The notes under the pieces were generated by a model. It saw only the letters and a list, made by a program, of their open reading frames with translations, ran no database searches and was not told the DNA's origin. This document shows positions 1-60,887 of a stretch of 60,887 bases of DNA, one piece after another. The position numbers were made by a program, and so were the translations under genes. Each line of letters starts with the position of its first letter. The stretch's first letter is position 1. Origin of the DNA: a virus; the IMG/VR virus record IMGVR_UViG_3300002835_015500, positions 1 to 60,887 of that record, one strand, 5' to 3'.

Positions 1-1
1 A

Positions 2-247
2 GATGAGCAAATTTTTGAAATGAATTACCAGGCAGTTTTAAAAGCAATTGGACATGCTCCGAAAATAGGGTCTAGGTTGTATACTCCTCACTTACAAGAA
101 AACTGGGTTATCATCCAAAGAAATCTTGCAGAATTTAAACAATGGGGCGTTCTTCACATTCAATTAGTATCACAGAAGTTTCAAGAAAGTGTTACTACAA
201 ATGAAGGAAAAATTCCTCAACCAAAACAAGATTTTAAAATTATTTAA
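2..247 (+). CDS. C-terminal part of an unidentified protein (cut by window edge)
   Basis: The frame is open from the first base of the window and stops at 245-247. The internal ATG at base 20 has no ribosome-binding site, so these 81 residues are most likely the end of a larger protein that starts upstream. The tail is polar and rich in Lys and Gln. I recognise no family. It runs in the same direction as the tail genes downstream, so a virion role is possible but is only inferred from position. Confidence 0.45.
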   Translation, partial: DEQIFEMNYQAVLKAIGHAPKIGSRLYTPHLQENWVIIQRNLAEFKQWGVLHIQLVSQKFQESVTTNEGKIPQPKQDFKII

Positions 248-333
248 TTTTATTTTTAATTAGAATAAAAGGAAATTTTGGCTTTTTAAATAAAGTAGGC
301 TCAAATATTACTACTTGCACTTTTCTTTTAGTT

Positions 334-1170
334 TTATTTTTTTCTATTTTTATTAGTTTCATGCTTCTTATATTTAAATAATTTTATATTTTTTTTATTT
401 CGGCTTTCTCTGTCCGAACAATTCTCGACAATACTATTTATACCTTTTATTCCTTCTTTGTTAAACATTTTGCTTAAAACTTTATATTTATTATCAAATG
501 TATTATCTTTATCATCTTTCCATTTTTTACAAAAATATTTTTTGTATTTTGAAATATTAGATTCTAAAGATGATCTTTTTTCTTTTTCTAATTCTGTCAT
601 TTCTGTTATTTCATAATTAACTTTTTTAGGTAAAATTAAAATTTGAGCATATGGTTCACCTTTTTTAAACCTATAGAAACCTCCTGCTGGGGGTTGTTTG
701 AATACAATGAAAAATATTTTTGACCACCACTCACCTTGAATGTGCCCAGCAACAGGCAAAGGCGTTGTCCAAGTTTCATCGGTGTAATACTTAGGATGCG
801 GCTCAATTCTTATAATATGATTTGGAGGAGGTTGTAAATCAAAGCTTGAAGTAAATCCAAAATGCCCTTTAGAAAAAGACATAAAAGGAGGCATAGGATG
901 ATTATATTTTTTTTCTTCTTCGCTAAAATCTCCTTCAAAAACTGTCTCTCCATTTATAGTTCTGACAATGCATTCAGTTTCAAATGGATATAACAGCTCC
1001 ACTCCATATGTGCTTGCTTCTACAAAAGGAAGACAGTGCCAAGGTTGTGGAGAAGATCCGTTTCCACGGTCACTAGTTCCAGCCCAGCCTGGTATTTGCA
1101 ATTTTGTTCTTGAAGGTGGAAATTCTTTTCCATTAAAAAAACTTCTCCACTTTAATTCAAAGTTACTCAT
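334..1170 (-). CDS. Hypothetical protein, DUF6065-like
   Basis: 278 residues. The N-terminal 180 are rich in Trp, Pro and aromatic residues (for example GHIQGEWW and KQPPAGGFY), which suggests a compact beta fold. The last 90 residues are a basic, Lys-rich tail. The Pro/Trp pattern reminds me of the DUF6065 family, which has no known activity; that assignment is from memory. The ATG lies only 10 bp from the ATG of the divergent tail-completion gene, with no room for a Shine-Dalgarno site, so translation from a leaderless or nearly leaderless mRNA is likely. It sits antisense inside the tail region. Confidence 0.6.
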   Translation of the reverse strand: MSNFELKWRSFFNGKEFPPSRTKLQIPGWAGTSDRGNGSSPQPWHCLPFVEASTYGVELLYPFETECIVRTINGETVFEGDFSEEEKKYNHPMPPFMSFSKGHFGFTSSFDLQPPPNHIIRIEPHPKYYTDETWTTPLPVAGHIQGEWWSKIFFIVFKQPPAGGFYRFKKGEPYAQILILPKKVNYEITEMTELEKEKRSSLESNISKYKKYFCKKWKDDKDNTFDNKYKVLSKMFNKEGIKGINSIVENCSDRESRNKKNIKLFKYKKHETNKNRKK

Positions 1171-1180
1171 ATATAATATT
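1168..1180 (+). promoter_or_regulatory. Late-type AT box between divergent start codons
   Basis: The 10 bp between two divergent ATGs are pure A/T. On the plus strand an octamer CATATATA ends 5 nt before ATG 1181. This is the same spacing as the better late boxes elsewhere in the window (TATATATA or TATAAATA, 5-7 nt before ATG). Transcription would then start at or next to the ATG. Weak alone; supported by the recurrence. Confidence 0.4.
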
Positions 1181-2128
1181 ATGAAAAATCATCCTGAAAA
1201 AAGCCTTGTAGATTGTAACGAAAAAGGATTTAATTTTCAAGAAAATAAAACAACACCAGAAGGTTGTAATACATCACCAGATAGTCTTGATTTTTTAGAA
1301 GACAGTTTTAGAAATGAAAAAACAAATCTTGGAAAAAGCAATCTTGGTGATCCTATGCAAACGGGTCATATTTTAAATGATGGAACAAACTTCAATACAA
1401 TATACAGATATAGTAAGTCCTTAAGAGGAACAGATGAAGCTGTTATGGATTTATTTAAAGATATAGTTGTTTTAGATGAAGATGGAAAAGCTCACAGAGT
1501 TCCTATAATTTGGGGATCACAAGAAAAAGCAGTGGCTGCTATAGTTCAAGATAATGTAAGAAAAGACAATTCATTAGTTGTTGACAGAATTAGACTTCCT
1601 ATATTAGCAATACATAGTCAAGACTATCAATTTAATCAAGGAAGATATGTTTATCACAAAGCTTTAGATTATGCAAGAGATTTAAGATTAGATGGAAAAC
1701 CAGGAAGAACAATTAAAGAAAAGCACGAAAGAGATACAATACTTGGAGTTGCGAAAGGAATACCAGTAGATATAAGTTATTCTCTATATGCTTGGACCAT
1801 GTATATAGAAGATATGAACCAAATATTAGAGCAAATAATTTTAAAATTTAGCCCTTTTGCATATATAAAGGTTAGAGGTGTTGTTTGGGAAATTCAAGTA
1901 AAATTAGATTCAATTGCTAATAATCTTGAGATAGAACCTGGCAATCAAGCGATTAGAGTTGTTAAGTTTCAATTTAATTTAACAGCCGAATCGTTTATAC
2001 CTCAACCAATTGTAAGAAAAAAATCAATTCTAACAACGAGAGTAGAGTTGACAGAAGGATTAAAAGAAGAAGATATAAAAGAGATAATAAACAGAATAGA
2101 AGAAACGGTTAAGGAGAATAAGTGTTAG
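1181..2128 (+). CDS. Tail sheath stabiliser / tail completion protein, gp15-like
   Basis: 315 residues. The middle and C-terminal part follow the layout of T4-type gp15: a V-P-I-x-W/Y-G block followed by a sheet-forming stretch (RVPIIWGSQEKAVAAI), then SYSLYAWTMYIEDMNQILEQ and a FSPFAYIKV strand, ending in IPQP. In T4, gp15 caps the contracted tube and sheath and joins tail to head. The gene lies directly before the sheath gene, as expected. The reading frame extends upstream to 968, but that part is antisense to the neighbouring gene. ATG 1181 is the first start outside that overlap; Met59 (1355) is an alternative, as the conserved part begins near there. Confidence 0.65.
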   Translation: MKNHPEKSLVDCNEKGFNFQENKTTPEGCNTSPDSLDFLEDSFRNEKTNLGKSNLGDPMQTGHILNDGTNFNTIYRYSKSLRGTDEAVMDLFKDIVVLDEDGKAHRVPIIWGSQEKAVAAIVQDNVRKDNSLVVDRIRLPILAIHSQDYQFNQGRYVYHKALDYARDLRLDGKPGRTIKEKHERDTILGVAKGIPVDISYSLYAWTMYIEDMNQILEQIILKFSPFAYIKVRGVVWEIQVKLDSIANNLEIEPGNQAIRVVKFQFNLTAESFIPQPIVRKKSILTTRVELTEGLKEEDIKEIINRIEETVKENKC

Positions 2129-2334
2129 AAATAACAAATAGAAAAAAATTTCCAATGCAACTAGTTGTTAAGGCAAGGAAGGCTCCCGGTTCGTTTACAG
2201 TTTTAAACATACCCGGAATTGGTTCAGGAAAAAATATTTTCTTGCTCGAAGAAGAGAGGTCAACAGACTATATACTTAGAGCAGAGAAACAAGGGTTCAT
2301 CACTACAAAAATTTTAGATATAAAGGGAGCATAA
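2122..2334 (+). CDS. Small conserved-position tail-region protein, GTG start
   Basis: 70 residues, starting with GTG at 2122 and preceded by AAGGAG at 2111-2116. It overlaps the end of the gp15-like gene by 7 bp, so translational coupling is likely. Content is mixed beta-type with a central Gly-rich turn (NIPGIGSGKN). It reads like a small beta-barrel or tail accessory protein, but I recognise no family. It is sandwiched between the tail completion and sheath genes, 2 bp before the sheath ATG, so a tail assembly role is inferred from position only. Confidence 0.75.
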   Translation: MLEITNRKKFPMQLVVKARKAPGSFTVLNIPGIGSGKNIFLLEEERSTDYILRAEKQGFITTKILDIKGA

Positions 2335-2336
2335 AA

Positions 2337-4760
2337 ATGGCAATTTTACGGGGATTTCCACCTTCCAACACAATCAGTCCTAGTGTAAGAATAGCTGAAA
2401 AAGATTTAAGTTATATTGCATCTACACCTTCAACTCACAGGGGAGCTCTTGTAGGTTTTGCTAGTAAAGGTCCTATAAACACTCCTACTCTGGTTACCAG
2501 TGTAAGGCAGTTACATACAATTTTTGGATATCCTCATCCAGATGTTAGTGATCCATTTTTAATTTATGCTGCTGAACAGTATCTTAATGTTTCTAACCAA
2601 CTTTATGTAGTTAGAGTTGCAGAAGATAATGCTGTTAGTGATGAGATAGCAGAAACTGCTTATGTTGATATTCCAAGTGCAGGAAGTGTTGTCGAAATAG
2701 TATCAAAAGTTGAAGAAAATTATGTTTTTGCTAACGATGGTTTCTTTAAATGGAGATTAAACGGTACGCTTGCCTCTAAAACACTTGTAGTTCCTGCTGA
2801 TACTTATACCGCAAATGAACTTGCAACAGTCTTAAATGATCAGCTAGATACTGTTGTCGATGGAATTATTTTCTTCGCAAGCAATGATGGTACAGACAAC
2901 TATATTTCTGTAAAAACAGTTTGGGCTTATGGTCCAGATGCAAGCCTTGAATTAGTTTCTGTAAAAGATTCTATCTATGGCGGAGCGTCTTCAATTACAG
3001 GTTTAGGCACAGGCATGACTCAAGCATCGGCTGTTGCTTCAAATGTAAAGTATGGTTCTGGGGCTAATGAAACTTTTGATTTCACAGGACTTTCAGGATT
3101 AACAATGCAGTTAATAGTAGACGGGTCAGGGGTTGCATCTATAGATGGTATTGTTCAAGTTTTAGATTTATCTGAGTTTGATAACACTTCAGCAGTAACT
3201 CTAACCAGCATAGTTACAAGTCTTAATGATCAAAAAATACCAGATGAAGGTGGAACTGGCGAGTTGCCAGGAGGTTGGACAGCAGAAAGCGTTAACATTA
3301 GTGGATTAGATTATCTATCCATAAGAACTGACAGCTATGGAAGAAATGCTAGATTAAGAGTTAAGTCAAATGGAACAGCAGCTCTTGAAGTATTTGCAAT
3401 AGATACAAGTACAAAATCTGGAGTCAGTCCTGTTAAATCTAGTGCTGTTGATATTGATGGAAATCCTGCCGCTACCGATGCTGATGTAGGTGGAATAGTT
3501 GTAGGATTAGACAACACTAATATGTCTCAAATAACCTTTAGAGTTTATGCTGATAGTACTGGAATTGAAGGTAACAGAACCCAAGTCAAAGTAATAAACA
3601 ATACAGAAGAAAACAACTTTTCATTACAAGTTTATAACAATGGAGTTCAAGTAGAATCTTGGGGAAGTCTAACAAAAGATCCTGCTAGTAGATTTTATGT
3701 AGAATCTTATATATCTCAGGTTTCTGACTACATACGAGTTAGCGATATGACAGATGTGGACTCTCCTCCTCTAGATTCTTTGACATATTCTCCATTAAAT
3801 GGAGTTTACAGTCTTAGTGGAGGATCAGATGGAATACCCTCTGATCCTGAGAGACAAGATGAACTTTTAATTGGAAATGACATAGGATATACCGGAATTT
3901 ATTCCTTAAGTGAACCAGAGCAAGTAGATATCGACTTAATTGCTGTTCCTGGTCATGGTAGCACAGATGTTGTTGAAGCTTTAATTAATCTTTGTCAAAA
4001 TGTTAGAACAGATTGCATGGCTATAATAGATCCTCCTTTTGGACTTACAGTAAAAGAAATAGTTCAGTGGCAAAATGGTGTTCATCCACTAAACAGCAAT
4101 AGATTTGATAGTGATTTTGCGGCACTGTATTGGCCATGGTTGAAGATTAGGGACACATTCAACAAGCTTGATGTCTGGGTTCCGCCAAGCGGATCAGTTC
4201 TTGCAACAATAGCAAATAGCGACAATATATCTGCTCCTTGGTTTGCTCCTGCCGGAACAACCAGAGGCGTTGTATCTAATGTTCTTGATGTTTATGACAG
4301 ACCAACACTTGAAGAGCGAGATCAGATGTATGGAAACAGAAATTGTGTAAATCCTATTATTCAGTTTGTAGACACACAAGGTTTCTTAATATTTGGTCAA
4401 AAGACACTTCAAAGAAGACCTACTGCTTTAGATAGAGTCAACGTAAGAAGAATGATGCTTTATGTAGAGAAAAGAATTAAAGTTGCTAGTAGAAACTTGT
4501 TATTTGAACCTAACGATGAAGTATTCAGAAATAGATTTATTTCTGTTGCTGGTGGAATATTACAAGAGGTTCAAGTTGGCAGAGGAATTACAGACTTTGT
4601 AATAAAAGCTGATGCTGAATTGAACACTCCAGATGTTATTGATAGAAATGAATTTAGAGCAAGAATAGGAATACAACCTACCCGTGCAGCAGAATTTATA
4701 TTTATTGAATTTAGCATCCATAGAACTGGAAGCTTTTCAGAAAACGCAGATACACTTTGA
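2337..4760 (+). CDS. Contractile tail sheath protein (gp18-like)
   Basis: 807 residues, longer than the 659 of T4 gp18. The N-terminus has the sheath signature SPSVRIAEKDLS followed by HRGALVGFASKGPINTPTLV and a FGYP turn. The last 250 residues hold the conserved core that packs on the tube, including a PWFAPAG segment, the NPIIQF and GFLIFGQKTLQ strands, and RNRFISVAGGILQEVQ near the end. The middle (about residues 120-500) is Ser/Thr/Gly/Asp-rich and beta-like, probably surface-exposed inserted domains that account for the extra length. SD AGGGAG lies just upstream of the ATG. It is followed at 34 bp by the tube gene, the usual sheath-tube order. Confidence 0.92.
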   Translation: MAILRGFPPSNTISPSVRIAEKDLSYIASTPSTHRGALVGFASKGPINTPTLVTSVRQLHTIFGYPHPDVSDPFLIYAAEQYLNVSNQLYVVRVAEDNAVSDEIAETAYVDIPSAGSVVEIVSKVEENYVFANDGFFKWRLNGTLASKTLVVPADTYTANELATVLNDQLDTVVDGIIFFASNDGTDNYISVKTVWAYGPDASLELVSVKDSIYGGASSITGLGTGMTQASAVASNVKYGSGANETFDFTGLSGLTMQLIVDGSGVASIDGIVQVLDLSEFDNTSAVTLTSIVTSLNDQKIPDEGGTGELPGGWTAESVNISGLDYLSIRTDSYGRNARLRVKSNGTAALEVFAIDTSTKSGVSPVKSSAVDIDGNPAATDADVGGIVVGLDNTNMSQITFRVYADSTGIEGNRTQVKVINNTEENNFSLQVYNNGVQVESWGSLTKDPASRFYVESYISQVSDYIRVSDMTDVDSPPLDSLTYSPLNGVYSLSGGSDGIPSDPERQDELLIGNDIGYTGIYSLSEPEQVDIDLIAVPGHGSTDVVEALINLCQNVRTDCMAIIDPPFGLTVKEIVQWQNGVHPLNSNRFDSDFAALYWPWLKIRDTFNKLDVWVPPSGSVLATIANSDNISAPWFAPAGTTRGVVSNVLDVYDRPTLEERDQMYGNRNCVNPIIQFVDTQGFLIFGQKTLQRRPTALDRVNVRRMMLYVEKRIKVASRNLLFEPNDEVFRNRFISVAGGILQEVQVGRGITDFVIKADAELNTPDVIDRNEFRARIGIQPTRAAEFIFIEFSIHRTGSFSENADTL

Positions 4761-4793
4761 TGATAAATAAATAATTTTTAAGGAGAATTTAAA

Positions 4794-5378
4794 ATGGTAC
4801 CAATGGGCTTAGGAATACATGCTAATAGCAACTCATTTTATAAAAGAAAATATAGATGGACATTTTCTCTACAAACTCCATGTGGAAATGTTCCAGAAAA
4901 CTTAGTTAAGATATCAAGCAGACCTCAACTAAACATAGAAGAAACCCAGATAGACTTTATGCATGGTAGAATGTGGATACCAGGCAAGGGTAACTGGGAA
5001 ACCATGACAGTAAACTATTATGATATGGTTTCTGGAGGTGAAGATATCTCTATATTGTATTCTTGGTTAAGAACAATTTATGAATTTGATAATCCAGTCC
5101 TTTTAAGACAGTCATCTATTAGAGGAACCGGTCAAAGAGGAGGCAGTGGATGGGGAGCAAATGCTGTTTTAAACTTATACGATGGCATTGGACAGATAGC
5201 AGAAACTTGGAATCTTGGTATGGTTTGGCCAACCAGTATTAACTTTGGAGATTTAGGTTACGATAGCAGTGATATTGTTGAGATTGAAATGACATTAAGA
5301 TATTCAACTGCTCAATACGTACCTGGATCATGCATGAATCCAATAGGTGCATGTCCAATTGCTGGTTGTGGTGGTTGA
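4794..5378 (+). CDS. Tail tube protein (gp19-like)
   Basis: 194 residues. Tail-tube features are the KRKYRWTFSL strand near the N-terminus, the PGKGNWETMTVNYYD strand, a long acidic helix-containing loop, and the C-terminal block LYDGIGQIAETW followed by VWPTSINFGDLGY, which in gp19-type proteins forms the hexamer ring surface. SD AAGGAG at 4780-4785, 8 nt before the ATG. The C-terminus is Cys/Gly-rich (GACPIAGCGG), not typical of T4 gp19. A strong terminator follows, so sheath and tube probably end one transcript. A second paralogue follows the terminator. Confidence 0.9.
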   Translation: MVPMGLGIHANSNSFYKRKYRWTFSLQTPCGNVPENLVKISSRPQLNIEETQIDFMHGRMWIPGKGNWETMTVNYYDMVSGGEDISILYSWLRTIYEFDNPVLLRQSSIRGTGQRGGSGWGANAVLNLYDGIGQIAETWNLGMVWPTSINFGDLGYDSSDIVEIEMTLRYSTAQYVPGSCMNPIGACPIAGCGG

Positions 5379-5400
5379 TATTTAAAAAAAAGTCTAATTA

Positions 5401-5438
5401 AAAAAACGCAGAATCGAAAGGTTCTGCGTTTTTTTTTA
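5401..5438 (+). terminator. Rho-independent terminator after tail tube gene
   Basis: Perfect hairpin: AACGCAGAA pairs with TTCTGCGTT around an 8-nt loop (5414-5421), followed by a run of T (5429-5438). It sits 22 bp after the tube stop codon and separates the tube gene from its paralogue, which has its own AT-rich start region. Confidence 0.9.
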
Positions 5439-5460
5439 TATTTATTTACTAAATAAGTAT

Positions 5461-6084
5461 ATGAATAGATCAGAAGTCGGAATGGGTTTTAATTATGGAA
5501 ATAAAAATCTGCTCGGTAGCGACATTTTTTTCAAAAGAAAATATAGATGGATGTTTAATATTAAAGGTGTTTGTGGAGGCTCAGACTCGACTTCCCCTAT
5601 ATTACCTCCTGGAAAAAGCGGAAGACCTAGCTTGTCTTTTAAAGAAATAGATGCACAGCACGTTACAGAAACAATATATTTTCCAGGAAAACCTGAGTGG
5701 AAACCAATAAGCTTAACTTTATATGATATTAAAACAAGATTTAATCCTGTAATTCAATGGGTTAAAAAAATATATCAAGTTAGTGAAAACGAAGTTTATT
5801 GGAACCCTAGTGTAATCAATAATAGAGATGCAGCAGCTTTCAAGAGAGGATGTTCAATAGATTTATACGATGGAATAGGAAATATCGTTGAAGAATGGAA
5901 ACTAGAAAATGTATGGCCAATATCTATTGATTTTGGAGATCTGGACTTTGGCAGTAGCGATATCCTAACTATAGAATTACAGTTAAGATATGATAGGGCT
6001 TATTTTATAGAACATCCATGTGAAAAATCTGAAGTAAAAACACGAGAGCTTACCTCTGATACCAAGCCTTATGAATTGCCTTAA
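5461..6084 (+). CDS. Second tail tube-like protein
   Basis: 207 residues, clearly paralogous to the preceding tube protein: KRKYRWMFNI, FPGKPEWKPISLTLYD, LYDGIGNIVEEW and VWPISIDFGDLDF match it block by block. The C-terminus is different, with a charged tail ending in YELP. There is no Shine-Dalgarno site; an octamer ACTAAATA (5448-5455) lies 5 nt before the ATG in the position of the late boxes. Likely roles are a tube terminator or initiator ring, or a minor tube subunit. The separate promoter and the terminator between the two suggest different expression levels, which would fit a minor component. Confidence 0.85.
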   Translation: MNRSEVGMGFNYGNKNLLGSDIFFKRKYRWMFNIKGVCGGSDSTSPILPPGKSGRPSLSFKEIDAQHVTETIYFPGKPEWKPISLTLYDIKTRFNPVIQWVKKIYQVSENEVYWNPSVINNRDAAAFKRGCSIDLYDGIGNIVEEWKLENVWPISIDFGDLDFGSSDILTIELQLRYDRAYFIEHPCEKSEVKTRELTSDTKPYELP

Positions 6085-6085
6085 T

Positions 6086-6114
6086 TTGACTTAATAAAAA
6101 TAATTTGTTATAAT
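6086..6114 (+). promoter_or_regulatory. Sigma-70-type promoter
   Basis: TTGACT (6086-6091), 17-bp spacer, TATAAT (6109-6114): near-consensus. Transcription should begin about 6121, giving a 24-nt leader with an SD (AAGGAAG) before the gene at 6145. Confidence 0.8.
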
Positions 6115-6144
6115 TAAAATTACACAAACAAAAGGAAGTTATTA

Positions 6145-6378
6145 ATGAAATCTAGTTTTTTGGAATTAATAGAAAGACAAGAATTGCTTCAAAAATTAAT
6201 AGATAGTGGGTTTGGAAAAGTAATAGATGCTTTATTATTAAATGAAAATAAAGTATATACTAAAAAAGGAAGATTAAATAAGTCTGGTGCGTGCAGATTA
6301 TTAAATTGTAAACCTAAGGAGCTGGAGGAAACTATGCAAAAGTGTAGGGAAATACTTAAAAAAGAGATGGAAAATTAA
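6145..6378 (+). CDS. Small hypothetical protein behind a strong early-type promoter
   Basis: 77 residues, mostly helical and charged. The C-terminal half (GACRLLNCKPKELEETMQKC) could form a small helix-turn-helix, but this is only an impression. SD AAGGAAG upstream and a near-consensus sigma-70 promoter (6086-6114) suggest early expression by host RNA polymerase. It faces the head-type genes on the other strand. No family recognised; a small regulator is possible. Confidence 0.75.
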   Translation: MKSSFLELIERQELLQKLIDSGFGKVIDALLLNENKVYTKKGRLNKSGACRLLNCKPKELEETMQKCREILKKEMEN

Positions 6379-6428
6379 ATTTTATTTTATTTTATAGCAA
6401 CTAAAAAATTATCATTTTCTTTGTCTGA

Positions 6429-6626
6429 TTATTTATTTTTTTTACGCTTTTTTCTAAAAGGATATTGTCTTCTTACAACATTAGATCCTACTGGACGTAA
6501 AAATGGTGCTATATCTTTTGAGGTTGTAGCTCCAGGGCTACCTGAAACTGAAGCAGAAGTTGTTGCCGCTGAAGCTACAGCGGGTGCAGCGGCAACAACT
6601 TCTAACCATTTCTTAAAACTTATCAT
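6429..6626 (-). CDS. Small Ala-rich protein with capsid-targeting-like N-terminus
   Basis: 65 residues. It begins MISFKKWLE, the motif shared by about ten proteins here and similar to the T4 internal-protein targeting peptide that is cut after Glu by the prohead protease. The next part is Ala/Val/Ser-rich, and the C-terminus is very basic (RKKRKKNK), as expected for a DNA-contacting internal head protein. The ATG overlaps the stop of the acidic gene upstream by 4 bp, so the two are co-translated. No family recognised; the internal head role is inferred. Confidence 0.7.
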   Translation of the reverse strand: MISFKKWLEVVAAAPAVASAATTSASVSGSPGATTSKDIAPFLRPVGSNVVRRQYPFRKKRKKNK

Positions 6627-7702
6627 TTACTTTTCTTTTTGCTATATTTCTTTTTGCAAACTAAATATTCTTTTAATGAAAGTTTGTATTTTGATGTTTC
6701 TTTGTTTTTCTTTAAATGATCTTTGCAGTCTTTAAAAGAAGCATTTGGTTTTTTTCCAAAGCATTCTTTCATGCATTTTTCAGCCATTGACTTCATATCA
6801 TCTGAATCGTCGCTTGAATCATCAGAATCTGAGTCCTTTTCTTCATCGGAGTCATCATCAGAATCTTCTTTTTTAGATTTTTTAGATTCAAATAATTCTT
6901 CATAAGAAGTAAAGTTATCAGATATTCTGCTGTTTGGAGCAAACCCAACTTCACCTGGACCGGGCTCATCTGATAATCCACTAAAGTGTTTGACGGTTGG
7001 ATTTCCCATTTGTCCAATTATGCTTCCCATCCACTCTTTTTCAGCAGAAACTTCAATAGAGTCTGTTGACTCATTCTTTTTCTTTTTCTTTTTCTTTTTA
7101 TCAGATTTTTTTCTTAATATTTTAAAATCTTTTCCAGTTATTTTACCATCGCCATCAACGTCTAGCTTTTTCTGCCCGCCTTTTAAAAATTTAGGCTTTT
7201 CTTTCATATCCCCTTCGTCCTCATCTTCATTGTCCTCATCTTCCATGTCTTCGTCTTCGTCTTCATCGTCTTCATCTTCCATGTCTTCATCTTCGTCTTC
7301 ATCGTCTTCATCGTCTTCATCTTCCATGTCTTCTTCGTCTTCATTATCCTCATCTTCCATGTCTTCGTCTTCATCTTCTTCGTCTTTTTTAGCCTTAACT
7401 TTTTCTAAATCTACATCATCTTCATCAGAAAACATTCCTTTGCATGATTTGCATGCTTTGCAACTCTTACTGCAGCCACATTCTTTTTTTGAACCTGGTT
7501 CATCTGCTTTGCTAGCTGGTGGGACTGTTTCACCGTCACCTGTAACGTCTACTTTAACTTTTTTCTTTCTTCTTGCTTCTTCAAGATCTATTCCTTCAAC
7601 ACCATTTGAAGAAACTCCTAAAGATTGAGGTTGAGATAAACCTAAAGAAAAAGAACTAAAAACCGACTCGTTTAATGATTTCCAATCTTTATAACTAAGC
7701 AT
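6623..7702 (-). CDS. Very acidic low-complexity protein with EF-hand-like loop
   Basis: 359 residues, starting MLSYKDWKSLNE (capsid-targeting-like motif) behind an AGAGG ribosome site. In order: a Cys-rich patch (residues about 73-88, CGCSKSCKACKSCKG), a long run of Glu/Asp with regularly spaced Met (about 95-170), a loop LDVDGDGKITGKDF that matches a dockerin/EF-hand calcium loop, a Lys run, and a second Ser/Asp-acidic stretch. T4 has acidic core proteins (gp67, gp22) that are degraded in the prohead; this may be an equivalent, or a DNA mimic or Ca-binding protein. Its antisense strand has a long open frame that I regard as an artefact of the GAN/GAA codons. Confidence 0.8.
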   Translation of the reverse strand: MLSYKDWKSLNESVFSSFSLGLSQPQSLGVSSNGVEGIDLEEARRKKKVKVDVTGDGETVPPASKADEPGSKKECGCSKSCKACKSCKGMFSDEDDVDLEKVKAKKDEEDEDEDMEDEDNEDEEDMEDEDDEDDEDEDEDMEDEDDEDEDEDMEDEDNEDEDEGDMKEKPKFLKGGQKKLDVDGDGKITGKDFKILRKKSDKKKKKKKKNESTDSIEVSAEKEWMGSIIGQMGNPTVKHFSGLSDEPGPGEVGFAPNSRISDNFTSYEELFESKKSKKEDSDDDSDEEKDSDSDDSSDDSDDMKSMAEKCMKECFGKKPNASFKDCKDHLKKNKETSKYKLSLKEYLVCKKKYSKKKSK

Positions 7703-7735
7703 ATTAAACCTCTTTTAAAAGTTAAAGTTTGATAT

Positions 7736-7743
7736 TATATATA
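7736..7743 (+). promoter_or_regulatory. Late-type box TATATATA
   Basis: TATATATA ends 6 nt before ATG 7750. T4 late promoters are TATAAATA at -13 to -6, which would place the start of transcription at about the ATG. No Shine-Dalgarno site is present. Confidence 0.5.
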
Positions 7744-7749
7744 TCATCA

Positions 7750-8349
7750 ATGATTAAAAAAATTTGTTTATTTTTAATAATATTTTTCTTATTTTATTTA
7801 ACAAATAATATAAAAAAAGAAATAGAAACATCTAAAAATCAAATTTTAATTAATTCTAAAGACAAAAAAGAACTATCAATAAATTGTGAAATAAGCTTAG
7901 GATTATTTAAAAAAAACCTAGATGGTCGTATGTTTTTAGAAAATAATAAATTTAGAATATTTCTTTATATTGTTTCAGAAAAAAAAATAGATGTAGGATG
8001 TAATGAAAAATACTTCTGGTATTGGTCCAAAAAAGAAGAAGAAAACACTCTTTTTTATTCTGATGTGTCTGATATGAATTTAGTTATGAAGGATTGTTAT
8101 AATCCAAGTTGGATGTTGAGTGTTTTTAAAAATATAGATAAAAAAGGAGAAGTTTATAGCCTACACAGAGGGAGCAAATTAATATCAACAGCTACAATTT
8201 TACCCAACAATACTATTAAATTTCAATTTATTGAAGAAAAATTAACAATAGTTTTTAAAATAAAAAATGCTTTCATCAAAGATTTTGATGAAAGCATTTT
8301 TAAAATTCCTAATCACTATAGAGTTTTAAATAAAATGACTCCAAAATAA
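7750..8349 (+). CDS. Membrane-anchored or exported protein, LolA/LolB-like fold possible
   Basis: 199 residues. An N-terminal hydrophobic segment (residues 4-20, ICLFLIIFFLFYL) looks like an uncleaved signal anchor, with no lipobox. The rest resembles outer-membrane lipoprotein-carrier-type proteins: a GRMFLENNKFRIFLY strand pair, then DVGCNEKYFWYWSK and a later PSWML. I know similar strings from bacterial proteins with a LolB-like pattern, but this is recall, not an alignment. The frame also has a TTG at 7729, inside the late box, so ATG 7750 is the more likely start. No SD; a late box lies 6 nt upstream. Confidence 0.65.
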   Translation: MIKKICLFLIIFFLFYLTNNIKKEIETSKNQILINSKDKKELSINCEISLGLFKKNLDGRMFLENNKFRIFLYIVSEKKIDVGCNEKYFWYWSKKEEENTLFYSDVSDMNLVMKDCYNPSWMLSVFKNIDKKGEVYSLHRGSKLISTATILPNNTIKFQFIEEKLTIVFKIKNAFIKDFDESIFKIPNHYRVLNKMTPK

Positions 8350-8355
8350 ACAAAA

Positions 8356-8562
8356 TTATTTACCCAAAGACTTTTTAATAGCCTCTTGTCTTTGTTTATT
8401 GACTGCCGCTCGGTTAACAGATAGACCAGAAATACTTGGAGGTTTTCTGGGTGTTACATTGGCTTGTTGTGTTCTTGGAGGCACATTAGCCCTAATTACA
8501 CCTGGGGTTTTTGCTACTGCTCGTGTTGGTCTACTGGCGTTTTTTCCACATCCGCATCCCAT
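8356..8562 (-). CDS. Small basic protein with MGCGCGK start
   Basis: 68 residues. It begins MGCGCGKN, a Cys/Gly cap seen on small phage proteins, followed by a Pro/Arg/Thr-rich disordered stretch and a basic C-terminus. SD AAGGAG lies 7 nt before the ATG. A TATATAAT-like box lies further upstream (around 8595-8605 on the minus strand). Function unknown. It is isolated from the next minus-strand gene by a terminator. Confidence 0.7.
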   Translation of the reverse strand: MGCGCGKNASRPTRAVAKTPGVIRANVPPRTQQANVTPRKPPSISGLSVNRAAVNKQRQEAIKKSLGK

Positions 8563-8612
8563 GTTTAACTCCTTTAATTAAAATAAAATTACCTATATTA
8601 TATATGTGTGTA

Positions 8613-8650
8613 AATAAAAAAACCCTCCTGAAAATCAGGAGGGTTTTAAA
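8613..8650 (-). terminator. Rho-independent terminator after 8672 gene
   Basis: AACCCTCCTG (8621-8630) pairs with CAGGAGGGTT (8636-8645). On the minus strand the hairpin is followed by a T run (the A run at 8615-8622), so it ends the minus-strand gene 8672-8965. Confidence 0.88.
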
Positions 8651-8671
8651 ACTAACTATTTAGTTTTAGAT

Positions 8672-8965
8672 TCAACTCTTGCAAAGTGTTAAAGACTTCT
8701 TTTTGGTCATTTTTGGTGGAATAGACTTGCTTGCACGCTTAACCATAGATGTTCCATCTTCTGTGATTTTAACGTTTGTGTATCCTAGCTTCTTAGCTAT
8801 ATTCTTGGCTGCCGTGATCAGTGCAGATCTTGTTGTAAATAACGTGCTACCATCAGCCTTTCTCTCCAACTTAGTTGGACGAAGACCGTCTACGCCTACA
8901 GTTGCCTCAAAATAATTAATATTGCTGCTCTTCTTATTTGTGACCTGAACATTAAGATTAGTCAT
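8672..8965 (-). CDS. Hypothetical basic protein
   Basis: 97 residues, basic, with alternating strand and helix character (ALITAAKNIAKKLGYTNVKI). SD AAAGGA before the ATG at 8965. Its own terminator makes it a one-gene transcript. The composition is less AT-driven than its neighbours. I recognise no family; it could be a small DNA- or RNA-binding protein, but nothing shows this directly. Confidence 0.75.
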   Translation of the reverse strand: MTNLNVQVTNKKSSNINYFEATVGVDGLRPTKLERKADGSTLFTTRSALITAAKNIAKKLGYTNVKITEDGTSMVKRASKSIPPKMTKKKSLTLCKS

Positions 8966-9053
8966 GACAAATCCTTTGTTTTTGAGTTTTTATTTTTAAA
9001 AAGAATTAAAAAAATACACTTATTTTTAATTACTTTTTATTTTTATTGCTCGT

Positions 9054-9081
9054 TTGATAAGATGTATTATAGCAATAAAAT
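9054..9081 (+). promoter_or_regulatory. Possible sigma-70 promoter
   Basis: TTGATA (9054-9059), 16 bp, TAAAAT (9076-9081), in a 212-bp AT-rich stretch without genes (8966-9177). It would give a leader of about 90 nt for the gene at 9178. Nothing else is recognisable in that stretch. Confidence 0.35.
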
Positions 9082-9177
9082 TTGTTCATTCAACAAAATT
9101 CTAGATTATTTTTACACATTTTTTAATATATAAGAATAGATATTTTGCAGACCTGCAAATAAAGAGGTAACAAAACT

Positions 9178-9372
9178 ATGAAGAGTTTTATTGATTATTG
9201 CTCGAACAACAAAAAAGAACTACCTGTTTTTGTTATTGATGAAAAAACAAAAAGAGGCGGAATAGCAACATGGGCTTACCCTGATGCTTACGTAAGAACA
9301 CAGTATCCAGATTCTTACTTCTTACCAATTGCCGCTGATGCTTTATTTAAGCTAAAAGGCGGGAAAAAGTGA
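9178..9372 (+). CDS. Small hypothetical protein
   Basis: 64 residues behind an AGAGG ribosome site. Contains aromatic and Pro-rich segments (TWAYPDAYVRTQYPDSYF) that suggest a compact beta protein. The gene stands alone between two terminators, with its own possible promoter, which suggests high expression of a single small product. No family recognised. Confidence 0.7.
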   Translation: MKSFIDYCSNNKKELPVFVIDEKTKRGGIATWAYPDAYVRTQYPDSYFLPIAADALFKLKGGKK

Positions 9373-9379
9373 ATTTATA

Positions 9380-9424
9380 AAAAAATACAGCCTTGCTTAA
9401 AAAACAAGGCTGTATTTTTTTTAT
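9380..9424. terminator. Bidirectional terminator
   Basis: AAAATACAGCCTTG pairs with CAAGGCTGTATTTT around an A-rich loop; A run on the left and T run on the right. It serves the + gene at 9178 and the converging uvsX-like gene on the minus strand. Confidence 0.9.
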
Positions 9425-9439
9425 AAACTTATTAGTTAT

Positions 9440-10663
9440 TTAACCGTTTATTTCAGCATCAATTAAATCATCGTCTTCTTCTGATGACTCTACTTCCACA
9501 ACATCTCCAGATATCTCAAAATTAATTGCGTCCATGTATGGAGCAAAATAATTTTCAACCTGCTCTCTACTTTCTGCGTTAATTAATGCTGGATGGTTAA
9601 GTAGGACTTCTAGTGGCATTTCATTTCTATCTAGGCTAGCTTTAAACTTATTATCTTCTTTGTCTTCTCCCAAATATTTTTCTTTGATAATAAAGTTTCC
9701 TGCCCCTTTAGCTTCTAATCTATCATCTTCCATAAGACAGCTAAGTAGACCGCTAAGGGGGTTTATTCCTTTTTCAAAAAGAAGTTGAATTCCCTCTGAC
9801 TCAACAAACGGTCTGTGAGTCTTGTTTTTAACATTCTTCAATTTAATGTTAACTCCAAGAATCTTGCTTTTCTTTGCAGTTATCTTCTTCTCTATTTTCT
9901 TTTGAGTCTGTGGTCTAATTCTACAACTGGCATAGAATGGGAGAGCATTTCCTCCTCCGGCAGTCGTTTCTGGATTGCCGAACATTATTCCTATCTTTTC
10001 TCTTGTTTGATTTAGAATTATTACAGTTGCTCCGGTCTTTTCCATAACACTATTAAGCTTTCTTAATTCACGAGAACATATTTTAGCTCTTTCACCGGGC
10101 TGCTCATTGCCACCTACAATTCTTTTGTATGTAGCTTTGTCATAATTCTCTGGGAGATCAACTTCTCTTAATTCTCTTGCACTTGGAGAAACTCCAATGC
10201 TATCGTAGACTATAACAATTGGTCTGTCTGGGTCTTTCTTTCTAATTTTTTCTATGAGAGAGTACATCTTAGAAAAAACTTCTTCAAGAGATTGAGGAGT
10301 ATATCTTAAGACCCTGTTTAAGTCACAATGACTTGCTTTTTTAATAAATTCTTTATTTGCACTATTTTCACAATCAAGAAGAACGGGTATGCCTCCCATC
10401 TTTTGGCAACCATAAAGAATGTTATTGCCAAATAAGCTTTTGGCAGAACTTGATGGTCCATAAATCTCTGTTAATTTTCCGCCAGGTATTCCACCATCAA
10501 TAAACTTACCGCTACAAATATAATTTAATGCTAGGCTTCCTGTGTCTACAAAATAGTTTACACTATCTATTTTATCCAATACATCTCCGCCAGTTTCTTC
10601 GGCTATTTCCTTAAAAAGATCATCAAGCGAGTCGTTTGATACTGATATTTTTTTTCTTGCCAT
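9440..10663 (-). CDS. uvsX: RecA/UvsX-like recombinase
   Basis: 407 residues. The Walker A is GPSSSAKS (T4 UvsX has a similar Ser-rich form), Walker B is IVIVYDSIG, and the DNA-binding L2 region reads LNQTREKIGIMFGNPETTAGGG. The C-terminus is acidic, as in UvsX and RecA. It forms the presynaptic filament for homologous recombination and recombination-dependent replication. A ribosome site (AAGGAAA) precedes the ATG. It is the last gene of the minus-strand replication block, separated from the SSB gene by an attenuator-like terminator. The UvsY-like gene 3.8 kb upstream would be its mediator. Confidence 0.93.
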   Translation of the reverse strand: MARKKISVSNDSLDDLFKEIAEETGGDVLDKIDSVNYFVDTGSLALNYICSGKFIDGGIPGGKLTEIYGPSSSAKSLFGNNILYGCQKMGGIPVLLDCENSANKEFIKKASHCDLNRVLRYTPQSLEEVFSKMYSLIEKIRKKDPDRPIVIVYDSIGVSPSARELREVDLPENYDKATYKRIVGGNEQPGERAKICSRELRKLNSVMEKTGATVIILNQTREKIGIMFGNPETTAGGGNALPFYASCRIRPQTQKKIEKKITAKKSKILGVNIKLKNVKNKTHRPFVESEGIQLLFEKGINPLSGLLSCLMEDDRLEAKGAGNFIIKEKYLGEDKEDNKFKASLDRNEMPLEVLLNHPALINAESREQVENYFAPYMDAINFEISGDVVEVESSEEDDDLIDAEING

Positions 10664-10682
10664 GTTTAAATTTCCTTTTTTT

Positions 10683-10727
10683 TTAAAAAAACCCTGCAGC
10701 CCAACTTTTTAAATTGAGCTGCAGGGT
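10683..10727 (-). terminator. Terminator between SSB and uvsX
   Basis: ACCCTGCAGC (10691-10700) pairs with GCTGCAGGGT (10718-10727); on the minus strand it is followed by a T run. It ends or attenuates transcription from the SSB gene into uvsX, which would allow the abundant SSB to be made in excess. Confidence 0.85.
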
Positions 10728-10752
10728 TGTCACGGGGCATCACCACACAAAA

Positions 10753-11736
10753 TTATAGATCATCAATTTCTTTTAAGAATTCATCATCAGCCATAACCTC
10801 TTCTTCATCAACAACAGTTGAAGAAGATACAGAGTCAAGTCCTAGATCTTTTGGAGCAGATTTTTGGGCAGGTTTAGAGGTCGTTTTAGATGGAGATGAA
10901 AACTCGCTTGAGTCATATCCATCATCCTCTTGATTCATTTCTTGAATAATTCCAAGATGAACTTTAAGAGCATGCTTAAGCTCATCTTCGCTTTTAACAA
11001 CTCTGATTGCCTGCAGATCGTTTAGATTGTCAAGCCAACCATTGATTTCTTCGGGATCACCCAAAGGTGATGAATCAAGAAACTTAGAAAGATCGTAGTT
11101 AGGATATTCTCCATTTAACTTTTTGACTACTCTAAAGTCTCTGCCGTTCTTGGGATTAGTAACGTCTCCAAGTGGTTCCTCTCCAGCAGCTTTATCGCCT
11201 ACAATTGCTCTCACAATCATAGAATGAATAGTTTTTCCACAACTAAAAATCTTTGGACCAACGTTTTTAATTATCTCGCCAGTCTTGGGATCTTTTTCTT
11301 GACGAACTAAGGCGTTGTAATAGTATCTTTCAATACCCTTTAACTCTCTGTACTGAGCCTGTAGTTCTTGTCTTTCTTTTTCTGGAGCTTTTTCACTCTT
11401 TGCCCAAAGATCTCTTAAATATTTATCTATTATTGTATTTTCTCCTACCCACTTTGGGCGACCCTTCTCATCTTTAACCAATTCTTTTGGACTAAAGAAC
11501 ACACGCTTGTTGCCATTGCCATCTTTCAGCATGTGATACTTAACAGCACAAAATAATGGTTGCCCCTTACGGCGAGGAAGAAGTCTAATTGTTAGAAAAG
11601 AATTTCCTTCGCCAGTACCTTGTCCGCTAGGCATACGGACATAGTTTGTAGAATTTTCCTGTCCTGTGTTCTTTGAATTAACTCTTGCACTCTCAAGCTC
11701 AAGTTCACTAATATCCAAGGCTTCGTAATTTGCCAT
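10753..11736 (-). CDS. Single-stranded DNA-binding protein, gp32-like
   Basis: 327 residues from ATG 11736, chosen because AGGAGA lies just upstream; the frame is open to 11787. Layout is that of gp32: a short basic N-terminal arm, an OB-fold core with NSFLTIRLLPRRKGQPLF and YYYNALVRQEKDPKTGE, and GPKIFSCGKTIHSMI, ending in a flexible acidic tail (EEEVMADDEFLKEIDDL) that in gp32 binds replication partners. The Cys/His zinc cluster of T4 gp32 is not evident. Position next to uvsX and the replication genes supports the call. Confidence 0.85.
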   Translation of the reverse strand: MANYEALDISELELESARVNSKNTGQENSTNYVRMPSGQGTGEGNSFLTIRLLPRRKGQPLFCAVKYHMLKDGNGNKRVFFSPKELVKDEKGRPKWVGENTIIDKYLRDLWAKSEKAPEKERQELQAQYRELKGIERYYYNALVRQEKDPKTGEIIKNVGPKIFSCGKTIHSMIVRAIVGDKAAGEEPLGDVTNPKNGRDFRVVKKLNGEYPNYDLSKFLDSSPLGDPEEINGWLDNLNDLQAIRVVKSEDELKHALKVHLGIIQEMNQEDDGYDSSEFSSPSKTTSKPAQKSAPKDLGLDSVSSSTVVDEEEVMADDEFLKEIDDL

Positions 11737-11789
11737 TTTTAAATCTCCTAGTTTAGCTGGTAACACCCTAATACTTACATTATACAAAA

Positions 11790-12164
11790 CTATTTTTCTG
11801 AATCAATATCGTTTTCTGATTTTTTTTCCAAATTTTCTTCTTTTTTGTTTAATTTTTCTTGAGCCTCAAGTCTTTTTTGCTCCTCGGCTAAATATTCCTG
11901 TTCGAGAGCTTCGACAATCTTCATGTTATGCTCTAGTTTTTTCTTTATGTTTTCATTTTTAATTCTCTCTTTCTCTGGGTCTATATTTTTAACAAAAGGC
12001 TGTTCTTTACCATTTTTTAATTCATATTCAGTTTCAAATCTTAATTGATCTTGTCTTTCTTTTTTAAGAGTTTCTCTCAACTGTTTTCTTCTTGCTAAAA
12101 CTCTAATTTTTGCAATATTTTTTCTTTTTTGTTTTTTTCTATCTTTTTGTTTTTTGGTTGTCAT
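11790..12164 (-). CDS. Highly charged coiled-coil protein
   Basis: 124 residues from ATG 12164, preceded by GGTGA; the frame extends further but overlaps the upstream gene. Almost half the residues are Lys, Arg or Glu. The N-terminal 40 residues are very basic (KKQKDRKKQKRKNIAK), and the rest is a heptad-like Glu/Lys helix. It lies directly upstream of the SSB gene. Function unknown; nucleic-acid binding by the basic part is an inference. Confidence 0.7.
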   Translation of the reverse strand: MTTKKQKDRKKQKRKNIAKIRVLARRKQLRETLKKERQDQLRFETEYELKNGKEQPFVKNIDPEKERIKNENIKKKLEHNMKIVEALEQEYLAEEQKRLEAQEKLNKKEENLEKKSENDIDSEK

Positions 12165-12169
12165 TTTTA

Positions 12170-12823
12170 TCACCTTATTGAAGGAATGTTCGTGTTTATG
12201 GCACCGTTCCAATTTAAGCCATCATCGCTTAGTCCAAAATCGTTTGTGTCAGCTTCCAATTGAGCATTTGGAACAAAACACTCATCTGAAACGTCTTTTT
12301 CTTTTCCATTATCATCTACTATACGATAAACTTCCATTGTATCAATGGTTGGATGTTTTTGAATTTTAAATATATCATAAGACTTATTTGGTGTTAATTT
12401 AACTCCAGATTTCAATAATTTTATATGTTGTTGAGGCTCTGGGACATATGCCATTTTCCTAATAGGTATGCGGGGAGCATTATTGGTAAAAGTTTCTATT
12501 TCAACAACATTATTAATAGTAGGAGCATCCTCACTTTCTGCCTTTACTTCAAAAGAATCATCTAATCCAAATTTTTTATTTTTTATTACTATTCCGCTTT
12601 TTGATTCTTTAAAATTTATTTTTTTCTTTGTTATTTCAAATATTTCAACATTTTCTACGAAAACATCTCTTCTTGCTAATTGTCGTAAAATAACACTTGC
12701 TAAATTTTCAATTGGAGTATCTTCATAAGGATCTCCAACCCTTTTCTTAAAAGTTCCTGATTCGTTGTATTCTCCGGTTTCCTTGTCTTTTTCCTTGTAG
12801 TAAAAAGTTATTTCATATCCCAT
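12170..12823 (-). CDS. Hypothetical protein in the replication block
   Basis: 217 residues. Starts with a strand-rich domain (GYEITFYYKEKDKETG) followed by a helix with LASVILRQLARRDVFVENVEIFEI, which suggests a small alpha-beta domain of about 70 residues, then a low-complexity linker. The second half has an isolated KSYDIFKIQKHPTIDTMEVYRIVDDNGKEKDVS stretch reminiscent of an SH3-like barrel. No family recognised. Its ATG overlaps the stop of the upstream gene by one base. Confidence 0.75.
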   Translation of the reverse strand: MGYEITFYYKEKDKETGEYNESGTFKKRVGDPYEDTPIENLASVILRQLARRDVFVENVEIFEITKKKINFKESKSGIVIKNKKFGLDDSFEVKAESEDAPTINNVVEIETFTNNAPRIPIRKMAYVPEPQQHIKLLKSGVKLTPNKSYDIFKIQKHPTIDTMEVYRIVDDNGKEKDVSDECFVPNAQLEADTNDFGLSDDGLNWNGAINTNIPSIR

Positions 12824-13425
12824 TATTTTTTTATAACTCCTGTTCCGTTTCTTGTTTCAAACACTTTATATTCTTTTTTATATCCATTTGCAATATTAAA
12901 AAATATTTCTTTACTTTTATTGTTTTTTATGTGATCAAAAACCATATATCCATTTTTGTTTAAATTTAAATATATAAAATCACAAAGAGCAAAAAGTTTA
13001 TCGTAATTGTCTTTTATGCTTATAATAGCAATATCAAATTTTTTATTTTCTACATTTTCTAAAAAAGACTTATCAAGAAAATCTCCATAATATGTTTCTA
13101 TCTTCTTTTTATAATTTTTTTTAATATTTGAAAAATATAAACTTTTATCCCAATTTATTTCTGTTTTGGATTGAAACCCAAAACAATATTCTACAGTTTT
13201 ACAAGATTTTAAAAAACAACTACTTATAAAACCTAAATCAACACCAATTTCTATTAGTGAAGTGGGTGTTAAATATTTTCCAAGATGGTAATAAAAAGGT
13301 ATATATAAACTATCGTTATAAGCGTGGCTTTTTTTGCTCGCCTCATCAATAAATTTAAAATTACTTGTTAATACTTTAGTTGTAATTAAAGATTTTTTTA
13401 GATCATTTTCTAGTAAGTCTAACAT
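12823..13425 (-). CDS. Class I methyltransferase-like protein
   Basis: 200 residues from ATG 13425 (SD AGAAAG; 7-bp overlap with the deaminase gene). A SLIEIGVDLGF motif stands where the SAM-binding Gly loop of class I methyltransferases lies, with an acidic residue at the end of strand 2 position, then KFDIAIISIKD and GYMVFDHI strands. The Gly-rich loop is degenerate (GVDLGF rather than GxGxG). Substrate unknown. Its place next to dCMP deaminase could point to nucleotide or DNA modification, but that is inference. Confidence 0.55.
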   Translation of the reverse strand: MLDLLENDLKKSLITTKVLTSNFKFIDEASKKSHAYNDSLYIPFYYHLGKYLTPTSLIEIGVDLGFISSCFLKSCKTVEYCFGFQSKTEINWDKSLYFSNIKKNYKKKIETYYGDFLDKSFLENVENKKFDIAIISIKDNYDKLFALCDFIYLNLNKNGYMVFDHIKNNKSKEIFFNIANGYKKEYKVFETRNGTGVIKK

Positions 13426-13886
13426 CTTTCTTCTAACTTTATATTTGAGATATTCGCAATATACAAACTTCTTTCCCAATCTTTTTCATCAACACATACA
13501 CTAGATCTATTTCCGTAAACAACTCTTTTTATTCCACTGTGTGAGATCCTCAACATACAACCACTGCAAGGCTTTCCAGTAACATAAATAATACAACCTT
13601 CTAAATTTCTTTTTTCTGCTGACCACAAGCTATTTTCCTCTGCGTGTATGAGTAAGTGGTATTTTGCAGGGCGGGACCAATCAATATAATTATCATCTAT
13701 ATATCTAGAGGATCCGTTGTATCCGGTACTTACAATTCTGTTTTGATTATCCACTATTACAGATCCATGTTGTGTAGATGGATCTTTACTTCTAGTACTT
13801 ACTACTTTACATAAATCTAAAAAATATTCGTCCCAGCTTGGAACATCTCTGGGTTTCATGCGGTCTTTTTTCTGTATTTCGTCCAT
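13419..13886 (-). CDS. dCMP deaminase
   Basis: 155 residues. Zinc-dependent deaminase motifs are complete: HAEENSLW (the Glu shuttles the proton) and GKPCSGCM (two Cys ligands). N-terminal DPSTQHGSVIVD and GYNGSSR fit the dCMP deaminase subfamily of phages. It converts dCMP to dUMP, the substrate of thymidylate synthase; the window also has dUTPase and ThyX, so the dUMP-to-dTMP route is covered. It overlaps genes on both sides within one minus-strand operon. Confidence 0.88.
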   Translation of the reverse strand: MDEIQKKDRMKPRDVPSWDEYFLDLCKVVSTRSKDPSTQHGSVIVDNQNRIVSTGYNGSSRYIDDNYIDWSRPAKYHLLIHAEENSLWSAEKRNLEGCIIYVTGKPCSGCMLRISHSGIKRVVYGNRSSVCVDEKDWERSLYIANISNIKLEERC

Positions 13887-14437
13887 ATTTCTAAATCAAA
13901 TTCACTTATGGTCTTACCGACACTTTTTGCCAATTCAATAAATATTTTTTCAATTTCTAAATATTGTTTTTTATTGGGAGTAGACTTAGGAACTTTATAA
14001 CCTAGTTCTGATAGATATCTTAAAACATGTCTATCTAGACCGGCAAGCTGTTGATTTTTTCTCGTGTGTATCAAGAAGCACCTAACACTTTTTGGTCCAA
14101 GCCCCCAAACACTTTCTAAATCTTCGATAGTACATTTTGATAAATCAAAATTTTTACTTATTAAATTTTTTACACACTTACTTTTATTGTTAAAGCAACC
14201 TACTCCAAATTTCTTTAACTCTTGAGGCAAATCTTCTATATTTTTAAAAATATCAAACGGACTTTCTAAATTTGTTTTTCTACTATACTCTTGAAGAATG
14301 TTGTTTAAGCACCTTGATGCTGTGTGTCCATTCTTTCCAGCTGCAAATATCCAGAATAAAATATGGAGCTCTAATCCATTTTTATCTAGACTGAAATCTG
14401 TACAATTGTCTGGGTCTATCTTATAGATCATGGTCAT
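13856..14437 (-). CDS. HhH-GPD DNA glycosylase-like protein
   Basis: 193 residues. The helix-hairpin-helix is WGLGPKSVRCFLI, with the Lys in the position of the catalytic Lys of endonuclease III, and is followed by GLDRHVLRYL, which holds the Asp of the GPD motif. The four-Cys iron-sulfur cluster of endonuclease III is absent. Expected role: removal of damaged bases by base excision repair. The gene overlaps the dCMP deaminase by 31 bp, so the true stop or the partner start may be slightly different. A role tied to a modified phage base is possible, but there is no direct evidence. Confidence 0.72.
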   Translation of the reverse strand: MTMIYKIDPDNCTDFSLDKNGLELHILFWIFAAGKNGHTASRCLNNILQEYSRKTNLESPFDIFKNIEDLPQELKKFGVGCFNNKSKCVKNLISKNFDLSKCTIEDLESVWGLGPKSVRCFLIHTRKNQQLAGLDRHVLRYLSELGYKVPKSTPNKKQYLEIEKIFIELAKSVGKTISEFDLEIWTKYRKKTA

Positions 14438-14904
14438 GCCTCAGATACAAAACGATCAATATCAGACATTTTATAAACATCTTTGTTAAGCTTATCTATT
14501 TCTTTTCTTAGGGTATAACCACGATTTTGAGCATTATCATGATTTCTATCCCACGCCTTTAGATGAGCTTTTATTTGTCCTACAACTTCTATCAGTTCAA
14601 CAACTTTTTTCTTTGCAGAAATAACATCTGGATTAGCATTAGCTTTTGCTTTTGCATATTGCTCTGTTCCGCCCTCGTCTTTAGCCTCTATATATTTTTG
14701 ACTAAAAATAGCTTCTGCATCTATTTCCGCATCTAATCTTTCTTTCTGAGCGTGTTCTAATTGTTTTCCAAAATAATCTACCCATCCGTACTCATTTTCC
14801 ATATACTCATTAAGAGTATTATCTGAAAATTCCATATTTTTTGCATCAAGAGTTACCTCTTTACCATTAACATTAACTTTAACAACATCAATTGGTGCGT
14901 TCAT
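14434..14904 (-). CDS. UvsY-like recombination mediator (probable)
   Basis: 156 residues, almost entirely helical. Layout matches T4-type UvsY: an N-terminal W/Y-containing helix (YGWVDYFGKQLEHAQ), a long Ala/Lys/Glu coil, a middle KANANPDVISAKKKVVELIEVVG helix, then a C-terminal RGYTLRKEIDKL resembling the RGFAIKHIQ end of UvsY. UvsY loads UvsX on SSB-coated DNA. UvsX, SSB and gp41-like helicase in the same operon support this. The call rests on layout and short matches, so an unrelated coiled-coil protein is still possible. Confidence 0.55.
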   Translation of the reverse strand: MNAPIDVVKVNVNGKEVTLDAKNMEFSDNTLNEYMENEYGWVDYFGKQLEHAQKERLDAEIDAEAIFSQKYIEAKDEGGTEQYAKAKANANPDVISAKKKVVELIEVVGQIKAHLKAWDRNHDNAQNRGYTLRKEIDKLNKDVYKMSDIDRFVSEA

Positions 14905-14916
14905 AGTTTTTCCTTT

Positions 14917-16485
14917 TTATTCAAATGTGTCAATGTTAGATTCATCTGTTGGGTCAAAAAGAATTTTACTTTTTCCTTTTTTACCTTTACCTTTACCTTT
15001 ACTATTTGAATCTTTTGTAATAGAATCTTTGTTGTCCATTATTGTATCAGATTTCTTTTGATTTACAAGGTTCATTTTTTGTTTATATGACTCGTGGCTT
15101 ATTTCATTTATATCCAGAGTTCCCATTTCATAATCAAAATTAACATATAATGGAAAACGGCTTTTTCCATTTCTATGTTTTATAACAAACAATCTAGCTA
15201 CACCTGCATCTTTTTCAATTGGTTGTTGATTGATGCTCCAGAAACAATCTAAAGGTTTAAACTGATCAAAGCTTGTTCCTATGTTACTTTCATCAATATA
15301 TTGCCCTTGGTCAAGCTTGCTCGCACTTGAGTTTGGCTGAACACATGTTATTGTGCAGTGTTTTTGTTCTATACCAAATGCTCTTAAATCTCTTAATATT
15401 CTATATGCACTTTCATATTTTTGTAAGCTAGGGTCATCTTTCATTTCGCCAACATAATCAACAACAAGTAAATCTGGTTTGAATCCTCTCATTACTAATT
15501 GAGCATAGTATGCTTTGATTCCATTGACGTCCATTGTTCCGCCTGGAAATTGTTTTACTATAAGCATATTAGAATCTAATTTATCTTCTTTAAAAGCTTC
15601 TACATGACTTATAATTCTTTGCTTGTTGCTCATTAAATCATTAATATCACATTTAACCCATTGGCTTGTAAATCTCTGGCTTATTCCTAGCTCGTCCATC
15701 TCCATTGTTATGTAGAGAACCTTTTTTCCCCTTTTTACATTTTCAACAGAAGCTCGACACATAGCAAGAGATTTACCTGTACCTGGGAGTGCTATCCAAG
15801 CTCCGATATTTCCTATTTGTAAGCCACCTCCAGTTAAAGCATCATCTATGCCAGCAAAGCCTGTTGTGAAGGTATCCACACCTTCATATGTTTTTTTCAT
15901 CCTTTCAAACATTTCTTCGATATTTTTAAAATATTCAAATCCAGGCTCATAATTTCTATCTATGAGCATTGTCTGTCTCATTTGATCATAAATATAATTC
16001 CAAGTAGCCTCATCTTCAGGGGCTTTAGTCATTTTATCCAAACATTTATGAAATGCGATTTTAACAGATTGAACCTTTGCAAAATAAGTTATTTTATCTA
16101 TTAGTGCTTCTCTCGTGTCTACTCCTGGGATATAGAAGTCGTACACTTTTTCAATTTCAGCAAGTGACGCTATTTGAATTTCTGCTGCTCTGTCTTTATA
16201 TTCTTTGGAAATTTCTTCCTTTAAGAACCATTTTTCAGGTAAAGTTTTATACTTATCAAAATATGAATAAAGAAAGTTAACTATTTGAACATGTATTTCT
16301 TTAGAAAAGTAATTTGGTTTTACTTTATCAAGAGATTGAACTAAAAAATATCTATCCGTCAAAAGCATTCCAACTAATCTGGTTTGGAAGCTGTCGTCCC
16401 AACTAAACTTTGATATTTGATTATTATCTTCTTCAGAAATAATCTGAGCCAAGCGATTTTGTTCATCTTTTGTGAGTTCTGTCAT
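14917..16485 (-). CDS. Replicative DNA helicase, DnaB/gp41-like
   Basis: 522 residues. An N-terminal helical domain of about 170 residues precedes the RecA-like motor: FTTGFAGIDDALTGGG, Walker A ALPGTGKS, the KKVLYITMEMDE strand (Glu catalytic), Walker B LLVVDYVGEM, and CVQPNSSASK as the sensor. The C-terminal 45 residues are a Lys/Gly/Asp tail. It unwinds the fork 5' to 3' and should pair with a primase. A good minus-strand promoter (16512-16540) lies just upstream. Confidence 0.93.
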   Translation of the reverse strand: MTELTKDEQNRLAQIISEEDNNQISKFSWDDSFQTRLVGMLLTDRYFLVQSLDKVKPNYFSKEIHVQIVNFLYSYFDKYKTLPEKWFLKEEISKEYKDRAAEIQIASLAEIEKVYDFYIPGVDTREALIDKITYFAKVQSVKIAFHKCLDKMTKAPEDEATWNYIYDQMRQTMLIDRNYEPGFEYFKNIEEMFERMKKTYEGVDTFTTGFAGIDDALTGGGLQIGNIGAWIALPGTGKSLAMCRASVENVKRGKKVLYITMEMDELGISQRFTSQWVKCDINDLMSNKQRIISHVEAFKEDKLDSNMLIVKQFPGGTMDVNGIKAYYAQLVMRGFKPDLLVVDYVGEMKDDPSLQKYESAYRILRDLRAFGIEQKHCTITCVQPNSSASKLDQGQYIDESNIGTSFDQFKPLDCFWSINQQPIEKDAGVARLFVIKHRNGKSRFPLYVNFDYEMGTLDINEISHESYKQKMNLVNQKKSDTIMDNKDSITKDSNSKGKGKGKKGKSKILFDPTDESNIDTFE

Positions 16486-16511
16486 TTTGCTTTATTTTAA
16501 GTGTTTAGGCT

Positions 16512-16540
16512 ATTCTATAGCAAAAAGGAATTTTTATCAA
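16512..16540 (-). promoter_or_regulatory. Sigma-70-type promoter of the helicase operon
   Basis: On the minus strand TTGATA (16535-16540), 17 bp, TAGAAT (16512-16517). Start at about 16505, a 20-nt leader. The -35 overlaps the stop end of the upstream gene. Confidence 0.6.
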
Positions 16541-17094
16541 CCAGTAACCAAATAATCATACTCACTCAAGCTACATAGACCGGATCTTATGTTTTTTTCT
16601 TTAGTTATTTTTTTACCCATAGATTTTTGACCATTCCAAACAATAGCTTTACAGTATGTGGAAAATTTACAGTCAATTTTTAAAACATCTTCTTTATTAG
16701 GTCTGTTTTCTTCTGGGATGCAGTCTTTTACTATTTTTTCTAATATAAATTCTTGATAATCACCGAATTTCTGTCTATTCGCTCCATGCTTGGTTCTATT
16801 TTCCCACAAAGTATCTAAGCTTTCCACGACCTTACTAGCGAATAAACTTTTAACATAAATTTTACTTAATTTAATACATTTTTCTATATAGACTTGTCTT
16901 TTATAATATGATCCAGCTCTTATAATTGACATTTGTAATTCTTGATTAATATCTTCAATATCTTCTGCTACGTTGTTCCTAGAATTTTTTTTCTTTAATT
17001 GATGTGCTGCGTAGTAACATAATTTTCCAAACTTCTTATTTAATTCATAATACTCTATGTTTGTTATTGGGAAGTTATTGCAAATATCTTTCAT
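16537..17094 (-). CDS. Hypothetical helical protein, possibly sigma-like
   Basis: 185 residues, basic and helical. The C-terminal part (DCKFSTYCKAIVWNGQK followed by a Lys-rich helix) loosely resembles the FxTYA...W-I pattern of sigma region 2, and T4-like late transcription would need a gp55-type sigma. The match is weak, and the N-terminal half has nothing recognisable. It sits between the polymerase and helicase genes, 12 bp after the polymerase stop. I would treat the sigma idea as a lead only; a replication accessory protein is equally plausible. Confidence 0.6.
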   Translation of the reverse strand: MKDICNNFPITNIEYYELNKKFGKLCYYAAHQLKKKNSRNNVAEDIEDINQELQMSIIRAGSYYKRQVYIEKCIKLSKIYVKSLFASKVVESLDTLWENRTKHGANRQKFGDYQEFILEKIVKDCIPEENRPNKEDVLKIDCKFSTYCKAIVWNGQKSMGKKITKEKNIRSGLCSLSEYDYLVTG

Positions 17095-17105
17095 TTTTTC
17101 TCCTT

Positions 17106-18398
17106 TTAAAATTCTTTCATTTCATTCAAATTTTCTCCGTATTTACAACTAACACTTAAATGAATATTATTCAAAAACTTGCTATCTTGTAAAAGGATAT
17201 TTTTAATCATTTCTATGTTTGATTCAAGTTCTTTTTTACTTGAATATAAACAATAAGCATCGTGAACATAAAAACACATAGACTTTTTATAAACATAATA
17301 TAAATCTATGAGTTTATCTAAGCAGAATATGCTTGCAGTAGACTGTACTATAAAATTAATACTTTTGTAGGATTGATCAATTTTTCTTATTTTTCCAAAA
17401 GTATTTATATAATACCCATCTTGATTATTTTTAGAAAAATTATCCAACCATGTAAAAGTTTTTGGGAATGTTTCTTTTATTCTTTTTGTAATAACTTCAA
17501 CCTTAGAAGATTCTATTTTACATGATTCGCTGATTTTTTTAATTCCAGCTCCATATATGAAAGGTAAAAAAATCATTTTCATTTTTTTTCTTTTTTCTTG
17601 ATCGAAATTATTAGGGTTTATTATCTTTTTATACAAAGATTCATAAAAATCATCCCCTTCATTTAAAACATCTTTCAAAGCCTTGTCTTTAGTTAAATAT
17701 TCTAAAACACTGACTTCCATATTTTTGTAATCGAAAAGTAAAAATAAATCATCTTGATTTAACGGTCTATATTTTTGTTTATCTTCTTTTTTTAAATTTA
17801 ATGGCATAAATCCATTTTTAAAACAATTAAAAGAACTTAACCTACCGTTCTCTTGCCCTTCTATCTCGTAGTAACAGTATTTTATATTTCTTTCTTCTAT
17901 GTCTACTATTCCTTTGTTTTCTATCGATGGAATAACTTTTAAAAATAAAGGACAGTAAATTTCTTTATACAAATTGCTTATTCTACTCCACTTAGATGGG
18001 TATATCACAGAAAACCTCTCTATAGCCTCTTTAAAAGAGATGGGAGCCTTTTCAGAATAAATACCACATAATCTTTCCAGTATTTTTAAATCCAATATCT
18101 GACACTCAGTGTCTAAATCTTTACCTGTTTTGTTTTTATAGTAACTAAAGTAATTTTTTATATTCCAAGTTATTATTTTTTTATTATTTAAAAATAACGC
18201 AACTTTCAAAATGCTGTTAAGTGTATCGAAATTACTGTTGTCCACTAGTTTTGTAAGCTTTTTACTTCTTGAATATATTTCTATATTAAATTGAAAATTT
18301 TTATCTGTAAAGTCTATGTATTCTGGGTCTGTTTTTATATAAATAGTGTTATCTGAGGATATCTCGGATAAATACTTTAATAGTTCTTCTTCTAACAT
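17106..18398 (-). CDS. Family A DNA polymerase (short)
   Basis: 430 residues, much shorter than Klenow. Motif A is LLFDYKNMEVSVLEYLT, with the metal-binding Asp and the Glu at the usual place; motif B is KRKKMKMIFLPFIYGAG; motif C is VHDAY, where the second acidic residue (Glu883 in E. coli Pol I) is Ala. The first 130 residues look like a remnant 3'-5' exonuclease fold (KKIITWNIKNYF, ILDLKILERL) but lack a clear DxE pair, so proofreading is doubtful. Because the same phage has a DnaE polymerase, this enzyme may do repair, primer or gap-filling synthesis. The promoter at 18407-18434 leaves a leader of about 2 nt. Confidence 0.85.
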   Translation of the reverse strand: MLEEELLKYLSEISSDNTIYIKTDPEYIDFTDKNFQFNIEIYSRSKKLTKLVDNSNFDTLNSILKVALFLNNKKIITWNIKNYFSYYKNKTGKDLDTECQILDLKILERLCGIYSEKAPISFKEAIERFSVIYPSKWSRISNLYKEIYCPLFLKVIPSIENKGIVDIEERNIKYCYYEIEGQENGRLSSFNCFKNGFMPLNLKKEDKQKYRPLNQDDLFLLFDYKNMEVSVLEYLTKDKALKDVLNEGDDFYESLYKKIINPNNFDQEKRKKMKMIFLPFIYGAGIKKISESCKIESSKVEVITKRIKETFPKTFTWLDNFSKNNQDGYYINTFGKIRKIDQSYKSINFIVQSTASIFCLDKLIDLYYVYKKSMCFYVHDAYCLYSSKKELESNIEMIKNILLQDSKFLNNIHLSVSCKYGENLNEMKEF

Positions 18399-18406
18399 TG
18401 TTTTAA

Positions 18407-18434
18407 ACTATACAAGATTTTCGGTCTGAAACAA
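18407..18434 (-). promoter_or_regulatory. Promoter giving nearly leaderless polA-like mRNA
   Basis: Minus strand: TTGTTT (18429-18434), 16 bp, TATAGT (18407-18412), then 8 nt to ATG 18398. The predicted start is within 2-3 nt of the ATG. Confidence 0.5.
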
Positions 18435-18449
18435 ATTGTTCTGTTAAAA

Positions 18450-19733
18450 TTAAACTGTACACAGTGTTTCCATTCTAGAAAACATCCTTGTAAGCATATC
18501 TTCATAATTAATTGTTCTTAAAAATCTCAAAATAGGTGTTAAATACCTATTATCTTCTTTTGTTTTATCTATTATTGTAATATTAGTGTCCATCAAGGAT
18601 GCTCTCTCTGTCTTTTGGGCATCATGGGCGTCTGACACTAGGTTATTTACTTTTCTAAGCAATTTATTTGATAAACTCCATTTACATGCTACTCCTTTTT
18701 GATTGTTTAATTTGTTACCAAATTCATACTTGTTATCAGTCCAATCAATTAAGTTTTTCATAGATAATAAATCTCTAATTACCTTCCATCTATGATGATT
18801 CCAGTTTCTTTTAACATTATTAAATTTAAATAAACTTATCCATAATTGTTTAACTCTTTCTGTAGGTATAGATCCATCTTTATTAGGATTTTTATTTATA
18901 AAAAGAAGTATTAATAGTGCTATAGCAAAATCATCTTCTGTAACTACATGATTCCTTGCTTTTAATTTATGATTATCGGTAAGATCTTTGAATATCTCTT
19001 TATATTTATCTAATTTTTTAATATCTTCTTCCGAAAATAGTTTGTTTGATATGCTTCCTTCTTTTTTATTTTTAATCTTTATTTCAACACTGTATTCTTT
19101 TTCTATATCTTTTATAGATAAAAATTGATTATCCATAGAAGATAATACATTAAGATTTCTTGGAATTTTTGCAAGAGTTCCATATTTTATATTTGTTATT
19201 TTATTTTCTTTATATAATATTTCGGGACACAATCCTTTTATTTCTACTATTTCAATATCTGCTTTCGTCTCTTCCGCTTCTTTTTTAAGCCAATTTTCAA
19301 AATTTTTAAGTGTTTTATTGACTGTTCTTGCACTGATGTTTGGTTTTTTTAGTATAAAATATGCATGAATACCTTTTCCATTTGTTGATGATTCATAATA
19401 TAATTTTGGAAACTTTGTTTTTAAGTGATTTATGAAATCTAAAGCACCTTGAGTACTTCCTAAATTATTCTTTTTTTGAACATCTACATCTATCATCACT
19501 AATGTTTCTTCGCTATTAGTTTTTCCATTCCCATAATAATATACTGTGTTTTTATTCTCCACATGCTCTAGAATTTTTTTATTTGGAAGTCTTCTAATTA
19601 GAAGTTTATTATTTTTTATTAATAATTTTTTTGAAATGTTTGGTCTTATGCCTACGTCTGTTTTTTCTCCATAGGCTATTCGGCTTATTCTTTCTTTAAG
19701 CCAAATTATTTCTACTGATTCTTTTTTAGGCAT
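18450..19733 (-). CDS. AEP-type primase / primase-polymerase-like protein
   Basis: 427 residues. Three features of the archaeo-eukaryotic primase fold appear in order: VMIDVDV (hhhDhD, metal-binding, about residue 75), SSTNGKGIHAYF (SG-x-G-x-H, about residue 115), and further on YGTLAKIPRNLN (the basic R-x-P region). The C-terminal 200 residues are a helical domain with HHRWKVIRDLL resembling PriCT-like or winged-helix regions. No TOPRIM or zinc finger of DnaG or gp61 type is seen. It would prime synthesis for the DnaB-like helicase. It is the first gene of the minus-strand block. Confidence 0.55.
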   Translation of the reverse strand: MPKKESVEIIWLKERISRIAYGEKTDVGIRPNISKKLLIKNNKLLIRRLPNKKILEHVENKNTVYYYGNGKTNSEETLVMIDVDVQKKNNLGSTQGALDFINHLKTKFPKLYYESSTNGKGIHAYFILKKPNISARTVNKTLKNFENWLKKEAEETKADIEIVEIKGLCPEILYKENKITNIKYGTLAKIPRNLNVLSSMDNQFLSIKDIEKEYSVEIKIKNKKEGSISNKLFSEEDIKKLDKYKEIFKDLTDNHKLKARNHVVTEDDFAIALLILLFINKNPNKDGSIPTERVKQLWISLFKFNNVKRNWNHHRWKVIRDLLSMKNLIDWTDNKYEFGNKLNNQKGVACKWSLSNKLLRKVNNLVSDAHDAQKTERASLMDTNITIIDKTKEDNRYLTPILRFLRTINYEDMLTRMFSRMETLCTV

Positions 19734-19742
19734 GTTGCTACT

Positions 19743-19771
19743 AATATAGTGAATTTTTCAACTTTCAGCAA
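19743..19771 (-). promoter_or_regulatory. Leftward half of a back-to-back promoter pair
   Basis: Minus strand: TTGCTG (19766-19771), 17 bp, TATATT (19743-19748), 9 nt to ATG 19733. Its -35 lies 2 bp from the -35 of the rightward promoter at 19774. Leader about 2-3 nt. Confidence 0.55.
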
Positions 19772-19773
19772 TA

Positions 19774-19802
19774 TTGTAAAAAGTTTTTTTCTTTGCTATG
19801 AT
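19774..19802 (+). promoter_or_regulatory. Rightward half of a back-to-back promoter pair
   Basis: TTGTAA (19774-19779), 17 bp, TATGAT (19797-19802), 5 nt to ATG 19808. Start of transcription is predicted at the ATG itself (leaderless). Confidence 0.6.
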
Positions 19803-19807
19803 AGTTT

Positions 19808-20521
19808 ATGTCTGAAAACTATATTTTTAATATAATTAAAAAATATAATATAGAAGATAAACAAGAAATAAGAGCGTTGACTCTTTATTATTATTGGATT
19901 ATAAATATAAGAAAAATATTTCCTGATATGCGTCATGGTAAATTTAATGAAAATAAAGATCCAAGAAGTCTTACAATTTTCCGGTATTGTTACAAATTAC
20001 AAAGAGAAAATCCGCTAGAAGAAAAAAACTATGAAAACTACATAAGAGCACAGCTTATAATATTAAAATATTTATCTCAAAAATACAATAGAGAATTAGT
20101 AGTTGATGCAAATTGTATATGTGGGGATAAAGCTTGGAAAAGATGGCAGGCATACAAGATTAGGTTAATAAAAACTAAAAATGATAGTGTCAATACTTAT
20201 GTTTCTTTTCCAAATTTATATAAACTAGAAAAAGAATTAAATAATACTAAAGACTTTTTAAAAGATAATATTGAAAATATAGATGAAGAAAGTTTAAAAG
20301 CAAATATAGAAAGTATTATCGTTTGGTTTAATCTTAGAAAAATAAATCCATATTTTATAATATTAAATAAAAATATTAACAACAATTATGACTATGAATA
20401 CATTAGAAAAAATTTTAAAATAGATCCTATCTTGTATTTAGAAAGAACCAATGATAGAATTAAAGAGTTGTATTTTAAAATATTTAAAGAATCACCATTT
20501 ACAGGAGAAAAAAATGATTGA
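19808..20521 (+). CDS. Hypothetical protein expressed from a leaderless promoter
   Basis: 237 residues, mostly helical and Lys/Asn-rich. Aromatic segments such as YYYWIINIRKIFPDMRHGKF near the N-terminus and WKRWQAYKIRL at about residue 105 suggest a folded helical core. I recognise no family. The -10 (TATGAT) ends 5 nt before the ATG, so no SD is possible. It diverges from the primase gene, and a short gene follows with translational overlap. Confidence 0.75.
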   Translation: MSENYIFNIIKKYNIEDKQEIRALTLYYYWIINIRKIFPDMRHGKFNENKDPRSLTIFRYCYKLQRENPLEEKNYENYIRAQLIILKYLSQKYNRELVVDANCICGDKAWKRWQAYKIRLIKTKNDSVNTYVSFPNLYKLEKELNNTKDFLKDNIENIDEESLKANIESIIVWFNLRKINPYFIILNKNINNNYDYEYIRKNFKIDPILYLERTNDRIKELYFKIFKESPFTGEKND

Positions 20522-20660
20522 AATAGTTTCAAGCTGCGACTATCAGCTAAACATAGAGTTGAGTTTTGAAATAATAAAAACAATATCAATAGAAAATTAT
20601 TCATTTTCCATTGATATGGCTCCTAGTAGAGAAGTTGTTTTTAAAAGTCTTATTATTTAG
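20514..20660 (+). CDS. Small hypothetical protein (48 aa)
   Basis: ATG at 20514 behind AGGAGA (8 nt), overlapping the upstream stop by 8 bp, which supports real translation. 48 residues, beta-like (IVSSCDYQLNIELSFEIIK). Its last 60 bp overlap the converging thioredoxin-like gene, so one of the two 3' ends may be non-functional. No family recognised. Confidence 0.5.
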   Translation: MIEIVSSCDYQLNIELSFEIIKTISIENYSFSIDMAPSREVVFKSLII

Positions 20661-21077
20661 CCAATTTAAAAATATAATTTTTGACTTATATCCACTACCT
20701 CTTTTTTTTACAATGCCATCACTATTAACAATTACATAATAAGGTAAACTTTTAACTATATAAGAATCCGCTAATTCTTTTTCTTTATCTATATCTAAAA
20801 AACATACAATATATTTTTCTAATTCTTTTGTATCAAAAACACTTTCTTTAAATTTTCTACAAGTTCCACACCATTCTGTTTCAAATATTATAAGTATATC
20901 TTTTTTAAGTTCTTTTGATGCAACTTTGGCTTCTTCTAAGCTCAAATATGTTTCACTTATGTTTATATTTTGATTTTCTTTTTTATTCTCTATTTTATAA
21001 TAATTTTGTTTATTTTGAATAGCGATGAGTAAAATAACAACAACTATCGGAAAAAATTTATTTAAATAATTTTTCAT
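20601..21077 (-). CDS. Membrane-anchored thioredoxin-like protein
   Basis: 158 residues. One N-terminal membrane segment (residues about 8-21, FFPIVVVILLIAI), then a thioredoxin fold with the redox motif WCGTC at about residue 90 in the context IIFETEWCGTCRKFKE, a DIDKEKELADSY segment and a cis-Pro (SLPYYVIVNSDG). The extended helix after CxxC resembles DsbD C-terminal or thioredoxin-fold domains that act outside the cytoplasm. It may reduce or form disulfides in the periplasm during infection. The gene overlaps a small + gene at its 3' end. Confidence 0.75.
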   Translation of the reverse strand: MKNYLNKFFPIVVVILLIAIQNKQNYYKIENKKENQNINISETYLSLEEAKVASKELKKDILIIFETEWCGTCRKFKESVFDTKELEKYIVCFLDIDKEKELADSYIVKSLPYYVIVNSDGIVKKRGSGYKSKIIFLNWLNNKTFKNNFSTRSHINGK

Positions 21078-21078
21078 A

Positions 21079-21885
21079 TTAATATGTCATCAGTGTTTTG
21101 ATTATGCATTTTATGATTTTATTTTTATCTTCTTTTGGAGAAAAATATTCATACCATTCACTAGGCTGTGCTATAAACAATCTTTGTTTCATCGGGCTAT
21201 CTATGTTATAGCCCCAGCACTTCAGTAAACCTTTATTTTCATCAAATGCTAAATCTATATTAAACTGCTCTGCCCTAATACTACCGGGTGCTCCGGCACC
21301 AGATCCTTTAAATTCAAAAAATACTTTATAATAATTTTCTTTTATTTTTTTAAGACCTTTTGGAAACATAATATATGAAGGATATTCATTTAAACATGCT
21401 TTATATAAGTTTACTGCTAAATTTTCAATATCTTTATATTCTTTCAATGGATAGTCAAAATTTTGTTGTCTTATTTTTTTAATTCGTTCATAAAGAACTT
21501 CTGCTATATCATATTCTTTTCCGTTATGTTTTTCATCTATATCAAAAACATCTTTACAAATTGGTGTAACATCTCCATTTAAATCTTTGATATACTTTCT
21601 TGTTGTTATCCTAAGAGATCCAAATGGGTTTACATTTGTTTCCATTAAATGATTATTATCTGTCCAAATTATCTCTTCAGCCCATTTTCTTACTATTTTT
21701 TTACTTTCTCCGTTCAATATTTGAGTTAGTCTATCTAAGAATTCGTCAACTTTAAACATTACATTTGTAATCTTAGGTTTAAAATTTGTATCTTTTTCTA
21801 TTATTCTCGTTGAAATATCCGAGAATCCATAGTCTGCATATTCTTGTAATTTATACCAATTGTTAAACTCTAATTTATTTTCCAT
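21079..21885 (-). CDS. Hypothetical protein with capsid-targeting-like N-terminus
   Basis: 268 residues from ATG 21885; the frame is open to 21936, but the late box lies between. It begins MENKLEFNNWYKLQE, a longer version of the shared head motif. The body has a FFEFKGSGAGAPGSIRAEQFNID segment and many aromatic residues. No family recognised. The start codon is 19 bp from a divergent ATG whose product carries the same motif, so the two are probably co-expressed late head proteins. Its stop is 1 bp from the next gene. Confidence 0.7.
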   Translation of the reverse strand: MENKLEFNNWYKLQEYADYGFSDISTRIIEKDTNFKPKITNVMFKVDEFLDRLTQILNGESKKIVRKWAEEIIWTDNNHLMETNVNPFGSLRITTRKYIKDLNGDVTPICKDVFDIDEKHNGKEYDIAEVLYERIKKIRQQNFDYPLKEYKDIENLAVNLYKACLNEYPSYIMFPKGLKKIKENYYKVFFEFKGSGAGAPGSIRAEQFNIDLAFDENKGLLKCWGYNIDSPMKQRLFIAQPSEWYEYFSPKEDKNKIIKCIIKTLMTY

Positions 21886-21904
21886 ATATTTTATATATAT
21901 TAAT
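21886..21904. promoter_or_regulatory. Divergent late box, 19 bp between two ATGs
   Basis: Pure A/T spacer. Plus strand TATATATA (21892-21899) is 5 nt before ATG 21905; on the minus strand TATATATA, read from the same tract, is 6 nt before ATG 21885. One palindromic box serves both genes and leaves no room for ribosome sites. Confidence 0.55.
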
Positions 21905-22159
21905 ATGAAAAGATTTAAATTATGGGTGGAAGACAAAGAATTTGATAAAAATAAAGATTTTTTTATAAGCTACCTAGATCTAGATAAAAATCAAGGATTA
22001 TCGATGGCTCTAGACACCTTTAACAAGAAAAGTTTATTAAGAAAAATAAAAGATAGTAATTTTTATGATGAGTTATCTGATATAGCAAAAGATAGTTTAG
22101 AAAAAGTAATATTATCTAACAATCAAACTGTGGGGGATTTAGTTAGAGCTGTTAGCTAG
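21905..22159 (+). CDS. Small protein with capsid-targeting-like N-terminus
   Basis: 84 residues. It begins MKRFKLWVE, then DKEFDKNKDF. The remainder is a charged helical protein. Candidate internal head protein, to be cut after Glu9 by the prohead protease (inference from T4). It is 8 bp past the start of the overlap with the converging gene at 22152. No SD; it starts 5 nt after a TATATATA box. Confidence 0.7.
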   Translation: MKRFKLWVEDKEFDKNKDFFISYLDLDKNQGLSMALDTFNKKSLLRKIKDSNFYDELSDIAKDSLEKVILSNNQTVGDLVRAVS

Positions 22160-22547
22160 ATTGATTTTCAAAAGTTAAAAGTTTTAATTTTTTTGATTTA
22201 AAATCAGATATTGAAACTTTTTCTATTTCTTTTGTTTTAGGCTTAACATCTTTTTCTCTGTAAGATATTATATGTTCTTCAATTTCTAATATTGCATTCT
22301 CTTTTGACTTATGTCTTAATTTGCTTAAAAACTTGATGGAATCACTGCCTGGCATGGTATCGTAATCAGTACGACTTCTTTCTTTTCTTCCTATTCTCAT
22401 AGTAGCTCCAGCTGCAAAAAATTCATTTCCAAGACCATCAATACAAGGTATTATAAGGTATTCTACAACTCTTTCTTGGTTAAAATACATTACTGCCCAT
22501 TCTGGGAGCTTTTCATCACTATCTCTTGATGTTGTGTCGAGTTTCAT
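22152..22547 (-). CDS. Hypothetical protein in helicase operon
   Basis: 131 residues. N-terminal half is beta-like (PEWAVMYFNQERVVEYLIIPC, then FFAAGATMRIGRKERSRTDYD); the C-terminal half is a Lys-rich helix. It overlaps the UvsW-like gene upstream by 4 bp (translational coupling). No family recognised; its coupling to a helicase suggests a small partner, but this is inferred. Confidence 0.7.
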   Translation of the reverse strand: MKLDTTSRDSDEKLPEWAVMYFNQERVVEYLIIPCIDGLGNEFFAAGATMRIGRKERSRTDYDTMPGSDSIKFLSKLRHKSKENAILEIEEHIISYREKDVKPKTKEIEKVSISDFKSKKLKLLTFENQSS

Positions 22548-23959
22548 AAGCTTTTAATCTCTACCTCATGTCCTTCTTTTCTTAGAATTTTTATTCTTTT
22601 TTCGCTGTGTTTTTCCAAATATTTATTTGTTCTAAATAAAAAGTCGAAGTAATTCAATATTTCTTTATCATCTGCTGTTCTTAGTCCTCTTCCCATTCTT
22701 TGAACTATCATGTGATCTGCTTGACCACCAGCAGCATTGATTAAATTATGACAAAAGAAACTAACGCCAGTATTAAAAATTTGTTGTGTTGCTAAAATGG
22801 TTACGTCGGTTTTACTCTTTTTTAATATTTCTATTGCTTCTTTTCTTGTTTTTATATTATCTTTACCTTGAACCCAAATACTGTCGGGCATTAAAGTTTT
22901 TAACATATCTCCATGGGCAATTCTATCGACAAGAACTAACGTTCTTCCACTTAAAGAACTAACTAAATTTTTAACAATTTTGTGGAAGTTGTGATTTTCA
23001 GCTATTCCACGAGTAACAGCATCGATATATATATCGTATTGTATATCTTTAGGATCATTTATTTCATAAAATATACATTTACTTTTTGATAAAATATTTC
23101 TATTTTGCAATTCTTGAGTAGTAAGAATACCGTTTTCTGTTGTTGTTGTTTTTAAAACAGGTCCAAAAAATCCCTTAACATAATATTTTTGGACTTTATC
23201 TGTTTCTCCAAATTTGAATGGAGTTGCACTCATCGCAACACGAACAGAACAATTTTTTAATCGCCTATAGACCGCCTTTGGAAGTTTACTCATCATATCG
23301 TGAATTTCATCAACAATTAAAACTTCAACATCAGAAAGTTGTTTTTCTATTTTTATTATACTCTGAACATTAGCCACTGTTATTATATTGGGTTCATTTT
23401 TTCCTGACCACAATCTTCCAACATTTTCAAAGCCCCAATTACATATCTCTTCATAGTTTTGTACAGCTAGACTAAGTCTGTTTTGCAAAACTAAAATTTT
23501 AGTTCCGGGTATTATTGTTTTAAGTATTCCAACCATAGTGGCAGACTTGCCACTGCTCGTAGGAGCAAATATTACTCCTCTATTATGTTTTATAACTTGA
23601 TTTATAAAATCGACTTGATAATCATATAAATCTATTTTTTTATTTTTAACCCACCTACTGCCGAACTTATTATCAACAGAGTCATATAAAAAATTTATTT
23701 TTGTTCTTTTGTCTTCTATTTCATAGTTTATATCTTTCTTTTTAAGAACTGCTTTAATTTCTGGAAGCAACCCAGTAAGAAACTTTCCATTTTCTTTTTG
23801 AAAGAAATCTACATATCCATCCCATATTTTCATTTTATATCTTCTGTTATGAAAATAATTTTTTTCTCTAAATTTCAAACTACTAGATAGCAAACTTTTT
23901 AAACTATTGTCTTCTGAAACTAGGTAGCTAAAATCATTTTGTAAAATAAGTTTTGTCAT
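22544..23959 (-). CDS. uvsW: UvsW-like SF2 helicase
   Basis: 471 residues. SF2 motifs in order: Q-like/I with FAPTSSGKSAT (Walker A), motif II LIVDEIHDMM, motif III AMSATPFKFG, motif IV-V RTLVLVDRIAHG and TILATQQIFNTGVS, motif VI IVQRMGRGLRT. An N-terminal domain of about 90 residues precedes the motor, as in T4 UvsW. It unwinds branched DNA and R-loops and restarts forks. It overlaps by 4 bp with the Dda-like gene, so the two are translated together. Confidence 0.9.
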   Translation of the reverse strand: MTKLILQNDFSYLVSEDNSLKSLLSSSLKFREKNYFHNRRYKMKIWDGYVDFFQKENGKFLTGLLPEIKAVLKKKDINYEIEDKRTKINFLYDSVDNKFGSRWVKNKKIDLYDYQVDFINQVIKHNRGVIFAPTSSGKSATMVGILKTIIPGTKILVLQNRLSLAVQNYEEICNWGFENVGRLWSGKNEPNIITVANVQSIIKIEKQLSDVEVLIVDEIHDMMSKLPKAVYRRLKNCSVRVAMSATPFKFGETDKVQKYYVKGFFGPVLKTTTTENGILTTQELQNRNILSKSKCIFYEINDPKDIQYDIYIDAVTRGIAENHNFHKIVKNLVSSLSGRTLVLVDRIAHGDMLKTLMPDSIWVQGKDNIKTRKEAIEILKKSKTDVTILATQQIFNTGVSFFCHNLINAAGGQADHMIVQRMGRGLRTADDKEILNYFDFLFRTNKYLEKHSEKRIKILRKEGHEVEIKSL

Positions 23960-25017
23960 AAATAACTCGGTTTATATCTTTCTGAAATTGCCCAAATAAG
24001 TAATTTTTTCGCTCTGCTTGCTGCCGTATAACTCCATCTTTTATGGCACCATTTGTCGCATTTTTCTTCAAAAACTATCACTGAATTAAAGCTATCGCCT
24101 TGACTCTTGTGTGTTGTGATAGCATAAGCATAATCAAAAGGATTTTCATCACTTAAAAATTCAAACTCATTCTTTTCTTTACCAAATTGATTATAATCAT
24201 AAAGCATGTTAGAGTACAGAGCATCGCCAGATATAAAACTAAATCTATGAAATTTGTGAAGCTCTGTGACTATGCCTTGCATTCCATTAAAAAGTTGTAG
24301 CTTTCTATTATTTCTAAGGCAAATTATTTTTTCGCCTATATTTATTACTTCTTGTAGATTTAGAGAATTTCTAACCCTATTATTTATTGAAACTCTTGTT
24401 TTATTAAAAGCACATATTACTTGCTCTGCTTTTAATAAATGATCATCTTCTATGATAGATTTATTAATTATTTTAACTTTATTTGAAGATTCAAATTTCT
24501 TAGGACAGTTTCCTTGCCTAAGATGATCGGCAAAATAGGCTATATCTCCAGCATTTCTATGGATTGTTTCCAGTCTATAATCTGGATTTTGCATTAAATT
24601 AAATTTGCTTCCGATAGGCTCTAGTTGTCCATGATCTCCAATATAAATAATTGGTTTTCTATAACTCATTAAATCTTCATGAATCTCTCTGCTGACCATG
24701 CTTGCTTCGTCAATTATGAATCCATCAAATTCTACATAAGGACATTTTAGCCAAATGGTTTCTTCTTCCTCTTTTACAGGATAATAAATTAAATTGTGAA
24801 TTGTTCTGGCATCACCCATTCCTTTAAGACGCAAAACATTTGCAGCTTTTCCTGTGTATGCTCCTACTGCAAAATTACTTAATTTGTTTTTAAGTATGTT
24901 TATTATTGTGCTTTTACCAGTCCCAGCATAACCACCCAGTGTGACGTATTGTTTGTTTTTTAAATCTTTTAAAACTCCTCTAATGACATCTTTTTGCTCA
25001 TTGGTTATTTCTATCAT
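23956..25017 (-). CDS. dda: Dda-like SF1B helicase
   Basis: 353 residues. Motif I GGYAGTGKST, motif Ia AYTGKAANVLR, motif II IIDEASMVS, motif III YIGDHGQLEP, and the C-terminal AYAITTHKSQGDSF typical of the RecD2/Dda group. It is slightly shorter than T4 Dda (439). It would move 5' to 3' and clear proteins from DNA at origins. The start is preceded by an AT-rich tract (AATATTTTTATG) without SD. Confidence 0.9.
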   Translation of the reverse strand: MIEITNEQKDVIRGVLKDLKNKQYVTLGGYAGTGKSTIINILKNKLSNFAVGAYTGKAANVLRLKGMGDARTIHNLIYYPVKEEEETIWLKCPYVEFDGFIIDEASMVSREIHEDLMSYRKPIIYIGDHGQLEPIGSKFNLMQNPDYRLETIHRNAGDIAYFADHLRQGNCPKKFESSNKVKIINKSIIEDDHLLKAEQVICAFNKTRVSINNRVRNSLNLQEVINIGEKIICLRNNRKLQLFNGMQGIVTELHKFHRFSFISGDALYSNMLYDYNQFGKEKNEFEFLSDENPFDYAYAITTHKSQGDSFNSVIVFEEKCDKWCHKRWSYTAASRAKKLLIWAISERYKPSYL

Positions 25018-25071
25018 AAAAATATTTTCTCAAAAAACTCATTATAGCCTCTTGAGAGTAAAATAGAAATA

Positions 25072-25479
25072 CTAAGATTGCTGGGTTTTTCCGCCTCTTT
25101 GTTTTACTTGTATATAAAAAGCATAAGATTTTTTATTTGGACGGTTTGGATTAATTTTATCTGATTCTCTAAACAAAAGTTGAAGCTTGGTTGTATCGGA
25201 CTCCAATGGTAAAAAATCTTTTAAACGAGTTAAAACGCTATAAATATAGTTAGGACTTCCAGTAATTCTGATGCCGTCCTCAGCGAATGTAGATCCTTTA
25301 TGAATATTAGGAATAGGAGTAACCAACAATGGCATTTCTGGCAGTGCTTTCCAAAAATTTATTATTTCTTTTTTCTTTCCACTCCAAGATTTTTTTGGAG
25401 TGTCAAGAGGACCACCGACAAGTCCAGGTTGAATTGATATTGGTTGTTCTTCTTCAAGCCAAGTTTTAAAACTTTTCAT
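25072..25479 (-). CDS. Hypothetical protein with capsid-targeting-like N-terminus
   Basis: 135 residues beginning MKSFKTWLEEEQPIS, a close match to the shared motif with cleavage expected after Glu9-11. The body is small, Pro-rich at first, then alpha-beta (NYIYSVLTRLKDFLP, SYAFYIQVKQRGG). No family recognised. Its ATG is 18 bp from the ATG of the divergent Gly/Pro-rich gene, which also carries the motif; both look late. Confidence 0.75.
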   Translation of the reverse strand: MKSFKTWLEEEQPISIQPGLVGGPLDTPKKSWSGKKKEIINFWKALPEMPLLVTPIPNIHKGSTFAEDGIRITGSPNYIYSVLTRLKDFLPLESDTTKLQLLFRESDKINPNRPNKKSYAFYIQVKQRGGKTQQS

Positions 25480-25497
25480 AATATAATATATATTATT
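25480..25497. promoter_or_regulatory. Divergent late box, 18 bp between two ATGs
   Basis: Pure A/T and nearly palindromic. Plus: AATATATA (25485-25492) 5 nt before ATG 25498. Minus: TATATATT 5 nt before ATG 25479. No room for a Shine-Dalgarno site on either side. Confidence 0.55.
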
Positions 25498-25875
25498 ATG
25501 ATTTCATATTCAAAATACAAACTTTTAAAAGAAGCAGATGCTGCTCCACCTCCTCCATCTGGAGGATCACCCGGAGGATCAGCCCCAGCCGCTCCCGCAG
25601 GAGATTTAGGTTCAATTCCTGATTTAGGTGCTGGAGGACCGCCCCCAGGTTTTAGTGGAGGACCACCTATGGGAATGGGCGGACCTCCCGGTGGACCTTC
25701 AATGGATTTAGGTGGTTTAGGTGGACCTGGTGCAACTGGTGCTGCTGGTATGAAACCACAAGGTTTGAAAAGTAACAATATTTGGGATGTATTAGAAAGA
25801 ATTTTAGGAGGATCAAAAGAAGAGGATAAAAAAGATCAAAAAGATCAAAAACAAAAAGAATATGAGGAGGGATGA
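25498..25875 (+). CDS. Gly/Pro-rich protein with capsid-targeting-like N-terminus
   Basis: 125 residues. It begins MISYSKYKLLKEADAA; cleavage after KE, before Ala, would match the T4 prohead protease rule. Residues 15-90 are Gly/Pro/Ala-rich (GGPPGGPSMD, GGPGATGAAG), partly collagen-like, and the C-terminus is charged. Likely a late structural or internal head protein. No SD; late box 5 nt upstream. The stop overlaps the ATG of a tiny membrane protein gene. Confidence 0.75.
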   Translation: MISYSKYKLLKEADAAPPPPSGGSPGGSAPAAPAGDLGSIPDLGAGGPPPGFSGGPPMGMGGPPGGPSMDLGGLGGPGATGAAGMKPQGLKSNNIWDVLERILGGSKEEDKKDQKDQKQKEYEEG

Positions 25876-26003
25876 TGCCAATTCTTGTGTTCGGTGTTCC
25901 GTGGTGGTTTGTTATTTTATTGCTCGTCCCTATTTGGGTGCCGTTAATGCTGTATTTGATCTGTCTTTGGGTCAAGTTGGCTGAGAAGATGTTTTCAGAA
26001 TGA
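25875..26003 (+). CDS. 42-residue membrane microprotein
   Basis: ATG 25875 shares its A with the TGA of the previous gene and follows GAGGAGG by 4 nt, so expression by coupling is very likely. The product begins MPILVFGVPWW and is one strongly hydrophobic segment (about residues 2-34), rich in Trp, Leu, Val and Pro, with a charged end KLAEKMFSE. GC content and codons (CCG, GTC, CTG) differ from the neighbours, which suggests recent transfer. Candidate holin, superinfection or envelope peptide; nothing proves this. Confidence 0.7.
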   Translation: MPILVFGVPWWFVILLLVPIWVPLMLYLICLWVKLAEKMFSE

Positions 26004-26054
26004 TGATCAAAAATAATACTGGAATTTAAGTTTGAAACATGATATAAAAATTTC

Positions 26055-27110
26055 ATGGCAAATATATTGTTGTTTAGCGATCTTCATATTCATCCTCATA
26101 AAAAAAGCTTAGAAAGACTTGAGGATTGTTTAAAAATAATACCCTGGGTCTTTAATGTAGCTAAAGAAAATAATGTAAAAAATATATTATTTGGTGGAGA
26201 TTTTTTTCATGATCGTCAGAAAATTGATATCTACACATACCACAGAGCTTATGATACTCTTAAAAATAGCATAAAAGATACCAATATTAATATTTGGTTT
26301 TTACTTGGAAATCATGATCTTTGGTTTTATGAAAACACAGATATAAGTAGCGTCCATCCATTTTCATCAATCAAAGGTGTTAAAGTAATCTCAAAACCCT
26401 CTAGGTTCGAAATAGATGGTTTAAATTGGGATTTTCTTCCTTTTACCCAAAATCCAGTAAGTAGTTTGAAAACATTAAATTCACTTGAAGGTGAAAAACA
26501 ATGTTTAATTGGACATATTGCTTTAAATCAAGCAAAAATGCATGTAGGTAAATATTCTAGCGATATTGTTGTTGAGCATGAAGGAGATATGGTTTCAGTA
26601 GACACTGATCTTTTCATGGAATATGAACAAGTATTTTTAGGACATTTTCATTCTGAACAAAAAGTTAATGCTAAAGTAGAATATATTGGCTCCCCATTAC
26701 AATTAAGTTTTGGAGAAGCTTTTGAGGATAAGCATCTAATATTGTTAGACTCTAAAACAAGAAAGAAAAAATATATCAAAAATGATTTTAGTCCAAAGCA
26801 TTTTATATTAACAAAAGAAGATGTTAAAAAGTATGACTTAAACGGAAATTTTGTACACCTTCTCGTTGATGATATGTCTAATGTTGATATAATAAAGTTG
26901 AAGAAAGATTTGTTAAACGAAAATAAAATAGTTGATTTTAAAATAAAACAAAATATTTCCAAGAAAAACAAACCTACAGAAGATATTAAAGATGTTGTGT
27001 ATGATGAAAAAGAAATGCTTGAGAAATATGTTAGTCAATCTAAAGTAAGTTTAGACAAAGACTTGCTTGTTAAAATTGGTAAAAAAATCTGTGAGTATAA
27101 GGTTCAATGA
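26055..27110 (+). CDS. gp47-like SbcD/Mre11 nuclease subunit
   Basis: 351 residues. Metallophosphatase motifs are complete: FSDLHIHPH, GGDFFHDR, LLGNHDLW, IGHIALNQ and FLGHFHSEQ. The C-terminal 150 residues form a partner-binding region. With gp46 it resects double-strand ends for recombination-dependent replication. The ATG has no SD; a TATAAA lies 6 nt before it, so a leaderless or short-leader start is possible. It overlaps gp46 by 4 bp. Confidence 0.92.
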   Translation: MANILLFSDLHIHPHKKSLERLEDCLKIIPWVFNVAKENNVKNILFGGDFFHDRQKIDIYTYHRAYDTLKNSIKDTNINIWFLLGNHDLWFYENTDISSVHPFSSIKGVKVISKPSRFEIDGLNWDFLPFTQNPVSSLKTLNSLEGEKQCLIGHIALNQAKMHVGKYSSDIVVEHEGDMVSVDTDLFMEYEQVFLGHFHSEQKVNAKVEYIGSPLQLSFGEAFEDKHLILLDSKTRKKKYIKNDFSPKHFILTKEDVKKYDLNGNFVHLLVDDMSNVDIIKLKKDLLNENKIVDFKIKQNISKKNKPTEDIKDVVYDEKEMLEKYVSQSKVSLDKDLLVKIGKKICEYKVQ

Positions 27111-29113
27111 AAAATTTAAAATTTAAAAGTGCATCGGCTCAAAACTTCCTCCCATTCGGACCAGAGGGAATAAAAATAGATTTTGAGTCACTAGGAAATA
27201 TAATATTGATTAAGGGAGAAAATATAGACTACAAAGATGCCAACACCAAAGAAAGTAGCAATGGTTCTGGTAAAAGTAGTATCCAAGAAATAATAGTTTG
27301 GACTTTGTATGGAAAAACTATTAAAAATCCAAAAAAACTTAATAAAAATGATGTAATTCACAACATTTATAAAAAAGGTTGCAAGACCGAAGTTGTCTTT
27401 GATAAATATAAAATTCAAAGAGGAAGATCACCAGATTATCTTAAATTATGGGAATTTGATGGTGATAAATGGGATGAATACACACAAGGGAAAAGTCAGG
27501 ACACACAACAAAGAATAGAAGAGATAATAGGTTTATCTTATGAATCATTTTTAAGCACTTCAGTGTTTACCGATGATCAAGTAAATTGTTTTCTAGAGGC
27601 AACGGTTCCCGAAAAAAGAGAAATAATTGAAGATTTACTTTCTCTTTCTGTTTATAAACAAAGATTTGAAAACAGTAAGATATTATTAAAAGAAAATAAA
27701 TCTAATTTAAAACAACTTTCTAATGAATATGAACTAATATTAAATAACAATAAATCTATTGAAAATAAAATAGAAAACTCTTTACAGACTGAAAAAAAGT
27801 GGAAATTAGATAGACAAAACGAAATCAAAAACATAATATCTAAAATAAAAGAAAAAGAAAAATTACTTGAAAATTTAAATGATGATGAAGAGTTAAAAAA
27901 TTATCAAGTATCTAGGTCCAAATCTGTAGAAGTAAATAAAAAAATAGAAACAGAAAGTTTAGAGTTTAAAAAAATATCTGAGCAAAAGAATAATTTAAAA
28001 ATTGATATTGACTCTCTTAATAAAAAAATAAATTCTAACAAAGAAAATATAAAAAATCTTGAATTTGATAAGCGTGTAAAAACAACAGAAGTTGAAAAAA
28101 ATAATAAAGAAATATTATTGTTAAAAAGCAACAAGACAGGTCAAGTTTGTAAAAACTGTTATGGTGAAATAAACCCAGAAAATTATAAGGGTGTAATTAA
28201 AAAATATGAAAAATCAAATGAGTCTATTCAATCTGAAATTGATAAAATATTGAAAGATATTTTAGAATTAGATTTTTCTAAGGAAAGCGAATCTTTAAAA
28301 GAAAAAGAAACTTCTTTTAAAGATATTTGTAAAAAAGAAAAGGATCTTGAATCTTCTATATCAAAACTTAGAAGTGAATTTATAAAATTAAGTTCTGTAA
28401 AAGAACCTGAGTCCAATAATTCTAAAAATGTAATAGAAAAAGAAATAGAATTGATGAAAGAGGAAGCTAAAAAGTATAAAGAAATTTATGAAAATAGTCC
28501 CTACAAAGATATAATAAATGAATTGAAAAACGACTTAGACAAATCTAAAGATAATTTAGAAAAAAAACAAAAAAACATAAAAGATATAGAAAAGCATATT
28601 CCATATTACGAATTCTGGACAGAAGCTTTTGGAGACTCCGGAATCAGAAAATGGGTCGTAGACAGCATTATTCCAGCATTAAACAGTAGGCTAGAATACT
28701 GGATGCAAGTGTTGGACGACAATAGAATTAAAATTGAATTTAATAACGAACTAGAAGAAACCATACACAAAAACTTAGAAGAAAATGTAGAATTTTTCTA
28801 CTACACAATGAGTGCGGGTCAAAAAAGAAGGCTAAATCTAGCTGTTAGTCAAAGTTTTGCACACATAATGATGTTGGTCAACAACACTTGTCCAAGTTTA
28901 TGTTTTTTAGATGAGGTTACGACTAACATAGATCCAGTGGGAGTTCAAGGAATATACAATATGATTTGCGAACTATCGGAACAAAGACAAATTTTTATAA
29001 CCACCCATGATATAGATCTATTAAACATGCTTTCTGGTTGTGATACTATTAAATTAAAAATGGAAAACGGAATATCAAAACTAGAAGTCGATGAAAATAA
29101 ATCATCCGATTGA
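27107..29113 (+). CDS. gp46-like SbcC/Rad50 ATPase subunit
   Basis: 668 residues. N-lobe with Walker A NGSGKSS; long coiled coil from about 180 to 480 interrupted by the zinc hook CKNC at residues 348-351; C-lobe with signature MSAGQKRRLNLA, Walker B LCFLDEVTTN and the D-loop/switch ITTHD. It pairs with the preceding gp47-like nuclease. The C-terminus overlaps the promoter region of nrdB. Confidence 0.93.
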   Translation: MKNLKFKSASAQNFLPFGPEGIKIDFESLGNIILIKGENIDYKDANTKESSNGSGKSSIQEIIVWTLYGKTIKNPKKLNKNDVIHNIYKKGCKTEVVFDKYKIQRGRSPDYLKLWEFDGDKWDEYTQGKSQDTQQRIEEIIGLSYESFLSTSVFTDDQVNCFLEATVPEKREIIEDLLSLSVYKQRFENSKILLKENKSNLKQLSNEYELILNNNKSIENKIENSLQTEKKWKLDRQNEIKNIISKIKEKEKLLENLNDDEELKNYQVSRSKSVEVNKKIETESLEFKKISEQKNNLKIDIDSLNKKINSNKENIKNLEFDKRVKTTEVEKNNKEILLLKSNKTGQVCKNCYGEINPENYKGVIKKYEKSNESIQSEIDKILKDILELDFSKESESLKEKETSFKDICKKEKDLESSISKLRSEFIKLSSVKEPESNNSKNVIEKEIELMKEEAKKYKEIYENSPYKDIINELKNDLDKSKDNLEKKQKNIKDIEKHIPYYEFWTEAFGDSGIRKWVVDSIIPALNSRLEYWMQVLDDNRIKIEFNNELEETIHKNLEENVEFFYYTMSAGQKRRLNLAVSQSFAHIMMLVNNTCPSLCFLDEVTTNIDPVGVQGIYNMICELSEQRQIFITTHDIDLLNMLSGCDTIKLKMENGISKLEVDENKSSD

Positions 29114-29138
29114 TCAGAATCTTATAAAATTGTATAAT
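29110..29138 (+). promoter_or_regulatory. Sigma-70-type promoter of the nrd genes
   Basis: TTGATC (29110-29115), 17 bp, TATAAT (29133-29138). Leader of about 100 nt leading to an AGGAG before nrdB. The 132-bp gap holds no other feature I can see. Confidence 0.65.
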
Positions 29139-29245
29139 CCTGAACCGTTAAAAATATCTATTTTTAAGGCAAAAATTAATAAAAAAAATTTTTAACACTT
29201 AGAACATTAGATAACTGCTAAGAGAAAAACTAGGAGATTTTTATT

Positions 29246-30217
29246 ATGATATTCGACGAACAAATTAGCAGGAAGCCAGATCATTATCCATGGACACAAG
29301 ATTTTATTGCTAGTATGCATAATGGGTTCTGGACAGATAAAGAATTTAATTTTCAAAGCGACATACAAGATTTTAAGGTTTCTCTTACTGAACAAGAAAG
29401 AGAAATAATCACAAGAGCCTTGGCTACAATTGGACAACTTGAAATAAGCGTTAAGAAGTTTTGGGCTAAATTAGGTGATAACCTACCCCACCCCAGCATT
29501 AACGATATGGGTTACGTTATGGCAAACACAGAGGTAATTCATGGAGATGCTTATGAGCGTCTTCTTGAAGTTCTTGGAATAGATGATGCTTTTGATAATA
29601 TTTTAGAATTAGATATTATTAAAGGAAGAGTTAATTATCTAAGAAAACATCTGCGTAGATTCCACTCAGATAATAAAAAACAATTTATTTATTCTTTAAT
29701 ACTTTTCACTTTATTTGTTGAGAATATAGCTCTTTTCTCCCAGTTTTATACTATAAGTTGGTTCGGTAGGTATAAAAATTTATTAAAGGATACTAATAAA
29801 CAAGTAGAATATACTTCAAGAGAAGAAAATCTTCATGCAATGATAGGAATGAAGATCATCAATGTAATAAGAAAAGAACACCCAGAATTATTTGATAAAG
29901 AGCTTGAAGAAAAAATATTAAGTGAATCTAAAGAAGCTGTAAAATATGAAATGCAAATAATAGAGTGGATTGTGAATGGATATGTTTCTGAAAAATTAAA
30001 TTCAAATATATTAAAAGAGTTTGTGAAAAATAGAATGAATGATTCTTTAAAACAAATTGGTTATAATAAAATATTTGATGTTGATAAAGAAGTGCTTTCA
30101 AAAACAACTTGGTTTGAAGAGCAGGTTTTAGGAAACAACTCCACAGATTTTTTTCATTCAAGAGTGACAGAGTACTCTAAAAAATCTCAAAGTTTTTCTG
30201 AAGAAGATCTGTTTTAA
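29246..30217 (+). CDS. nrdB: Ribonucleotide reductase class I small subunit
   Basis: 323 residues. Ferritin-like diiron motifs: the LEISVKKFW helix (Glu), TEVIHGDAYERLL (Glu and His; the Tyr 4 residues after His is at the radical-Tyr position), LFVENIALFSQF and SREENLHAMIG (Glu-x2-His). With NrdA it makes dNTPs. SD AGGAG 9 nt before ATG. The order is nrdB before nrdA, as opposed to the common nrdA-nrdB order. Confidence 0.93.
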   Translation: MIFDEQISRKPDHYPWTQDFIASMHNGFWTDKEFNFQSDIQDFKVSLTEQEREIITRALATIGQLEISVKKFWAKLGDNLPHPSINDMGYVMANTEVIHGDAYERLLEVLGIDDAFDNILELDIIKGRVNYLRKHLRRFHSDNKKQFIYSLILFTLFVENIALFSQFYTISWFGRYKNLLKDTNKQVEYTSREENLHAMIGMKIINVIRKEHPELFDKELEEKILSESKEAVKYEMQIIEWIVNGYVSEKLNSNILKEFVKNRMNDSLKQIGYNKIFDVDKEVLSKTTWFEEQVLGNNSTDFFHSRVTEYSKKSQSFSEEDLF

Positions 30218-30262
30218 TTTTAAATAATCTACGGTATAATAAAACACCCAGAAAGCACAAAA

Positions 30263-31918
30263 ATGACAGCAAACAAAGATTATTATTGGCTCAATTCCCA
30301 TAGTCGATTATTTCTCGAAAGAGGTTACCTGGAAGAAGGTGTATCACCTGAAGAAAGAATCAAACAAATAGCAGACAATGCAGAGAAAATACTTAAAATA
30401 AAAGGATTTTCTGAAAAATTCCAAAACTATATGTCAAAAGGCTTTTATAGTCTTGCAACACCAATATGGACCAATTTTGGAAATAAAAGAGGATTGCCTG
30501 TAAGTTGTTTTAACTCGCATGTATCTGATACTATGGAGTCTATTCTCACTAAAACTGCTGAAGTGGGAATGATGTCTAAATTAGGAGGAGGAACCAGCGG
30601 ATATTTCGGAGATCTAAGAGCCAGAGGGACTCCTATTAGTGTTGGCGGAGAATCTAGTGGTGCTGTTCATTTTATGGAAATATTTGACAAGGTTGCAAAT
30701 GTAGTTAGTCAAGGGTCAGCACGCAGAGGAAGTTTTGCAGCTTATCTTCCTGTAGAGCACACCGATATCGAAGAGTTCCTCCAGATTAGATCTGAAGGAC
30801 ATTCTATTCAAAATATGAGTATTGGTGTTACTGTTACTGATAAATTCATGAAAGATCTTGTTGATGGAGACAAAGACAAAAGAAAAATTTGGGCTAAAGT
30901 AATACAGAAAAGATTTGAAACAGGTTATCCTTATATAATGTTTACTGATAATGTAAACAAAGCAGCACCAAAAGTTTATAAAGATAATAAACTAAAGATA
31001 AAAAGTAGTAATTTGTGCTCTGAAATAAGTCTTGTATCTGATGAAAACAACTCTTTTGTATGTGTTTTATCCAGTCTTAATTTACTTCATTGGGATGAAA
31101 TCAAAGATACCGATGCTGTAGAAACATTGGTTTATTTTCTTGATGCTGTTAATGAGGAATTTGTTCAAAAAACTGAAGGTGTGAAATATATGGAGGCTGC
31201 CCATAATTTCGCAAAAAACCAAAGAGCATTAGGGATGGGCGTTTTAGGTTGGCATTCATTTTTGCAATCTAAAATGATTGCATTCGAGTCGATGCAAGCC
31301 AAGCTTCTTAATGTTGAAATTTGGAAAACTATTAGACAAAGAGCAGATAAGGCTACAGAAGATATGGCTAAGGAATACGGAGAACCAGATCTTCTTAAAG
31401 GCTATGGTAGACGAAATGTGACCACTTTGGCTGTTGCCCCTACAACTTCAAGTAGCTTTATACTAGGGCAGGTAAGCCCCAGTATAGAGCCTTTAAATAG
31501 TAACTATTTTGTTAAAAATCTTGCAAAAGGAAAGTTTACTTATAAAAATCCATATTTGAAAGAAATTCTTAAAAAATATGATCAACATAATGATGATACA
31601 TGGAAGACTATCTTGATTAGAGGTGGATCAGTACAACATTTAGATTTTCTTACCCAAGAAGAAAAAGATGTTTTTAAGACTTTTGGAGAAATTAGTCAAA
31701 AAGAAATAGTCATCCAAGCTTCTCAAAGACAAAAATACATCGACCAGTCTCAATCTTTAAACTTAATGATTCCTCCTAACACACCTCCAAAGGAAGTTAA
31801 TTCCCTATTAATAGAGGGTTGGGAGATGGGGATTAAAACTTTCTACTATCAAAGAAGTGCAAACCCAGCCCAAGAATTAGCCAGATCTATTTTAACCTGT
31901 TCAAGTTGTGAATCATAA
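30263..31918 (+). CDS. nrdA: Ribonucleotide reductase large subunit (short form)
   Basis: 551 residues. Active-site landmarks: Cys in LPVSCFNS, NLCSEISL (radical Cys), CVLSSLNL (second redox Cys), APTTSSSFILG, the FYYQR tyrosine pair for radical transfer, and a C-terminal TCSSCES redox tail. The N-terminal ATP-cone of E. coli and T4 NrdA is missing, so overall activity would not be shut off by dATP. A TATAAT (30235-30240) lies in the intergenic gap. The next gene follows 2 bp later. Confidence 0.93.
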   Translation: MTANKDYYWLNSHSRLFLERGYLEEGVSPEERIKQIADNAEKILKIKGFSEKFQNYMSKGFYSLATPIWTNFGNKRGLPVSCFNSHVSDTMESILTKTAEVGMMSKLGGGTSGYFGDLRARGTPISVGGESSGAVHFMEIFDKVANVVSQGSARRGSFAAYLPVEHTDIEEFLQIRSEGHSIQNMSIGVTVTDKFMKDLVDGDKDKRKIWAKVIQKRFETGYPYIMFTDNVNKAAPKVYKDNKLKIKSSNLCSEISLVSDENNSFVCVLSSLNLLHWDEIKDTDAVETLVYFLDAVNEEFVQKTEGVKYMEAAHNFAKNQRALGMGVLGWHSFLQSKMIAFESMQAKLLNVEIWKTIRQRADKATEDMAKEYGEPDLLKGYGRRNVTTLAVAPTTSSSFILGQVSPSIEPLNSNYFVKNLAKGKFTYKNPYLKEILKKYDQHNDDTWKTILIRGGSVQHLDFLTQEEKDVFKTFGEISQKEIVIQASQRQKYIDQSQSLNLMIPPNTPPKEVNSLLIEGWEMGIKTFYYQRSANPAQELARSILTCSSCES

Positions 31919-31920
31919 TT

Positions 31921-32418
31921 ATGATTATTAATCTTAAAAATTATGATCTCTATTTTCTTAGAGATATCACAAAGCAAAGAAATGAAAAAAAACATAGATT
32001 TGGATCTATGACATATGGAGGAAAGCAAGGAAGTGCAAGAGCTCATTTTATTGGCTTAGCTGGCGAATATGCTGTGGCTAAAAGTATTGGTGTTGAAATA
32101 GACACTAGAATATTTGATAATCATGGAGATGATGGAATTGATTTGCCTGATGGAAAATGGAGTGTAAAAACTACCACATATCTTAATGATCCTTATCTAA
32201 GAGTGGAAGTCCATCACTTTAATGAGAATGCTCAAGGCTATGTTCTTTGTGCTTATAATCCTGAAATTAATTTAAGATTGGTAGAGATTGTAGGTTGGGC
32301 TTCAAAAGATAAGGTAAAACAAGCTGAAAAAAGATTTTTAAGGCATGGAGGACCTTTAAACTACATATTAAAAAAACAAAAATTAAAAGAATGGAAAATT
32401 TTTAATGAAACTATCTGA
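31921..32418 (+). CDS. PD-(D/E)XK nuclease-like protein
   Basis: 165 residues. A GLAGEYAVAKSIG helix with an early Glu is followed by DNHGDDGIDLPDGKWSVKT, where GIDL plus S-V-K fits the D-x(n)-(D/E)-x-K core of restriction-type nucleases. The position 2 bp after nrdA suggests co-transcription with DNA metabolism genes. It could degrade host DNA or process branched DNA, but the substrate cannot be read from sequence. Confidence 0.55.
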   Translation: MIINLKNYDLYFLRDITKQRNEKKHRFGSMTYGGKQGSARAHFIGLAGEYAVAKSIGVEIDTRIFDNHGDDGIDLPDGKWSVKTTTYLNDPYLRVEVHHFNENAQGYVLCAYNPEINLRLVEIVGWASKDKVKQAEKRFLRHGGPLNYILKKQKLKEWKIFNETI

Positions 32419-32734
32419 TTTTATAGCCGATCTAGCTTCAATGTTGAGGTTGTTTTTTAAATTTTTAATAAAAATTTTTAATTATATTGTTCTTCCTTTT
32501 ATTATTTTGTTTCCTATTATAGCCCTAACACTAGACGCTGCTGGAAATCTTGATGAATTCCCACTACTAGCTTGGATTTTTATTTATATTTTAATATTTT
32601 GGAAGATAACAATTCCTATTTTATTTTTATTTGCAGGTATAGGTTTGTATAATATAACCATGCTTCTAGATAAAAAGTTAAATGATAAAAGGAGCTACCG
32701 GAAACGAGGGAGTAGGAATAAAAAAAGTGAATAA
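32405..32734 (+). CDS. Small membrane protein, two to three membrane segments
   Basis: 109 residues. Hydrophobic segments at about 20-44 (FNYIVLPFIILFPIIALTL) and 53-85 (PLLAWIFIYILIFW and ILFLFAGIGLYNI), ending in a basic tail (KRSYRKRGSRNKKSE) that should remain in the cytoplasm. It overlaps the nuclease-like gene by 14 bp. Function unknown; membrane lysis or exclusion roles are possible. Confidence 0.7.
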   Translation: MKLSDFIADLASMLRLFFKFLIKIFNYIVLPFIILFPIIALTLDAAGNLDEFPLLAWIFIYILIFWKITIPILFLFAGIGLYNITMLLDKKLNDKRSYRKRGSRNKKSE

Positions 32735-32894
32735 AGAAGAAATTGAAAATTTATTAAAACAAGCCCACATAGAAGGCTATAGACTAGGGTATGCATTTGC
32801 AAATAATTATCACGTTGTTGTTAATTCGCTTTTAGCTAAGCATGAAATTGATTTTAAAAAAACAATAGAGATTCGGAAATTAAACAAGGAGTAA
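32727..32894 (+). CDS. Small hypothetical protein, GTG start
   Basis: 55 residues if GTG 32727 is used, which follows AGGA by 9 nt and overlaps the previous stop by 8 bp. An ATG at 32682 in the same frame has no SD and would add 15 residues. Helical, with a GYRLGYAFANNYHVVV segment. Located directly before dUTPase. No family recognised. Confidence 0.6.
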   Translation: MNKEEIENLLKQAHIEGYRLGYAFANNYHVVVNSLLAKHEIDFKKTIEIRKLNKE

Positions 32895-32900
32895 TTTAAA

Positions 32901-33320
32901 ATGATAAAAGTTAAAAAACTACATGAACTGGCTAAGATTCCAAGTCGGGCAAACGCAACAGATGCGGGGGCAGATTTATATTCGGTAGAAAAAGTTTTAA
33001 TTCCATCTTTATCAAGAGCATTGGTAAAAACTGGGGTATCCATAGAAATTCCAGAAAATTATTATGGAAGAATAGCTCCTAGATCTGGACTTGCTTTTAA
33101 AAATGGAATTGATGTTCTTGCTGGAGTAATCGATAGCTCCTATAGAGGAGAATTAGGAGTGATACTATTTAATACAGATAATAAAGAATATGTTGTCAAT
33201 ATTGGAGATAAAATAGCTCAATTAATAATTGAAGCACATTATAATTTTGAATTTGAATTATCGGATAAATTACAAGAAACAAATAGAGGTTCTGGTGGTT
33301 TTGGATCAACAGGCAAATAA
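32901..33320 (+). CDS. dut: dUTPase (trimeric type)
   Basis: 139 residues with all five motifs: DAGADLYS, APRSGLA, GVIDSSYRGE, GDKIAQLI and the C-terminal RGSGGFGSTG that closes over the active site. It hydrolyses dUTP to dUMP, the ThyX substrate, and keeps uracil out of DNA. SD AAGGAG is 9 nt before the ATG. Confidence 0.96.
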   Translation: MIKVKKLHELAKIPSRANATDAGADLYSVEKVLIPSLSRALVKTGVSIEIPENYYGRIAPRSGLAFKNGIDVLAGVIDSSYRGELGVILFNTDNKEYVVNIGDKIAQLIIEAHYNFEFELSDKLQETNRGSGGFGSTGK

Positions 33321-33348
33321 AAATCCTGGCAGGAAATATTCCTGTAGG

Positions 33349-33356
33349 TATATATA
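33349..33356 (+). promoter_or_regulatory. Late-type box TATATATA
   Basis: Exactly TATATATA followed by TTTTT and ATG 33362: 5-nt spacing, no SD. Confidence 0.55.
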
Positions 33357-33361
33357 TTTTT

Positions 33362-33889
33362 ATGAGATTTAAAGAATTTTTATTAAAAGAAAATAATGAA
33401 AATTATTTTATTGTTAAGGTTGGAGACATACTTACAGCTCTTCAAACAATATATGAAGATTCTGGAGTTATGAGTAAAAAAGATACCGATGATTATTTAA
33501 TGAATGTTGTAAATAGAATGAGACCTTTGTTAAAAACAAAAGCAAATCCTGTATATTTAAAAACTGTTCAAAAAATTGCTATAAATCTAATGAAATATTT
33601 AGATCCTCAAACTCCAACTTTTAACATAGACACAAAAGCTTTAATAATGAGTTGTATTAAAGAGCTAGAAAGTTTAGTTTCTGGAAAGGGATCAACCTTA
33701 AATAAGGTTAACCAAAAGCAAGAAGATGGACTACCCAAACCAGAAGATTCAATAAACAATGATTTAAAAAAGCAATCTTCCAATATGAAAGAGGCGGACC
33801 CAGTAAATCCAGGAATGGAAACAGGAGTAGATAATTACAACGCCCCACCTATGGCTGGAGATGGATCAAGAACTTTGAACGTAATATAA
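33362..33889 (+). CDS. Hypothetical protein with capsid-targeting-like N-terminus
   Basis: 175 residues, beginning MRFKEFLLKENNENY. A helical body (residues 20-110) is followed by a disordered Asn/Pro/Gly-rich tail. Candidate internal head protein expressed late, because a TATATATA box lies 5 nt before its ATG and no SD is present. The thyX promoter lies inside its 3' end. No family recognised. Confidence 0.75.
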   Translation: MRFKEFLLKENNENYFIVKVGDILTALQTIYEDSGVMSKKDTDDYLMNVVNRMRPLLKTKANPVYLKTVQKIAINLMKYLDPQTPTFNIDTKALIMSCIKELESLVSGKGSTLNKVNQKQEDGLPKPEDSINNDLKKQSSNMKEADPVNPGMETGVDNYNAPPMAGDGSRTLNVI

Positions 33890-33903
33890 TTTTTTGCTAC
33901 AAT
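33875..33903 (+). promoter_or_regulatory. Sigma-70-type promoter of thyX
   Basis: TTGAAC (33875-33880), 17 bp, TACAAT (33898-33903). Start about 33910, 17 nt before ATG 33927, with GGAG in the leader. Confidence 0.6.
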
Positions 33904-33926
33904 TGCATTTAACAATGGAGCAAAAA

Positions 33927-34580
33927 ATGATTGTAAAATTTAAAACAATAACTCCCGATGCTGAAAAAATAATGGCTTATTGTGCGAGGGTAAGCAATCC
34001 AAACAACCAAGATAATGAAAATTATTCTAAACTATTATCTTATTGTATAAAAAATAGACATTGGAGTATATTTGAAATGGCTAACATGTGTTTAGAAATT
34101 AACACAACAAGAGGATTAGCTGCTCAAATTCTAAGACATAGAAGCATGAATTTCCAAGAATTTAGCCAAAGATATTCGGACACAACATTATTGTGTGATG
34201 ATATTCCACTTTTTGAATTACGTAGTCAAGATAATAAAAACCGTCAAAATAGTATAGATGATGTAAGTGACGAGATTAAATCAAAATGGAATACAAAAAT
34301 CAGAGAACATCTAGCTAAATCTAAAGCAATATATGACGGGATGATAGAAGACGGAATAGCCAAAGAGTGTGCTAGATTTGTTTTACCTTTAGCAACACCA
34401 ACAAGGCTTTATGCAAACGCTACTATTCGTAGTTGGATAACATACATCTCGCTTAGAGAAAAAAATGGAACTCAAAAAGAACACATGGTTATTGCAAAAG
34501 AGTGTAAGCAAATTTTTTGCGAACAACTACCAACAGTTGCTGAAGCATTAGGAGGCTTTGATCAAGACTGGAATATATGA
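33927..34580 (+). CDS. thyX: Flavin-dependent thymidylate synthase
   Basis: 217 residues. The ThyX signature RHR-x7-S is present as RHRSMNFQEFS followed by QRYSD, and ATIRSWITYI occurs in the C-terminal part. It methylates dUMP to dTMP with FAD and methylene-tetrahydrofolate. ATG 33927 is preferred because GGAG lies 6 nt upstream; ATG 33915 is an alternative. It overlaps the HldE-like gene by 4 bp. Works with dCMP deaminase and dUTPase encoded elsewhere in this window. Confidence 0.94.
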   Translation: MIVKFKTITPDAEKIMAYCARVSNPNNQDNENYSKLLSYCIKNRHWSIFEMANMCLEINTTRGLAAQILRHRSMNFQEFSQRYSDTTLLCDDIPLFELRSQDNKNRQNSIDDVSDEIKSKWNTKIREHLAKSKAIYDGMIEDGIAKECARFVLPLATPTRLYANATIRSWITYISLREKNGTQKEHMVIAKECKQIFCEQLPTVAEALGGFDQDWNI

Positions 34581-35935
34581 TTCAAGAATTTTTTAATAAA
34601 CTTAGAAAATCTAATCTTAAAATAGCTGTTTTCGGAGATAGTATTCTTGATGAATACTATAATGTGGTGAGTAATAGAATCAGCCCAGAGTTTCCTATCC
34701 CAGTAAGTTTAACAGCAAGTGATGATCCAGAAACAATACTACCAGGAGGAGCAGGAAATGTTTGTAGACAATTATTAAATTTTAATAATATAAAAGTATT
34801 GTTCTATAGTCTTCTTGATGGTTTTGCATACGAACAATATGTAAAAAATAAAATAGATGTTGAAAGCTGCATAGTCATACCTCATCCAAATAAAATTCCA
34901 AGAAAAAAAAGATTTTATAACAATTCATTTCCTTTGTTTAGATGGGATGTAGAACAAAATAATTTCGGAATAGAGAATATAGGTTTTTATCAAGACAAAC
35001 TATTGAAGAGATTGAAAAATAGTGGGGCAGATGCTTGCATTTTTTCTGATTATTCTAAAGGAGTTTTTTCAAATAATATTAATTATAAATATGCACTATC
35101 AATTGTAGATCCTAAACACGGACCACTAGAAAAATGGATAAATTGCGATGTATTTAAGCCAAATAGAAGTGAGGCGTTAAGTTTAAGTAAACAAAAAGAT
35201 CCATTTTTACAATGTAAATATTTTAAAGAAAATTTATACTGTAAAAATGTACTGATAACAGATTCCTATAATGGTTTTTATGGAATGGATCATGAAAATA
35301 ATTTTTTTAAATATGAAAGTGGAAAAAAAGAATCAAAAGTTAGCGTAATTGGAGGAGGAGATTGTTTTATAAGCTATTTAACACTTGGACTCCTTTTAGG
35401 ATTTACTATACACCAAGCAGCAGAAATAAGTTTTAACATAAGCTATTTTTATGTAACAAAAAACAATAATTCTAATTTATCATATTTAGATTTTTATAAA
35501 ATTTTAAACACTAAAGTTGTTGATAAAGATTTGTTATCTCAAAGAGATTTTAAACTTGTTTTTACAAATGGCTGCTTCGATGCAGGATTAACAGCCGGAC
35601 ATATAGAGTGTTTAAAATTTGCAAAATCTCAAGGAGATAAACTTGTAGTTGCTTTGAATAGTGATGAGAGTGTTAGAAATTTAAAAGGTGAAAATAGACC
35701 AATACTACGCCTAGATGACAGGATAGACATTTTGTCATCAATAGAATGTGTAGATTTTATTTTAAGCTTTAAAGAAGAAACACCAATAGATTTGATTAAA
35801 TCAATAAAACCTGATACTATAGTTAAGGGTGGAGACTATAAACCAGAAGACGTTGTTGGATATGGAATTTCAGAAGTTGTTATATGTCCTACAAAAGAAT
35901 GTATATCAACAACTGAAAAAATAAAACTACTATGA
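34577..35935 (+). CDS. hldE: Bifunctional heptose kinase/adenylyltransferase, HldE-like
   Basis: 452 residues. Residues 1-315 are a PfkB/ribokinase-type kinase (FGDSILDEYY, PGGAGNVCRQL, IFSDYSKG, GGGDCFISYL with the catalytic Asp). Residues 325-452 are a nucleotidyltransferase (FTNGCFD, ALNSDESVRNLKG, RPILRLDDR, VKGGDY). Together these would make ADP-heptose for LPS core or another glycan. Oddity: the HxGH active-site signature reads TAGH, so the first His is replaced. Glycosyltransferase-like genes at 50.1-52.4 kb and 58.1 kb may be the users. Confidence 0.88.
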   Translation: MIQEFFNKLRKSNLKIAVFGDSILDEYYNVVSNRISPEFPIPVSLTASDDPETILPGGAGNVCRQLLNFNNIKVLFYSLLDGFAYEQYVKNKIDVESCIVIPHPNKIPRKKRFYNNSFPLFRWDVEQNNFGIENIGFYQDKLLKRLKNSGADACIFSDYSKGVFSNNINYKYALSIVDPKHGPLEKWINCDVFKPNRSEALSLSKQKDPFLQCKYFKENLYCKNVLITDSYNGFYGMDHENNFFKYESGKKESKVSVIGGGDCFISYLTLGLLLGFTIHQAAEISFNISYFYVTKNNNSNLSYLDFYKILNTKVVDKDLLSQRDFKLVFTNGCFDAGLTAGHIECLKFAKSQGDKLVVALNSDESVRNLKGENRPILRLDDRIDILSSIECVDFILSFKEETPIDLIKSIKPDTIVKGGDYKPEDVVGYGISEVVICPTKECISTTEKIKLL

Positions 35936-36588
35936 CAATTAAATTTAAAATAAAACAAGTTAAGCCTTGTGTGTTCATGATATCTGTAAAAGATAGATAT
36001 GATAGAGGAATGTTATTTTGTAGAGTTCAAGAATATTATGAATCTCCTAACTTTAAGTTTAGAAATAAAATATTTAGTATATGGGACTACATCGAATGGT
36101 ATAGCAGAGAGTATAATGGATTTACATATCCATTTGATTGGTCTGGTTACAACTTTCCTCTAGAGGTTGCTGAGAACTGCTATGAATTGAACAAAGTAGA
36201 AAATGTTTATGATGAAGTTTTTAAAGAAATAATTAATAATATTAAAGATACAATAAAAGATAAAAAAGCTTACATAATAGGAATAGATGAAAGTAAAAAG
36301 TGTGATTATAAACATGAAATGTGTCATGCTTTTTATTATTTAAATTCTTCTTATAAAAAAGAAGTAAATAAAATTATATCAAAAATAGATAAAAAAACAT
36401 TTAATAATATGTGTAAAAATTTATTATCAATGGGATATTGTAAAAAAGTATTAAAAGATGAAATTCAAGCTTATTTGATTTCTGATTTTATTTATGGACC
36501 TTTTTATAAAGGATTGGACAAAAATAAAATTTTTGCTCCTTATAAAGAATTATCTGAAAATTTTAATAAAATTATCTCTAATAATTGA
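35932..36588 (+). CDS. Putative zinc metallopeptidase (HExxH)
   Basis: 218 residues. A KHEMCHAFYY motif matches HExxH (His-Glu-Met-Cys-His), and a later KDEIQAYLISD could supply the third ligand Glu. The N-terminal 100 residues are beta-rich with many aromatics (FCRVQEYYES, PFDWSGYNFP). It overlaps hldE by 4 bp. The substrate is unknown. A second HExxH protein is encoded at 58.8 kb. Confidence in catalytic identity is moderate because the rest of the protein is not recognised. Confidence 0.6.
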   Translation: MTIKFKIKQVKPCVFMISVKDRYDRGMLFCRVQEYYESPNFKFRNKIFSIWDYIEWYSREYNGFTYPFDWSGYNFPLEVAENCYELNKVENVYDEVFKEIINNIKDTIKDKKAYIIGIDESKKCDYKHEMCHAFYYLNSSYKKEVNKIISKIDKKTFNNMCKNLLSMGYCKKVLKDEIQAYLISDFIYGPFYKGLDKNKIFAPYKELSENFNKIISNN

Positions 36589-36604
36589 TAAGGAAATAAA
36601 TTTT

Positions 36605-37120
36605 ATGTTTGACGAAGAGGATGAGGAAGATGAAAAAGTCATAGTTATAGACGACTACGATTTAGTTCACGAAAAAATAAGACATATAGCTTATTGGCAT
36701 TTTATATACACTAATAACAATAAAAAACTTCCAAATCTAGATAACGATAAGTTTAAAGCTACTAAAAAATTTAAAGATGAGTTAAAATACCTCCTTCCAG
36801 AAAAAGAATCGGATGTTATTTTTAAAGGTTTTATACATGAAACCCACGTAGGACAAGTTATAAAGTTTGAAGAATTTTCTCAAATAGTTAGAGATTTAAG
36901 CATAAGAGTTTGTTCTAATGTTTTACAAGAATTATCTAAAAAAGATATTGTTTGTGTAATTTGGGACGAAAGTGTAGAAAACTTTGCATTCCAGATATCT
37001 CCAGAGTATTTGGATTCAAACATCAAAACTCCTAAACAATTTTTAAAACATGTTTACTTTCTTGCTAAAAAACATTTAAAACTGAAAGATCATTCCGATT
37101 TTACAAGGAAAAAAAAATGA
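36605..37120 (+). CDS. Hypothetical protein with acidic N-terminus
   Basis: 171 residues from ATG 36605, which has AAGGA upstream; the frame is open from 36494 but that part overlaps the previous gene. Starts MFDEEDEEDEKVIV, then a helical body with W/H-rich patches (RHIAYWHFIY). No family recognised. It overlaps the next gene by 4 bp, giving a coupled string of small genes from 34.6 to 38.2 kb. Confidence 0.75.
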   Translation: MFDEEDEEDEKVIVIDDYDLVHEKIRHIAYWHFIYTNNNKKLPNLDNDKFKATKKFKDELKYLLPEKESDVIFKGFIHETHVGQVIKFEEFSQIVRDLSIRVCSNVLQELSKKDIVCVIWDESVENFAFQISPEYLDSNIKTPKQFLKHVYFLAKKHLKLKDHSDFTRKKK

Positions 37121-37392
37121 GATTTATAGACGATAACGATGATGATGAATATGAAGATGATGATCGATTTATAGATGAAGGAGAATATGAAAGCATACTT
37201 TCTCAACAGACTGCAATTGATGGTTTTCATCTTCATATTTTAGAACAAAATTTAAAATCAAAAATATTATTTGAATGTTTTAAATTTTGTAAAAGTAATA
37301 TTTTCTGGTTTTTTTATTCAGAAGAATATAAATTAAATAAAATTAAAAACACATATAAGTTTTTAATAGAAACACTAGAGATGAAAGAGTAG
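37117..37392 (+). CDS. Small acidic hypothetical protein
   Basis: 91 residues. The first 30 residues are Asp/Glu-rich (DDNDDDEYEDDDR), and the rest is helical with Phe/Lys clusters. Translation is coupled to the upstream gene (4-bp overlap). Function unknown. Confidence 0.7.
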   Translation: MRFIDDNDDDEYEDDDRFIDEGEYESILSQQTAIDGFHLHILEQNLKSKILFECFKFCKSNIFWFFYSEEYKLNKIKNTYKFLIETLEMKE

Positions 37393-37399
37393 GTGAATT

Positions 37400-37696
37400 A
37401 TTCCAATTTACGAATTTTCTTGTAAGAAATGTAAAAAAAGATATGAAGTCCTAACGAGTCATGATCCGAAAAATCAATATAAGGGTGTGGCATGTGAATT
37501 TTGTGGAAGTAAATCTAAAGAAAAGATTCCATCAAGTTTTGGAACAACTTTTACATCGCCCGGAGACACTAGCAAATGGGATAGTTTTAGTTACAGGGCG
37601 GGCTACAATATGGAAAAAGCAAAAACAGAGCGAAGAATCGCAGAAAGAAATTCAAAAATGGGAACTGCTAAAGACATATATGGAGAAGCAGATTGA
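37400..37696 (+). CDS. FmdB-type zinc-ribbon protein with apparent ATT start
   Basis: 98 residues if it starts at ATT 37400. The sequence from there reads PIYEFSCKKCKKRYEVL and then CEFCGS, exactly the FmdB/regulatory zinc-ribbon pattern that normally begins Met-Pro-Ile-Tyr-Glu. The in-frame TGA upstream leaves no ATG, GTG or TTG before the first Cys pair; the first conventional start (GTG 37487) would lose two of four zinc ligands. An SD-like AGGTGA lies 3-5 nt before ATT. Either ATT is used, as in E. coli infC, or the start codon is mutated. Function of the family is unclear. Confidence 0.7.
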   Translation: MPIYEFSCKKCKKRYEVLTSHDPKNQYKGVACEFCGSKSKEKIPSSFGTTFTSPGDTSKWDSFSYRAGYNMEKAKTERRIAERNSKMGTAKDIYGEAD

Positions 37697-37700
37697 TTTT

Positions 37701-37949
37701 ATGAAAATTGAAAATTTAATAAATATATTTAATAGTATTGACAATAAAGTAGTAGAAACATGGACTGAAGATAAAACGTTTGGAGATTTAATGTCAATGT
37801 TGTCTGATGATGAATTAAAAATATTTTACAAACTAAAACTAGTTGATTCTGGATTAGATATAACAGACAAAGTAATGAATATATCATTGAAGATTCCAAA
37901 AATAAATGATATAAACAATTCTAATGTTCGTAGAATTTTTATTTTCTAA
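37701..37949 (+). CDS. Small helical protein
   Basis: 82 residues from ATG 37701, chosen because the frame upstream (from 37461) overlaps the zinc-ribbon gene in another register; GGAGAAG lies about 12 nt upstream. Helical and charged, with KTFGDLMSMLSDDELKIFYKL. No family recognised. Confidence 0.65.
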   Translation: MKIENLINIFNSIDNKVVETWTEDKTFGDLMSMLSDDELKIFYKLKLVDSGLDITDKVMNISLKIPKINDINNSNVRRIFIF

Positions 37950-37971
37950 CAACTATACTCAGGAGTAGGCT

Positions 37972-38235
37972 ATGACAGATCTTCCAAAGAAGAAAGATGA
38001 AGTTGACAAGCAACTAGAATTTCTTTTGACTGATAATTTTCAAGAATTTTCTGAAAAAATTGCAGAAATACATACTGAAAAGAAAAAGAAAAAAGAAGCT
38101 TTTAAGCAAGTTTATGAAAAAACTCAACAAGAACTAAAACAGCTTGATAATCAAGCTAAGAGTATCTATGAAGAATTTGAGCAATGGAAAAAATCCCAAG
38201 CCAGTACACAGAAGTTGGGCGAAGATCAAATTTAA
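37972..38235 (+). CDS. Small coiled-coil protein
   Basis: 87 residues, Lys/Glu/Gln-rich, almost certainly one long coiled coil (FSEKIAEIHTEKKKKKEAF onward). SD AGGAG before the ATG. Function unknown; comparable small coiled-coil proteins in phages act as chaperones or scaffolds. Confidence 0.75.
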   Translation: MTDLPKKKDEVDKQLEFLLTDNFQEFSEKIAEIHTEKKKKKEAFKQVYEKTQQELKQLDNQAKSIYEEFEQWKKSQASTQKLGEDQI

Positions 38236-38240
38236 TTAAT

Positions 38241-38882
38241 ATGAATATAGTATTTGATATAGGTGCAAATGATGGGGAAGATTCTATATGGAGAGCCATG
38301 AATGGCGATTTTGTTTTTGCTTTTGAACCACACCCAGGATTTTGTAATATAATTAATTCAAAAATAAAAAATTTGCCTAATTATACTTTAACATGTAAAG
38401 CAGTAAGTGATTTTTCTGGGAGACATTCATTTAATATTTTAAAATCTGAAGATTGTAGTTCTCTGTCAGATATTAATGAAAAAAATAATTGGAATAATGT
38501 TAAATTAGATAATATAGATAAAATAGAGGTAGATGTAATAACCCTAGAAAACTTTATAATTGAAAATAATATAAAAAGAATAGATTGGCTTCATTGTGAT
38601 GCACAAGGTCATGATTTAAATGTTTTAATTGGTCTCAATAATTTTTATAAAATTGTTAAAGCTGGTGTCTTGGAGACTGTAAACTACAAAAATAATACCT
38701 TATACAAAGATCAATATACTCTTGAAGATGTTAAAAAATGGATGTTTGACAAAGGGTTTATTATAGAAAAAATGGCACCGAGTGATTGGGGACCAAGACC
38801 AGAAACTTGGGAGCCAATAGATGTTTCTAATTTCAATGAAATTAATGTTTTTTTTACCAATCCAAACTTTTTTCCATTATGA
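38241..38882 (+). CDS. FkbM-family methyltransferase
   Basis: 213 residues from ATG 38241. Starts with MNIVFDIGANDGEDSIW (SAM-binding Gly loop), FAFEPHPG, a VDVITLENFI segment and WLHCDAQGHDLNVL, the conserved FkbM pattern. Such enzymes O-methylate sugars or natural products. Adjacent to a second methyltransferase (4-bp overlap) and in the same strand as hldE, which would fit tailoring of a phage- or host-encoded glycan (inference). Confidence 0.85.
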   Translation: MNIVFDIGANDGEDSIWRAMNGDFVFAFEPHPGFCNIINSKIKNLPNYTLTCKAVSDFSGRHSFNILKSEDCSSLSDINEKNNWNNVKLDNIDKIEVDVITLENFIIENNIKRIDWLHCDAQGHDLNVLIGLNNFYKIVKAGVLETVNYKNNTLYKDQYTLEDVKKWMFDKGFIIEKMAPSDWGPRPETWEPIDVSNFNEINVFFTNPNFFPL

Positions 38883-39511
38883 ATAAACAAAATTATTTTA
38901 TTTACAAAGATTATAAAATAAATCCTAATCCCACACATCATGATGATAGAAGTTATTCTGATGAAGCTCAAGATGAGGTATATAGATTTGCAAAAAGTTT
39001 TTTAGATGAAAATAGCCTGAACACAGTAATTGATATAGGTTGTGGTTCTGGATATAAATTAATAAAATATTTTGAAAAAAACTGGACAATTGGAATTGAA
39101 ACTGAACCATGTTTCTCTTTTCTCAAGAACAACTATCCAGATAGAGAGTGGATTAATAGCGGAAAATCAGAAGAAAGTTTTCCAAATTTTAATAAGAAAT
39201 GTGATATAATAATCTGTGCAGATGTAATTGAACATATAATAGATCCAGATAATCTTATTGAATATATTAATTCTTTTGACTATAATTATTTAGTAATATC
39301 CACACCAGACAGAGAAATATTAAGAAGTAGATTCATGAATTATGGAGAAAAGTCTTGGCAAGGACCGCCAATTAATCCCGCTCACGTTAGAGAATGGGAT
39401 TTTAAAGAATTTGAAAACTATCTAAATGCCACCTTTTCTAAGGTAGCAGGTTTTCATTGTTCTAGTCAGATAGAATGTATGTATTTTTTATGTGAACCCA
39501 ACAGGAGCTAA
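38879..39511 (+). CDS. Class I SAM-dependent methyltransferase
   Basis: 210 residues. Motif I is VIDIGCGSGYKLIKYF, motif II region GIETEP, and ICADVIEHIIDPDNLI corresponds to the common DVIEHI block of small-molecule and sugar methyltransferases (Methyltransf_11/23 type). It follows the FkbM-type gene with a 4-bp overlap. Substrate unknown; a strong terminator follows. Confidence 0.85.
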   Translation: MNKQNYFIYKDYKINPNPTHHDDRSYSDEAQDEVYRFAKSFLDENSLNTVIDIGCGSGYKLIKYFEKNWTIGIETEPCFSFLKNNYPDREWINSGKSEESFPNFNKKCDIIICADVIEHIIDPDNLIEYINSFDYNYLVISTPDREILRSRFMNYGEKSWQGPPINPAHVREWDFKEFENYLNATFSKVAGFHCSSQIECMYFLCEPNRS

Positions 39512-39620
39512 AAAGCTTAGTTTATTTATGAATAATAATAGAAAAAATCTTAAGTTAATACACAGAAAGGGGGTGATAGAAAAAATTTGATTGTATAATA
39601 ACTTAGATTAGAAAAAATAA

Positions 39621-39656
39621 AAAAGCACCCAAAATAACTTTGGGTGCTTTTTTTTA
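39621..39656. terminator. Bidirectional terminator
   Basis: AAAGCACCCAAA (39622-39633) pairs with TTTGGGTGCTTT (39639-39650), T run after and A run before. It separates the + methyltransferase operon from the converging minus-strand genes. The 100 bp before it hold a TATAAT (39594-39599) without a convincing -35 and no gene I can support. Confidence 0.92.
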
Positions 39657-39662
39657 TTAAAA

Positions 39663-39935
39663 TTATAATATGCCTTTATAATTGATTTCTACCTCTACTA
39701 TGCCACAGTCTTTCCAACACGATTTATGATTCTTGATATCCTCGATACTAGAAAAAACTCTACAACCACCAGAAGCAATTCCTAATTCACATTCATATTC
39801 TGTTTTGCACATATAGCCTTTTTTAGCAATAGACGCATCTTTTTTTCCTTTATCATATGCTTCTCTCCAAAGCTCTATACAGCTTGAACACCAACCTCCT
39901 TGAATATGTCCACAACTTATTCTGTATTCTAACAT
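39663..39935 (-). CDS. Small Cys-rich protein
   Basis: 90 residues with nine Cys (for example GGWCSSCIELW, KKGYMCKTEYECELG, SCWKDCG). This looks like one or two zinc-binding knuckles in a cytoplasmic protein. No family recognised. It overlaps the upstream transferase-like gene by 7 bp and is probably co-expressed with it. Confidence 0.7.
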   Translation of the reverse strand: MLEYRISCGHIQGGWCSSCIELWREAYDKGKKDASIAKKGYMCKTEYECELGIASGGCRVFSSIEDIKNHKSCWKDCGIVEVEINYKGIL

Positions 39936-40462
39936 AAATTAAAAAATTTCCATCTGTTTTTAGTTTCTATAAATTCTTCGCTATCTACATGTGTTAAATA
40001 TTTTTTAATATCTTCCCATGTAGAAAAAAACATGCTATGAGGTAATGTTCCAAATAACCAGTCTGGAGTTTTGATTTTTCCTTGTTCCATGTGAATTATT
40101 ATTGGTTTTTTTGATCTGTTTGCTATAAAAATTTCCTCGTAGGTGCCGCATGGGTGTATATCTAAATCTATATTAACTATCAAAAAATCACTTATATCAA
40201 CCATTCTAAGATCAATATTTCTTATTTCTTTCATCATAACACTTAGTTGATCATAGTTTTCAGACTCTTTAAGTTTAAGCCTATGATCTCTAGATTCACC
40301 TGTTTCATTGCCAAGATTTATAGATTTTTTCATTGGATTTAAAACAGTAACTCCTTTTTCTTTTAAAAAAGGAGTTATGGATTCTCTCCAGGCAATTCCT
40401 AAATTTGGACAACGATCTATAGCTCCTGCAAGATAAGCTCTTTGATTTTTTAATCTGTTCAT
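39929..40462 (-). CDS. Nucleoside 2-deoxyribosyltransferase-like protein
   Basis: 177 residues. AYLAGAID at the N-terminus, a W-x(7)-L block, LNPM, a DLRMVDISDFLIVNIDLD strand with Asp, and GTYEEIFIANRSKKPI (the catalytic Glu region) follow the nucleoside deoxyribosyltransferase family. It would exchange or hydrolyse bases on deoxynucleosides, for salvage or a modified nucleotide. The minus-strand promoter 40470-40497 places the transcript start at the ATG. Confidence 0.72.
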   Translation of the reverse strand: MNRLKNQRAYLAGAIDRCPNLGIAWRESITPFLKEKGVTVLNPMKKSINLGNETGESRDHRLKLKESENYDQLSVMMKEIRNIDLRMVDISDFLIVNIDLDIHPCGTYEEIFIANRSKKPIIIHMEQGKIKTPDWLFGTLPHSMFFSTWEDIKKYLTHVDSEEFIETKNRWKFFNLC

Positions 40463-40469
40463 GTAATTT

Positions 40470-40497
40470 ATGATACAAAAATTTTTAAAAAAGTCAA
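40470..40497 (-). promoter_or_regulatory. Leftward leaderless promoter of a back-to-back pair
   Basis: Minus: TTGACT (40492-40497), 16 bp, TATCAT (40470-40475), 7 nt to ATG 40462. Its -35 is 4 bp from the rightward -35 (40502). Start of transcription predicted at the ATG. Confidence 0.65.
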
Positions 40498-40501
40498 TAG
40501 A

Positions 40502-40530
40502 TTGCTAAATCAGCAGCCTTCTGCTAGAAT
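40502..40530 (+). promoter_or_regulatory. Rightward leaderless promoter of a back-to-back pair
   Basis: TTGCTA (40502-40507), 17 bp, TAGAAT (40525-40530), 7 nt to ATG 40538. Start predicted at position 40537-40538. Confidence 0.55.
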
Positions 40531-40537
40531 TATATTC

Positions 40538-40723
40538 ATGGCTATAAAAAAAGAAAAAAATAAATTATTTGAATCTTTTATAAATAAAACTTCGAAAAAA
40601 CAGTATAGTGGGGTGTATGTAGGATTACCTCCAAAAAATTTAAAAGTTGGGGATCTTTATTTTAACAATAATCTTAACGTGTTATACATTTTTACTGGTA
40701 AAGAATGGAAAGTTGTTGCATGA
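40538..40723 (+). CDS. Small hypothetical protein upstream of dnaE
   Basis: 61 residues from ATG 40538. N-terminal half basic and helical, C-terminal half a strand-rich VGDLYFNNNLNVLYIFTGKEW (a small hairpin-like pattern often seen in tail or fibre attachment tips). Transcribed from a leaderless promoter, with the dnaE start overlapping its stop (ATGA). No family recognised. Confidence 0.65.
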   Translation: MAIKKEKNKLFESFINKTSKKQYSGVYVGLPPKNLKVGDLYFNNNLNVLYIFTGKEWKVVA

Positions 40724-42093
40724 AAGATAAGGTAGAAATTGTTGGATTTGAACATCTTCACCTCCATACAGACTATTCTTTGCTTGATGGTTTTCAAACC
40801 GTTGAGGAAGCAGGTAATCGCGCCGTTGAAATTAATCAAAAATTCTTAACAGTTTCAGATCACGGAATGTTAGGAGCTGTACCCAGACAAATTAAAATAT
40901 GCGATAAGATATGTGATAAACATAAAGATAAAAATAAATTATCCCCAATATTTGCTTCAGAATTATATATAAATTCATTACAACCAGAAAGTTCTGGTCT
41001 TGAGGATCTTCAAGATTTTACAAAAGAATTATCTCCAGATGAGATGGATGTTTTTAAAGCTAGTCCTCACTTGCTGGCTATAGCGTACAATTTAGAGGGC
41101 TATAAAAATTTAGTACGTTTAACTAGTTGGGGTTGGACTAAAGGCTTCTATAGAAAGCCTAGAGTCAATTACGAACAATTAAAAAAGCATAGAGAAGGTC
41201 TTATTTTTACAAGCTGTTGCTATAATAGCGAGATAGGTAGAGCTTTTGACAAGGGTGGAGAAGAAGCTGGATTCCAAATGCTTGAAAAGCATTTGGAAAT
41301 GTTTGGTAGAGAGCATTATTATTTAGAATTAATGCTACTAGACTTTAAAAAACAGTTTGCTTATGACGCTTTTATAATCAAGTGTCATGAAAGATATAAA
41401 TTACCTTTGATCGTAAGTTGTGATGTTCATTATTGCAAAAAAGAAGATAGTCATTATCAAAGATTAATGTTGATGATTCAAACAAATAGAACTTTAAAGG
41501 AGATAGAAGAAGCAAAACAAAAAGATGCAATGGTTGATTTTTTTGAGCTTCAAGATGCTAATCTTTGGATGAAGAGTGAAGAAGAGCTTAATGAAAAATG
41601 GTTAAGTGATTACAAAGATATTATTCCATATGAATTGTTTCAAGAAGCTAAAAAGAATACAGTTAAAATATGCGAAATGGCAAAAGGTGTGACCTTCGAT
41701 AGAAGTTTAAAGCTGCCTAATATTGAAAATTCTGATGACAAATTAAGAGATTTGGTCGTACAAGGTTTTAATAAAAGAAATTTACCAAAAACAAAAGTAT
41801 ATTCTTCAAGAATAAAAGAAGAGATATCATTAATCAAGAGAAAAGGATTTAGTAGTTATTTTCTTATTCAAAAAATGATGACAGATGAAGCCCGACGAGT
41901 TTGTCCTGAAATATTAGGATGGGGCGATGGAAGCGATGCAGTAGGACCGGGTCGAGGGAGTGCTGGAGGTTCTCTCGTATGCTACTGTCTAGGAATAACG
42001 GATGTTGATCCTATAAAAGAAGACTTACTATTCTCTAGATTTCTTTCAGAATCTAGAGGTGGGAGAAGTATGATTTTAGAATTTAAGGATTAA
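40720..42093 (+). CDS. dnaE: DNA polymerase III alpha (DnaE), N-terminal fragment
   Basis: 457 residues from ATG 40720 (ATGA overlap with the previous stop). PHP domain with HLHLHTDYSLLDG and TVSDHGML, and the VSCDVHY region; then the start of the palm with GPGRGSAGGSLVCYCLGITDVDP. It ends soon after RFLSESRGGRSM, before the catalytic Asp motif, which is on the next fragment (44638). There is no intein motif at the end. The gene is interrupted by a 2.5-kb block of four minus-strand genes. The fragments would need to assemble without a covalent link, or this half may not function. Confidence 0.9.
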   Translation: MKDKVEIVGFEHLHLHTDYSLLDGFQTVEEAGNRAVEINQKFLTVSDHGMLGAVPRQIKICDKICDKHKDKNKLSPIFASELYINSLQPESSGLEDLQDFTKELSPDEMDVFKASPHLLAIAYNLEGYKNLVRLTSWGWTKGFYRKPRVNYEQLKKHREGLIFTSCCYNSEIGRAFDKGGEEAGFQMLEKHLEMFGREHYYLELMLLDFKKQFAYDAFIIKCHERYKLPLIVSCDVHYCKKEDSHYQRLMLMIQTNRTLKEIEEAKQKDAMVDFFELQDANLWMKSEEELNEKWLSDYKDIIPYELFQEAKKNTVKICEMAKGVTFDRSLKLPNIENSDDKLRDLVVQGFNKRNLPKTKVYSSRIKEEISLIKRKGFSSYFLIQKMMTDEARRVCPEILGWGDGSDAVGPGRGSAGGSLVCYCLGITDVDPIKEDLLFSRFLSESRGGRSMILEFKD

Positions 42094-42107
42094 TTTAGTA
42101 AATTATT

Positions 42108-42287
42108 TCACTTTCCTTTGTAGTACTTCGACGGGATGTTGTCTTTTCTTCGTTCGTTTCGTTCTTTATGAGAGCTAAGTGGAAGACTGCCCGCGGCATT
42201 TCCCATTTTTATAGCTTTTGCTACCCTATCATTATTTTTTAGTTCTTCTTTTTCTTTTTCTTCTTTGAATTGTTTAAAACTTTTCAT
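42108..42287 (-). CDS. Small basic protein with capsid-targeting-like N-terminus
   Basis: 59 residues, start ATG 42287. It begins MKSFKQFKEEKEKEE, the shared head-targeting motif, and continues as a small basic protein (KERNERRKDNIPSKYYKGK) suited to DNA contact. It lies 15 bp beyond the interrupted dnaE fragment, on the opposite strand. AT-rich upstream with three TTAATTG direct repeats (42294-42314) and a TATAAT close to the ATG. No family recognised. Confidence 0.6.
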   Translation of the reverse strand: MKSFKQFKEEKEKEELKNNDRVAKAIKMGNAAGSLPLSSHKERNERRKDNIPSKYYKGK

Positions 42288-42321
42288 AAATTATAATTGT
42301 TAATTGTTAATTGTTTATTTT

Positions 42322-43251
42322 TTAAATTTCGTCTGAAAAATAATCCCTACGCATGCCAGATCTTCTCCCTAGGGGCGAATCATCTTCCATATCTTGGTTT
42401 TTATTATAACCATGATCCTCAAGATCATCGCTATCTAAATTTTCGCTATCATCTTCATCTTCCATTTCTTCGTCCCCAAACTCATCATCTTCTTCGTCAT
42501 GATGATGGTGACGATGACGATGGCGTCTATAACCTTCTTCTTCGTCTTCCATGCCTTCTTCGTCTTCCATGCCTTCTTCGTCTTCCATGCCTTCTTCGTC
42601 TTCCATGCCTTCTTCGTCTTCCATGCCTTCTTCATCTTCCATGCCTTCTTCATCTTCCATGCCTTCTTCATCTTCCATGCCTTCCATGCCTTCTTCATCT
42701 TCCATGCCTTCCATGCCTTCTTCGTCTTCAAACCCAACAGGCTCACTAATTGATTCGTGTATTCTTTTTGATCTTTTTATTTTACTGAGCTCTACAATAA
42801 AACCTTCAAGTAATCCGGATCTGTTAAACTCTCTTGATGCAACCTCTATTAATTTTGGATTGCTTTTTAATGTTTCTACAAAATTGCCAATAAGATCTTC
42901 AGCATTTTTTATTTTATTAATATTTACTTTTACACTTTTTTCTTCTTGAATTTTTTTTGCAAATTCAGAAACAGATAATTTTTTTGTTTTGTTTAACCAT
43001 TCTTTAATGTTTGTTTTATGCCATTCTGGAGCTTTTTTCTGTAGCTCTGGACCTGTGTCTGGTTCGTAGATGTTTTTTTCATCTCCAATATTTCCGAGTC
43101 CCTTGTCTTTAATTTTATCATATTTATGAACTTTTGGTTTATAAACAAGAGACTTATCGCCACTAATTCCTAATGCCTTTTTATCACTTTTTTTAGTCTT
43201 CTTATTTTTCTTTTGTTCGTTTAAGAATTCATTAAATTTTTTGAAAGGCAT
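42322..43251 (-). CDS. Acidic tandem-repeat protein with capsid-targeting-like N-terminus
   Basis: 309 residues, starting MPFKKFNEFLNEQKK behind GGAG. Residues 1-170 are a Lys-rich helical part. Residues about 175-240 are tandem copies of a 6-residue unit MEDEEG, followed by RRHRHRHHHH, a His/Arg cluster that may bind metal, and an acidic end (DEEDDEFGDEEMEDEDD). Acidic core or scaffold proteins of T4 (gp67, gp22) are functionally comparable, by inference. It sits inside the dnaE break and is transcribed against it. Confidence 0.75.
   Translation of the reverse strand: MPFKKFNEFLNEQKKNKKTKKSDKKALGISGDKSLVYKPKVHKYDKIKDKGLGNIGDEKNIYEPDTGPELQKKAPEWHKTNIKEWLNKTKKLSVSEFAKKIQEEKSVKVNINKIKNAEDLIGNFVETLKSNPKLIEVASREFNRSGLLEGFIVELSKIKRSKRIHESISEPVGFEDEEGMEGMEDEEGMEGMEDEEGMEDEEGMEDEEGMEDEEGMEDEEGMEDEEGMEDEEGMEDEEEGYRRHRHRHHHHDEEDDEFGDEEMEDEDDSENLDSDDLEDHGYNKNQDMEDDSPLGRRSGMRRDYFSDEI
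42541..42726. repeat. 18-bp tandem repeats coding for MEDEEG
   Basis: About nine in-frame copies of an 18-bp unit (TTCTTCGTCTTCCATGCC and close variants with TTCATC), plus two shortened units, on the minus-strand coding sequence. Repeat copy number is likely to vary between isolates by slippage. Confidence 0.9.
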
Positions 43252-43261
43252 TTTTTCTCCA

Positions 43262-43435
43262 TTATTCTTTTGTTTGCATCATGATCCATAAAATGATATA
43301 AATTATAGGACCCATCCCAGCAAGTAAAAATGCAAATAGAAAAGCAAGCCTAAAAACCGCAGTCGGTATCCCAGTTGAATCCGACAAACCAGCACAGACT
43401 CCGCCAATCATGGCGTTTTTCTTGTCTACTTTCAT
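43262..43435 (-). CDS. PspC-domain membrane protein (mini)
   Basis: 57 residues from ATG 43435, behind AAGGAG. It begins KKNAMIGGVCAGLSDSTGIP, the hallmark of the PspC domain, and continues as one membrane helix (FRLAFLFAFLLAGMGPIIYIILWIMM). Host PspC sits in the inner membrane and takes part in envelope-stress signalling. A phage copy may protect or tune the membrane during infection. Located in the dnaE break, next to a homing endonuclease. Confidence 0.85.
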   Translation of the reverse strand: MKVDKKNAMIGGVCAGLSDSTGIPTAVFRLAFLFAFLLAGMGPIIYIILWIMMQTKE

Positions 43436-43483
43436 TTTACTCCTTTGATTATATTTATACATCTGTACTAAAATTTTATTTAA

Positions 43484-44578
43484 TTAAAAACACATTTCTT
43501 TATATCTGTTATATTTTCTTTCTAAGTATACAGTAGCATTCTTGTATAAGTAATCACCTATTTTTTTGGCTTGTAATCTGCCTCCTATCGAAAAACTATA
43601 GTTGTTTTTATTATCCTTGTGCCTTTTTTCTAGTTTTGTATTTTTATGAAGTATTTCTTGACATTTTAGTAGAAATTCTTTTGTACCACATAGATTAAAA
43701 ACATAATATTTACCATTACTTTTTTTGAAAGATCCATCACCATCAAAATATCCTCTTATAAAATGATGTTGTAAGTTTTTTGGAACTATAGATTCATTTG
43801 GAAATTTTAATATTAATGTCTTTTTTTCGAAAACTCCTTTGTCAATTAAATCATCAAACAATTGATCTGAAGTAATAAGTAGTCTGCAATATTCTATTTC
43901 TACTCCTCCAAAAGACTTCGACTTATAAATATTTATTGGATATGTAGCATTAATTTGTTTTTTAAAAACCTCTAGATGATCCATATCTTTTATGTTTAAT
44001 GATATTCCAATTTTTTTATTTTTATTTATTCGGCTAATGTAACCGTCAGCATAAATAAAACCAAGCCAATACGCTTTGTGTTCATTATCTATATTTTTAA
44101 AAAAATCATAATTTACATGATATTTTCTTGAATTTATTTTATTACTACGAATAAGCCCTCTTTTTTTAAGATTTTTTGTTAACTTGCCAAGCCCTATACC
44201 AGTTATATTTTTTACCTTTATGGTGGATAATCCTGATAAGTATAAATCTATTGATTTTTCTAATATATGATCATATTTAATAATTTTCTTTTTTGATATT
44301 TTTAATCTTTTTATTTCTTTTCTCAATGTGTGTAGAGAAACCTTTGTTATTTTATTAACTTCATTTAAACTTTTTCCATTTTCGTAAAGACTCAATGCTT
44401 CTTTTAAACTCTCTGATGTATAGCTCTTGTGAGCGGCTTCTTCGGCACTTCTTGTTAAACCAAGTTTTTTAAGTTGATATTGAAGTCCTTGAAAAGATAC
44501 TTCCGCTTCAGCTGCGGACTTTTCTATTGATTTTCCTTCTTTGTAAATAAGAATTGCTTTTTTCATTGATTTTTTCAT
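43484..44578 (-). CDS. LAGLIDADG homing endonuclease in the dnaE break
   Basis: 364 residues. The N-terminal 140 contain three repeated helix-turn-helix (NUMOD-like) units, with SLSEV/TLRKEIKRL-type ends, which usually recognise DNA. The C-terminal part has two LAGLIDADG motifs: WLGFIYADGY at 171-180 and FIRGYFDGDGSF at 273-284. The two acidic residues needed for cutting are present in both. It is encoded antisense to dnaE, so it is not an intron or intein ORF. It would promote spread of the whole interrupting block by cutting an uninterrupted dnaE. Confidence 0.88.
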   Translation of the reverse strand: MKKSMKKAILIYKEGKSIEKSAAEAEVSFQGLQYQLKKLGLTRSAEEAAHKSYTSESLKEALSLYENGKSLNEVNKITKVSLHTLRKEIKRLKISKKKIIKYDHILEKSIDLYLSGLSTIKVKNITGIGLGKLTKNLKKRGLIRSNKINSRKYHVNYDFFKNIDNEHKAYWLGFIYADGYISRINKNKKIGISLNIKDMDHLEVFKKQINATYPINIYKSKSFGGVEIEYCRLLITSDQLFDDLIDKGVFEKKTLILKFPNESIVPKNLQHHFIRGYFDGDGSFKKSNGKYYVFNLCGTKEFLLKCQEILHKNTKLEKRHKDNKNNYSFSIGGRLQAKKIGDYLYKNATVYLERKYNRYKEMCF

Positions 44579-44624
44579 ATATGTCCTTGATGTGAGTAGA
44601 TAATCTATATATAATATAGAGTAA

Positions 44625-44632
44625 TAAAAATA
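44625..44632 (+). promoter_or_regulatory. Possible late-type box TAAAAATA
   Basis: TAAAAATA is 5 nt before ATG 44638, as in the late boxes. Because dnaE would be expected to be an early or middle gene, this may be a chance AT match. Confidence 0.3.
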
Positions 44633-44637
44633 TTTTT

Positions 44638-45951
44638 ATGAAATCAAACATATTTAAAATTTGTGAAGAAAAATTAAAAGAAAAAGGATTGTATGAAGAT
44701 AAAAGATATCAAAAAAGATTAGAATGGGAAAAACAAGAGATAATTTCTCAAAATAAGGAAAATTACTTTCTAGATATGGTGACCAGAAATGTAAATTATC
44801 CAGATAATGAAAATAATCTTTTGGTGTGTTGGCTACTAGAAATAGTACCAAATTTTGATATAGAAAAAGATCCAAATTATGTACAAGGTGATTCTCCGGA
44901 TATCGATGTGGATTTTATTCCTGCTGTTCGTGATTTTTTAAAGAATGAATGGGCTCCTAAAACATTTGGAGAGCAATATGTCTGTAATATAGGAAACTAT
45001 ACTACTTTTGGTATTAAATCCTCTCTTATCGATATGGTTAGAGTTCACGGAGAAGAAAGAGGAGAAATACTCGCTTTAACAACAAATCTTCAAACAAAAG
45101 ATGATGAAGGAAAAGTTCTCACATGGGATTCAGCTATGAAAACTGATCCTATGCTTAAGAAATACTGCGAAGAACACCCAGATATAGCAAAGGCTGCTCA
45201 AAAACTAATTAATAGAAACAGAGGGACAGGTATACATGCTGGAGGTTTGATTGTAAGCTCTATTCCTTTAACCGATCTTGTTCCTCTTATAAAAAGAAAA
45301 GATAGCCCTCAGGCAAGTGCTTGGGTAGAAGGTCTTCATGGACAAGATCTACAGCCAGTAGGACTTGTTAAATTTGATTTGCTTGTGATCAGTAATCTTC
45401 TTCAGATTGCAAAGTGTTGTAAGCTTATAAAAGATAGAAAAGGTATTGATAAAATATGTGCATTTCCTGGTCAAGGCAATTGGAGCAACATAGATGAGTA
45501 TAGGAATGATTTAAAATCCCTAGAAATGGCTAATGAAGGAGACCTTAAATGTATCTTTCAGTTTGATAGCCCAGGTATTAGATCATTAGCTAAAGCTGGT
45601 GGTGTTACAAGATTTGAAGATCTTGTTGCCTACTCATCATTATATCGTCCAGGTCCTTTGAATTGTCTTCAAAAAGATGTAAAAGTTAATACAAATCTTG
45701 GATATAAAAAAATAAAAGATTTGAAGCCTGGGTTAGATAAAATTGCCTATTTAAGTAAAAAAAAGAAAATTAAATATACTGAAAAATTTATTTTAATAAA
45801 AACTGGTTATAAAAAATTATTAAAAATTAAAACTAAATCTGGAAAAGTAATTTTGTGTTCAAATGAACATAAAATCCTTACCGATAAAGATGAATTTATT
45901 GAAGCCGAAAAATTATCTGTTGGGCAAAAAATTGCTAAAAAATTAAAATAA
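44638..45951 (+). CDS. dnaE: DnaE middle fragment with N-terminal split intein
   Basis: 437 residues. Residues 1-342 are polymerase: PDIDVDF at 87-93 carries catalytic Asp residues, followed by NRGTGIHAGG, KFDLLVISNL (third catalytic Asp region) and YSSLYRPGPLN. Residue 343 is Cys (45664), the first residue of the intein; 343-437 read CLQKDVKVNTN then VILCSNEHKILT (block B-like TxxH is NEHK). The protein ends without the extein. The 86 residues before PDIDVDF include a YQKRLEWE...YFL...LLVCWLL string that looks like a degenerate repeat of the upstream fragment. Confidence 0.88.
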   Translation: MKSNIFKICEEKLKEKGLYEDKRYQKRLEWEKQEIISQNKENYFLDMVTRNVNYPDNENNLLVCWLLEIVPNFDIEKDPNYVQGDSPDIDVDFIPAVRDFLKNEWAPKTFGEQYVCNIGNYTTFGIKSSLIDMVRVHGEERGEILALTTNLQTKDDEGKVLTWDSAMKTDPMLKKYCEEHPDIAKAAQKLINRNRGTGIHAGGLIVSSIPLTDLVPLIKRKDSPQASAWVEGLHGQDLQPVGLVKFDLLVISNLLQIAKCCKLIKDRKGIDKICAFPGQGNWSNIDEYRNDLKSLEMANEGDLKCIFQFDSPGIRSLAKAGGVTRFEDLVAYSSLYRPGPLNCLQKDVKVNTNLGYKKIKDLKPGLDKIAYLSKKKKIKYTEKFILIKTGYKKLLKIKTKSGKVILCSNEHKILTDKDEFIEAEKLSVGQKIAKKLK

Positions 45952-45989
45952 AATCTCCTACATATTATTGAATAGTCCTGGAGGCTACA

Positions 45990-47003
45990 ATGATATGTAA
46001 ATTATGCAATAGAGAAATTTCAGACAAATTTTACAGACATTTAAACTCGTCTCATAAAATTAAAAAAACGAAGTATTTGCAAATGTTTCCCGAGCAAACA
46101 GAAGAATATAAAAATCAAATACCCGATGTTTGGAATAAAGGTGAAACCAAAGAATCTAATGAGACTGTATTTTCAATTGCTAAAAAAGTCAAAGATTATA
46201 GCAATCAAGCACATGTTAAAAAAAATAGATCTGAGCGTATGAAAAAAGCATATGAAAAAGGAGATATCCTCAAACCAGAGACTAGAAAAAAAGTTGTTAA
46301 AATGGCGTCAGACGCTTGGGTTAGTAAGGTTAAATCTGTTTCTCCCGAAGAAAGAAAAAAATTATTATTTGCTTTCACATCTGCCGGGAATGAAAAGCTT
46401 AAACAATTGAGAGAAAAGCGGACACCCGAAGACTACCAGAGATTATACCCTTTGGCTAAAGGCAAAGCCAAATATAGTAATTGTGCATTTTGTGATAAAC
46501 AAATTATTATATGGGTTGGAGGAAAGCCAAGACCTAAAATTAAATTTTGCTCTAAAGACTGTAATAATAATTATCGAAAAGTTCATCCTGACTATGTATT
46601 TAGTAGCACAGGCAAGTCATTCTATTCAAAAAAAATGAATTGTGATTTTTTTCTTAGATCGAGACTTGAATTATGGCTCTCCGAACTACTAGATGATTCC
46701 CCATATGTTAAATCTTGGTTTGCAACACCTTGTTGTATTGCTTATAATTATTGCGGCAAAAATAAAAAATATTTTCCGGATTTTTTAATTAATGAAAAAT
46801 TTTTAGTAGAGTTAAAATCAGGATATGTTTATCAAATTGATGCCGAAAAATCTGAAGCAAAATTAAAGGCTGGTGAAAGTTATGCGATAGAAAATAATTT
46901 TCTTTTTCATTACTGGCAGTTCAATGATTGTAACATGAGTAGAAAAAAGTTTCGCAACGACAAAAGGGTTATTAATTTTTTTGAAAGTATAAAAAATGAT
47001 TGA
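45990..47003 (+). CDS. Vsr-like homing endonuclease between split intein halves
   Basis: 337 residues. A C2H2-like finger at the N-terminus (C3, C6, H17, H22), a long basic linker, a second zinc site (CAFCDKQ and KFCSKDC), then a Vsr/EDxHD-type nuclease fold: RLELWLSELL, FPDFLINEKFLVELKSGY (PD...ExK), and a YWQFND end. It is a free-standing gene placed exactly between the two intein halves; its stop overlaps the start of the C-terminal half by 8 bp. This matches the fractured-gene arrangement described from metagenomic phage-like sequences. An SD-like CTGGAGG lies before the ATG. Confidence 0.8.
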   Translation: MICKLCNREISDKFYRHLNSSHKIKKTKYLQMFPEQTEEYKNQIPDVWNKGETKESNETVFSIAKKVKDYSNQAHVKKNRSERMKKAYEKGDILKPETRKKVVKMASDAWVSKVKSVSPEERKKLLFAFTSAGNEKLKQLREKRTPEDYQRLYPLAKGKAKYSNCAFCDKQIIIWVGGKPRPKIKFCSKDCNNNYRKVHPDYVFSSTGKSFYSKKMNCDFFLRSRLELWLSELLDDSPYVKSWFATPCCIAYNYCGKNKKYFPDFLINEKFLVELKSGYVYQIDAEKSEAKLKAGESYAIENNFLFHYWQFNDCNMSRKKFRNDKRVINFFESIKND

Positions 47004-48693
47004 TTATGATGAAATAATTTCTATAGAAAAAGTTGACGAAGATGAATGTTATGATATTTCTTTAATCATTGAAGATGATCTTTATATCGATGAGCCTAAT
47101 TTTATTGCTCAAGATATTGTTGTTCATAACTGTAAAATGCATGAAAGATTCATAGAAAGAAAAAGAGGCAGAGAAGAATATAAATTACATCCTATTTTAA
47201 ACGAAATATTAAAAGATACTTATGGGGTAATTGTATACCAAGAACAAGTAATGAAAATATTGAACATGGTTGGAAATATTCCAATGAGAGATGTTGAAGC
47301 TGTAAGAAAGGCTATTAGTAAGAAAAAAGTAGAACAGTTTATTAAATACAAAGAAACATTTATTAATAATGGAAAAAAGAACTTGGATTCTTCTGAAGAA
47401 GAATTAGAAAATTTATGGAAACTTATTGAAAGTTTTGCAGAATATGGCTTCAATAAAAGTCATGCAGTATGTTATACTCATATTAGTTCAAGACTTTTAT
47501 ATTTAAAGTCTCATTTTCCTCATGAGTTTTATACTGCAATTTTAACATGTGAAAATGATGCCGATAAAATTAAAGAATATAGAAAAGAAATAACTAAGCA
47601 TAAAATAGATTTAAAGCCTGTTGATATTAATTTGTCTAAAGAAAACTTCAGCCTTATAGGAGATGATATTTATTTTGGTTTTTCTAATATAAAAGGAATA
47701 GGAGAGCCTATAGCAAAAGAAATAGTAAAGAGACAGCCATATAAAAACTTTGAAGATTTTGTTGAAAGATTCGGAACAGATTCTAGTGTATTAAAGCCAT
47801 TACTTTCTCTTAGGTGCTTCTCCGATTCGGATCCTTACACTCTTTTTATGTTCTCTGAAAAATATAAAGATTATATAAAGAAAAATCAAGATAGAAAAAA
47901 AAGGTATGCAAATACAGCAAAAAAAAATAAAGAGATTCTTTATTCAATGATCAAGGAGGCAGAGAATACTGATTTTATTAAAAATAAAGTAGTTAGTGGG
48001 GAGATAGACTATATTGATTTAGATTCTTTGAAAATTGGCAGTAAATCATGTGATGATTGGAAAAAGAGATATTTAAAACTTATTATTAATAACAAAGATG
48101 CTTGGAAAAACATATGTAAAATGATTAACAAGATACAGACTGCCAAAAAAAGATATGAAGATAAAGAAGATTTGGAGAAACCTAGACTAGAAGGTTTTGT
48201 TATTGATGATTCTAAAATTGATAAAAACTTGAAAAAAGAATTTGATGATTTAGTAGCCTGTGAAAAGAAGTATTATGGATTTGCTTGGCACAGTAATGTA
48301 AAGGACAGTCCGGATTATAGGGGAGGATTAACCTTCGACACACTAGAGCCTGATTCTGGAGATACTCTTCCTGTGGAAATAGAGGTAATATCTTGTAGTA
48401 AAAAGAAAGGTAAAAAGGCAGAATACTATCAGGTAAAAGCAGAAGATTGTAATTGTGATGAAGGTCTTATAAATGTATGGAAAGATGATTATGCTAATTT
48501 TCAAAATGAATTAGTTCCTGGAAGTTTGCTTAGAGTAAGATTAAGTGCCCCAAGCAAAGGCTTCAAGACATACACAATAGCTAGCACTGGACCAAGAAAT
48601 TTTTTCAAAAAAAGTACTGTTAATAAAGAAGACGACTACAGAATAGTAGTTCTTAGAAAAAAGGAAAAAGATGAGCAAAGAGTTGATAATTGA
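46996..48693 (+). CDS. dnaE: DnaE C-terminal fragment with C-terminal split intein
   Basis: 565 residues. Residues 1-45 are the C-intein: MIDYDEIISIEKVDEDE, CYDISLII, and the final NFIAQDIVVHN (block F/G, His44-Asn45), followed by +1 Cys46. From 46 on it is DnaE: KMHERFIERKRGREE, TYGVIVYQEQVMKI, FAEYGFNKSHAVCY, then the tau/OB-like C-terminal part. Splicing would join RPGPLN to CKMHERF. The cyanobacterial DnaE intein site (AEY/CFNKSH) is uninterrupted here, so this is a different insertion point. The protein overlaps the next gene by 23 bp. Confidence 0.9.
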   Translation: MIDYDEIISIEKVDEDECYDISLIIEDDLYIDEPNFIAQDIVVHNCKMHERFIERKRGREEYKLHPILNEILKDTYGVIVYQEQVMKILNMVGNIPMRDVEAVRKAISKKKVEQFIKYKETFINNGKKNLDSSEEELENLWKLIESFAEYGFNKSHAVCYTHISSRLLYLKSHFPHEFYTAILTCENDADKIKEYRKEITKHKIDLKPVDINLSKENFSLIGDDIYFGFSNIKGIGEPIAKEIVKRQPYKNFEDFVERFGTDSSVLKPLLSLRCFSDSDPYTLFMFSEKYKDYIKKNQDRKKRYANTAKKNKEILYSMIKEAENTDFIKNKVVSGEIDYIDLDSLKIGSKSCDDWKKRYLKLIINNKDAWKNICKMINKIQTAKKRYEDKEDLEKPRLEGFVIDDSKIDKNLKKEFDDLVACEKKYYGFAWHSNVKDSPDYRGGLTFDTLEPDSGDTLPVEIEVISCSKKKGKKAEYYQVKAEDCNCDEGLINVWKDDYANFQNELVPGSLLRVRLSAPSKGFKTYTIASTGPRNFFKKSTVNKEDDYRIVVLRKKEKDEQRVDN

Positions 48694-49123
48694 TGAAAGT
48701 AATTTTTCAGAATACTTCAAAGATGTTTCTTTAAAATATAAACCTAGCAAAGATGAAGTAATTGCATGTTATACAACAAAAGCAAAATTCGGACCAGGAG
48801 ATCTTAAAAAAGATGTAATAAATGCATTAGAAAACAATGCGTATTCAGCTCTTGCTATTATTCAAAAGATGGCAAAAGCCAGATGGATTGATTCGGTAAA
48901 AGTATTAAAAGAAATTTTGCATGATCGCCTTTCAGGTATGAGTGTTGATGAAGTTGAAAATAAAGAATACGAATACATAGCAGAATTTTTTTATTATACT
49001 AAAAAAGAATATATTCCAAAAGATGACCCTCATTGGTCAACTCTAAAAACATATAACTCTGAAGATCTTGTAGATAAAGAAAAAAACATTTTAATAAAAT
49101 CTAAAATTATTGAAAATGTATAA
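48671..49123 (+). CDS. Hypothetical protein downstream of dnaE
   Basis: 150 residues, helical. It starts in the last 23 bp of dnaE behind AAAAAGGAAA, so it is translated with it. AIIQKMAKARWIDSVKVLKEIL and DEVENKEYEYIAEFFYYTKKEYIP are recognisable as helices. No family recognised. Coupling to the polymerase suggests a replication accessory role. Confidence 0.7.
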   Translation: MSKELIIDESNFSEYFKDVSLKYKPSKDEVIACYTTKAKFGPGDLKKDVINALENNAYSALAIIQKMAKARWIDSVKVLKEILHDRLSGMSVDEVENKEYEYIAEFFYYTKKEYIPKDDPHWSTLKTYNSEDLVDKEKNILIKSKIIENV

Positions 49124-49126
49124 ATA
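49119..49126 (+). promoter_or_regulatory. Late promoter box TATAAATA
   Basis: Exact T4 late consensus TATAAATA, 6 nt before ATG 49133. T4 late transcription would then start at about the ATG. No SD. Confidence 0.65.
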
Positions 49127-49132
49127 AACTAT

Positions 49133-49570
49133 ATGTCAACTCCAACCCCAACTCCAACTCCAACTCCAACGCCAACGCCAATATTAGGAGTCGCACAGCC
49201 TGTTCCAAGTTCAAAGCCGGACTATTTAGACAGCCTACTTTCTTGTAATGATTATGTGATAAAGTTGTTTAAGAACAACTTGAATGAAAACAATTTGTCG
49301 TTTACCGAATGTACTTTTGATGGATATTCCTCTAAAGAACTGGATAAGAATAACTGGAGTGCAGCAACAGTAGAATCAGGGGATGTTGTTTCTTATTACG
49401 ATGAAGTTCTGGTCTGGGGATGCAGCGATATTGTAGAAAGTACAATATATGGATATTATATTGTTAATAATTCTGATTCTGTAATATGGTATTATAAATT
49501 CCCAAATCCTGTATTAATTTCAAGTTTACAAGCGATTAGCTTAACATTAAGAATAGTTTTAGGTTGCTAA
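49133..49570 (+). CDS. Structural protein with Thr-Pro repeat stalk
   Basis: 145 residues. The N-terminus is eight Thr-Pro dipeptides (residues 3-17), a stiff spacer of the type found in fibre and decoration proteins. The remainder is an Asn/Ser/Tyr/Trp-rich, beta-like domain with paired Cys. The partial gene at 60112 shares this composition. No SD; exact late box upstream. Likely a virion surface protein; the exact function is unknown. Confidence 0.7.
   Translation: MSTPTPTPTPTPTPTPILGVAQPVPSSKPDYLDSLLSCNDYVIKLFKNNLNENNLSFTECTFDGYSSKELDKNNWSAATVESGDVVSYYDEVLVWGCSDIVESTIYGYYIVNNSDSVIWYYKFPNPVLISSLQAISLTLRIVLGC
49139..49180 (+). repeat. Thr-Pro coding tandem repeat
   Basis: Seven copies of the 6-bp unit CCAACT or CCAACG (Pro-Thr). 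Slippage-prone, so spacer length may vary. Confidence 0.8.
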
Positions 49571-49585
49571 AATTAAAAACTTAAG

Positions 49586-49593
49586 TATATATA
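49586..49593 (+). promoter_or_regulatory. Late-type box TATATATA
   Basis: TATATATA ends 6 nt before ATG 49600; no SD in the upstream 20 nt. Confidence 0.55.
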
Positions 49594-49599
49594 ATTATT

Positions 49600-50127
49600 A
49601 TGAGCAACAATAACATGGAAGATCAGTTCGATAAGTGGACACAACAATGGGATAAAGCATTAAAAGATGGTTTATTTCCAAAGTCTGACCTAAAACCCAA
49701 AGAAATAGAGGACGGAAAATCTAATTTCTTCGGACAGATTAATATCAAAGATTCAGAATTAGATCCAGAACAAGATGGTGTCTCTTATTGGAATGATATT
49801 GCAAATTATTCAGAAGCTCAACTATTAAATGAAAATAAAACATCTAAGGTAGCAAAAAGTAGCAACCCAGTAGATTATTCAAATTTGGGTAGAGATGCAA
49901 AAAATAAACCAACAGACGATTGGACTGAAGGTGAAAGTTTAGATAAACTTAATGAATTGAAGAAAAAACTATACGACTTAGAGGTTCAATTTTTATCTAA
50001 ACATGCGATGGGTGTTAAAGAAAAAGAATTAGACTCTATTAAAAAAGAGATGGGAAAAGTAGCATCTATGATTGACAAAATTAGCGATCAGATAGGTGCA
50101 CTAAGATTCACACCGGAACCTAAATGA
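49600..50127 (+). CDS. Hypothetical protein, probable late gene
   Basis: 175 residues, hydrophilic, with two Trp-rich spots (DKWTQQWDKALKDGLFPKSD) and a C-terminal helix (KLNELKKKLYDLEVQFL). No family recognised. Late box 6 nt upstream and no SD suggest a structural or assembly protein made late. Confidence 0.7.
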   Translation: MSNNNMEDQFDKWTQQWDKALKDGLFPKSDLKPKEIEDGKSNFFGQINIKDSELDPEQDGVSYWNDIANYSEAQLLNENKTSKVAKSSNPVDYSNLGRDAKNKPTDDWTEGESLDKLNELKKKLYDLEVQFLSKHAMGVKEKELDSIKKEMGKVASMIDKISDQIGALRFTPEPK

Positions 50128-50133
50128 TATAAA

Positions 50134-51252
50134 ATGCTTTTTATTAAAAACAAGCATATCAAAGAAAAAAAAATAGATAATTTTTGTTTTAATGTCTATA
50201 AATTTACAAAAAAGAAAAAACTAGATAAGATTTTAATTATTACTAATTTTTGTGAATTGGGAGTAGAAACTTTAGCTTGTAATTATTCTATACCACAATT
50301 ATTAAATATTTTTAATGGATATTATATAATATTAGTTGGATGGACTGGAAGGGAATATTTTTATAGACATTTAGTTGATGAGTTTTGGGAATTAAAAGAA
50401 GATGATTATTGGTTAAAAGATTCTTGTAATGCTTTTTGGACTAGGTCTAAAAACATAGATTTATTAGAGAAAGAACTAAAAAAAATAGGCATACTTTTTA
50501 AAAGTCAATATCTTGGCAATTTTTTAATCACATATGTTTGTAAAAAATGTTTTCATTCGAGCTATGCTTTTTTTGATTTATGTCCAAGATGTGGTAATAA
50601 AAATATCTCCCCTCCTTTATTAGGAGATATACAAAATAAAAAATTTTCAAGAAGTATTCCAAAACCAAAAGAAGATTATTTAAATGAAATTAAAAAAATA
50701 GTTCCAAATAAAGCAGTTGCTGTTTTTGCAAGAAACAGAAAAACATATGGTAGAAATTTACCTAAAGATTTTTATTATAAATTAAATAAAATTTTGGTTT
50801 CTAATGATTTTACTCCTGTTTATCTTGGAGAAAATGTATCAAGTTTAAAAATGGAAAATTGTATTGATTTTTCTAACACTGCTATGGTAAAAAATTTAGA
50901 ATTTACATTGGCTGTATTAAGTTGTGTAGAGTTTAGCATTCAACTCTGGACAGCATCGACAAGATTGAGTTCAATTGTAAAAACTCCTTTTATACTCGTA
51001 GAATCCGCAGATCAGTTGGCTCTTAGAGGACAAGAAGGAAGTAGAATAGCAGCTAGTTCTGATTTTAACAAAAAAAAGATAATAATATCTAATTATGTAT
51101 CATTTTTAAATGATACAGAAAAAGGCTTGTTATCTATAGAAAAGTCTATACATGAAATAAAAAAAGATAATTGGGACTATGTTTTAGATTTAACTGAAGA
51201 TAAAAATATGGTAAAACACGCTTTAGATAAAAAGGGATTGTTGAACTGGTGA
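50134..51252 (+). CDS. GT-B glycosyltransferase-like protein with zinc ribbon
   Basis: 372 residues. The N-terminal half has KILIITNFCELGVETLACNY typical of GT-B Rossmann strands; a CKKC...CPRC zinc ribbon (about residues 140-160) is inserted; the second half starts with NKAVAVFARNRKTYGRNLP and FTPVYLGENVSSL, then LAVLSCVEFSIQLWTASTRLS, resembling the acceptor/sugar-nucleotide halves of GT9 or similar heptosyltransferases. With HldE (ADP-heptose) in this phage, heptose is a candidate donor. This is inference; the family is not secure. 4 bp precede its neighbour. Confidence 0.55.
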   Translation: MLFIKNKHIKEKKIDNFCFNVYKFTKKKKLDKILIITNFCELGVETLACNYSIPQLLNIFNGYYIILVGWTGREYFYRHLVDEFWELKEDDYWLKDSCNAFWTRSKNIDLLEKELKKIGILFKSQYLGNFLITYVCKKCFHSSYAFFDLCPRCGNKNISPPLLGDIQNKKFSRSIPKPKEDYLNEIKKIVPNKAVAVFARNRKTYGRNLPKDFYYKLNKILVSNDFTPVYLGENVSSLKMENCIDFSNTAMVKNLEFTLAVLSCVEFSIQLWTASTRLSSIVKTPFILVESADQLALRGQEGSRIAASSDFNKKKIIISNYVSFLNDTEKGLLSIEKSIHEIKKDNWDYVLDLTEDKNMVKHALDKKGLLNW

Positions 51253-51255
51253 TTT

Positions 51256-52398
51256 ATGAACACTATTAATTTCTTGAATGTTTCCTCAGAAAGAATAGGC
51301 TTTAAAAGAGAAGTTTTTTTTGATTCAAAAGTTCCAACAGACTTAGACAATCTTCTTTTTATACCTATATTTTGTGATTTTAAACATTCTTTTATTTTTT
51401 CATCAATACTATTTGATCACTATAAAAATAAAACAAAAAATTCAAAATATATTATAGTCTGTTCCTACCCAGGATTCTCACACTTGTTTAAAGAGGCAGA
51501 CGAGTATTGGAGTTTATCTGATTTCAAATTTTTTAAAAATATTTATGAAAATTCAAATGAATTTGAAAATAAATCAAAAACATATTTAGAATTATTAAGA
51601 AGCTTCAATGAAAATTATAGAAACGTAATTAATTCGAGCACTTTTAATTTGTATTATAAAAATGGTTTTAAAGAAAAATTTTGGAAAGAATACGAAGATA
51701 TTATATTAAACTTTCCTATGATTCCAAGTTCTGCAATCTTAGGAAAAGACACCCTCAGGTCAATAAATGAAAATTCTGGGTATAAGGTTTTTCTTCATCC
51801 TTCTATTTATTTGAACTCTTGGGCGGATGGAAGAAATATAAAAGTTAGATCTAATAAGGATTTTTATATAGAATTAATAAAATATTTGAAGAGTGAAAAT
51901 ATTTTTCCTGTTATATGGAATCACCCAACAGGGTTTGATTTAACAAATGAATTTACAAATAAAACAGATTGTATATTTGTAAATGAATATGATATATCTA
52001 AAGTTTTATCTTCTATAAGACTAACGGGATGCACCCTAGACTTGTTTAATGATTTATCTTGGCTATCAAAATTATCAAGAACACCATCTTTGATTTTTGA
52101 TGAGAGAACAAGATACTTTAATACAAAGGAAAATGAATTATACAACTACACAGCAATAGAAACACCGAATAAAATTCAATTCTACTTCACAAACAGTATA
52201 GTTAATGGAAATTTGAGTTCTTGGAAAAATGACATTTTTGTTAATATTAAAAATAATTTAATGAATTTTTTACCGTACTTAGACAGAGATACTTGGAACA
52301 CAACATCTGAGTTTAATAAAAAAGTAATTATAGAAGATGTTAGAAAAATCAAAAATAAAAAATTTGGAACAAGATTTATAAAAATTCCAAAAGAATGA
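51256..52398 (+). CDS. Second GT-B-like protein, paralogue of previous
   Basis: 380 residues. Shares the pattern of its neighbour: CDFKHSFIFSSILFDHYKN, VFLHPSIYLNSWADGRNI, IFPVIWNHPTGFD, DLFNDLSWLSKLSRTPSLIFD. It lacks the zinc ribbon. Likely a sugar transferase acting with the previous gene. Late or middle expression cannot be told. The separation of 3 bp indicates one transcript. Function remains unproven. Confidence 0.5.
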   Translation: MNTINFLNVSSERIGFKREVFFDSKVPTDLDNLLFIPIFCDFKHSFIFSSILFDHYKNKTKNSKYIIVCSYPGFSHLFKEADEYWSLSDFKFFKNIYENSNEFENKSKTYLELLRSFNENYRNVINSSTFNLYYKNGFKEKFWKEYEDIILNFPMIPSSAILGKDTLRSINENSGYKVFLHPSIYLNSWADGRNIKVRSNKDFYIELIKYLKSENIFPVIWNHPTGFDLTNEFTNKTDCIFVNEYDISKVLSSIRLTGCTLDLFNDLSWLSKLSRTPSLIFDERTRYFNTKENELYNYTAIETPNKIQFYFTNSIVNGNLSSWKNDIFVNIKNNLMNFLPYLDRDTWNTTSEFNKKVIIEDVRKIKNKKFGTRFIKIPKE

Positions 52399-52425
52399 AA
52401 CTCTATTATTAGAAGGAGACTTTAA

Positions 52426-52656
52426 ATGAAAATTAGAATATTAAAAGAAGATGGTCATCACAATCTTTCTCAAAGAGAAAAGGAAGATTTGTTCAAAAGA
52501 GGTTTGAATATTTTTAAGAAAGTAATATCAGATAGCGGAGTTCTTCAGGAAGTTAAAAAAAGAGAATTTTATGAAAGTCCTGGAGAAAAAAGAAGAAGAA
52601 AGAAAAAAGAGATGAATTTAATAAGAAAGAAAAATTCAAAACCTGAAAATTTTTGA
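52426..52656 (+). CDS. rpsU: Ribosomal protein bS21-like
   Basis: 76 residues. After a nonstandard first 25 residues, the sequence FKKVISDSGVLQEVKKREFYESPGEKRRRKKKE matches the bS21 core (LRRFKR..GVLxEVRRREFYEKP) residue by residue, with a Lys/Arg-rich tail. bS21 sits on the 30S platform next to the anti-Shine-Dalgarno end of 16S rRNA. Phage-encoded bS21 is known from marine phages. SD AAGGAG precedes it. It is 2.5 kb before the IF3 gene. Confidence 0.9.
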   Translation: MKIRILKEDGHHNLSQREKEDLFKRGLNIFKKVISDSGVLQEVKKREFYESPGEKRRRKKKEMNLIRKKNSKPENF

Positions 52657-52684
52657 TTGACAAATTCTTACGCCTTGATAAAAT
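52657..52684 (+). promoter_or_regulatory. Sigma-70-type promoter
   Basis: TTGACA consensus (52657-52662), 16 bp, TAAAAT (52679-52684). Leader about 20 nt for the gene at 52712, with no SD in it. Confidence 0.55.
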
Positions 52685-52711
52685 TCGCTTCATCAAATAA
52701 GACTATTAAAA

Positions 52712-52945
52712 ATGTTAACAAAAAAACAAATAGATGAAGTTTGTTTGGCTGGACACAACTCAAAAACATGCAGATATTTGGGCGAGAACAATAATAATTA
52801 TTATTGTTTAAAAAAAACTTTAAAAAAACAATTAATAGACCAAGAAGTTAAAGATTTTTTTCATTTTTGTGAAAAAAATAAAATAGAACCGGATAGGTTG
52901 TGTCTTCCAACTGCAGATAACTGTGAAGGCTTTTATCTGAGATAG
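52712..52945 (+). CDS. Small Cys-rich hypothetical protein
   Basis: 77 residues with six Cys (VCLAGHNSKTC, YYCLKK, FHFCEK, RLCLP, DNCEGF), compatible with a metal-binding or disulfide-stabilised protein. Its promoter has a consensus -35, and the leader has no SD. No family recognised. Confidence 0.65.
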   Translation: MLTKKQIDEVCLAGHNSKTCRYLGENNNNYYCLKKTLKKQLIDQEVKDFFHFCEKNKIEPDRLCLPTADNCEGFYLR

Positions 52946-52976
52946 AGTCGAGTGACCCCAGGAGGTGAGGCTCAAA

Positions 52977-53150
52977 ATGAAAATGTCCAAAGAAGATTTA
53001 GAAGAAGTCAGCAAGAGAGCTGGATTACCCACAGAAGAAGTAGAATCAATCTTCAAAGAAGTTAAGCCAGAAATGGAAATAGTTAATGAACCTGGATTAA
53101 CGTCTCTACTAAAAAAAGAATTGCAAAGAAGAAATAAACCCTCAGAATAA
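52977..53150 (+). CDS. Small hypothetical protein with very strong SD
   Basis: 57 residues from ATG 52977. The leader holds AGGAGGTGA (52960-52968), complementary to the 16S anti-SD over nine bases, 8 nt before ATG: the strongest site in the window. The product is a helical, acidic-basic protein (KEDLEEVSKRAGLPTEEVESIF) of unknown function. The strong site may serve as a high-expression or competitor signal. Confidence 0.65.
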   Translation: MKMSKEDLEEVSKRAGLPTEEVESIFKEVKPEMEIVNEPGLTSLLKKELQRRNKPSE

Positions 53151-53164
53151 ATTCCAGACGCCGC

Positions 53165-53626
53165 CTATTTTAACATCTTAATAAGTTTTCTTGCTTGAGC
53201 AGGCTCGACAGAATCTATTACTTTGTTTGTTAGATTTTCATCATTAATCTCAGCAATTTTGTTTGTAACTGTTTTAAGAAGTTTTTCGTTCTCTCTATTT
53301 TTGTAATAGAAAATAAAAACAAGAGCAACACAACTAAACACAAGAAAAAGAGCCCCGTCTCCTTGTAGAATTTGAATTCCTGAATTTTCATTCCTAGAGA
53401 TAGCAGAATTTATGTTAATCAAACCTTCTTGGACTTCTCTTAATCTGCTTCCTATAATGTCGACTTCTTGTCTCATTTTTCCTAATTCCAACAAAAACCC
53501 TTGTTGATTATTCTGAACATCTCCGTTAGGATTATTTATATTCTGTTTGTTTCGTGGACTTAGATTTCCACCACAACCAGAAAATAAAGTTAAAAACAAA
53601 AAAACCAAAAAGAATTTTTTAAACAT
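53165..53626 (-). CDS. Lipoprotein with C-terminal membrane helix
   Basis: 153 residues from ATG 53626. The signal sequence KKFFLVFLFLTLFSGC ends in a lipobox (LFSGC), so Cys would be lipidated. The middle is a coiled coil (KMRQEVDIIGSRLREVQEG), then a second hydrophobic helix (GALFLVFSCVALVFIFYY) and a charged end. This could be a spanin-like or envelope-linking protein, since it has both a lipid anchor and a membrane helix. Its start is 29 bp from the divergent + gene. Confidence 0.7.
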   Translation of the reverse strand: MFKKFFLVFLFLTLFSGCGGNLSPRNKQNINNPNGDVQNNQQGFLLELGKMRQEVDIIGSRLREVQEGLININSAISRNENSGIQILQGDGALFLVFSCVALVFIFYYKNRENEKLLKTVTNKIAEINDENLTNKVIDSVEPAQARKLIKMLK

Positions 53627-53655
53627 ACAGTTATGTATTAAGGAGCATTTCAAAA

Positions 53656-54156
53656 ATGAAAAAACAAATTATGGAAAAATACGAAGATGATTATTATGAT
53701 GATTTTGATGATTTTGATGAAATAGAAGACGAACCAGAAGAACTAATAGCAATTAATTTGCTAAAAAATATAGAAATATCATCTATTGATGATTTTAGAA
53801 AAGATGCTATGGGACTGGCAGAATACTATATAAAATTATTTTTTGAAGAAAAATCTGCACATCCTAATACAAATATAGATAAATCTAGTTTATTTAATAA
53901 AGATAAAATTTATACAGTTGTAAATACTAATATAATATTAGGTGTTCAAAAAGCATATGAAGCTCTTGAAAAATGCATTGTTATAACTCAAGAAGATATA
54001 AATAAAGCAAAAAAAGACGGAGATGTAACAAAAGAGATTAAAATGGTTAATGAAACATTAAAAAGTTTATACAAAGCTGGGGTTCCACAACAGTTTGCAG
54101 GCGGAATGATGATTTTGTGTTTAGAGTTTTGTGAGGGAATTTATTTTGGATCATGA
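53656..54156 (+). CDS. Hypothetical protein with acidic N-terminus
   Basis: 166 residues behind AAGGAG. The first 30 residues are Asp/Glu/Tyr-rich; the rest is helical with FAGGMMILCLEFCEGIYFG at the C-terminus. Resembles no family I know. Overlaps or nearly adjoins the next small gene. Confidence 0.7.
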   Translation: MKKQIMEKYEDDYYDDFDDFDEIEDEPEELIAINLLKNIEISSIDDFRKDAMGLAEYYIKLFFEEKSAHPNTNIDKSSLFNKDKIYTVVNTNIILGVQKAYEALEKCIVITQEDINKAKKDGDVTKEIKMVNETLKSLYKAGVPQQFAGGMMILCLEFCEGIYFGS

Positions 54157-54172
54157 TTGTTTGTTTATAGGA

Positions 54173-54475
54173 ATGAGATTTTTATTCTTAGAAATACCTA
54201 AAGATAAAAAGTTTCTTTTAAAATACTTTAAAGGAAAAATTCAAAGGTGTTTTTTAAGATATTTTATATTTTTTGGTGAATATAAAAATTTTGTAGACCA
54301 CACAGGTTTGTGTTGTCAAAACAGGTGGCTCAAGCAACTTGAAAAAAAATATAAAGATTTGATATTCCTACATTCTCTTTATAAGAAAAATATAAATTTA
54401 GAAATGCTTGCCGAACTAGAATCTGGTAAGATTAAAATATCTGGAGATATTAGAAAAATAAATGTTAATAGATAA
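54173..54475 (+). CDS. Small basic hypothetical protein
   Basis: 100 residues from ATG 54173; a GTG start at 54131 is also open but overlaps the previous gene. Aromatic- and Lys-rich (FKGKIQRCFLRYFIFFGEYKNF), ending in a helix. No family recognised. Start choice is uncertain, since neither has a good SD. Confidence 0.55.
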   Translation: MRFLFLEIPKDKKFLLKYFKGKIQRCFLRYFIFFGEYKNFVDHTGLCCQNRWLKQLEKKYKDLIFLHSLYKKNINLEMLAELESGKIKISGDIRKINVNR

Positions 54476-54476
54476 T

Positions 54477-54484
54477 AATATATA
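54477..54484 (+). promoter_or_regulatory. Late-type box AATATATA
   Basis: AATATATA, then TTATT and ATG 54490 (5 nt). The 16 nt up to and including the ATG are identical to those at 25498. Confidence 0.55.
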
Positions 54485-54489
54485 TTATT

Positions 54490-55125
54490 ATGGCAAACTG
54501 CAAAAAATATGAATATGATTTCATTATAAAAAGAAATAGCACACAACCCTCTGTTAGGCTTAAAATATATGATTGTGATATGAGCCCAATAGACTTAACA
54601 GGTAAAGAAATAACAGCCAGTATGTGGGCGGACGCAAAGCTTAAAAAAGATATAGACGATAGTGAGTTTGAAATACTTCTAGCAGATAACGTAGGTCTTA
54701 GCTCCGTTGTTCCAGATGATATTATTCTGTTTAAAAATAGCACCAATCATGAATTAATGCAGGTTTCCACAATAATAAACAACAGCATTATGGTAACTAG
54801 AGGTTATTTCAGCACTACGCCGGCTAGTTGGAAAAAAGGAACTAATATAAAAATTATAAAAATAATGAACTCTAGTGCGACTTACGACTTAGTTCGTGAA
54901 GATGTTATAAAGCTAAATGGAACGGTCGAACAAAACGTTTTAGTAGAAAGCTATTTGGTTTACAATTGGTTCTTGGATGACACACGGGTTCCAGGAGAGT
55001 ATTATCTTGAATTTAAAGTTATAGAAAAAAACGAAGATGATGAGATCATCTCTAGTAGAAAATATCCTGAAGAGAAAGAAGGAATATTTATCAATATTTT
55101 GGATAACAACCTTGAAACTTACTAG
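54490..55125 (+). CDS. Probable baseplate/tail structural protein, BppU-like N-domain
   Basis: 211 residues, beta-rich: DFIIKRNSTQPSVRLKIYD, DLTGKEITASMW, then a QVSTIINNSIMVTRGYFSTTP strand-loop and a final GEYYLEFKVIE repeat. The DLTGKEIT...GEYYLEF pattern recalls the N-terminal domain of baseplate upper proteins (BppU). Leaderless late box upstream fits a virion protein. The promoter of infC overlaps its 3' end. Confidence 0.6.
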   Translation: MANCKKYEYDFIIKRNSTQPSVRLKIYDCDMSPIDLTGKEITASMWADAKLKKDIDDSEFEILLADNVGLSSVVPDDIILFKNSTNHELMQVSTIINNSIMVTRGYFSTTPASWKKGTNIKIIKIMNSSATYDLVREDVIKLNGTVEQNVLVESYLVYNWFLDDTRVPGEYYLEFKVIEKNEDDEIISSRKYPEEKEGIFINILDNNLETY

Positions 55126-55140
55126 CTTTTACTCTATAAT
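55112..55140 (+). promoter_or_regulatory. Sigma-70-type promoter of infC
   Basis: TTGAAA (55112-55117), 17 bp, TATAAT (55135-55140). Start about 55147; leader about 24 nt, with no SD before ATG 55171. Confidence 0.75.
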
Positions 55141-55170
55141 AATTTTAACAACACACTTTTATTATTATAA

Positions 55171-55728
55171 ATGAGTTACAAGTACAGAAATAAATTTGGG
55201 TTTTCTTCCAACAAACCTCTTCCTAAGCATAGAATCAATTATGCTATTAAAATCAGCCCTATAAGGGTAATTTTTGAGGGACAGCAACTTGGAGTTATGA
55301 GCCTTGATTCTGCTGTTCGTGTTGCTCAAGAAAAAAGCTTAGATTTAGTTGAAATTGTACCTAATGCAAAACCCCCTGTCTGCCATATTCTAGACTATCA
55401 AAAGTACTCATATCAAGAAAAAATAAAAGAAAAAGATAAGAAAAAAAATTCAAAAGCACTAGAATCAAAAGAAATAAGATTTAAATCATGCATAGAAGAA
55501 CACGATTTAAACACAAAAATAAATCATGCTAAAGAATTTTTAAAAAATGGTAAAAAACTACAAATAACTTTAAAATTTAAATCAAATAGAGAATTATCAA
55601 ATAAAGAAAAAGGATTTGAGTTGATGAACAAGTTTATAGATAAACTTGGAGAAGATATTTTTTTAATTGAGAAAAAACCATTTATTACCTCAAATCAAAT
55701 AATTTGTAAACTTTGTCCTAAAAACTAA
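55171..55728 (+). CDS. infC: Translation initiation factor IF-3
   Basis: 185 residues, close to full length. N-domain: HRINYAIKISPIRVIFEG, LGVMSLDSAVRVAQEKSLDLVEI, then NAKPPVCHILDYQKY; linker rich in Lys; C-domain: KEIRFKSCIEEHDLNTKINHAKEFLKNG and KLQITLKFKSNRELSN. Both halves needed for anti-association and start-codon checking are present. IF3 in a phage is rare; with bS21 and a tRNA it suggests manipulation of host initiation. Host IF3 starts at ATT; this copy starts at ATG, so it escapes that autoregulation. Confidence 0.95.
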   Translation: MSYKYRNKFGFSSNKPLPKHRINYAIKISPIRVIFEGQQLGVMSLDSAVRVAQEKSLDLVEIVPNAKPPVCHILDYQKYSYQEKIKEKDKKKNSKALESKEIRFKSCIEEHDLNTKINHAKEFLKNGKKLQITLKFKSNRELSNKEKGFELMNKFIDKLGEDIFLIEKKPFITSNQIICKLCPKN

Positions 55729-55760
55729 ACATTCTACTATAATATTATTAAGGAGAAAAA

Positions 55761-56036
55761 ATGAAAGACTTATTAGATAAAAAATTAGTTTGGGTTATAT
55801 TGATTCTTAGTTTTTTGATATTTTTTACATTGATGTTTTCAAATAAGATTATAAATCTTGCAATTCAAAATCATTACGACAACATAGCAGATGCTATGAT
55901 CAAAAAACTACAAAAGGAATACTCACCAAGCCCATACGGACCAGGCATAGATCCAGATAAAGTTGACATAGATGCTATGTTAATGCCCAAAACAGATGAA
56001 TGGGAAGCAGTCTGGGGAGAATATAGAGCTAAGTGA
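55761..56036 (+). CDS. Small membrane protein after infC
   Basis: 91 residues behind AAGGAG. An N-terminal membrane helix (KLVWVILILSFLIFFTLMFS, residues about 8-27) is followed by a helical, then a Pro-rich domain (SPSPYGPGIDPDKVD) outside the membrane. TATAAT at 55738-55743 has no clear -35. No family recognised. Confidence 0.75.
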   Translation: MKDLLDKKLVWVILILSFLIFFTLMFSNKIINLAIQNHYDNIADAMIKKLQKEYSPSPYGPGIDPDKVDIDAMLMPKTDEWEAVWGEYRAK

Positions 56037-56109
56037 TTTAAATAAATTTCCAGGCTTTTTTGAGCTTTAAATTCAGACGCTTTTGAAAGTATTAATAGTT
56101 TACAATCAC

Positions 56110-56191
56110 ACAAGAGTGGGGGAATGGTAGACCCAGAAGATTGTTAATCTTCCGCCAAAAGCAACTATAGGTTCGAGTCCTATCTCTTGTG
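56110..56191 (+). tRNA. Class II tRNA with Asn anticodon GUU
   Basis: 82 nt without CCA. Acceptor ACAAGAG (56110-56116) pairs with CTCTTGT (56184-56190); discriminator G73 (56191). D-arm GGG/CCC (56119-56121, 56132-56134) with GAATGGTAGA loop; anticodon stem GAAGA/TCTTC and loop TTGTTAA, anticodon GTT (56143-56145); variable region of 14 nt (56153-56166) with a possible 2-bp arm; T-arm ATAGG/CCTAT with TTCGAGT loop. The body is leucine-like (class II), but anticodon and G73 are those of asparagine. See findings. Confidence 0.92.
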
Positions 56192-56272
56192 CTTAGTTTT
56201 TTATTTTTTTGGTTATTGAGCATTTTATACCTTGGTAATTTGGCTGATCAATACCAAACAGTGCTCCATAAT

Positions 56273-57010
56273 TTATTTTTTAATTATATTTATAATCCAA
56301 TTCCTGTGTATTGAGACTCTTGTGTGTCCACATTCATCACCATAGCTAGAGTTTGGGTTTTTATCTGCAGCCATTACACAAGAATTTATACCAGCAAGCT
56401 TTCTGTCTATAAATAGTCCTCCTCCGCTATCACCATGAGATATTGAAAATTCTAATTCTGTTTTATTTTTTATTCCTGGAGTACATATTAGTAGGTGTTT
56501 TTCTATATTATCTATTTGATTAGATCCTGCCCTTCTAATTCCATCATCAATTCTTTCTTTTGAAGAAAATGTTCCGGTAACACCAAATCCAGATATGCTG
56601 CAAACTTTTCCAACTTCATCTTCTTTTTCATATAATTCTGGATAAAAGTTTAAATCTAAACCTTCATTTAGTTTGCATAAAGCTATATCAGACAGTCCTA
56701 TTTTTTTTTCATCATATTCATCTGGAATAAATATTTCATCTATAGCTATTTCTTTGTTGTCTAAAATAATTTTTGCATTAATTGAATCTTTAACAAGATG
56801 TGCCGCTGTTAGCACCCAATATGGATCTATCGCCACAGCAGAGCCGTATGCTTTTTTATCTTCTTTTGTTATAGTTGTAATTTTAATTACACATTTATGT
56901 TTTTTTCCATACTCAAGATATTTAGAATCTGGGGTGTTTGGATCTCTTGTTCCTCCAAAAGTAGCTGTAGTATTAAGTAATACTATAAATATCAATAAAA
57001 ATATTTTCAT
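56273..57010 (-). CDS. Secreted trypsin-like serine protease
   Basis: 245 residues. N-terminal signal peptide (residues 1-18, IFLLIFIVLLNTTATFGG). The chymotrypsin-fold catalytic triad is visible: His in LTAAHLV, Asp in LSDIALCKL, Ser in HGDSGGGLF. A SGFGVTG strand is also present. It would act in the periplasm or on the outside, an unusual phage product; it might process virion or envelope proteins or attack competitors. Overlaps the neighbour by 4 bp. Confidence 0.88.
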   Translation of the reverse strand: MKIFLLIFIVLLNTTATFGGTRDPNTPDSKYLEYGKKHKCVIKITTITKEDKKAYGSAVAIDPYWVLTAAHLVKDSINAKIILDNKEIAIDEIFIPDEYDEKKIGLSDIALCKLNEGLDLNFYPELYEKEDEVGKVCSISGFGVTGTFSSKERIDDGIRRAGSNQIDNIEKHLLICTPGIKNKTELEFSISHGDSGGGLFIDRKLAGINSCVMAADKNPNSSYGDECGHTRVSIHRNWIINIIKK

Positions 57011-57273
57011 ATAAATTTTACCCTTGATATCTGAAAGGGTCCCTTTCCTTGATCTAATGGATGCTTTTGTAAATAGATTTTAACTTTTGATCCAATTTCT
57101 AATCTTCCTGTTTTTTTATATCTTCTGTACTCTGAAGGAGATAGAAATACTTCTGTTCCTTCAACTGTTGAGTCATCAATCTTTATTGATATAGGATTTT
57201 TGTTCCTTTCTATTTTTTTTATTACTCCTTCTTTTTCTATTTCTGGTAAGTTTAAAAAATTTTTAAAATTCAT
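57007..57273 (-). CDS. Small hypothetical protein with head-type N-terminus
   Basis: 88 residues, beginning MNFKNFLNLPEIEKE, a looser match to the capsid-targeting motif. The rest is beta-like (SKVKIYLQKHPLDQG). It overlaps the protease gene by 4 bp, so they are coupled. Function unknown. The upstream gap to the divergent gene (23 bp) is AT-rich and has no SD. Confidence 0.65.
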   Translation of the reverse strand: MNFKNFLNLPEIEKEGVIKKIERNKNPISIKIDDSTVEGTEVFLSPSEYRRYKKTGRLEIGSKVKIYLQKHPLDQGKGPFQISRVKFI

Positions 57274-57296
57274 ATTGATATTACTTTAATAGCTAT

Positions 57297-57614
57297 ATGG
57301 AAATGTCCGTTAAATATTTAGTACCATTACTTGTTGTTTTTAATAATAAAAATTATTTTTGTATGGTGGACTACGGGTCAGGTAATCTATATTTTTTAAA
57401 TGAGCCCGACGATGCAGAGTTAAAAATAAAGTTGGAAAAAGAAATATTAAGAAAAGTTGACACCTCAGCAGTTAAAGATTTTCAAGGAGATGTAACTATA
57501 AACAGTAGTGTTTCTTCTATACTTAGAGATATTAATAATAATAATTTTATTAAAAAATATAATAAATTTGATGTAAATAAAGATGAAGAAAAGGAATCAA
57601 CAAATAATGAATGA
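57297..57614 (+). CDS. Hypothetical protein
   Basis: 105 residues. N-terminal strand-rich part (SVKYLVPLLVVFNNKNYFCMVD), then a helix and a polar Asn/Lys tail. No SD; the AT-rich spacer before ATG 57297 is shared with the divergent gene. No family recognised. Confidence 0.65.
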   Translation: MEMSVKYLVPLLVVFNNKNYFCMVDYGSGNLYFLNEPDDAELKIKLEKEILRKVDTSAVKDFQGDVTINSSVSSILRDINNNNFIKKYNKFDVNKDEEKESTNNE

Positions 57615-57882
57615 AGCTCAAAATTTGAATATGAGTTTATCTTATGGACAACAAAATGCATCAAGAAATAGTTTTAGGAAAATAACATTAAAAAATGTTT
57701 TTGAAGCAATTGACAAGAAAACAATATCTGATGATTTAAAAAATAAAATTAAAGAAAAAGCTAAAAACTATCCACATCAAGCTTTAAATATGTTTTTGAT
57801 TAACTTAGATAAAACTATAACCAAAGAGAATAAAAAAGATATTGCTCTAAACAAAAAAGACGAATTGGAGTTCCCAGAATGA
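57607..57882 (+). CDS. Hypothetical helical protein
   Basis: 91 residues from ATG 57607, which overlaps the previous stop by 8 bp and follows AAGGAA. An ATG upstream at 57583 is also open. It is a basic helical protein (LKNKIKEKAKNYPHQALNMF). It overlaps the next gene by 4 bp. Unknown function. Confidence 0.65.
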   Translation: MNEAQNLNMSLSYGQQNASRNSFRKITLKNVFEAIDKKTISDDLKNKIKEKAKNYPHQALNMFLINLDKTITKENKKDIALNKKDELEFPE

Positions 57883-58091
57883 AAGCTTATATTATTGTTA
57901 ATGTTGCAAGACAAATTAATGGAGAATTTATATTTGTTAGAATGGAAAAAGCTTTTAAAGATGATACTGTTGCGAAAAATTATTTAAATTCTGTTGAAAG
58001 CAACTACAAAGACCTAGTTCAAAATTCAAATGGATTTTCTGTAGAGTGTATGTGTTCAAGAGGTTTTTTTGAAGTTGAAGTTGAAGAATAA
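57879..58091 (+). CDS. Small hypothetical protein
   Basis: 70 residues, alpha-beta (MKAYIIVNVARQINGEFIFVRM) with Cys pair CMC near the C-terminus. Coupled to the upstream gene by ATGA-type overlap. No family recognised. The -35 of the next gene lies in its last codons. Confidence 0.65.
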   Translation: MKAYIIVNVARQINGEFIFVRMEKAFKDDTVAKNYLNSVESNYKDLVQNSNGFSVECMCSRGFFEVEVEE

Positions 58092-58102
58092 TTTGCTATA
58101 AT
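58075..58102 (+). promoter_or_regulatory. Leaderless promoter of the GT2 gene
   Basis: TTGAAG (58075-58080), 16 bp, TATAAT (58097-58102), 7 nt to ATG 58110. Start predicted at the ATG. Confidence 0.6.
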
Positions 58103-58109
58103 AAATATT

Positions 58110-58844
58110 ATGAATAAAACACACAACCCATTAGAGGGCGGGAAAAAACCTGAACTCTCAATACCACTACATGATGTAGTAGAAGATCAGATAAGCATTA
58201 TCGTTGTTCACAAAGACAAACCAGAATTTTTAAATATATGCTTACAGAGTATAGCTGTAACTAGTTTTAATAATAATTATGAAATAGTAGTTGTAGACAA
58301 CGGTAGCGGAGAAGACTCTCAAGCTTTTTTAGATGATATAAAAGATGAAGTTAAATTGGTTCGCCTTCAGAAAAACGAATATTGGTCTTCGGCAGCCAAT
58401 AAAGGTGTAAAAGCTGCTGACAAAAATTCAAAATATTTTATTTTTATGCATTGTGATGTGGCGATACTTAATCCAGCATGGCTAGATTTACTTGTGAATG
58501 TTGCAAACAACAATAAATCGGGAATGGTTGGAGTTGACTTCGCCAGCTATGAAATGGGCGGACAGAAAGTTGAGTTTTTACAAGAATATCTTTGTTTAAT
58601 TACAAGAGATTGTTGGGATGATTGTGGTCCATGGAATGAAACCTTGCCTCAAGTAGGAATGAGTTTTTATATGACTCTTAAAACTCAAAGCAAAGGATAT
58701 AACCCTCAAGTTATGAAAAATCCTATATGCCACCATTATCAGATATTTAGTTTAGATATAAATGAATATGAAAAACTTACAGAAGATGCTGTTGCCGTCC
58801 TTCCAAAACTACTAACCGAGATACAGGCTAGACCTATTAAATAG
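58110..58844 (+). CDS. GT2-family glycosyltransferase
   Basis: 244 residues. GT-A fold features: ISIIVVHKDKPEFLNICLQS, YEIVVVDNGSGEDS, the SSAANKGVKAAD helix, a metal-binding FMHCDVAIL (DxD-like), then PWNETLPQVG. It would transfer a sugar from a nucleotide donor. It might act with the GT-B-like pair and the FkbM methyltransferase in the same phage. No SD; promoter places the transcript start at ATG. It overlaps the converging gene by 8 bp. Confidence 0.85.
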   Translation: MNKTHNPLEGGKKPELSIPLHDVVEDQISIIVVHKDKPEFLNICLQSIAVTSFNNNYEIVVVDNGSGEDSQAFLDDIKDEVKLVRLQKNEYWSSAANKGVKAADKNSKYFIFMHCDVAILNPAWLDLLVNVANNNKSGMVGVDFASYEMGGQKVEFLQEYLCLITRDCWDDCGPWNETLPQVGMSFYMTLKTQSKGYNPQVMKNPICHHYQIFSLDINEYEKLTEDAVAVLPKLLTEIQARPIK

Positions 58845-59292
58845 TTTTAATAAAGTTTTGCCAATCTTTATTAACATATGTGTTTGGAGCGTGCTTGCAA
58901 TAAGTTGAGGCATAAGCCATACAAAATATTTCTTCTTGTGATTGTTTTAGAGAATCTTTAGAGTTTGTTTTTTCTCTTTGATTTTTAATTGTATTTTTTA
59001 ATAATTTTTTCCATTTATTTTTATTTTTTAAGCTCATCTTTTCATAGACTACATGCCCAAGCTCATGTAATGTAACAAATTCTTTACTGTAGTGCCAAGG
59101 ACTTGATATTTGAATTTTTTTTCCACACTTAAGCCCTACATTTTCTTTGTCTAAAGTTGTGCCATTTTTATATTTTATTTCAAAGTTATGAATTAATTCT
59201 CTATGTTTTTTTGGAACTTTATCTAAAGTTTTTATTAATCCATCTTTTTCTTCATTTTCAAAAAAGTTTTTGAAATTAAATTTTATATCCAT
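58837..59292 (-). CDS. HELGH zinc peptidase with capsid-targeting-like N-terminus
   Basis: 151 residues, beginning MDIKFNFKNFFENEE, which matches the head motif, and carrying LHELGHVVYEKM, a full HExxH zincin site; a Glu in SQEEIFCMAYAS could be the third ligand. A protein targeted to the prohead that carries a peptidase domain could be packed into the virion and injected with DNA, or act in head maturation (inference). A late-type box lies 6 nt before the start and there is no SD. Confidence 0.75.
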   Translation of the reverse strand: MDIKFNFKNFFENEEKDGLIKTLDKVPKKHRELIHNFEIKYKNGTTLDKENVGLKCGKKIQISSPWHYSKEFVTLHELGHVVYEKMSLKNKNKWKKLLKNTIKNQREKTNSKDSLKQSQEEIFCMAYASTYCKHAPNTYVNKDWQNFIKTI

Positions 59293-59298
59293 AATGAA

Positions 59299-59306
59299 TA
59301 TATATT
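59299..59306 (-). promoter_or_regulatory. Late-type box AATATATA
   Basis: On the minus strand AATATATA is 6 nt before ATG 59292. Confidence 0.45.
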
Positions 59307-59335
59307 ATATTCAATAACTAAAATAAGGGAATTAT

Positions 59336-60073
59336 TTGAGAAAAAAAAATAACAACAAGATTGCCGGTCGAAAAAATAAAACGCTAGATGCAACCAAACC
59401 CTTAAACACACCTCTACATTACAGAAATCCTCTTAAGCCTAAAACTATAAATCAGAGAGATTACATTAGAACGATCGCAGAAAATACTATAACTTTTTGT
59501 GAAGGAAATCCAGGGGCAGGAAAGACTCACATTGCGGTTGGTATGGCGATACAATATCTACTAGATGAAAAAGTTAAGAAAATAGTAATAACTAGACCTA
59601 TTGTTGAAGCAGGAGAAAAAATAGGATTTCTTCCTGGAGATAAAGAAGAAAAACTACATCCATATCTTTTGCCAATTCTAGATGAAGTTGCTCATTTCAT
59701 ATCCATGTCTCAATATAGCCTGTTAAAGGCAGAAAATAAGATAGAAATATGTCCTCTTGGATTGATGAGAGGTCGAAGTTTTCATAATGCGTTTATTGTT
59801 GCCGATGAATGTCAAAATTCTACATACGAACAATTAAAAATGTTGCTTACAAGGGTTGGAAATAACAGCAAAATGGTTTTGACTGGAGATTTAAACCAAT
59901 CTGATCTTCCAAGGTATAATCAAGGTGGATTTTACAATATGATTGAAGCCCTAGACGGTGTGGAAGGAATAGGTTCATCAAAACTAACGTCTGAAGACAT
60001 AATAAGAAATCCTATTATTTGTAAAATAATAAGCAGACTAGATTCTTTTGAATATAATCAAGCAAAAAAATAG
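59336..60073 (+). CDS. phoH: PhoH-like ATPase, TTG start
   Basis: 245 residues, starting with TTG at 59336 preceded by TAAGGGA. Walker A EGNPGAGKTHIA; VITRPIVEAGEKIGFLPGD, GLMRGRSFHNAFIVADE (Walker B), and MVLTGDLNQSDLP complete the PhoH signature. Common in T4-like marine phages, where it may act in RNA or phosphate-stress metabolism. The basic N-terminal 15 residues are typical of phage PhoH. Confidence 0.93.
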   Translation: MRKKNNNKIAGRKNKTLDATKPLNTPLHYRNPLKPKTINQRDYIRTIAENTITFCEGNPGAGKTHIAVGMAIQYLLDEKVKKIVITRPIVEAGEKIGFLPGDKEEKLHPYLLPILDEVAHFISMSQYSLLKAENKIEICPLGLMRGRSFHNAFIVADECQNSTYEQLKMLLTRVGNNSKMVLTGDLNQSDLPRYNQGGFYNMIEALDGVEGIGSSKLTSEDIIRNPIICKIISRLDSFEYNQAKK

Positions 60074-60096
60074 ACTTTATTTTCTTACTAAAGTTC

Positions 60097-60104
60097 TATA
60101 GATA
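60097..60104 (+). promoter_or_regulatory. Late-type box TATAGATA
   Basis: TATAGATA (one mismatch to TATAAATA), 7 nt before ATG 60112. Confidence 0.45.
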
Positions 60105-60111
60105 GATCAGT

Positions 60112-60887
60112 ATGAGCAATTTGCTTATTAAAAAAGAATTTAAATATAAATACAATGTTAGTTTCTATAAAGAATTTTTATGGAAAACAGGAAATTTATC
60201 ATCATATTGGTATCAAGTTGTTGGTTGTTGTAAAAATGTCGGATCTTCGCCCCAAACACCAGTAGATGAAACAAGTGAATACGACACAAGCCTAACAACA
60301 ATATTGGACCCAGACTTAGAATTTTATTTTGTAGAAACATACGGACTCAACGTAACGAGCTTTAATTTTCCTTGTACTTTAAAATTTAATTATATCAATG
60401 ATTTAAATGTTGAGCTAACAATGTATATCTACATAGACTCAATACAAATAGGTATTTTTAATGCGGCACCAAGCTACTCAGGCAAGGGCTTCATCCTCAT
60501 ATATCAGGGATCAAGGTATTCTGGAGTTTTTAGTGATGGAAATGTTTACCTAACACTAGCTCCAGATCCTATACCAACAGAATCAACACCAAGTGATTGT
60601 CGTCCATTTAAAACAGATGACAATACCTGTAATTATAAAAAGTCTTTTTTTGTTCAAACTATTTTAGCATCCTCCACAGAAGATGTTTGCCAACAATTAC
60701 TAGATAATAATTGGAATTGGGAGTTATGTAGCGTCAAGAGGTGGTCCAAACCTGCAGAGAATTTATATGTAGATTCGGTGAACAGTGAGTGTAATTTTTT
60801 ACAAGAAGTTCCATTCATCGATCTTCCTGAATGCCTAGCTTTAGGTGTTTCTCAGGAAATAAATATGAAAATAAAATTAAAAATGTA
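60112..60887 (+). CDS. Structural protein (3' end beyond the window)
   Basis: 258 codons open from ATG 60112 to the window end. Beta-rich, with many Tyr, Asn, Ser, Cys and a Pro/Thr linker (APDPIPTESTPSDC). Cys pairs such as VGCCKN suggest a stabilised surface domain. Composition resembles the protein at 49133. No SD, but a late-type box upstream. A virion surface, fibre or decoration protein is likely; no specific family recognised. Confidence 0.7.
   Translation, partial: MSNLLIKKEFKYKYNVSFYKEFLWKTGNLSSYWYQVVGCCKNVGSSPQTPVDETSEYDTSLTTILDPDLEFYFVETYGLNVTSFNFPCTLKFNYINDLNVELTMYIYIDSIQIGIFNAAPSYSGKGFILIYQGSRYSGVFSDGNVYLTLAPDPIPTESTPSDCRPFKTDDNTCNYKKSFFVQTILASSTEDVCQQLLDNNWNWELCSVKRWSKPAENLYVDSVNSECNFLQEVPFIDLPECLALGVSQEINMKIKLKM

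Follow-up and report, generated by a model that had tools for sequence, protein, structure and literature searches.

We propose that the DNA polymerase III alpha gene of an uncultured phage very probably carries a mobile fractured-gene cassette, in which the polymerase would be rejoined by class 1 trans-splicing, the cassette would spread by nuclease homing, and the spliced chain would pair with DnaE-N. The DNA analyzed, hereafter the window, is the full 60,887-nt stretch of the viral record IMGVR_UViG_3300002835_015500. Its dnaE locus is composed of the following features.

40705..42093, plus strand: DnaE-N, PHP domain and first half of the palm (PF02811, 7.8e-31; PF07733 positions 2-98; phrog_405)
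43484..44578, minus strand: LAGLIDADG homing endonuclease gene inside the first break and outside the split-intein cassette (PF14528, 7.3e-11)
44638-45951, plus strand: whole DnaE-mid ORF
44638..44889, plus strand: N-terminal 84 aa of DnaE-mid, the diverged second copy of a palm segment (comparison with LR756511 DnaE)
44638..45663, plus strand: N-extein of DnaE-mid, from the palm's second half into the beginning of the fingers, with RPGPLN as its last residues (PF07733 100-259; PF17657 4-107)
45664..45951, plus strand: N-intein, 95 aa, with Cys1 and block B CSNEH, stop codon included (TIGR01445, 25.9 bits; two-relative profile)
45980..45984, plus strand: GGAGG, a ribosome-binding-like site for the nuclease gene (sequence)
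45990..47003, plus strand: free-standing nuclease, 337 aa (PF24308, 1.8e-7; conservation; TnsA fold match, Z 8.6)
46996-48693, plus strand: whole DnaE-C ORF, C-intein first
46996..47130, plus strand: C-intein, 45 aa, ending NFIAQDIVVHN (PF14890 positions 119-155, 17.7 bits; two-relative profile)
47131..48693, plus strand: C-extein of DnaE-C with Cys+1, the remaining fingers and an HhH domain (PF17657 82-165; PF14579, 1.4e-14)

The preliminary description had placed a 95-residue N-intein tail on DnaE-mid from Cys343 (nt 45664), and a 45-residue C-intein, ending in His-Asn before a Cys at 47131, on a separate gene starting at 46996; the ORF coordinates match both. The exteins were also said to give a continuous DnaE sequence, and alignment with the closest relative, L005, bears this out, as RPGPLN/CKMHERF in the window corresponds to the uninterrupted RPGPLN-MKMHERY. 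The nuclease gene and the C-intein ORF, from its ATG on, share 8 bases at the nuclease stop. The halves, described as lying on separate genes, do not share a frame: 16 stops interrupt the intein frame across the 349-codon gap, and the gap stop counts of 16 and 23 exclude a single reading frame.

The similarity of the two pieces to inteins, first noticed from the sequence alone, is real, with the C-piece alone falling under its curated cut-offs. The N-intein scores 25.9 bits against TIGR01445, above the cut-off of 24.5, and the joined intein scores 34.5 bits against PF14890 (E 2.2e-8), slightly below the cut-off of 35.8; the C-intein by itself is weak, with 17.7 bits for PF14890 and 12.3 bits for TIGR01443 (cut-off 15.6). 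Searched with a profile built on all three joined inteins, the sequences of solved structures give 25 distinct matches at E <= 0.01 (best E 9.3e-9), whose names are mostly those of inteins or intein-bearing proteins, gp41-1 and NrdJ-1 included. When the profile is made solely from the inteins of the two relatives, the joined window intein scores 181 bits, against 10.3 bits for the highest of 1000 shuffled sequences and 4.6 bits for the highest of 440 window ORFs besides the two carriers.

Cys1 and the block B residues S66xxH69 are invariant in all three alleles, as is the terminal H139-N140, and Cys+1 is present in each of them. The N-inteins of the three lineages are only 41-51% identical, and the key residues are nonetheless kept. 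The residues, the homology of the halves and the division into two pieces without a common frame are those of a class 1 split intein. The gene is fractured and the element is a naturally split class 1 intein, most likely capable of trans-splicing and mobility. The predicted structure of DnaE-mid with its N-intein (mean pLDDT 62, pTM 0.29) is confident only for about residues 1-80. A scan with the N-intein alone gave matches only at the known loci of two lineages. With the C-intein, the cellular scan (genome_contigs) had a single match, 45% identical across 44 residues, which lies in the MCM gene of an archaeon, and the viral scan also matched L099-L102, which lie outside dnaE as far as examined. 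L099 resembles ribonucleotide reductase (PF02867, 16.8 bits, under the cut-off).

The gap was said to hold a complete gene for an EDxHD/Vsr-like endonuclease. The complete gene is there; the label is not supported. The EDxHD motif calls for a histidine in the catalytic domain, and no histidine within that domain (207-337) is invariant among the three nuclease sequences, in which only H17, H22 and H199 are. Instead, E227, P263-D264 and E274-K276 are invariant in all three, composing a PD-(D/E)xK motif. The 337-aa protein has an N-terminal Cys/His motif, a WNKGxTK stretch and the C-terminal PD-(D/E)xK domain, and its Pfam matches are DUF7487 and TnsA-like. The top fold match is TnsA, with a moderate Z of 8.6 from a model of mean pLDDT 67.8; the EDxHD enzyme I-Bth0305I (3r3p) is also among the matches, at Z 7.0 over 96 residues. 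The motif of the nuclease is accordingly PD-(D/E)xK and its fold TnsA-like, with no evident EDxHD/Vsr motif, and the modeled structure suggests that it may share a wider nuclease fold with I-Bth0305I.

No relative of the nuclease was found in the phage collection at E 0.01, and the four PDB sequences matched by the nuclease profile are at chance level. The window nuclease alone matched, in viral_contigs, an identical copy and one sequence of 29% identity (L027). The matches listed for the three-nuclease alignment comprise two of the known cassettes, which number three, plus five weakly matching stretches (L088-L092); the ORFs in L089, L090 and L091 are small and free-standing, and they combine WNKGLTK stretches with a nuclease-like C-terminal part.

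Uninterrupted dnaE alleles at RPGPLN/C, sought in related phages as a check on the preliminary description, are the rule. Occupancy was scored by a gap test on the 52 contig rows that cover the site, with 4 of 56 left out as not covering it; L070 was counted as empty since its ORF runs uninterrupted across YRPGPLGMGMSEKF. The site is empty in 47 of these rows and occupied in five, which represent three lineages (the window with L003, L004/L024, and L072), each with a split intein and a nuclease at the homologous codon. The fractured-gene arrangement reported for the window, with a free-standing nuclease between split-intein halves, recurs in L004/L024 and in L072, and the same position of the enzyme has been hit in three separate phage lineages.

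In the tree, where identical contigs were kept (51 rows, 42 different), the sisters of the three occupied lineages are all empty, namely L005 (100/98), L007 (100/99) and L037 (100/99), and the well-supported branches require at least three changes between the occupied and empty states. Shuffling of the labels, empty rows included, gave an equally low number in 5 of 500 cases, a result that near-copies favor. All occupied lineages have Cys at +1, and 46 of 47 empty rows have some other residue there (RPG was located by script in 40 of the 47, and six plus L025 were assigned by reading). The sole exception, L008 (RPGPLN-CRMHERY), makes Cys+1 not exclusive to occupied alleles; it may be the scar of a lost intein or a chance substitution. 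DnaE-mid exteins are 64-67% identical between lineages, above the N-inteins and the nucleases (47-54%). Since the cassette is more diverged than the exteins, there is no sign of recent transfer among the three lineages, and the occupancy pattern may reflect gains or losses.

The break between DnaE-N and DnaE-mid is a separate matter, not accounted for by the split intein. The two lie in different ORFs in all 29 contigs holding both, and profile scans found no intein match at the ends of this break. A palm segment is duplicated across it: the unsplit LR756511 DnaE is covered at 8-437 by DnaE-N and at 344-697 by DnaE-mid. The gap is 2548 bases in the window and 2566 in L003, and the LAGLIDADG gene within it has a 79% identical counterpart in L005. 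Because this break is free of inteins and its ORFs are separate in all of these contigs, the mature polymerase is probably composed of two chains, one of them trans-spliced. Our literature search found no case of a phage dnaE in two genes.

We suppose that DnaE-mid with its N-intein and DnaE-C with its C-intein would be translated separately and brought together by the intein halves. Class 1 trans-splicing through Cys1, the block B His, the terminal His-Asn and Cys+1 would then yield a single DnaE chain across RPGPLN-CKMHERF, which would most likely pair non-covalently with DnaE-N, where the PHP domain and the palm's first half reside. The PD-(D/E)xK nuclease, for its part, most likely cleaves uninterrupted alleles at this position, so that repair would copy the whole cassette in.

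The arrangement at the first break also offers a different account of the second, in which the intein pieces are splicing-dead relics and the two DnaE pieces assemble non-covalently, as DnaE-N and DnaE-mid must. DnaE of this clade presumably functions as separate chains at the first break in 29 of 29 contigs, and the Cys+1 of the empty L008 means that this residue by itself is no proof of splicing. However, all key residues are retained in three diverged alleles, Cys+1 without an intein is rare (1 of 47 empty rows), and the break falls within the fingers domain, where profile positions overlap only briefly, in contrast to the duplicated segment of the first break. We therefore regard inactive relics as unlikely.

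Far less probable is that an ordinary free-standing homing gene broke dnaE and that RNA processing or translation removes or bypasses the gap, by an intron, frameshift or readthrough. Phage nucleotide-metabolism genes, chiefly ribonucleotide reductase, are indeed interrupted by group I introns and by endonuclease genes of the free-standing kind (PMC3653736). However, the flanks of the gap are homologous to intein halves and the frame contains the 16 stops noted above, on which a single frame broken by one shift was rejected; an intron in the gap was rejected as well, as the Rfam scan of 41700-47400 gave no match at E <= 5. That the arrangement arose from assembly or sequencing is scarcely credible: the window is one AT-rich metagenome contig, but the same arrangement is found in L003, whose gap between DnaE-N and DnaE-mid is 18 bases longer, and it is shared by two diverged lineages whose contigs bear different sample numbers. 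Trans-splicing of a mobile split intein is thus the reading that we prefer.

Other alleles of the clade suggest how such a cassette could form. At the first site, the halves in the L072 cassette also enclose genes for a NaeI-like nuclease and a methylase-like protein. At a second site, EYGFNK/S, relatives have short inteins and also inteins that a complete nuclease gene overlaps, out of frame, in their middle; what seems to be a split intein, accompanied by a free-standing LAGLIDADG gene, is seen once, in L060. If the nuclease has a frame and a start of its own from the outset, the intein could break while mobility is kept. Our tentative and rather doubtful extension is that the polymerase genes of this clade reveal both the origin of split inteins and their gathering of cargo, the split intein serving as a mobile cargo slot in an essential gene.

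The gene is broken by a seemingly selfish DNA-cutting gene, and matching ends on the two protein pieces should join them again, a trick already known from other phage genes. A phage replicative polymerase can be added to those genes that persist as fragments and whose products are probably reunited by protein trans-splicing, here at a non-cyanobacterial site; together with the split between DnaE-N and DnaE-mid, the working polymerase would come from three genes by two different means. The three diverged natural versions of the intein can be tested as ligation tools, and, with empty, occupied, overlapped and apparently split alleles in a single gene family, ideas on how split inteins originate can be put to the test.

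Dassa et al. (2009, NAR) reportedly described fractured genes in which a split intein is accompanied by a free-standing homing endonuclease gene between its halves. Those are likewise phage DNA-metabolism genes; the host gene here is Pol III alpha, split at RPGPLN/C, and the nuclease is of the PD-(D/E)xK type, whereas the EDxHD/Vsr type was reportedly first described there. PMC12350094, PMC3653736 and PMC7090010 cite these fractured genes. The AceL NrdHF split intein, from a fractured phage-like gene, has pieces of similar length (an IN of 98 aa and an IC of 48 aa, where the window has 95 and 45) and also a nuclease gene between them, but according to PMC7891396 it is a class 3 intein with a GIY-YIG nuclease in ribonucleotide reductase. 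The window enzyme has a TnsA-like fold (Z 8.6), which in a wider sense it may share with I-Bth0305I (Z 7.0); it differs in its E...PD...ExK residues and in a domain without an invariant His. The gp41-1 intein (PDB 6qaz) aligns with the three-intein profile at profile positions 5-138 (E 3.3e-6) and has SEEH in the place of block B, while its identity to the window intein is low and its host gene is a different one. The cyanobacterial split DnaE inteins (Npu/Ssp) have dnaE as host as well, but are inserted elsewhere, at EY/CFN; the corresponding window region, AEYGFNKSH, is uninterrupted, and the sites are distinct, as the preliminary description had it. These inteins are mentioned in PMC7765530. 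In Desulfonema, dnaE is in two adjacent CDSs with an intein within one, which the authors of PMC6390638 set apart from the cyanobacterial split-intein case.

The second break in the dnaE gene of this phage is a split intein. The window, a virus record of 60,887 bases, has the gene content of a myovirus-type tailed phage, with tail sheath, DnaB-like helicase, UvsX-like recombinase, ribonucleotide reductase and PhoH, and its Pol III alpha gene is divided among three ORFs:

40705-42093: DnaE-N
42322-43251, minus strand: gene with an acidic tandem repeat of the EEGMED type
43484-44578, minus strand: LAGLIDADG homing gene, just upstream of DnaE-mid
44638-45951: DnaE-mid
45990-47003, plus strand: free-standing nuclease gene
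46996-48693: DnaE-C

DnaE-mid ends in a tail of 95 residues, the first being Cys; the first 45 residues of DnaE-C end in VVHN and are followed by Cys. The preliminary description had taken these as the two halves of an intein, and profile searches bear this out. The N-piece scores 25.9 bits against the NCBIfam intein N-terminal region (cut-off 24.5), the C-piece by itself stays under its family cut-offs, and the joined intein matches the Pfam intein domain with E 2.2e-8, 1.3 bits short of the cut-off. A profile of three joined inteins matches solved inteins (best E 9.3e-9), among them gp41-1 over almost the full length. A control profile made from the two relatives only, with the window intein left out, gives the joined window intein 181 bits, against 10.3 bits for the best of 1000 shuffles and 4.6 bits for the top ORF outside the two intein carriers among 440 from the window.

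The halves do not form one reading frame, since across the gap the intein frame is interrupted by 16 stops over 349 codons in the window and by 23 over 351 codons in L004, another contig with the cassette. A search for known introns in the gap gave no Rfam family match at E <= 5. No terminator-like site was found there either, and therefore a single transcript is possible. The nuclease gene comes with a GGAGG site of its own. Because its last 8 bases, stop included, are shared with the beginning of the C-intein gene, the second half may be translationally coupled to the nuclease.

All three nuclease alleles share E227, P263-D264 and E274-x-K276, and the catalytic domain has no invariant His. 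All three exceed the Pfam cut-off for DUF7487, and one of three does so for the TnsA N-terminal family. The AlphaFold model (mean pLDDT 67.8; 64 to 92 in blocks of residues 211-337) has TnsA as its top fold match (Z 8.6, 106 residues), ahead of the EDxHD enzyme I-Bth0305I (Z 7.0). One review (PMC3943268) treats PD-(D/E)xK and EDxHD as distinct families of homing enzymes whose active sites resemble each other in structure. We therefore class the protein as a PD-(D/E)xK nuclease instead of keeping its initial label as an EDxHD/Vsr-like homing endonuclease.

Searches with DnaE-mid and the DnaE-C alignment yielded 56 contig rows, the window among them, and the RPGPLN/C site is covered by 52. A dnaE uninterrupted at this site, which the preliminary description had proposed to look for in relatives, occurs in 47 of these; we count L070 here, a contig with an in-frame insert of ~70 residues in the DnaE fingers region (5992-8853) and no visible intein motifs. 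The five occupied rows are the window and L003 (one virus), L004 and L024 (identical sequence here), and L072. The same element is thus present in three lineages, all with N-intein, same-family nuclease and C-intein in identical order. In a maximum-likelihood DnaE-mid tree, each occupied lineage is sister to an empty allele, namely L005 (100/98), L007 (100/99) or L037 (100/99). Three changes of the occupied/empty label are needed and three are forced by well-supported branches (bootstrap 5-95% range three to three), a count that does not tell gains from losses. The distribution of the cassette looks mobile, but no recent exchange is evident between the three lineages: identity between them is lower for the nuclease (47-54%) and the N-intein (41-51%) than for DnaE-mid (64-67%) or the first 110 aa of the C-extein (56-60%), although not for the C-intein (66-68%).

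The occupied junctions are RPGPLN/CKMHERF, RPGCIK/CGMDKRY and RPGPMQ/CGMDKRY; empty ones include RPGPLN-MKMHERY, RPGPLG-MKMQERY and RPGCLA-SGMTKRY. The first C-extein residue (+1) is Cys in every occupied allele, matching the requirement of the splicing chemistry, whereas the 47 empty rows have Met (28), Ser (5), Gln (4), Leu (3), Val (2), Glu (2), Ala, Asn and Cys (1 each). The sole empty allele with Cys (L008, 8001-10739; RPGPLN-CRMHERY) weakens this rule a little; our guess is that its Cys could be a scar of clean intein loss.

Other inserts are found in related DnaE genes. A second site, EYGFNK/S, is filled in 7 of 52 rows and lies four residues beyond the position of the cyanobacterial DnaE split intein. 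Nuclease and LAGLIDADG genes in other contigs are as follows:

L021, 9694-10680: out-of-frame nuclease ORF overlapping the intein middle at EYGFNK/S
L022, 9661-10524: the same
L023, 9640-10617: the same
L106, 5968-6813: out-of-frame nuclease ORF inside DnaE coding sequence
L107, 5938-6984: the same
L060, 7610-8710: free-standing LAGLIDADG gene between apparent intein halves

In L021-L023, the stretch encoding the middle of the intein also holds, in a different frame, an entire nuclease ORF; across it the intein frame has zero stops and the third frame 13-24, and conservation is 51-59% for the nuclease versus 33-41% for the intein frame. L021 reaches 21.9 bits against the Pfam intein domain, under the cut-off. 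The same type of overlap occurs in other DnaE genes in L106 and L107, with no stop in the intein/DnaE frame across the nuclease; L107 has intein-domain matches over the cut-off, elsewhere or at the overlap, and L106 has none at E <= 0.01. Among eleven free-standing relatives, all ten tested have stops in both other frames. In L060 (5935-10175), a second kind of split intein apparently divides DnaE at EYGFNR/S; the N-half of this intein scores 30.5 bits against the intein domain, under the cut-off, and its C-half has no Pfam intein match at E <= 1. After the homing-type nuclease gene, the split-intein gap of L072 (8321-9629) holds a restriction endonuclease NaeI-like gene (E 6.5e-21) and a gene that weakly matches D12-type adenine methylases (E 0.01, under the cut-off).

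The first break differs from the second and is more widespread: every one of the 29 related contigs that contain both DnaE-N and DnaE-mid has them as separate ORFs, 968 to 7463 bases apart. In the window they are separated by three ORFs on the minus strand, among them the LAGLIDADG homing gene. The version of the acidic-repeat gene in L003 is 18 bases longer than that of the window. Counterparts of the LAGLIDADG gene lie at the same place in L005 (79% identical) and L048 (48%). Since a LAGLIDADG relative adjoins the break in only 3 of 30 contigs searched (L003, L005 and L048), this gene is not what maintains the first split. The uncultured phage LR756511 has an unsplit DnaE of 1183 aa, on which DnaE-N corresponds to residues 8-437 and DnaE-mid to 344-697, an overlap of ~94 residues. 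The start of DnaE-mid (to 44889) is thus a second, diverged version of part of the palm. The GxGRGSA stretch is kept in DnaE-N and absent from this duplicated start; the PDIDVDF acidic motif is in DnaE-mid. Given the roles of these motifs in DnaE, both chains are probably required for the polymerase.

The gene anatomy and the distribution of the cassette are observed; the activities of this system we infer as follows. Most likely, the two precursors would associate via the intein halves, splice and free the intein, and the joined DnaE-mid/C chain would then pair with DnaE-N. In mixed infections, the nuclease would cut uninterrupted alleles, with the occupied copy serving as the repair template.

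The arrangement belongs to the fractured-gene kind, reportedly defined in a 2009 paper. Literature searches found no published case of a split intein in Pol III alpha of a phage, although this argues only weakly that none exists. An out-of-frame HNH gene was described in 2025 in a phage methylase insert, which is not an intein (PMC11855218). In the published fractured gene AceL NrdHF (PMC7891396), the intein halves measure 98 and 48 aa, against 95 and 45 residues in the window, whereas the nuclease between them is of the GIY-YIG rather than the PD-(D/E)xK type.
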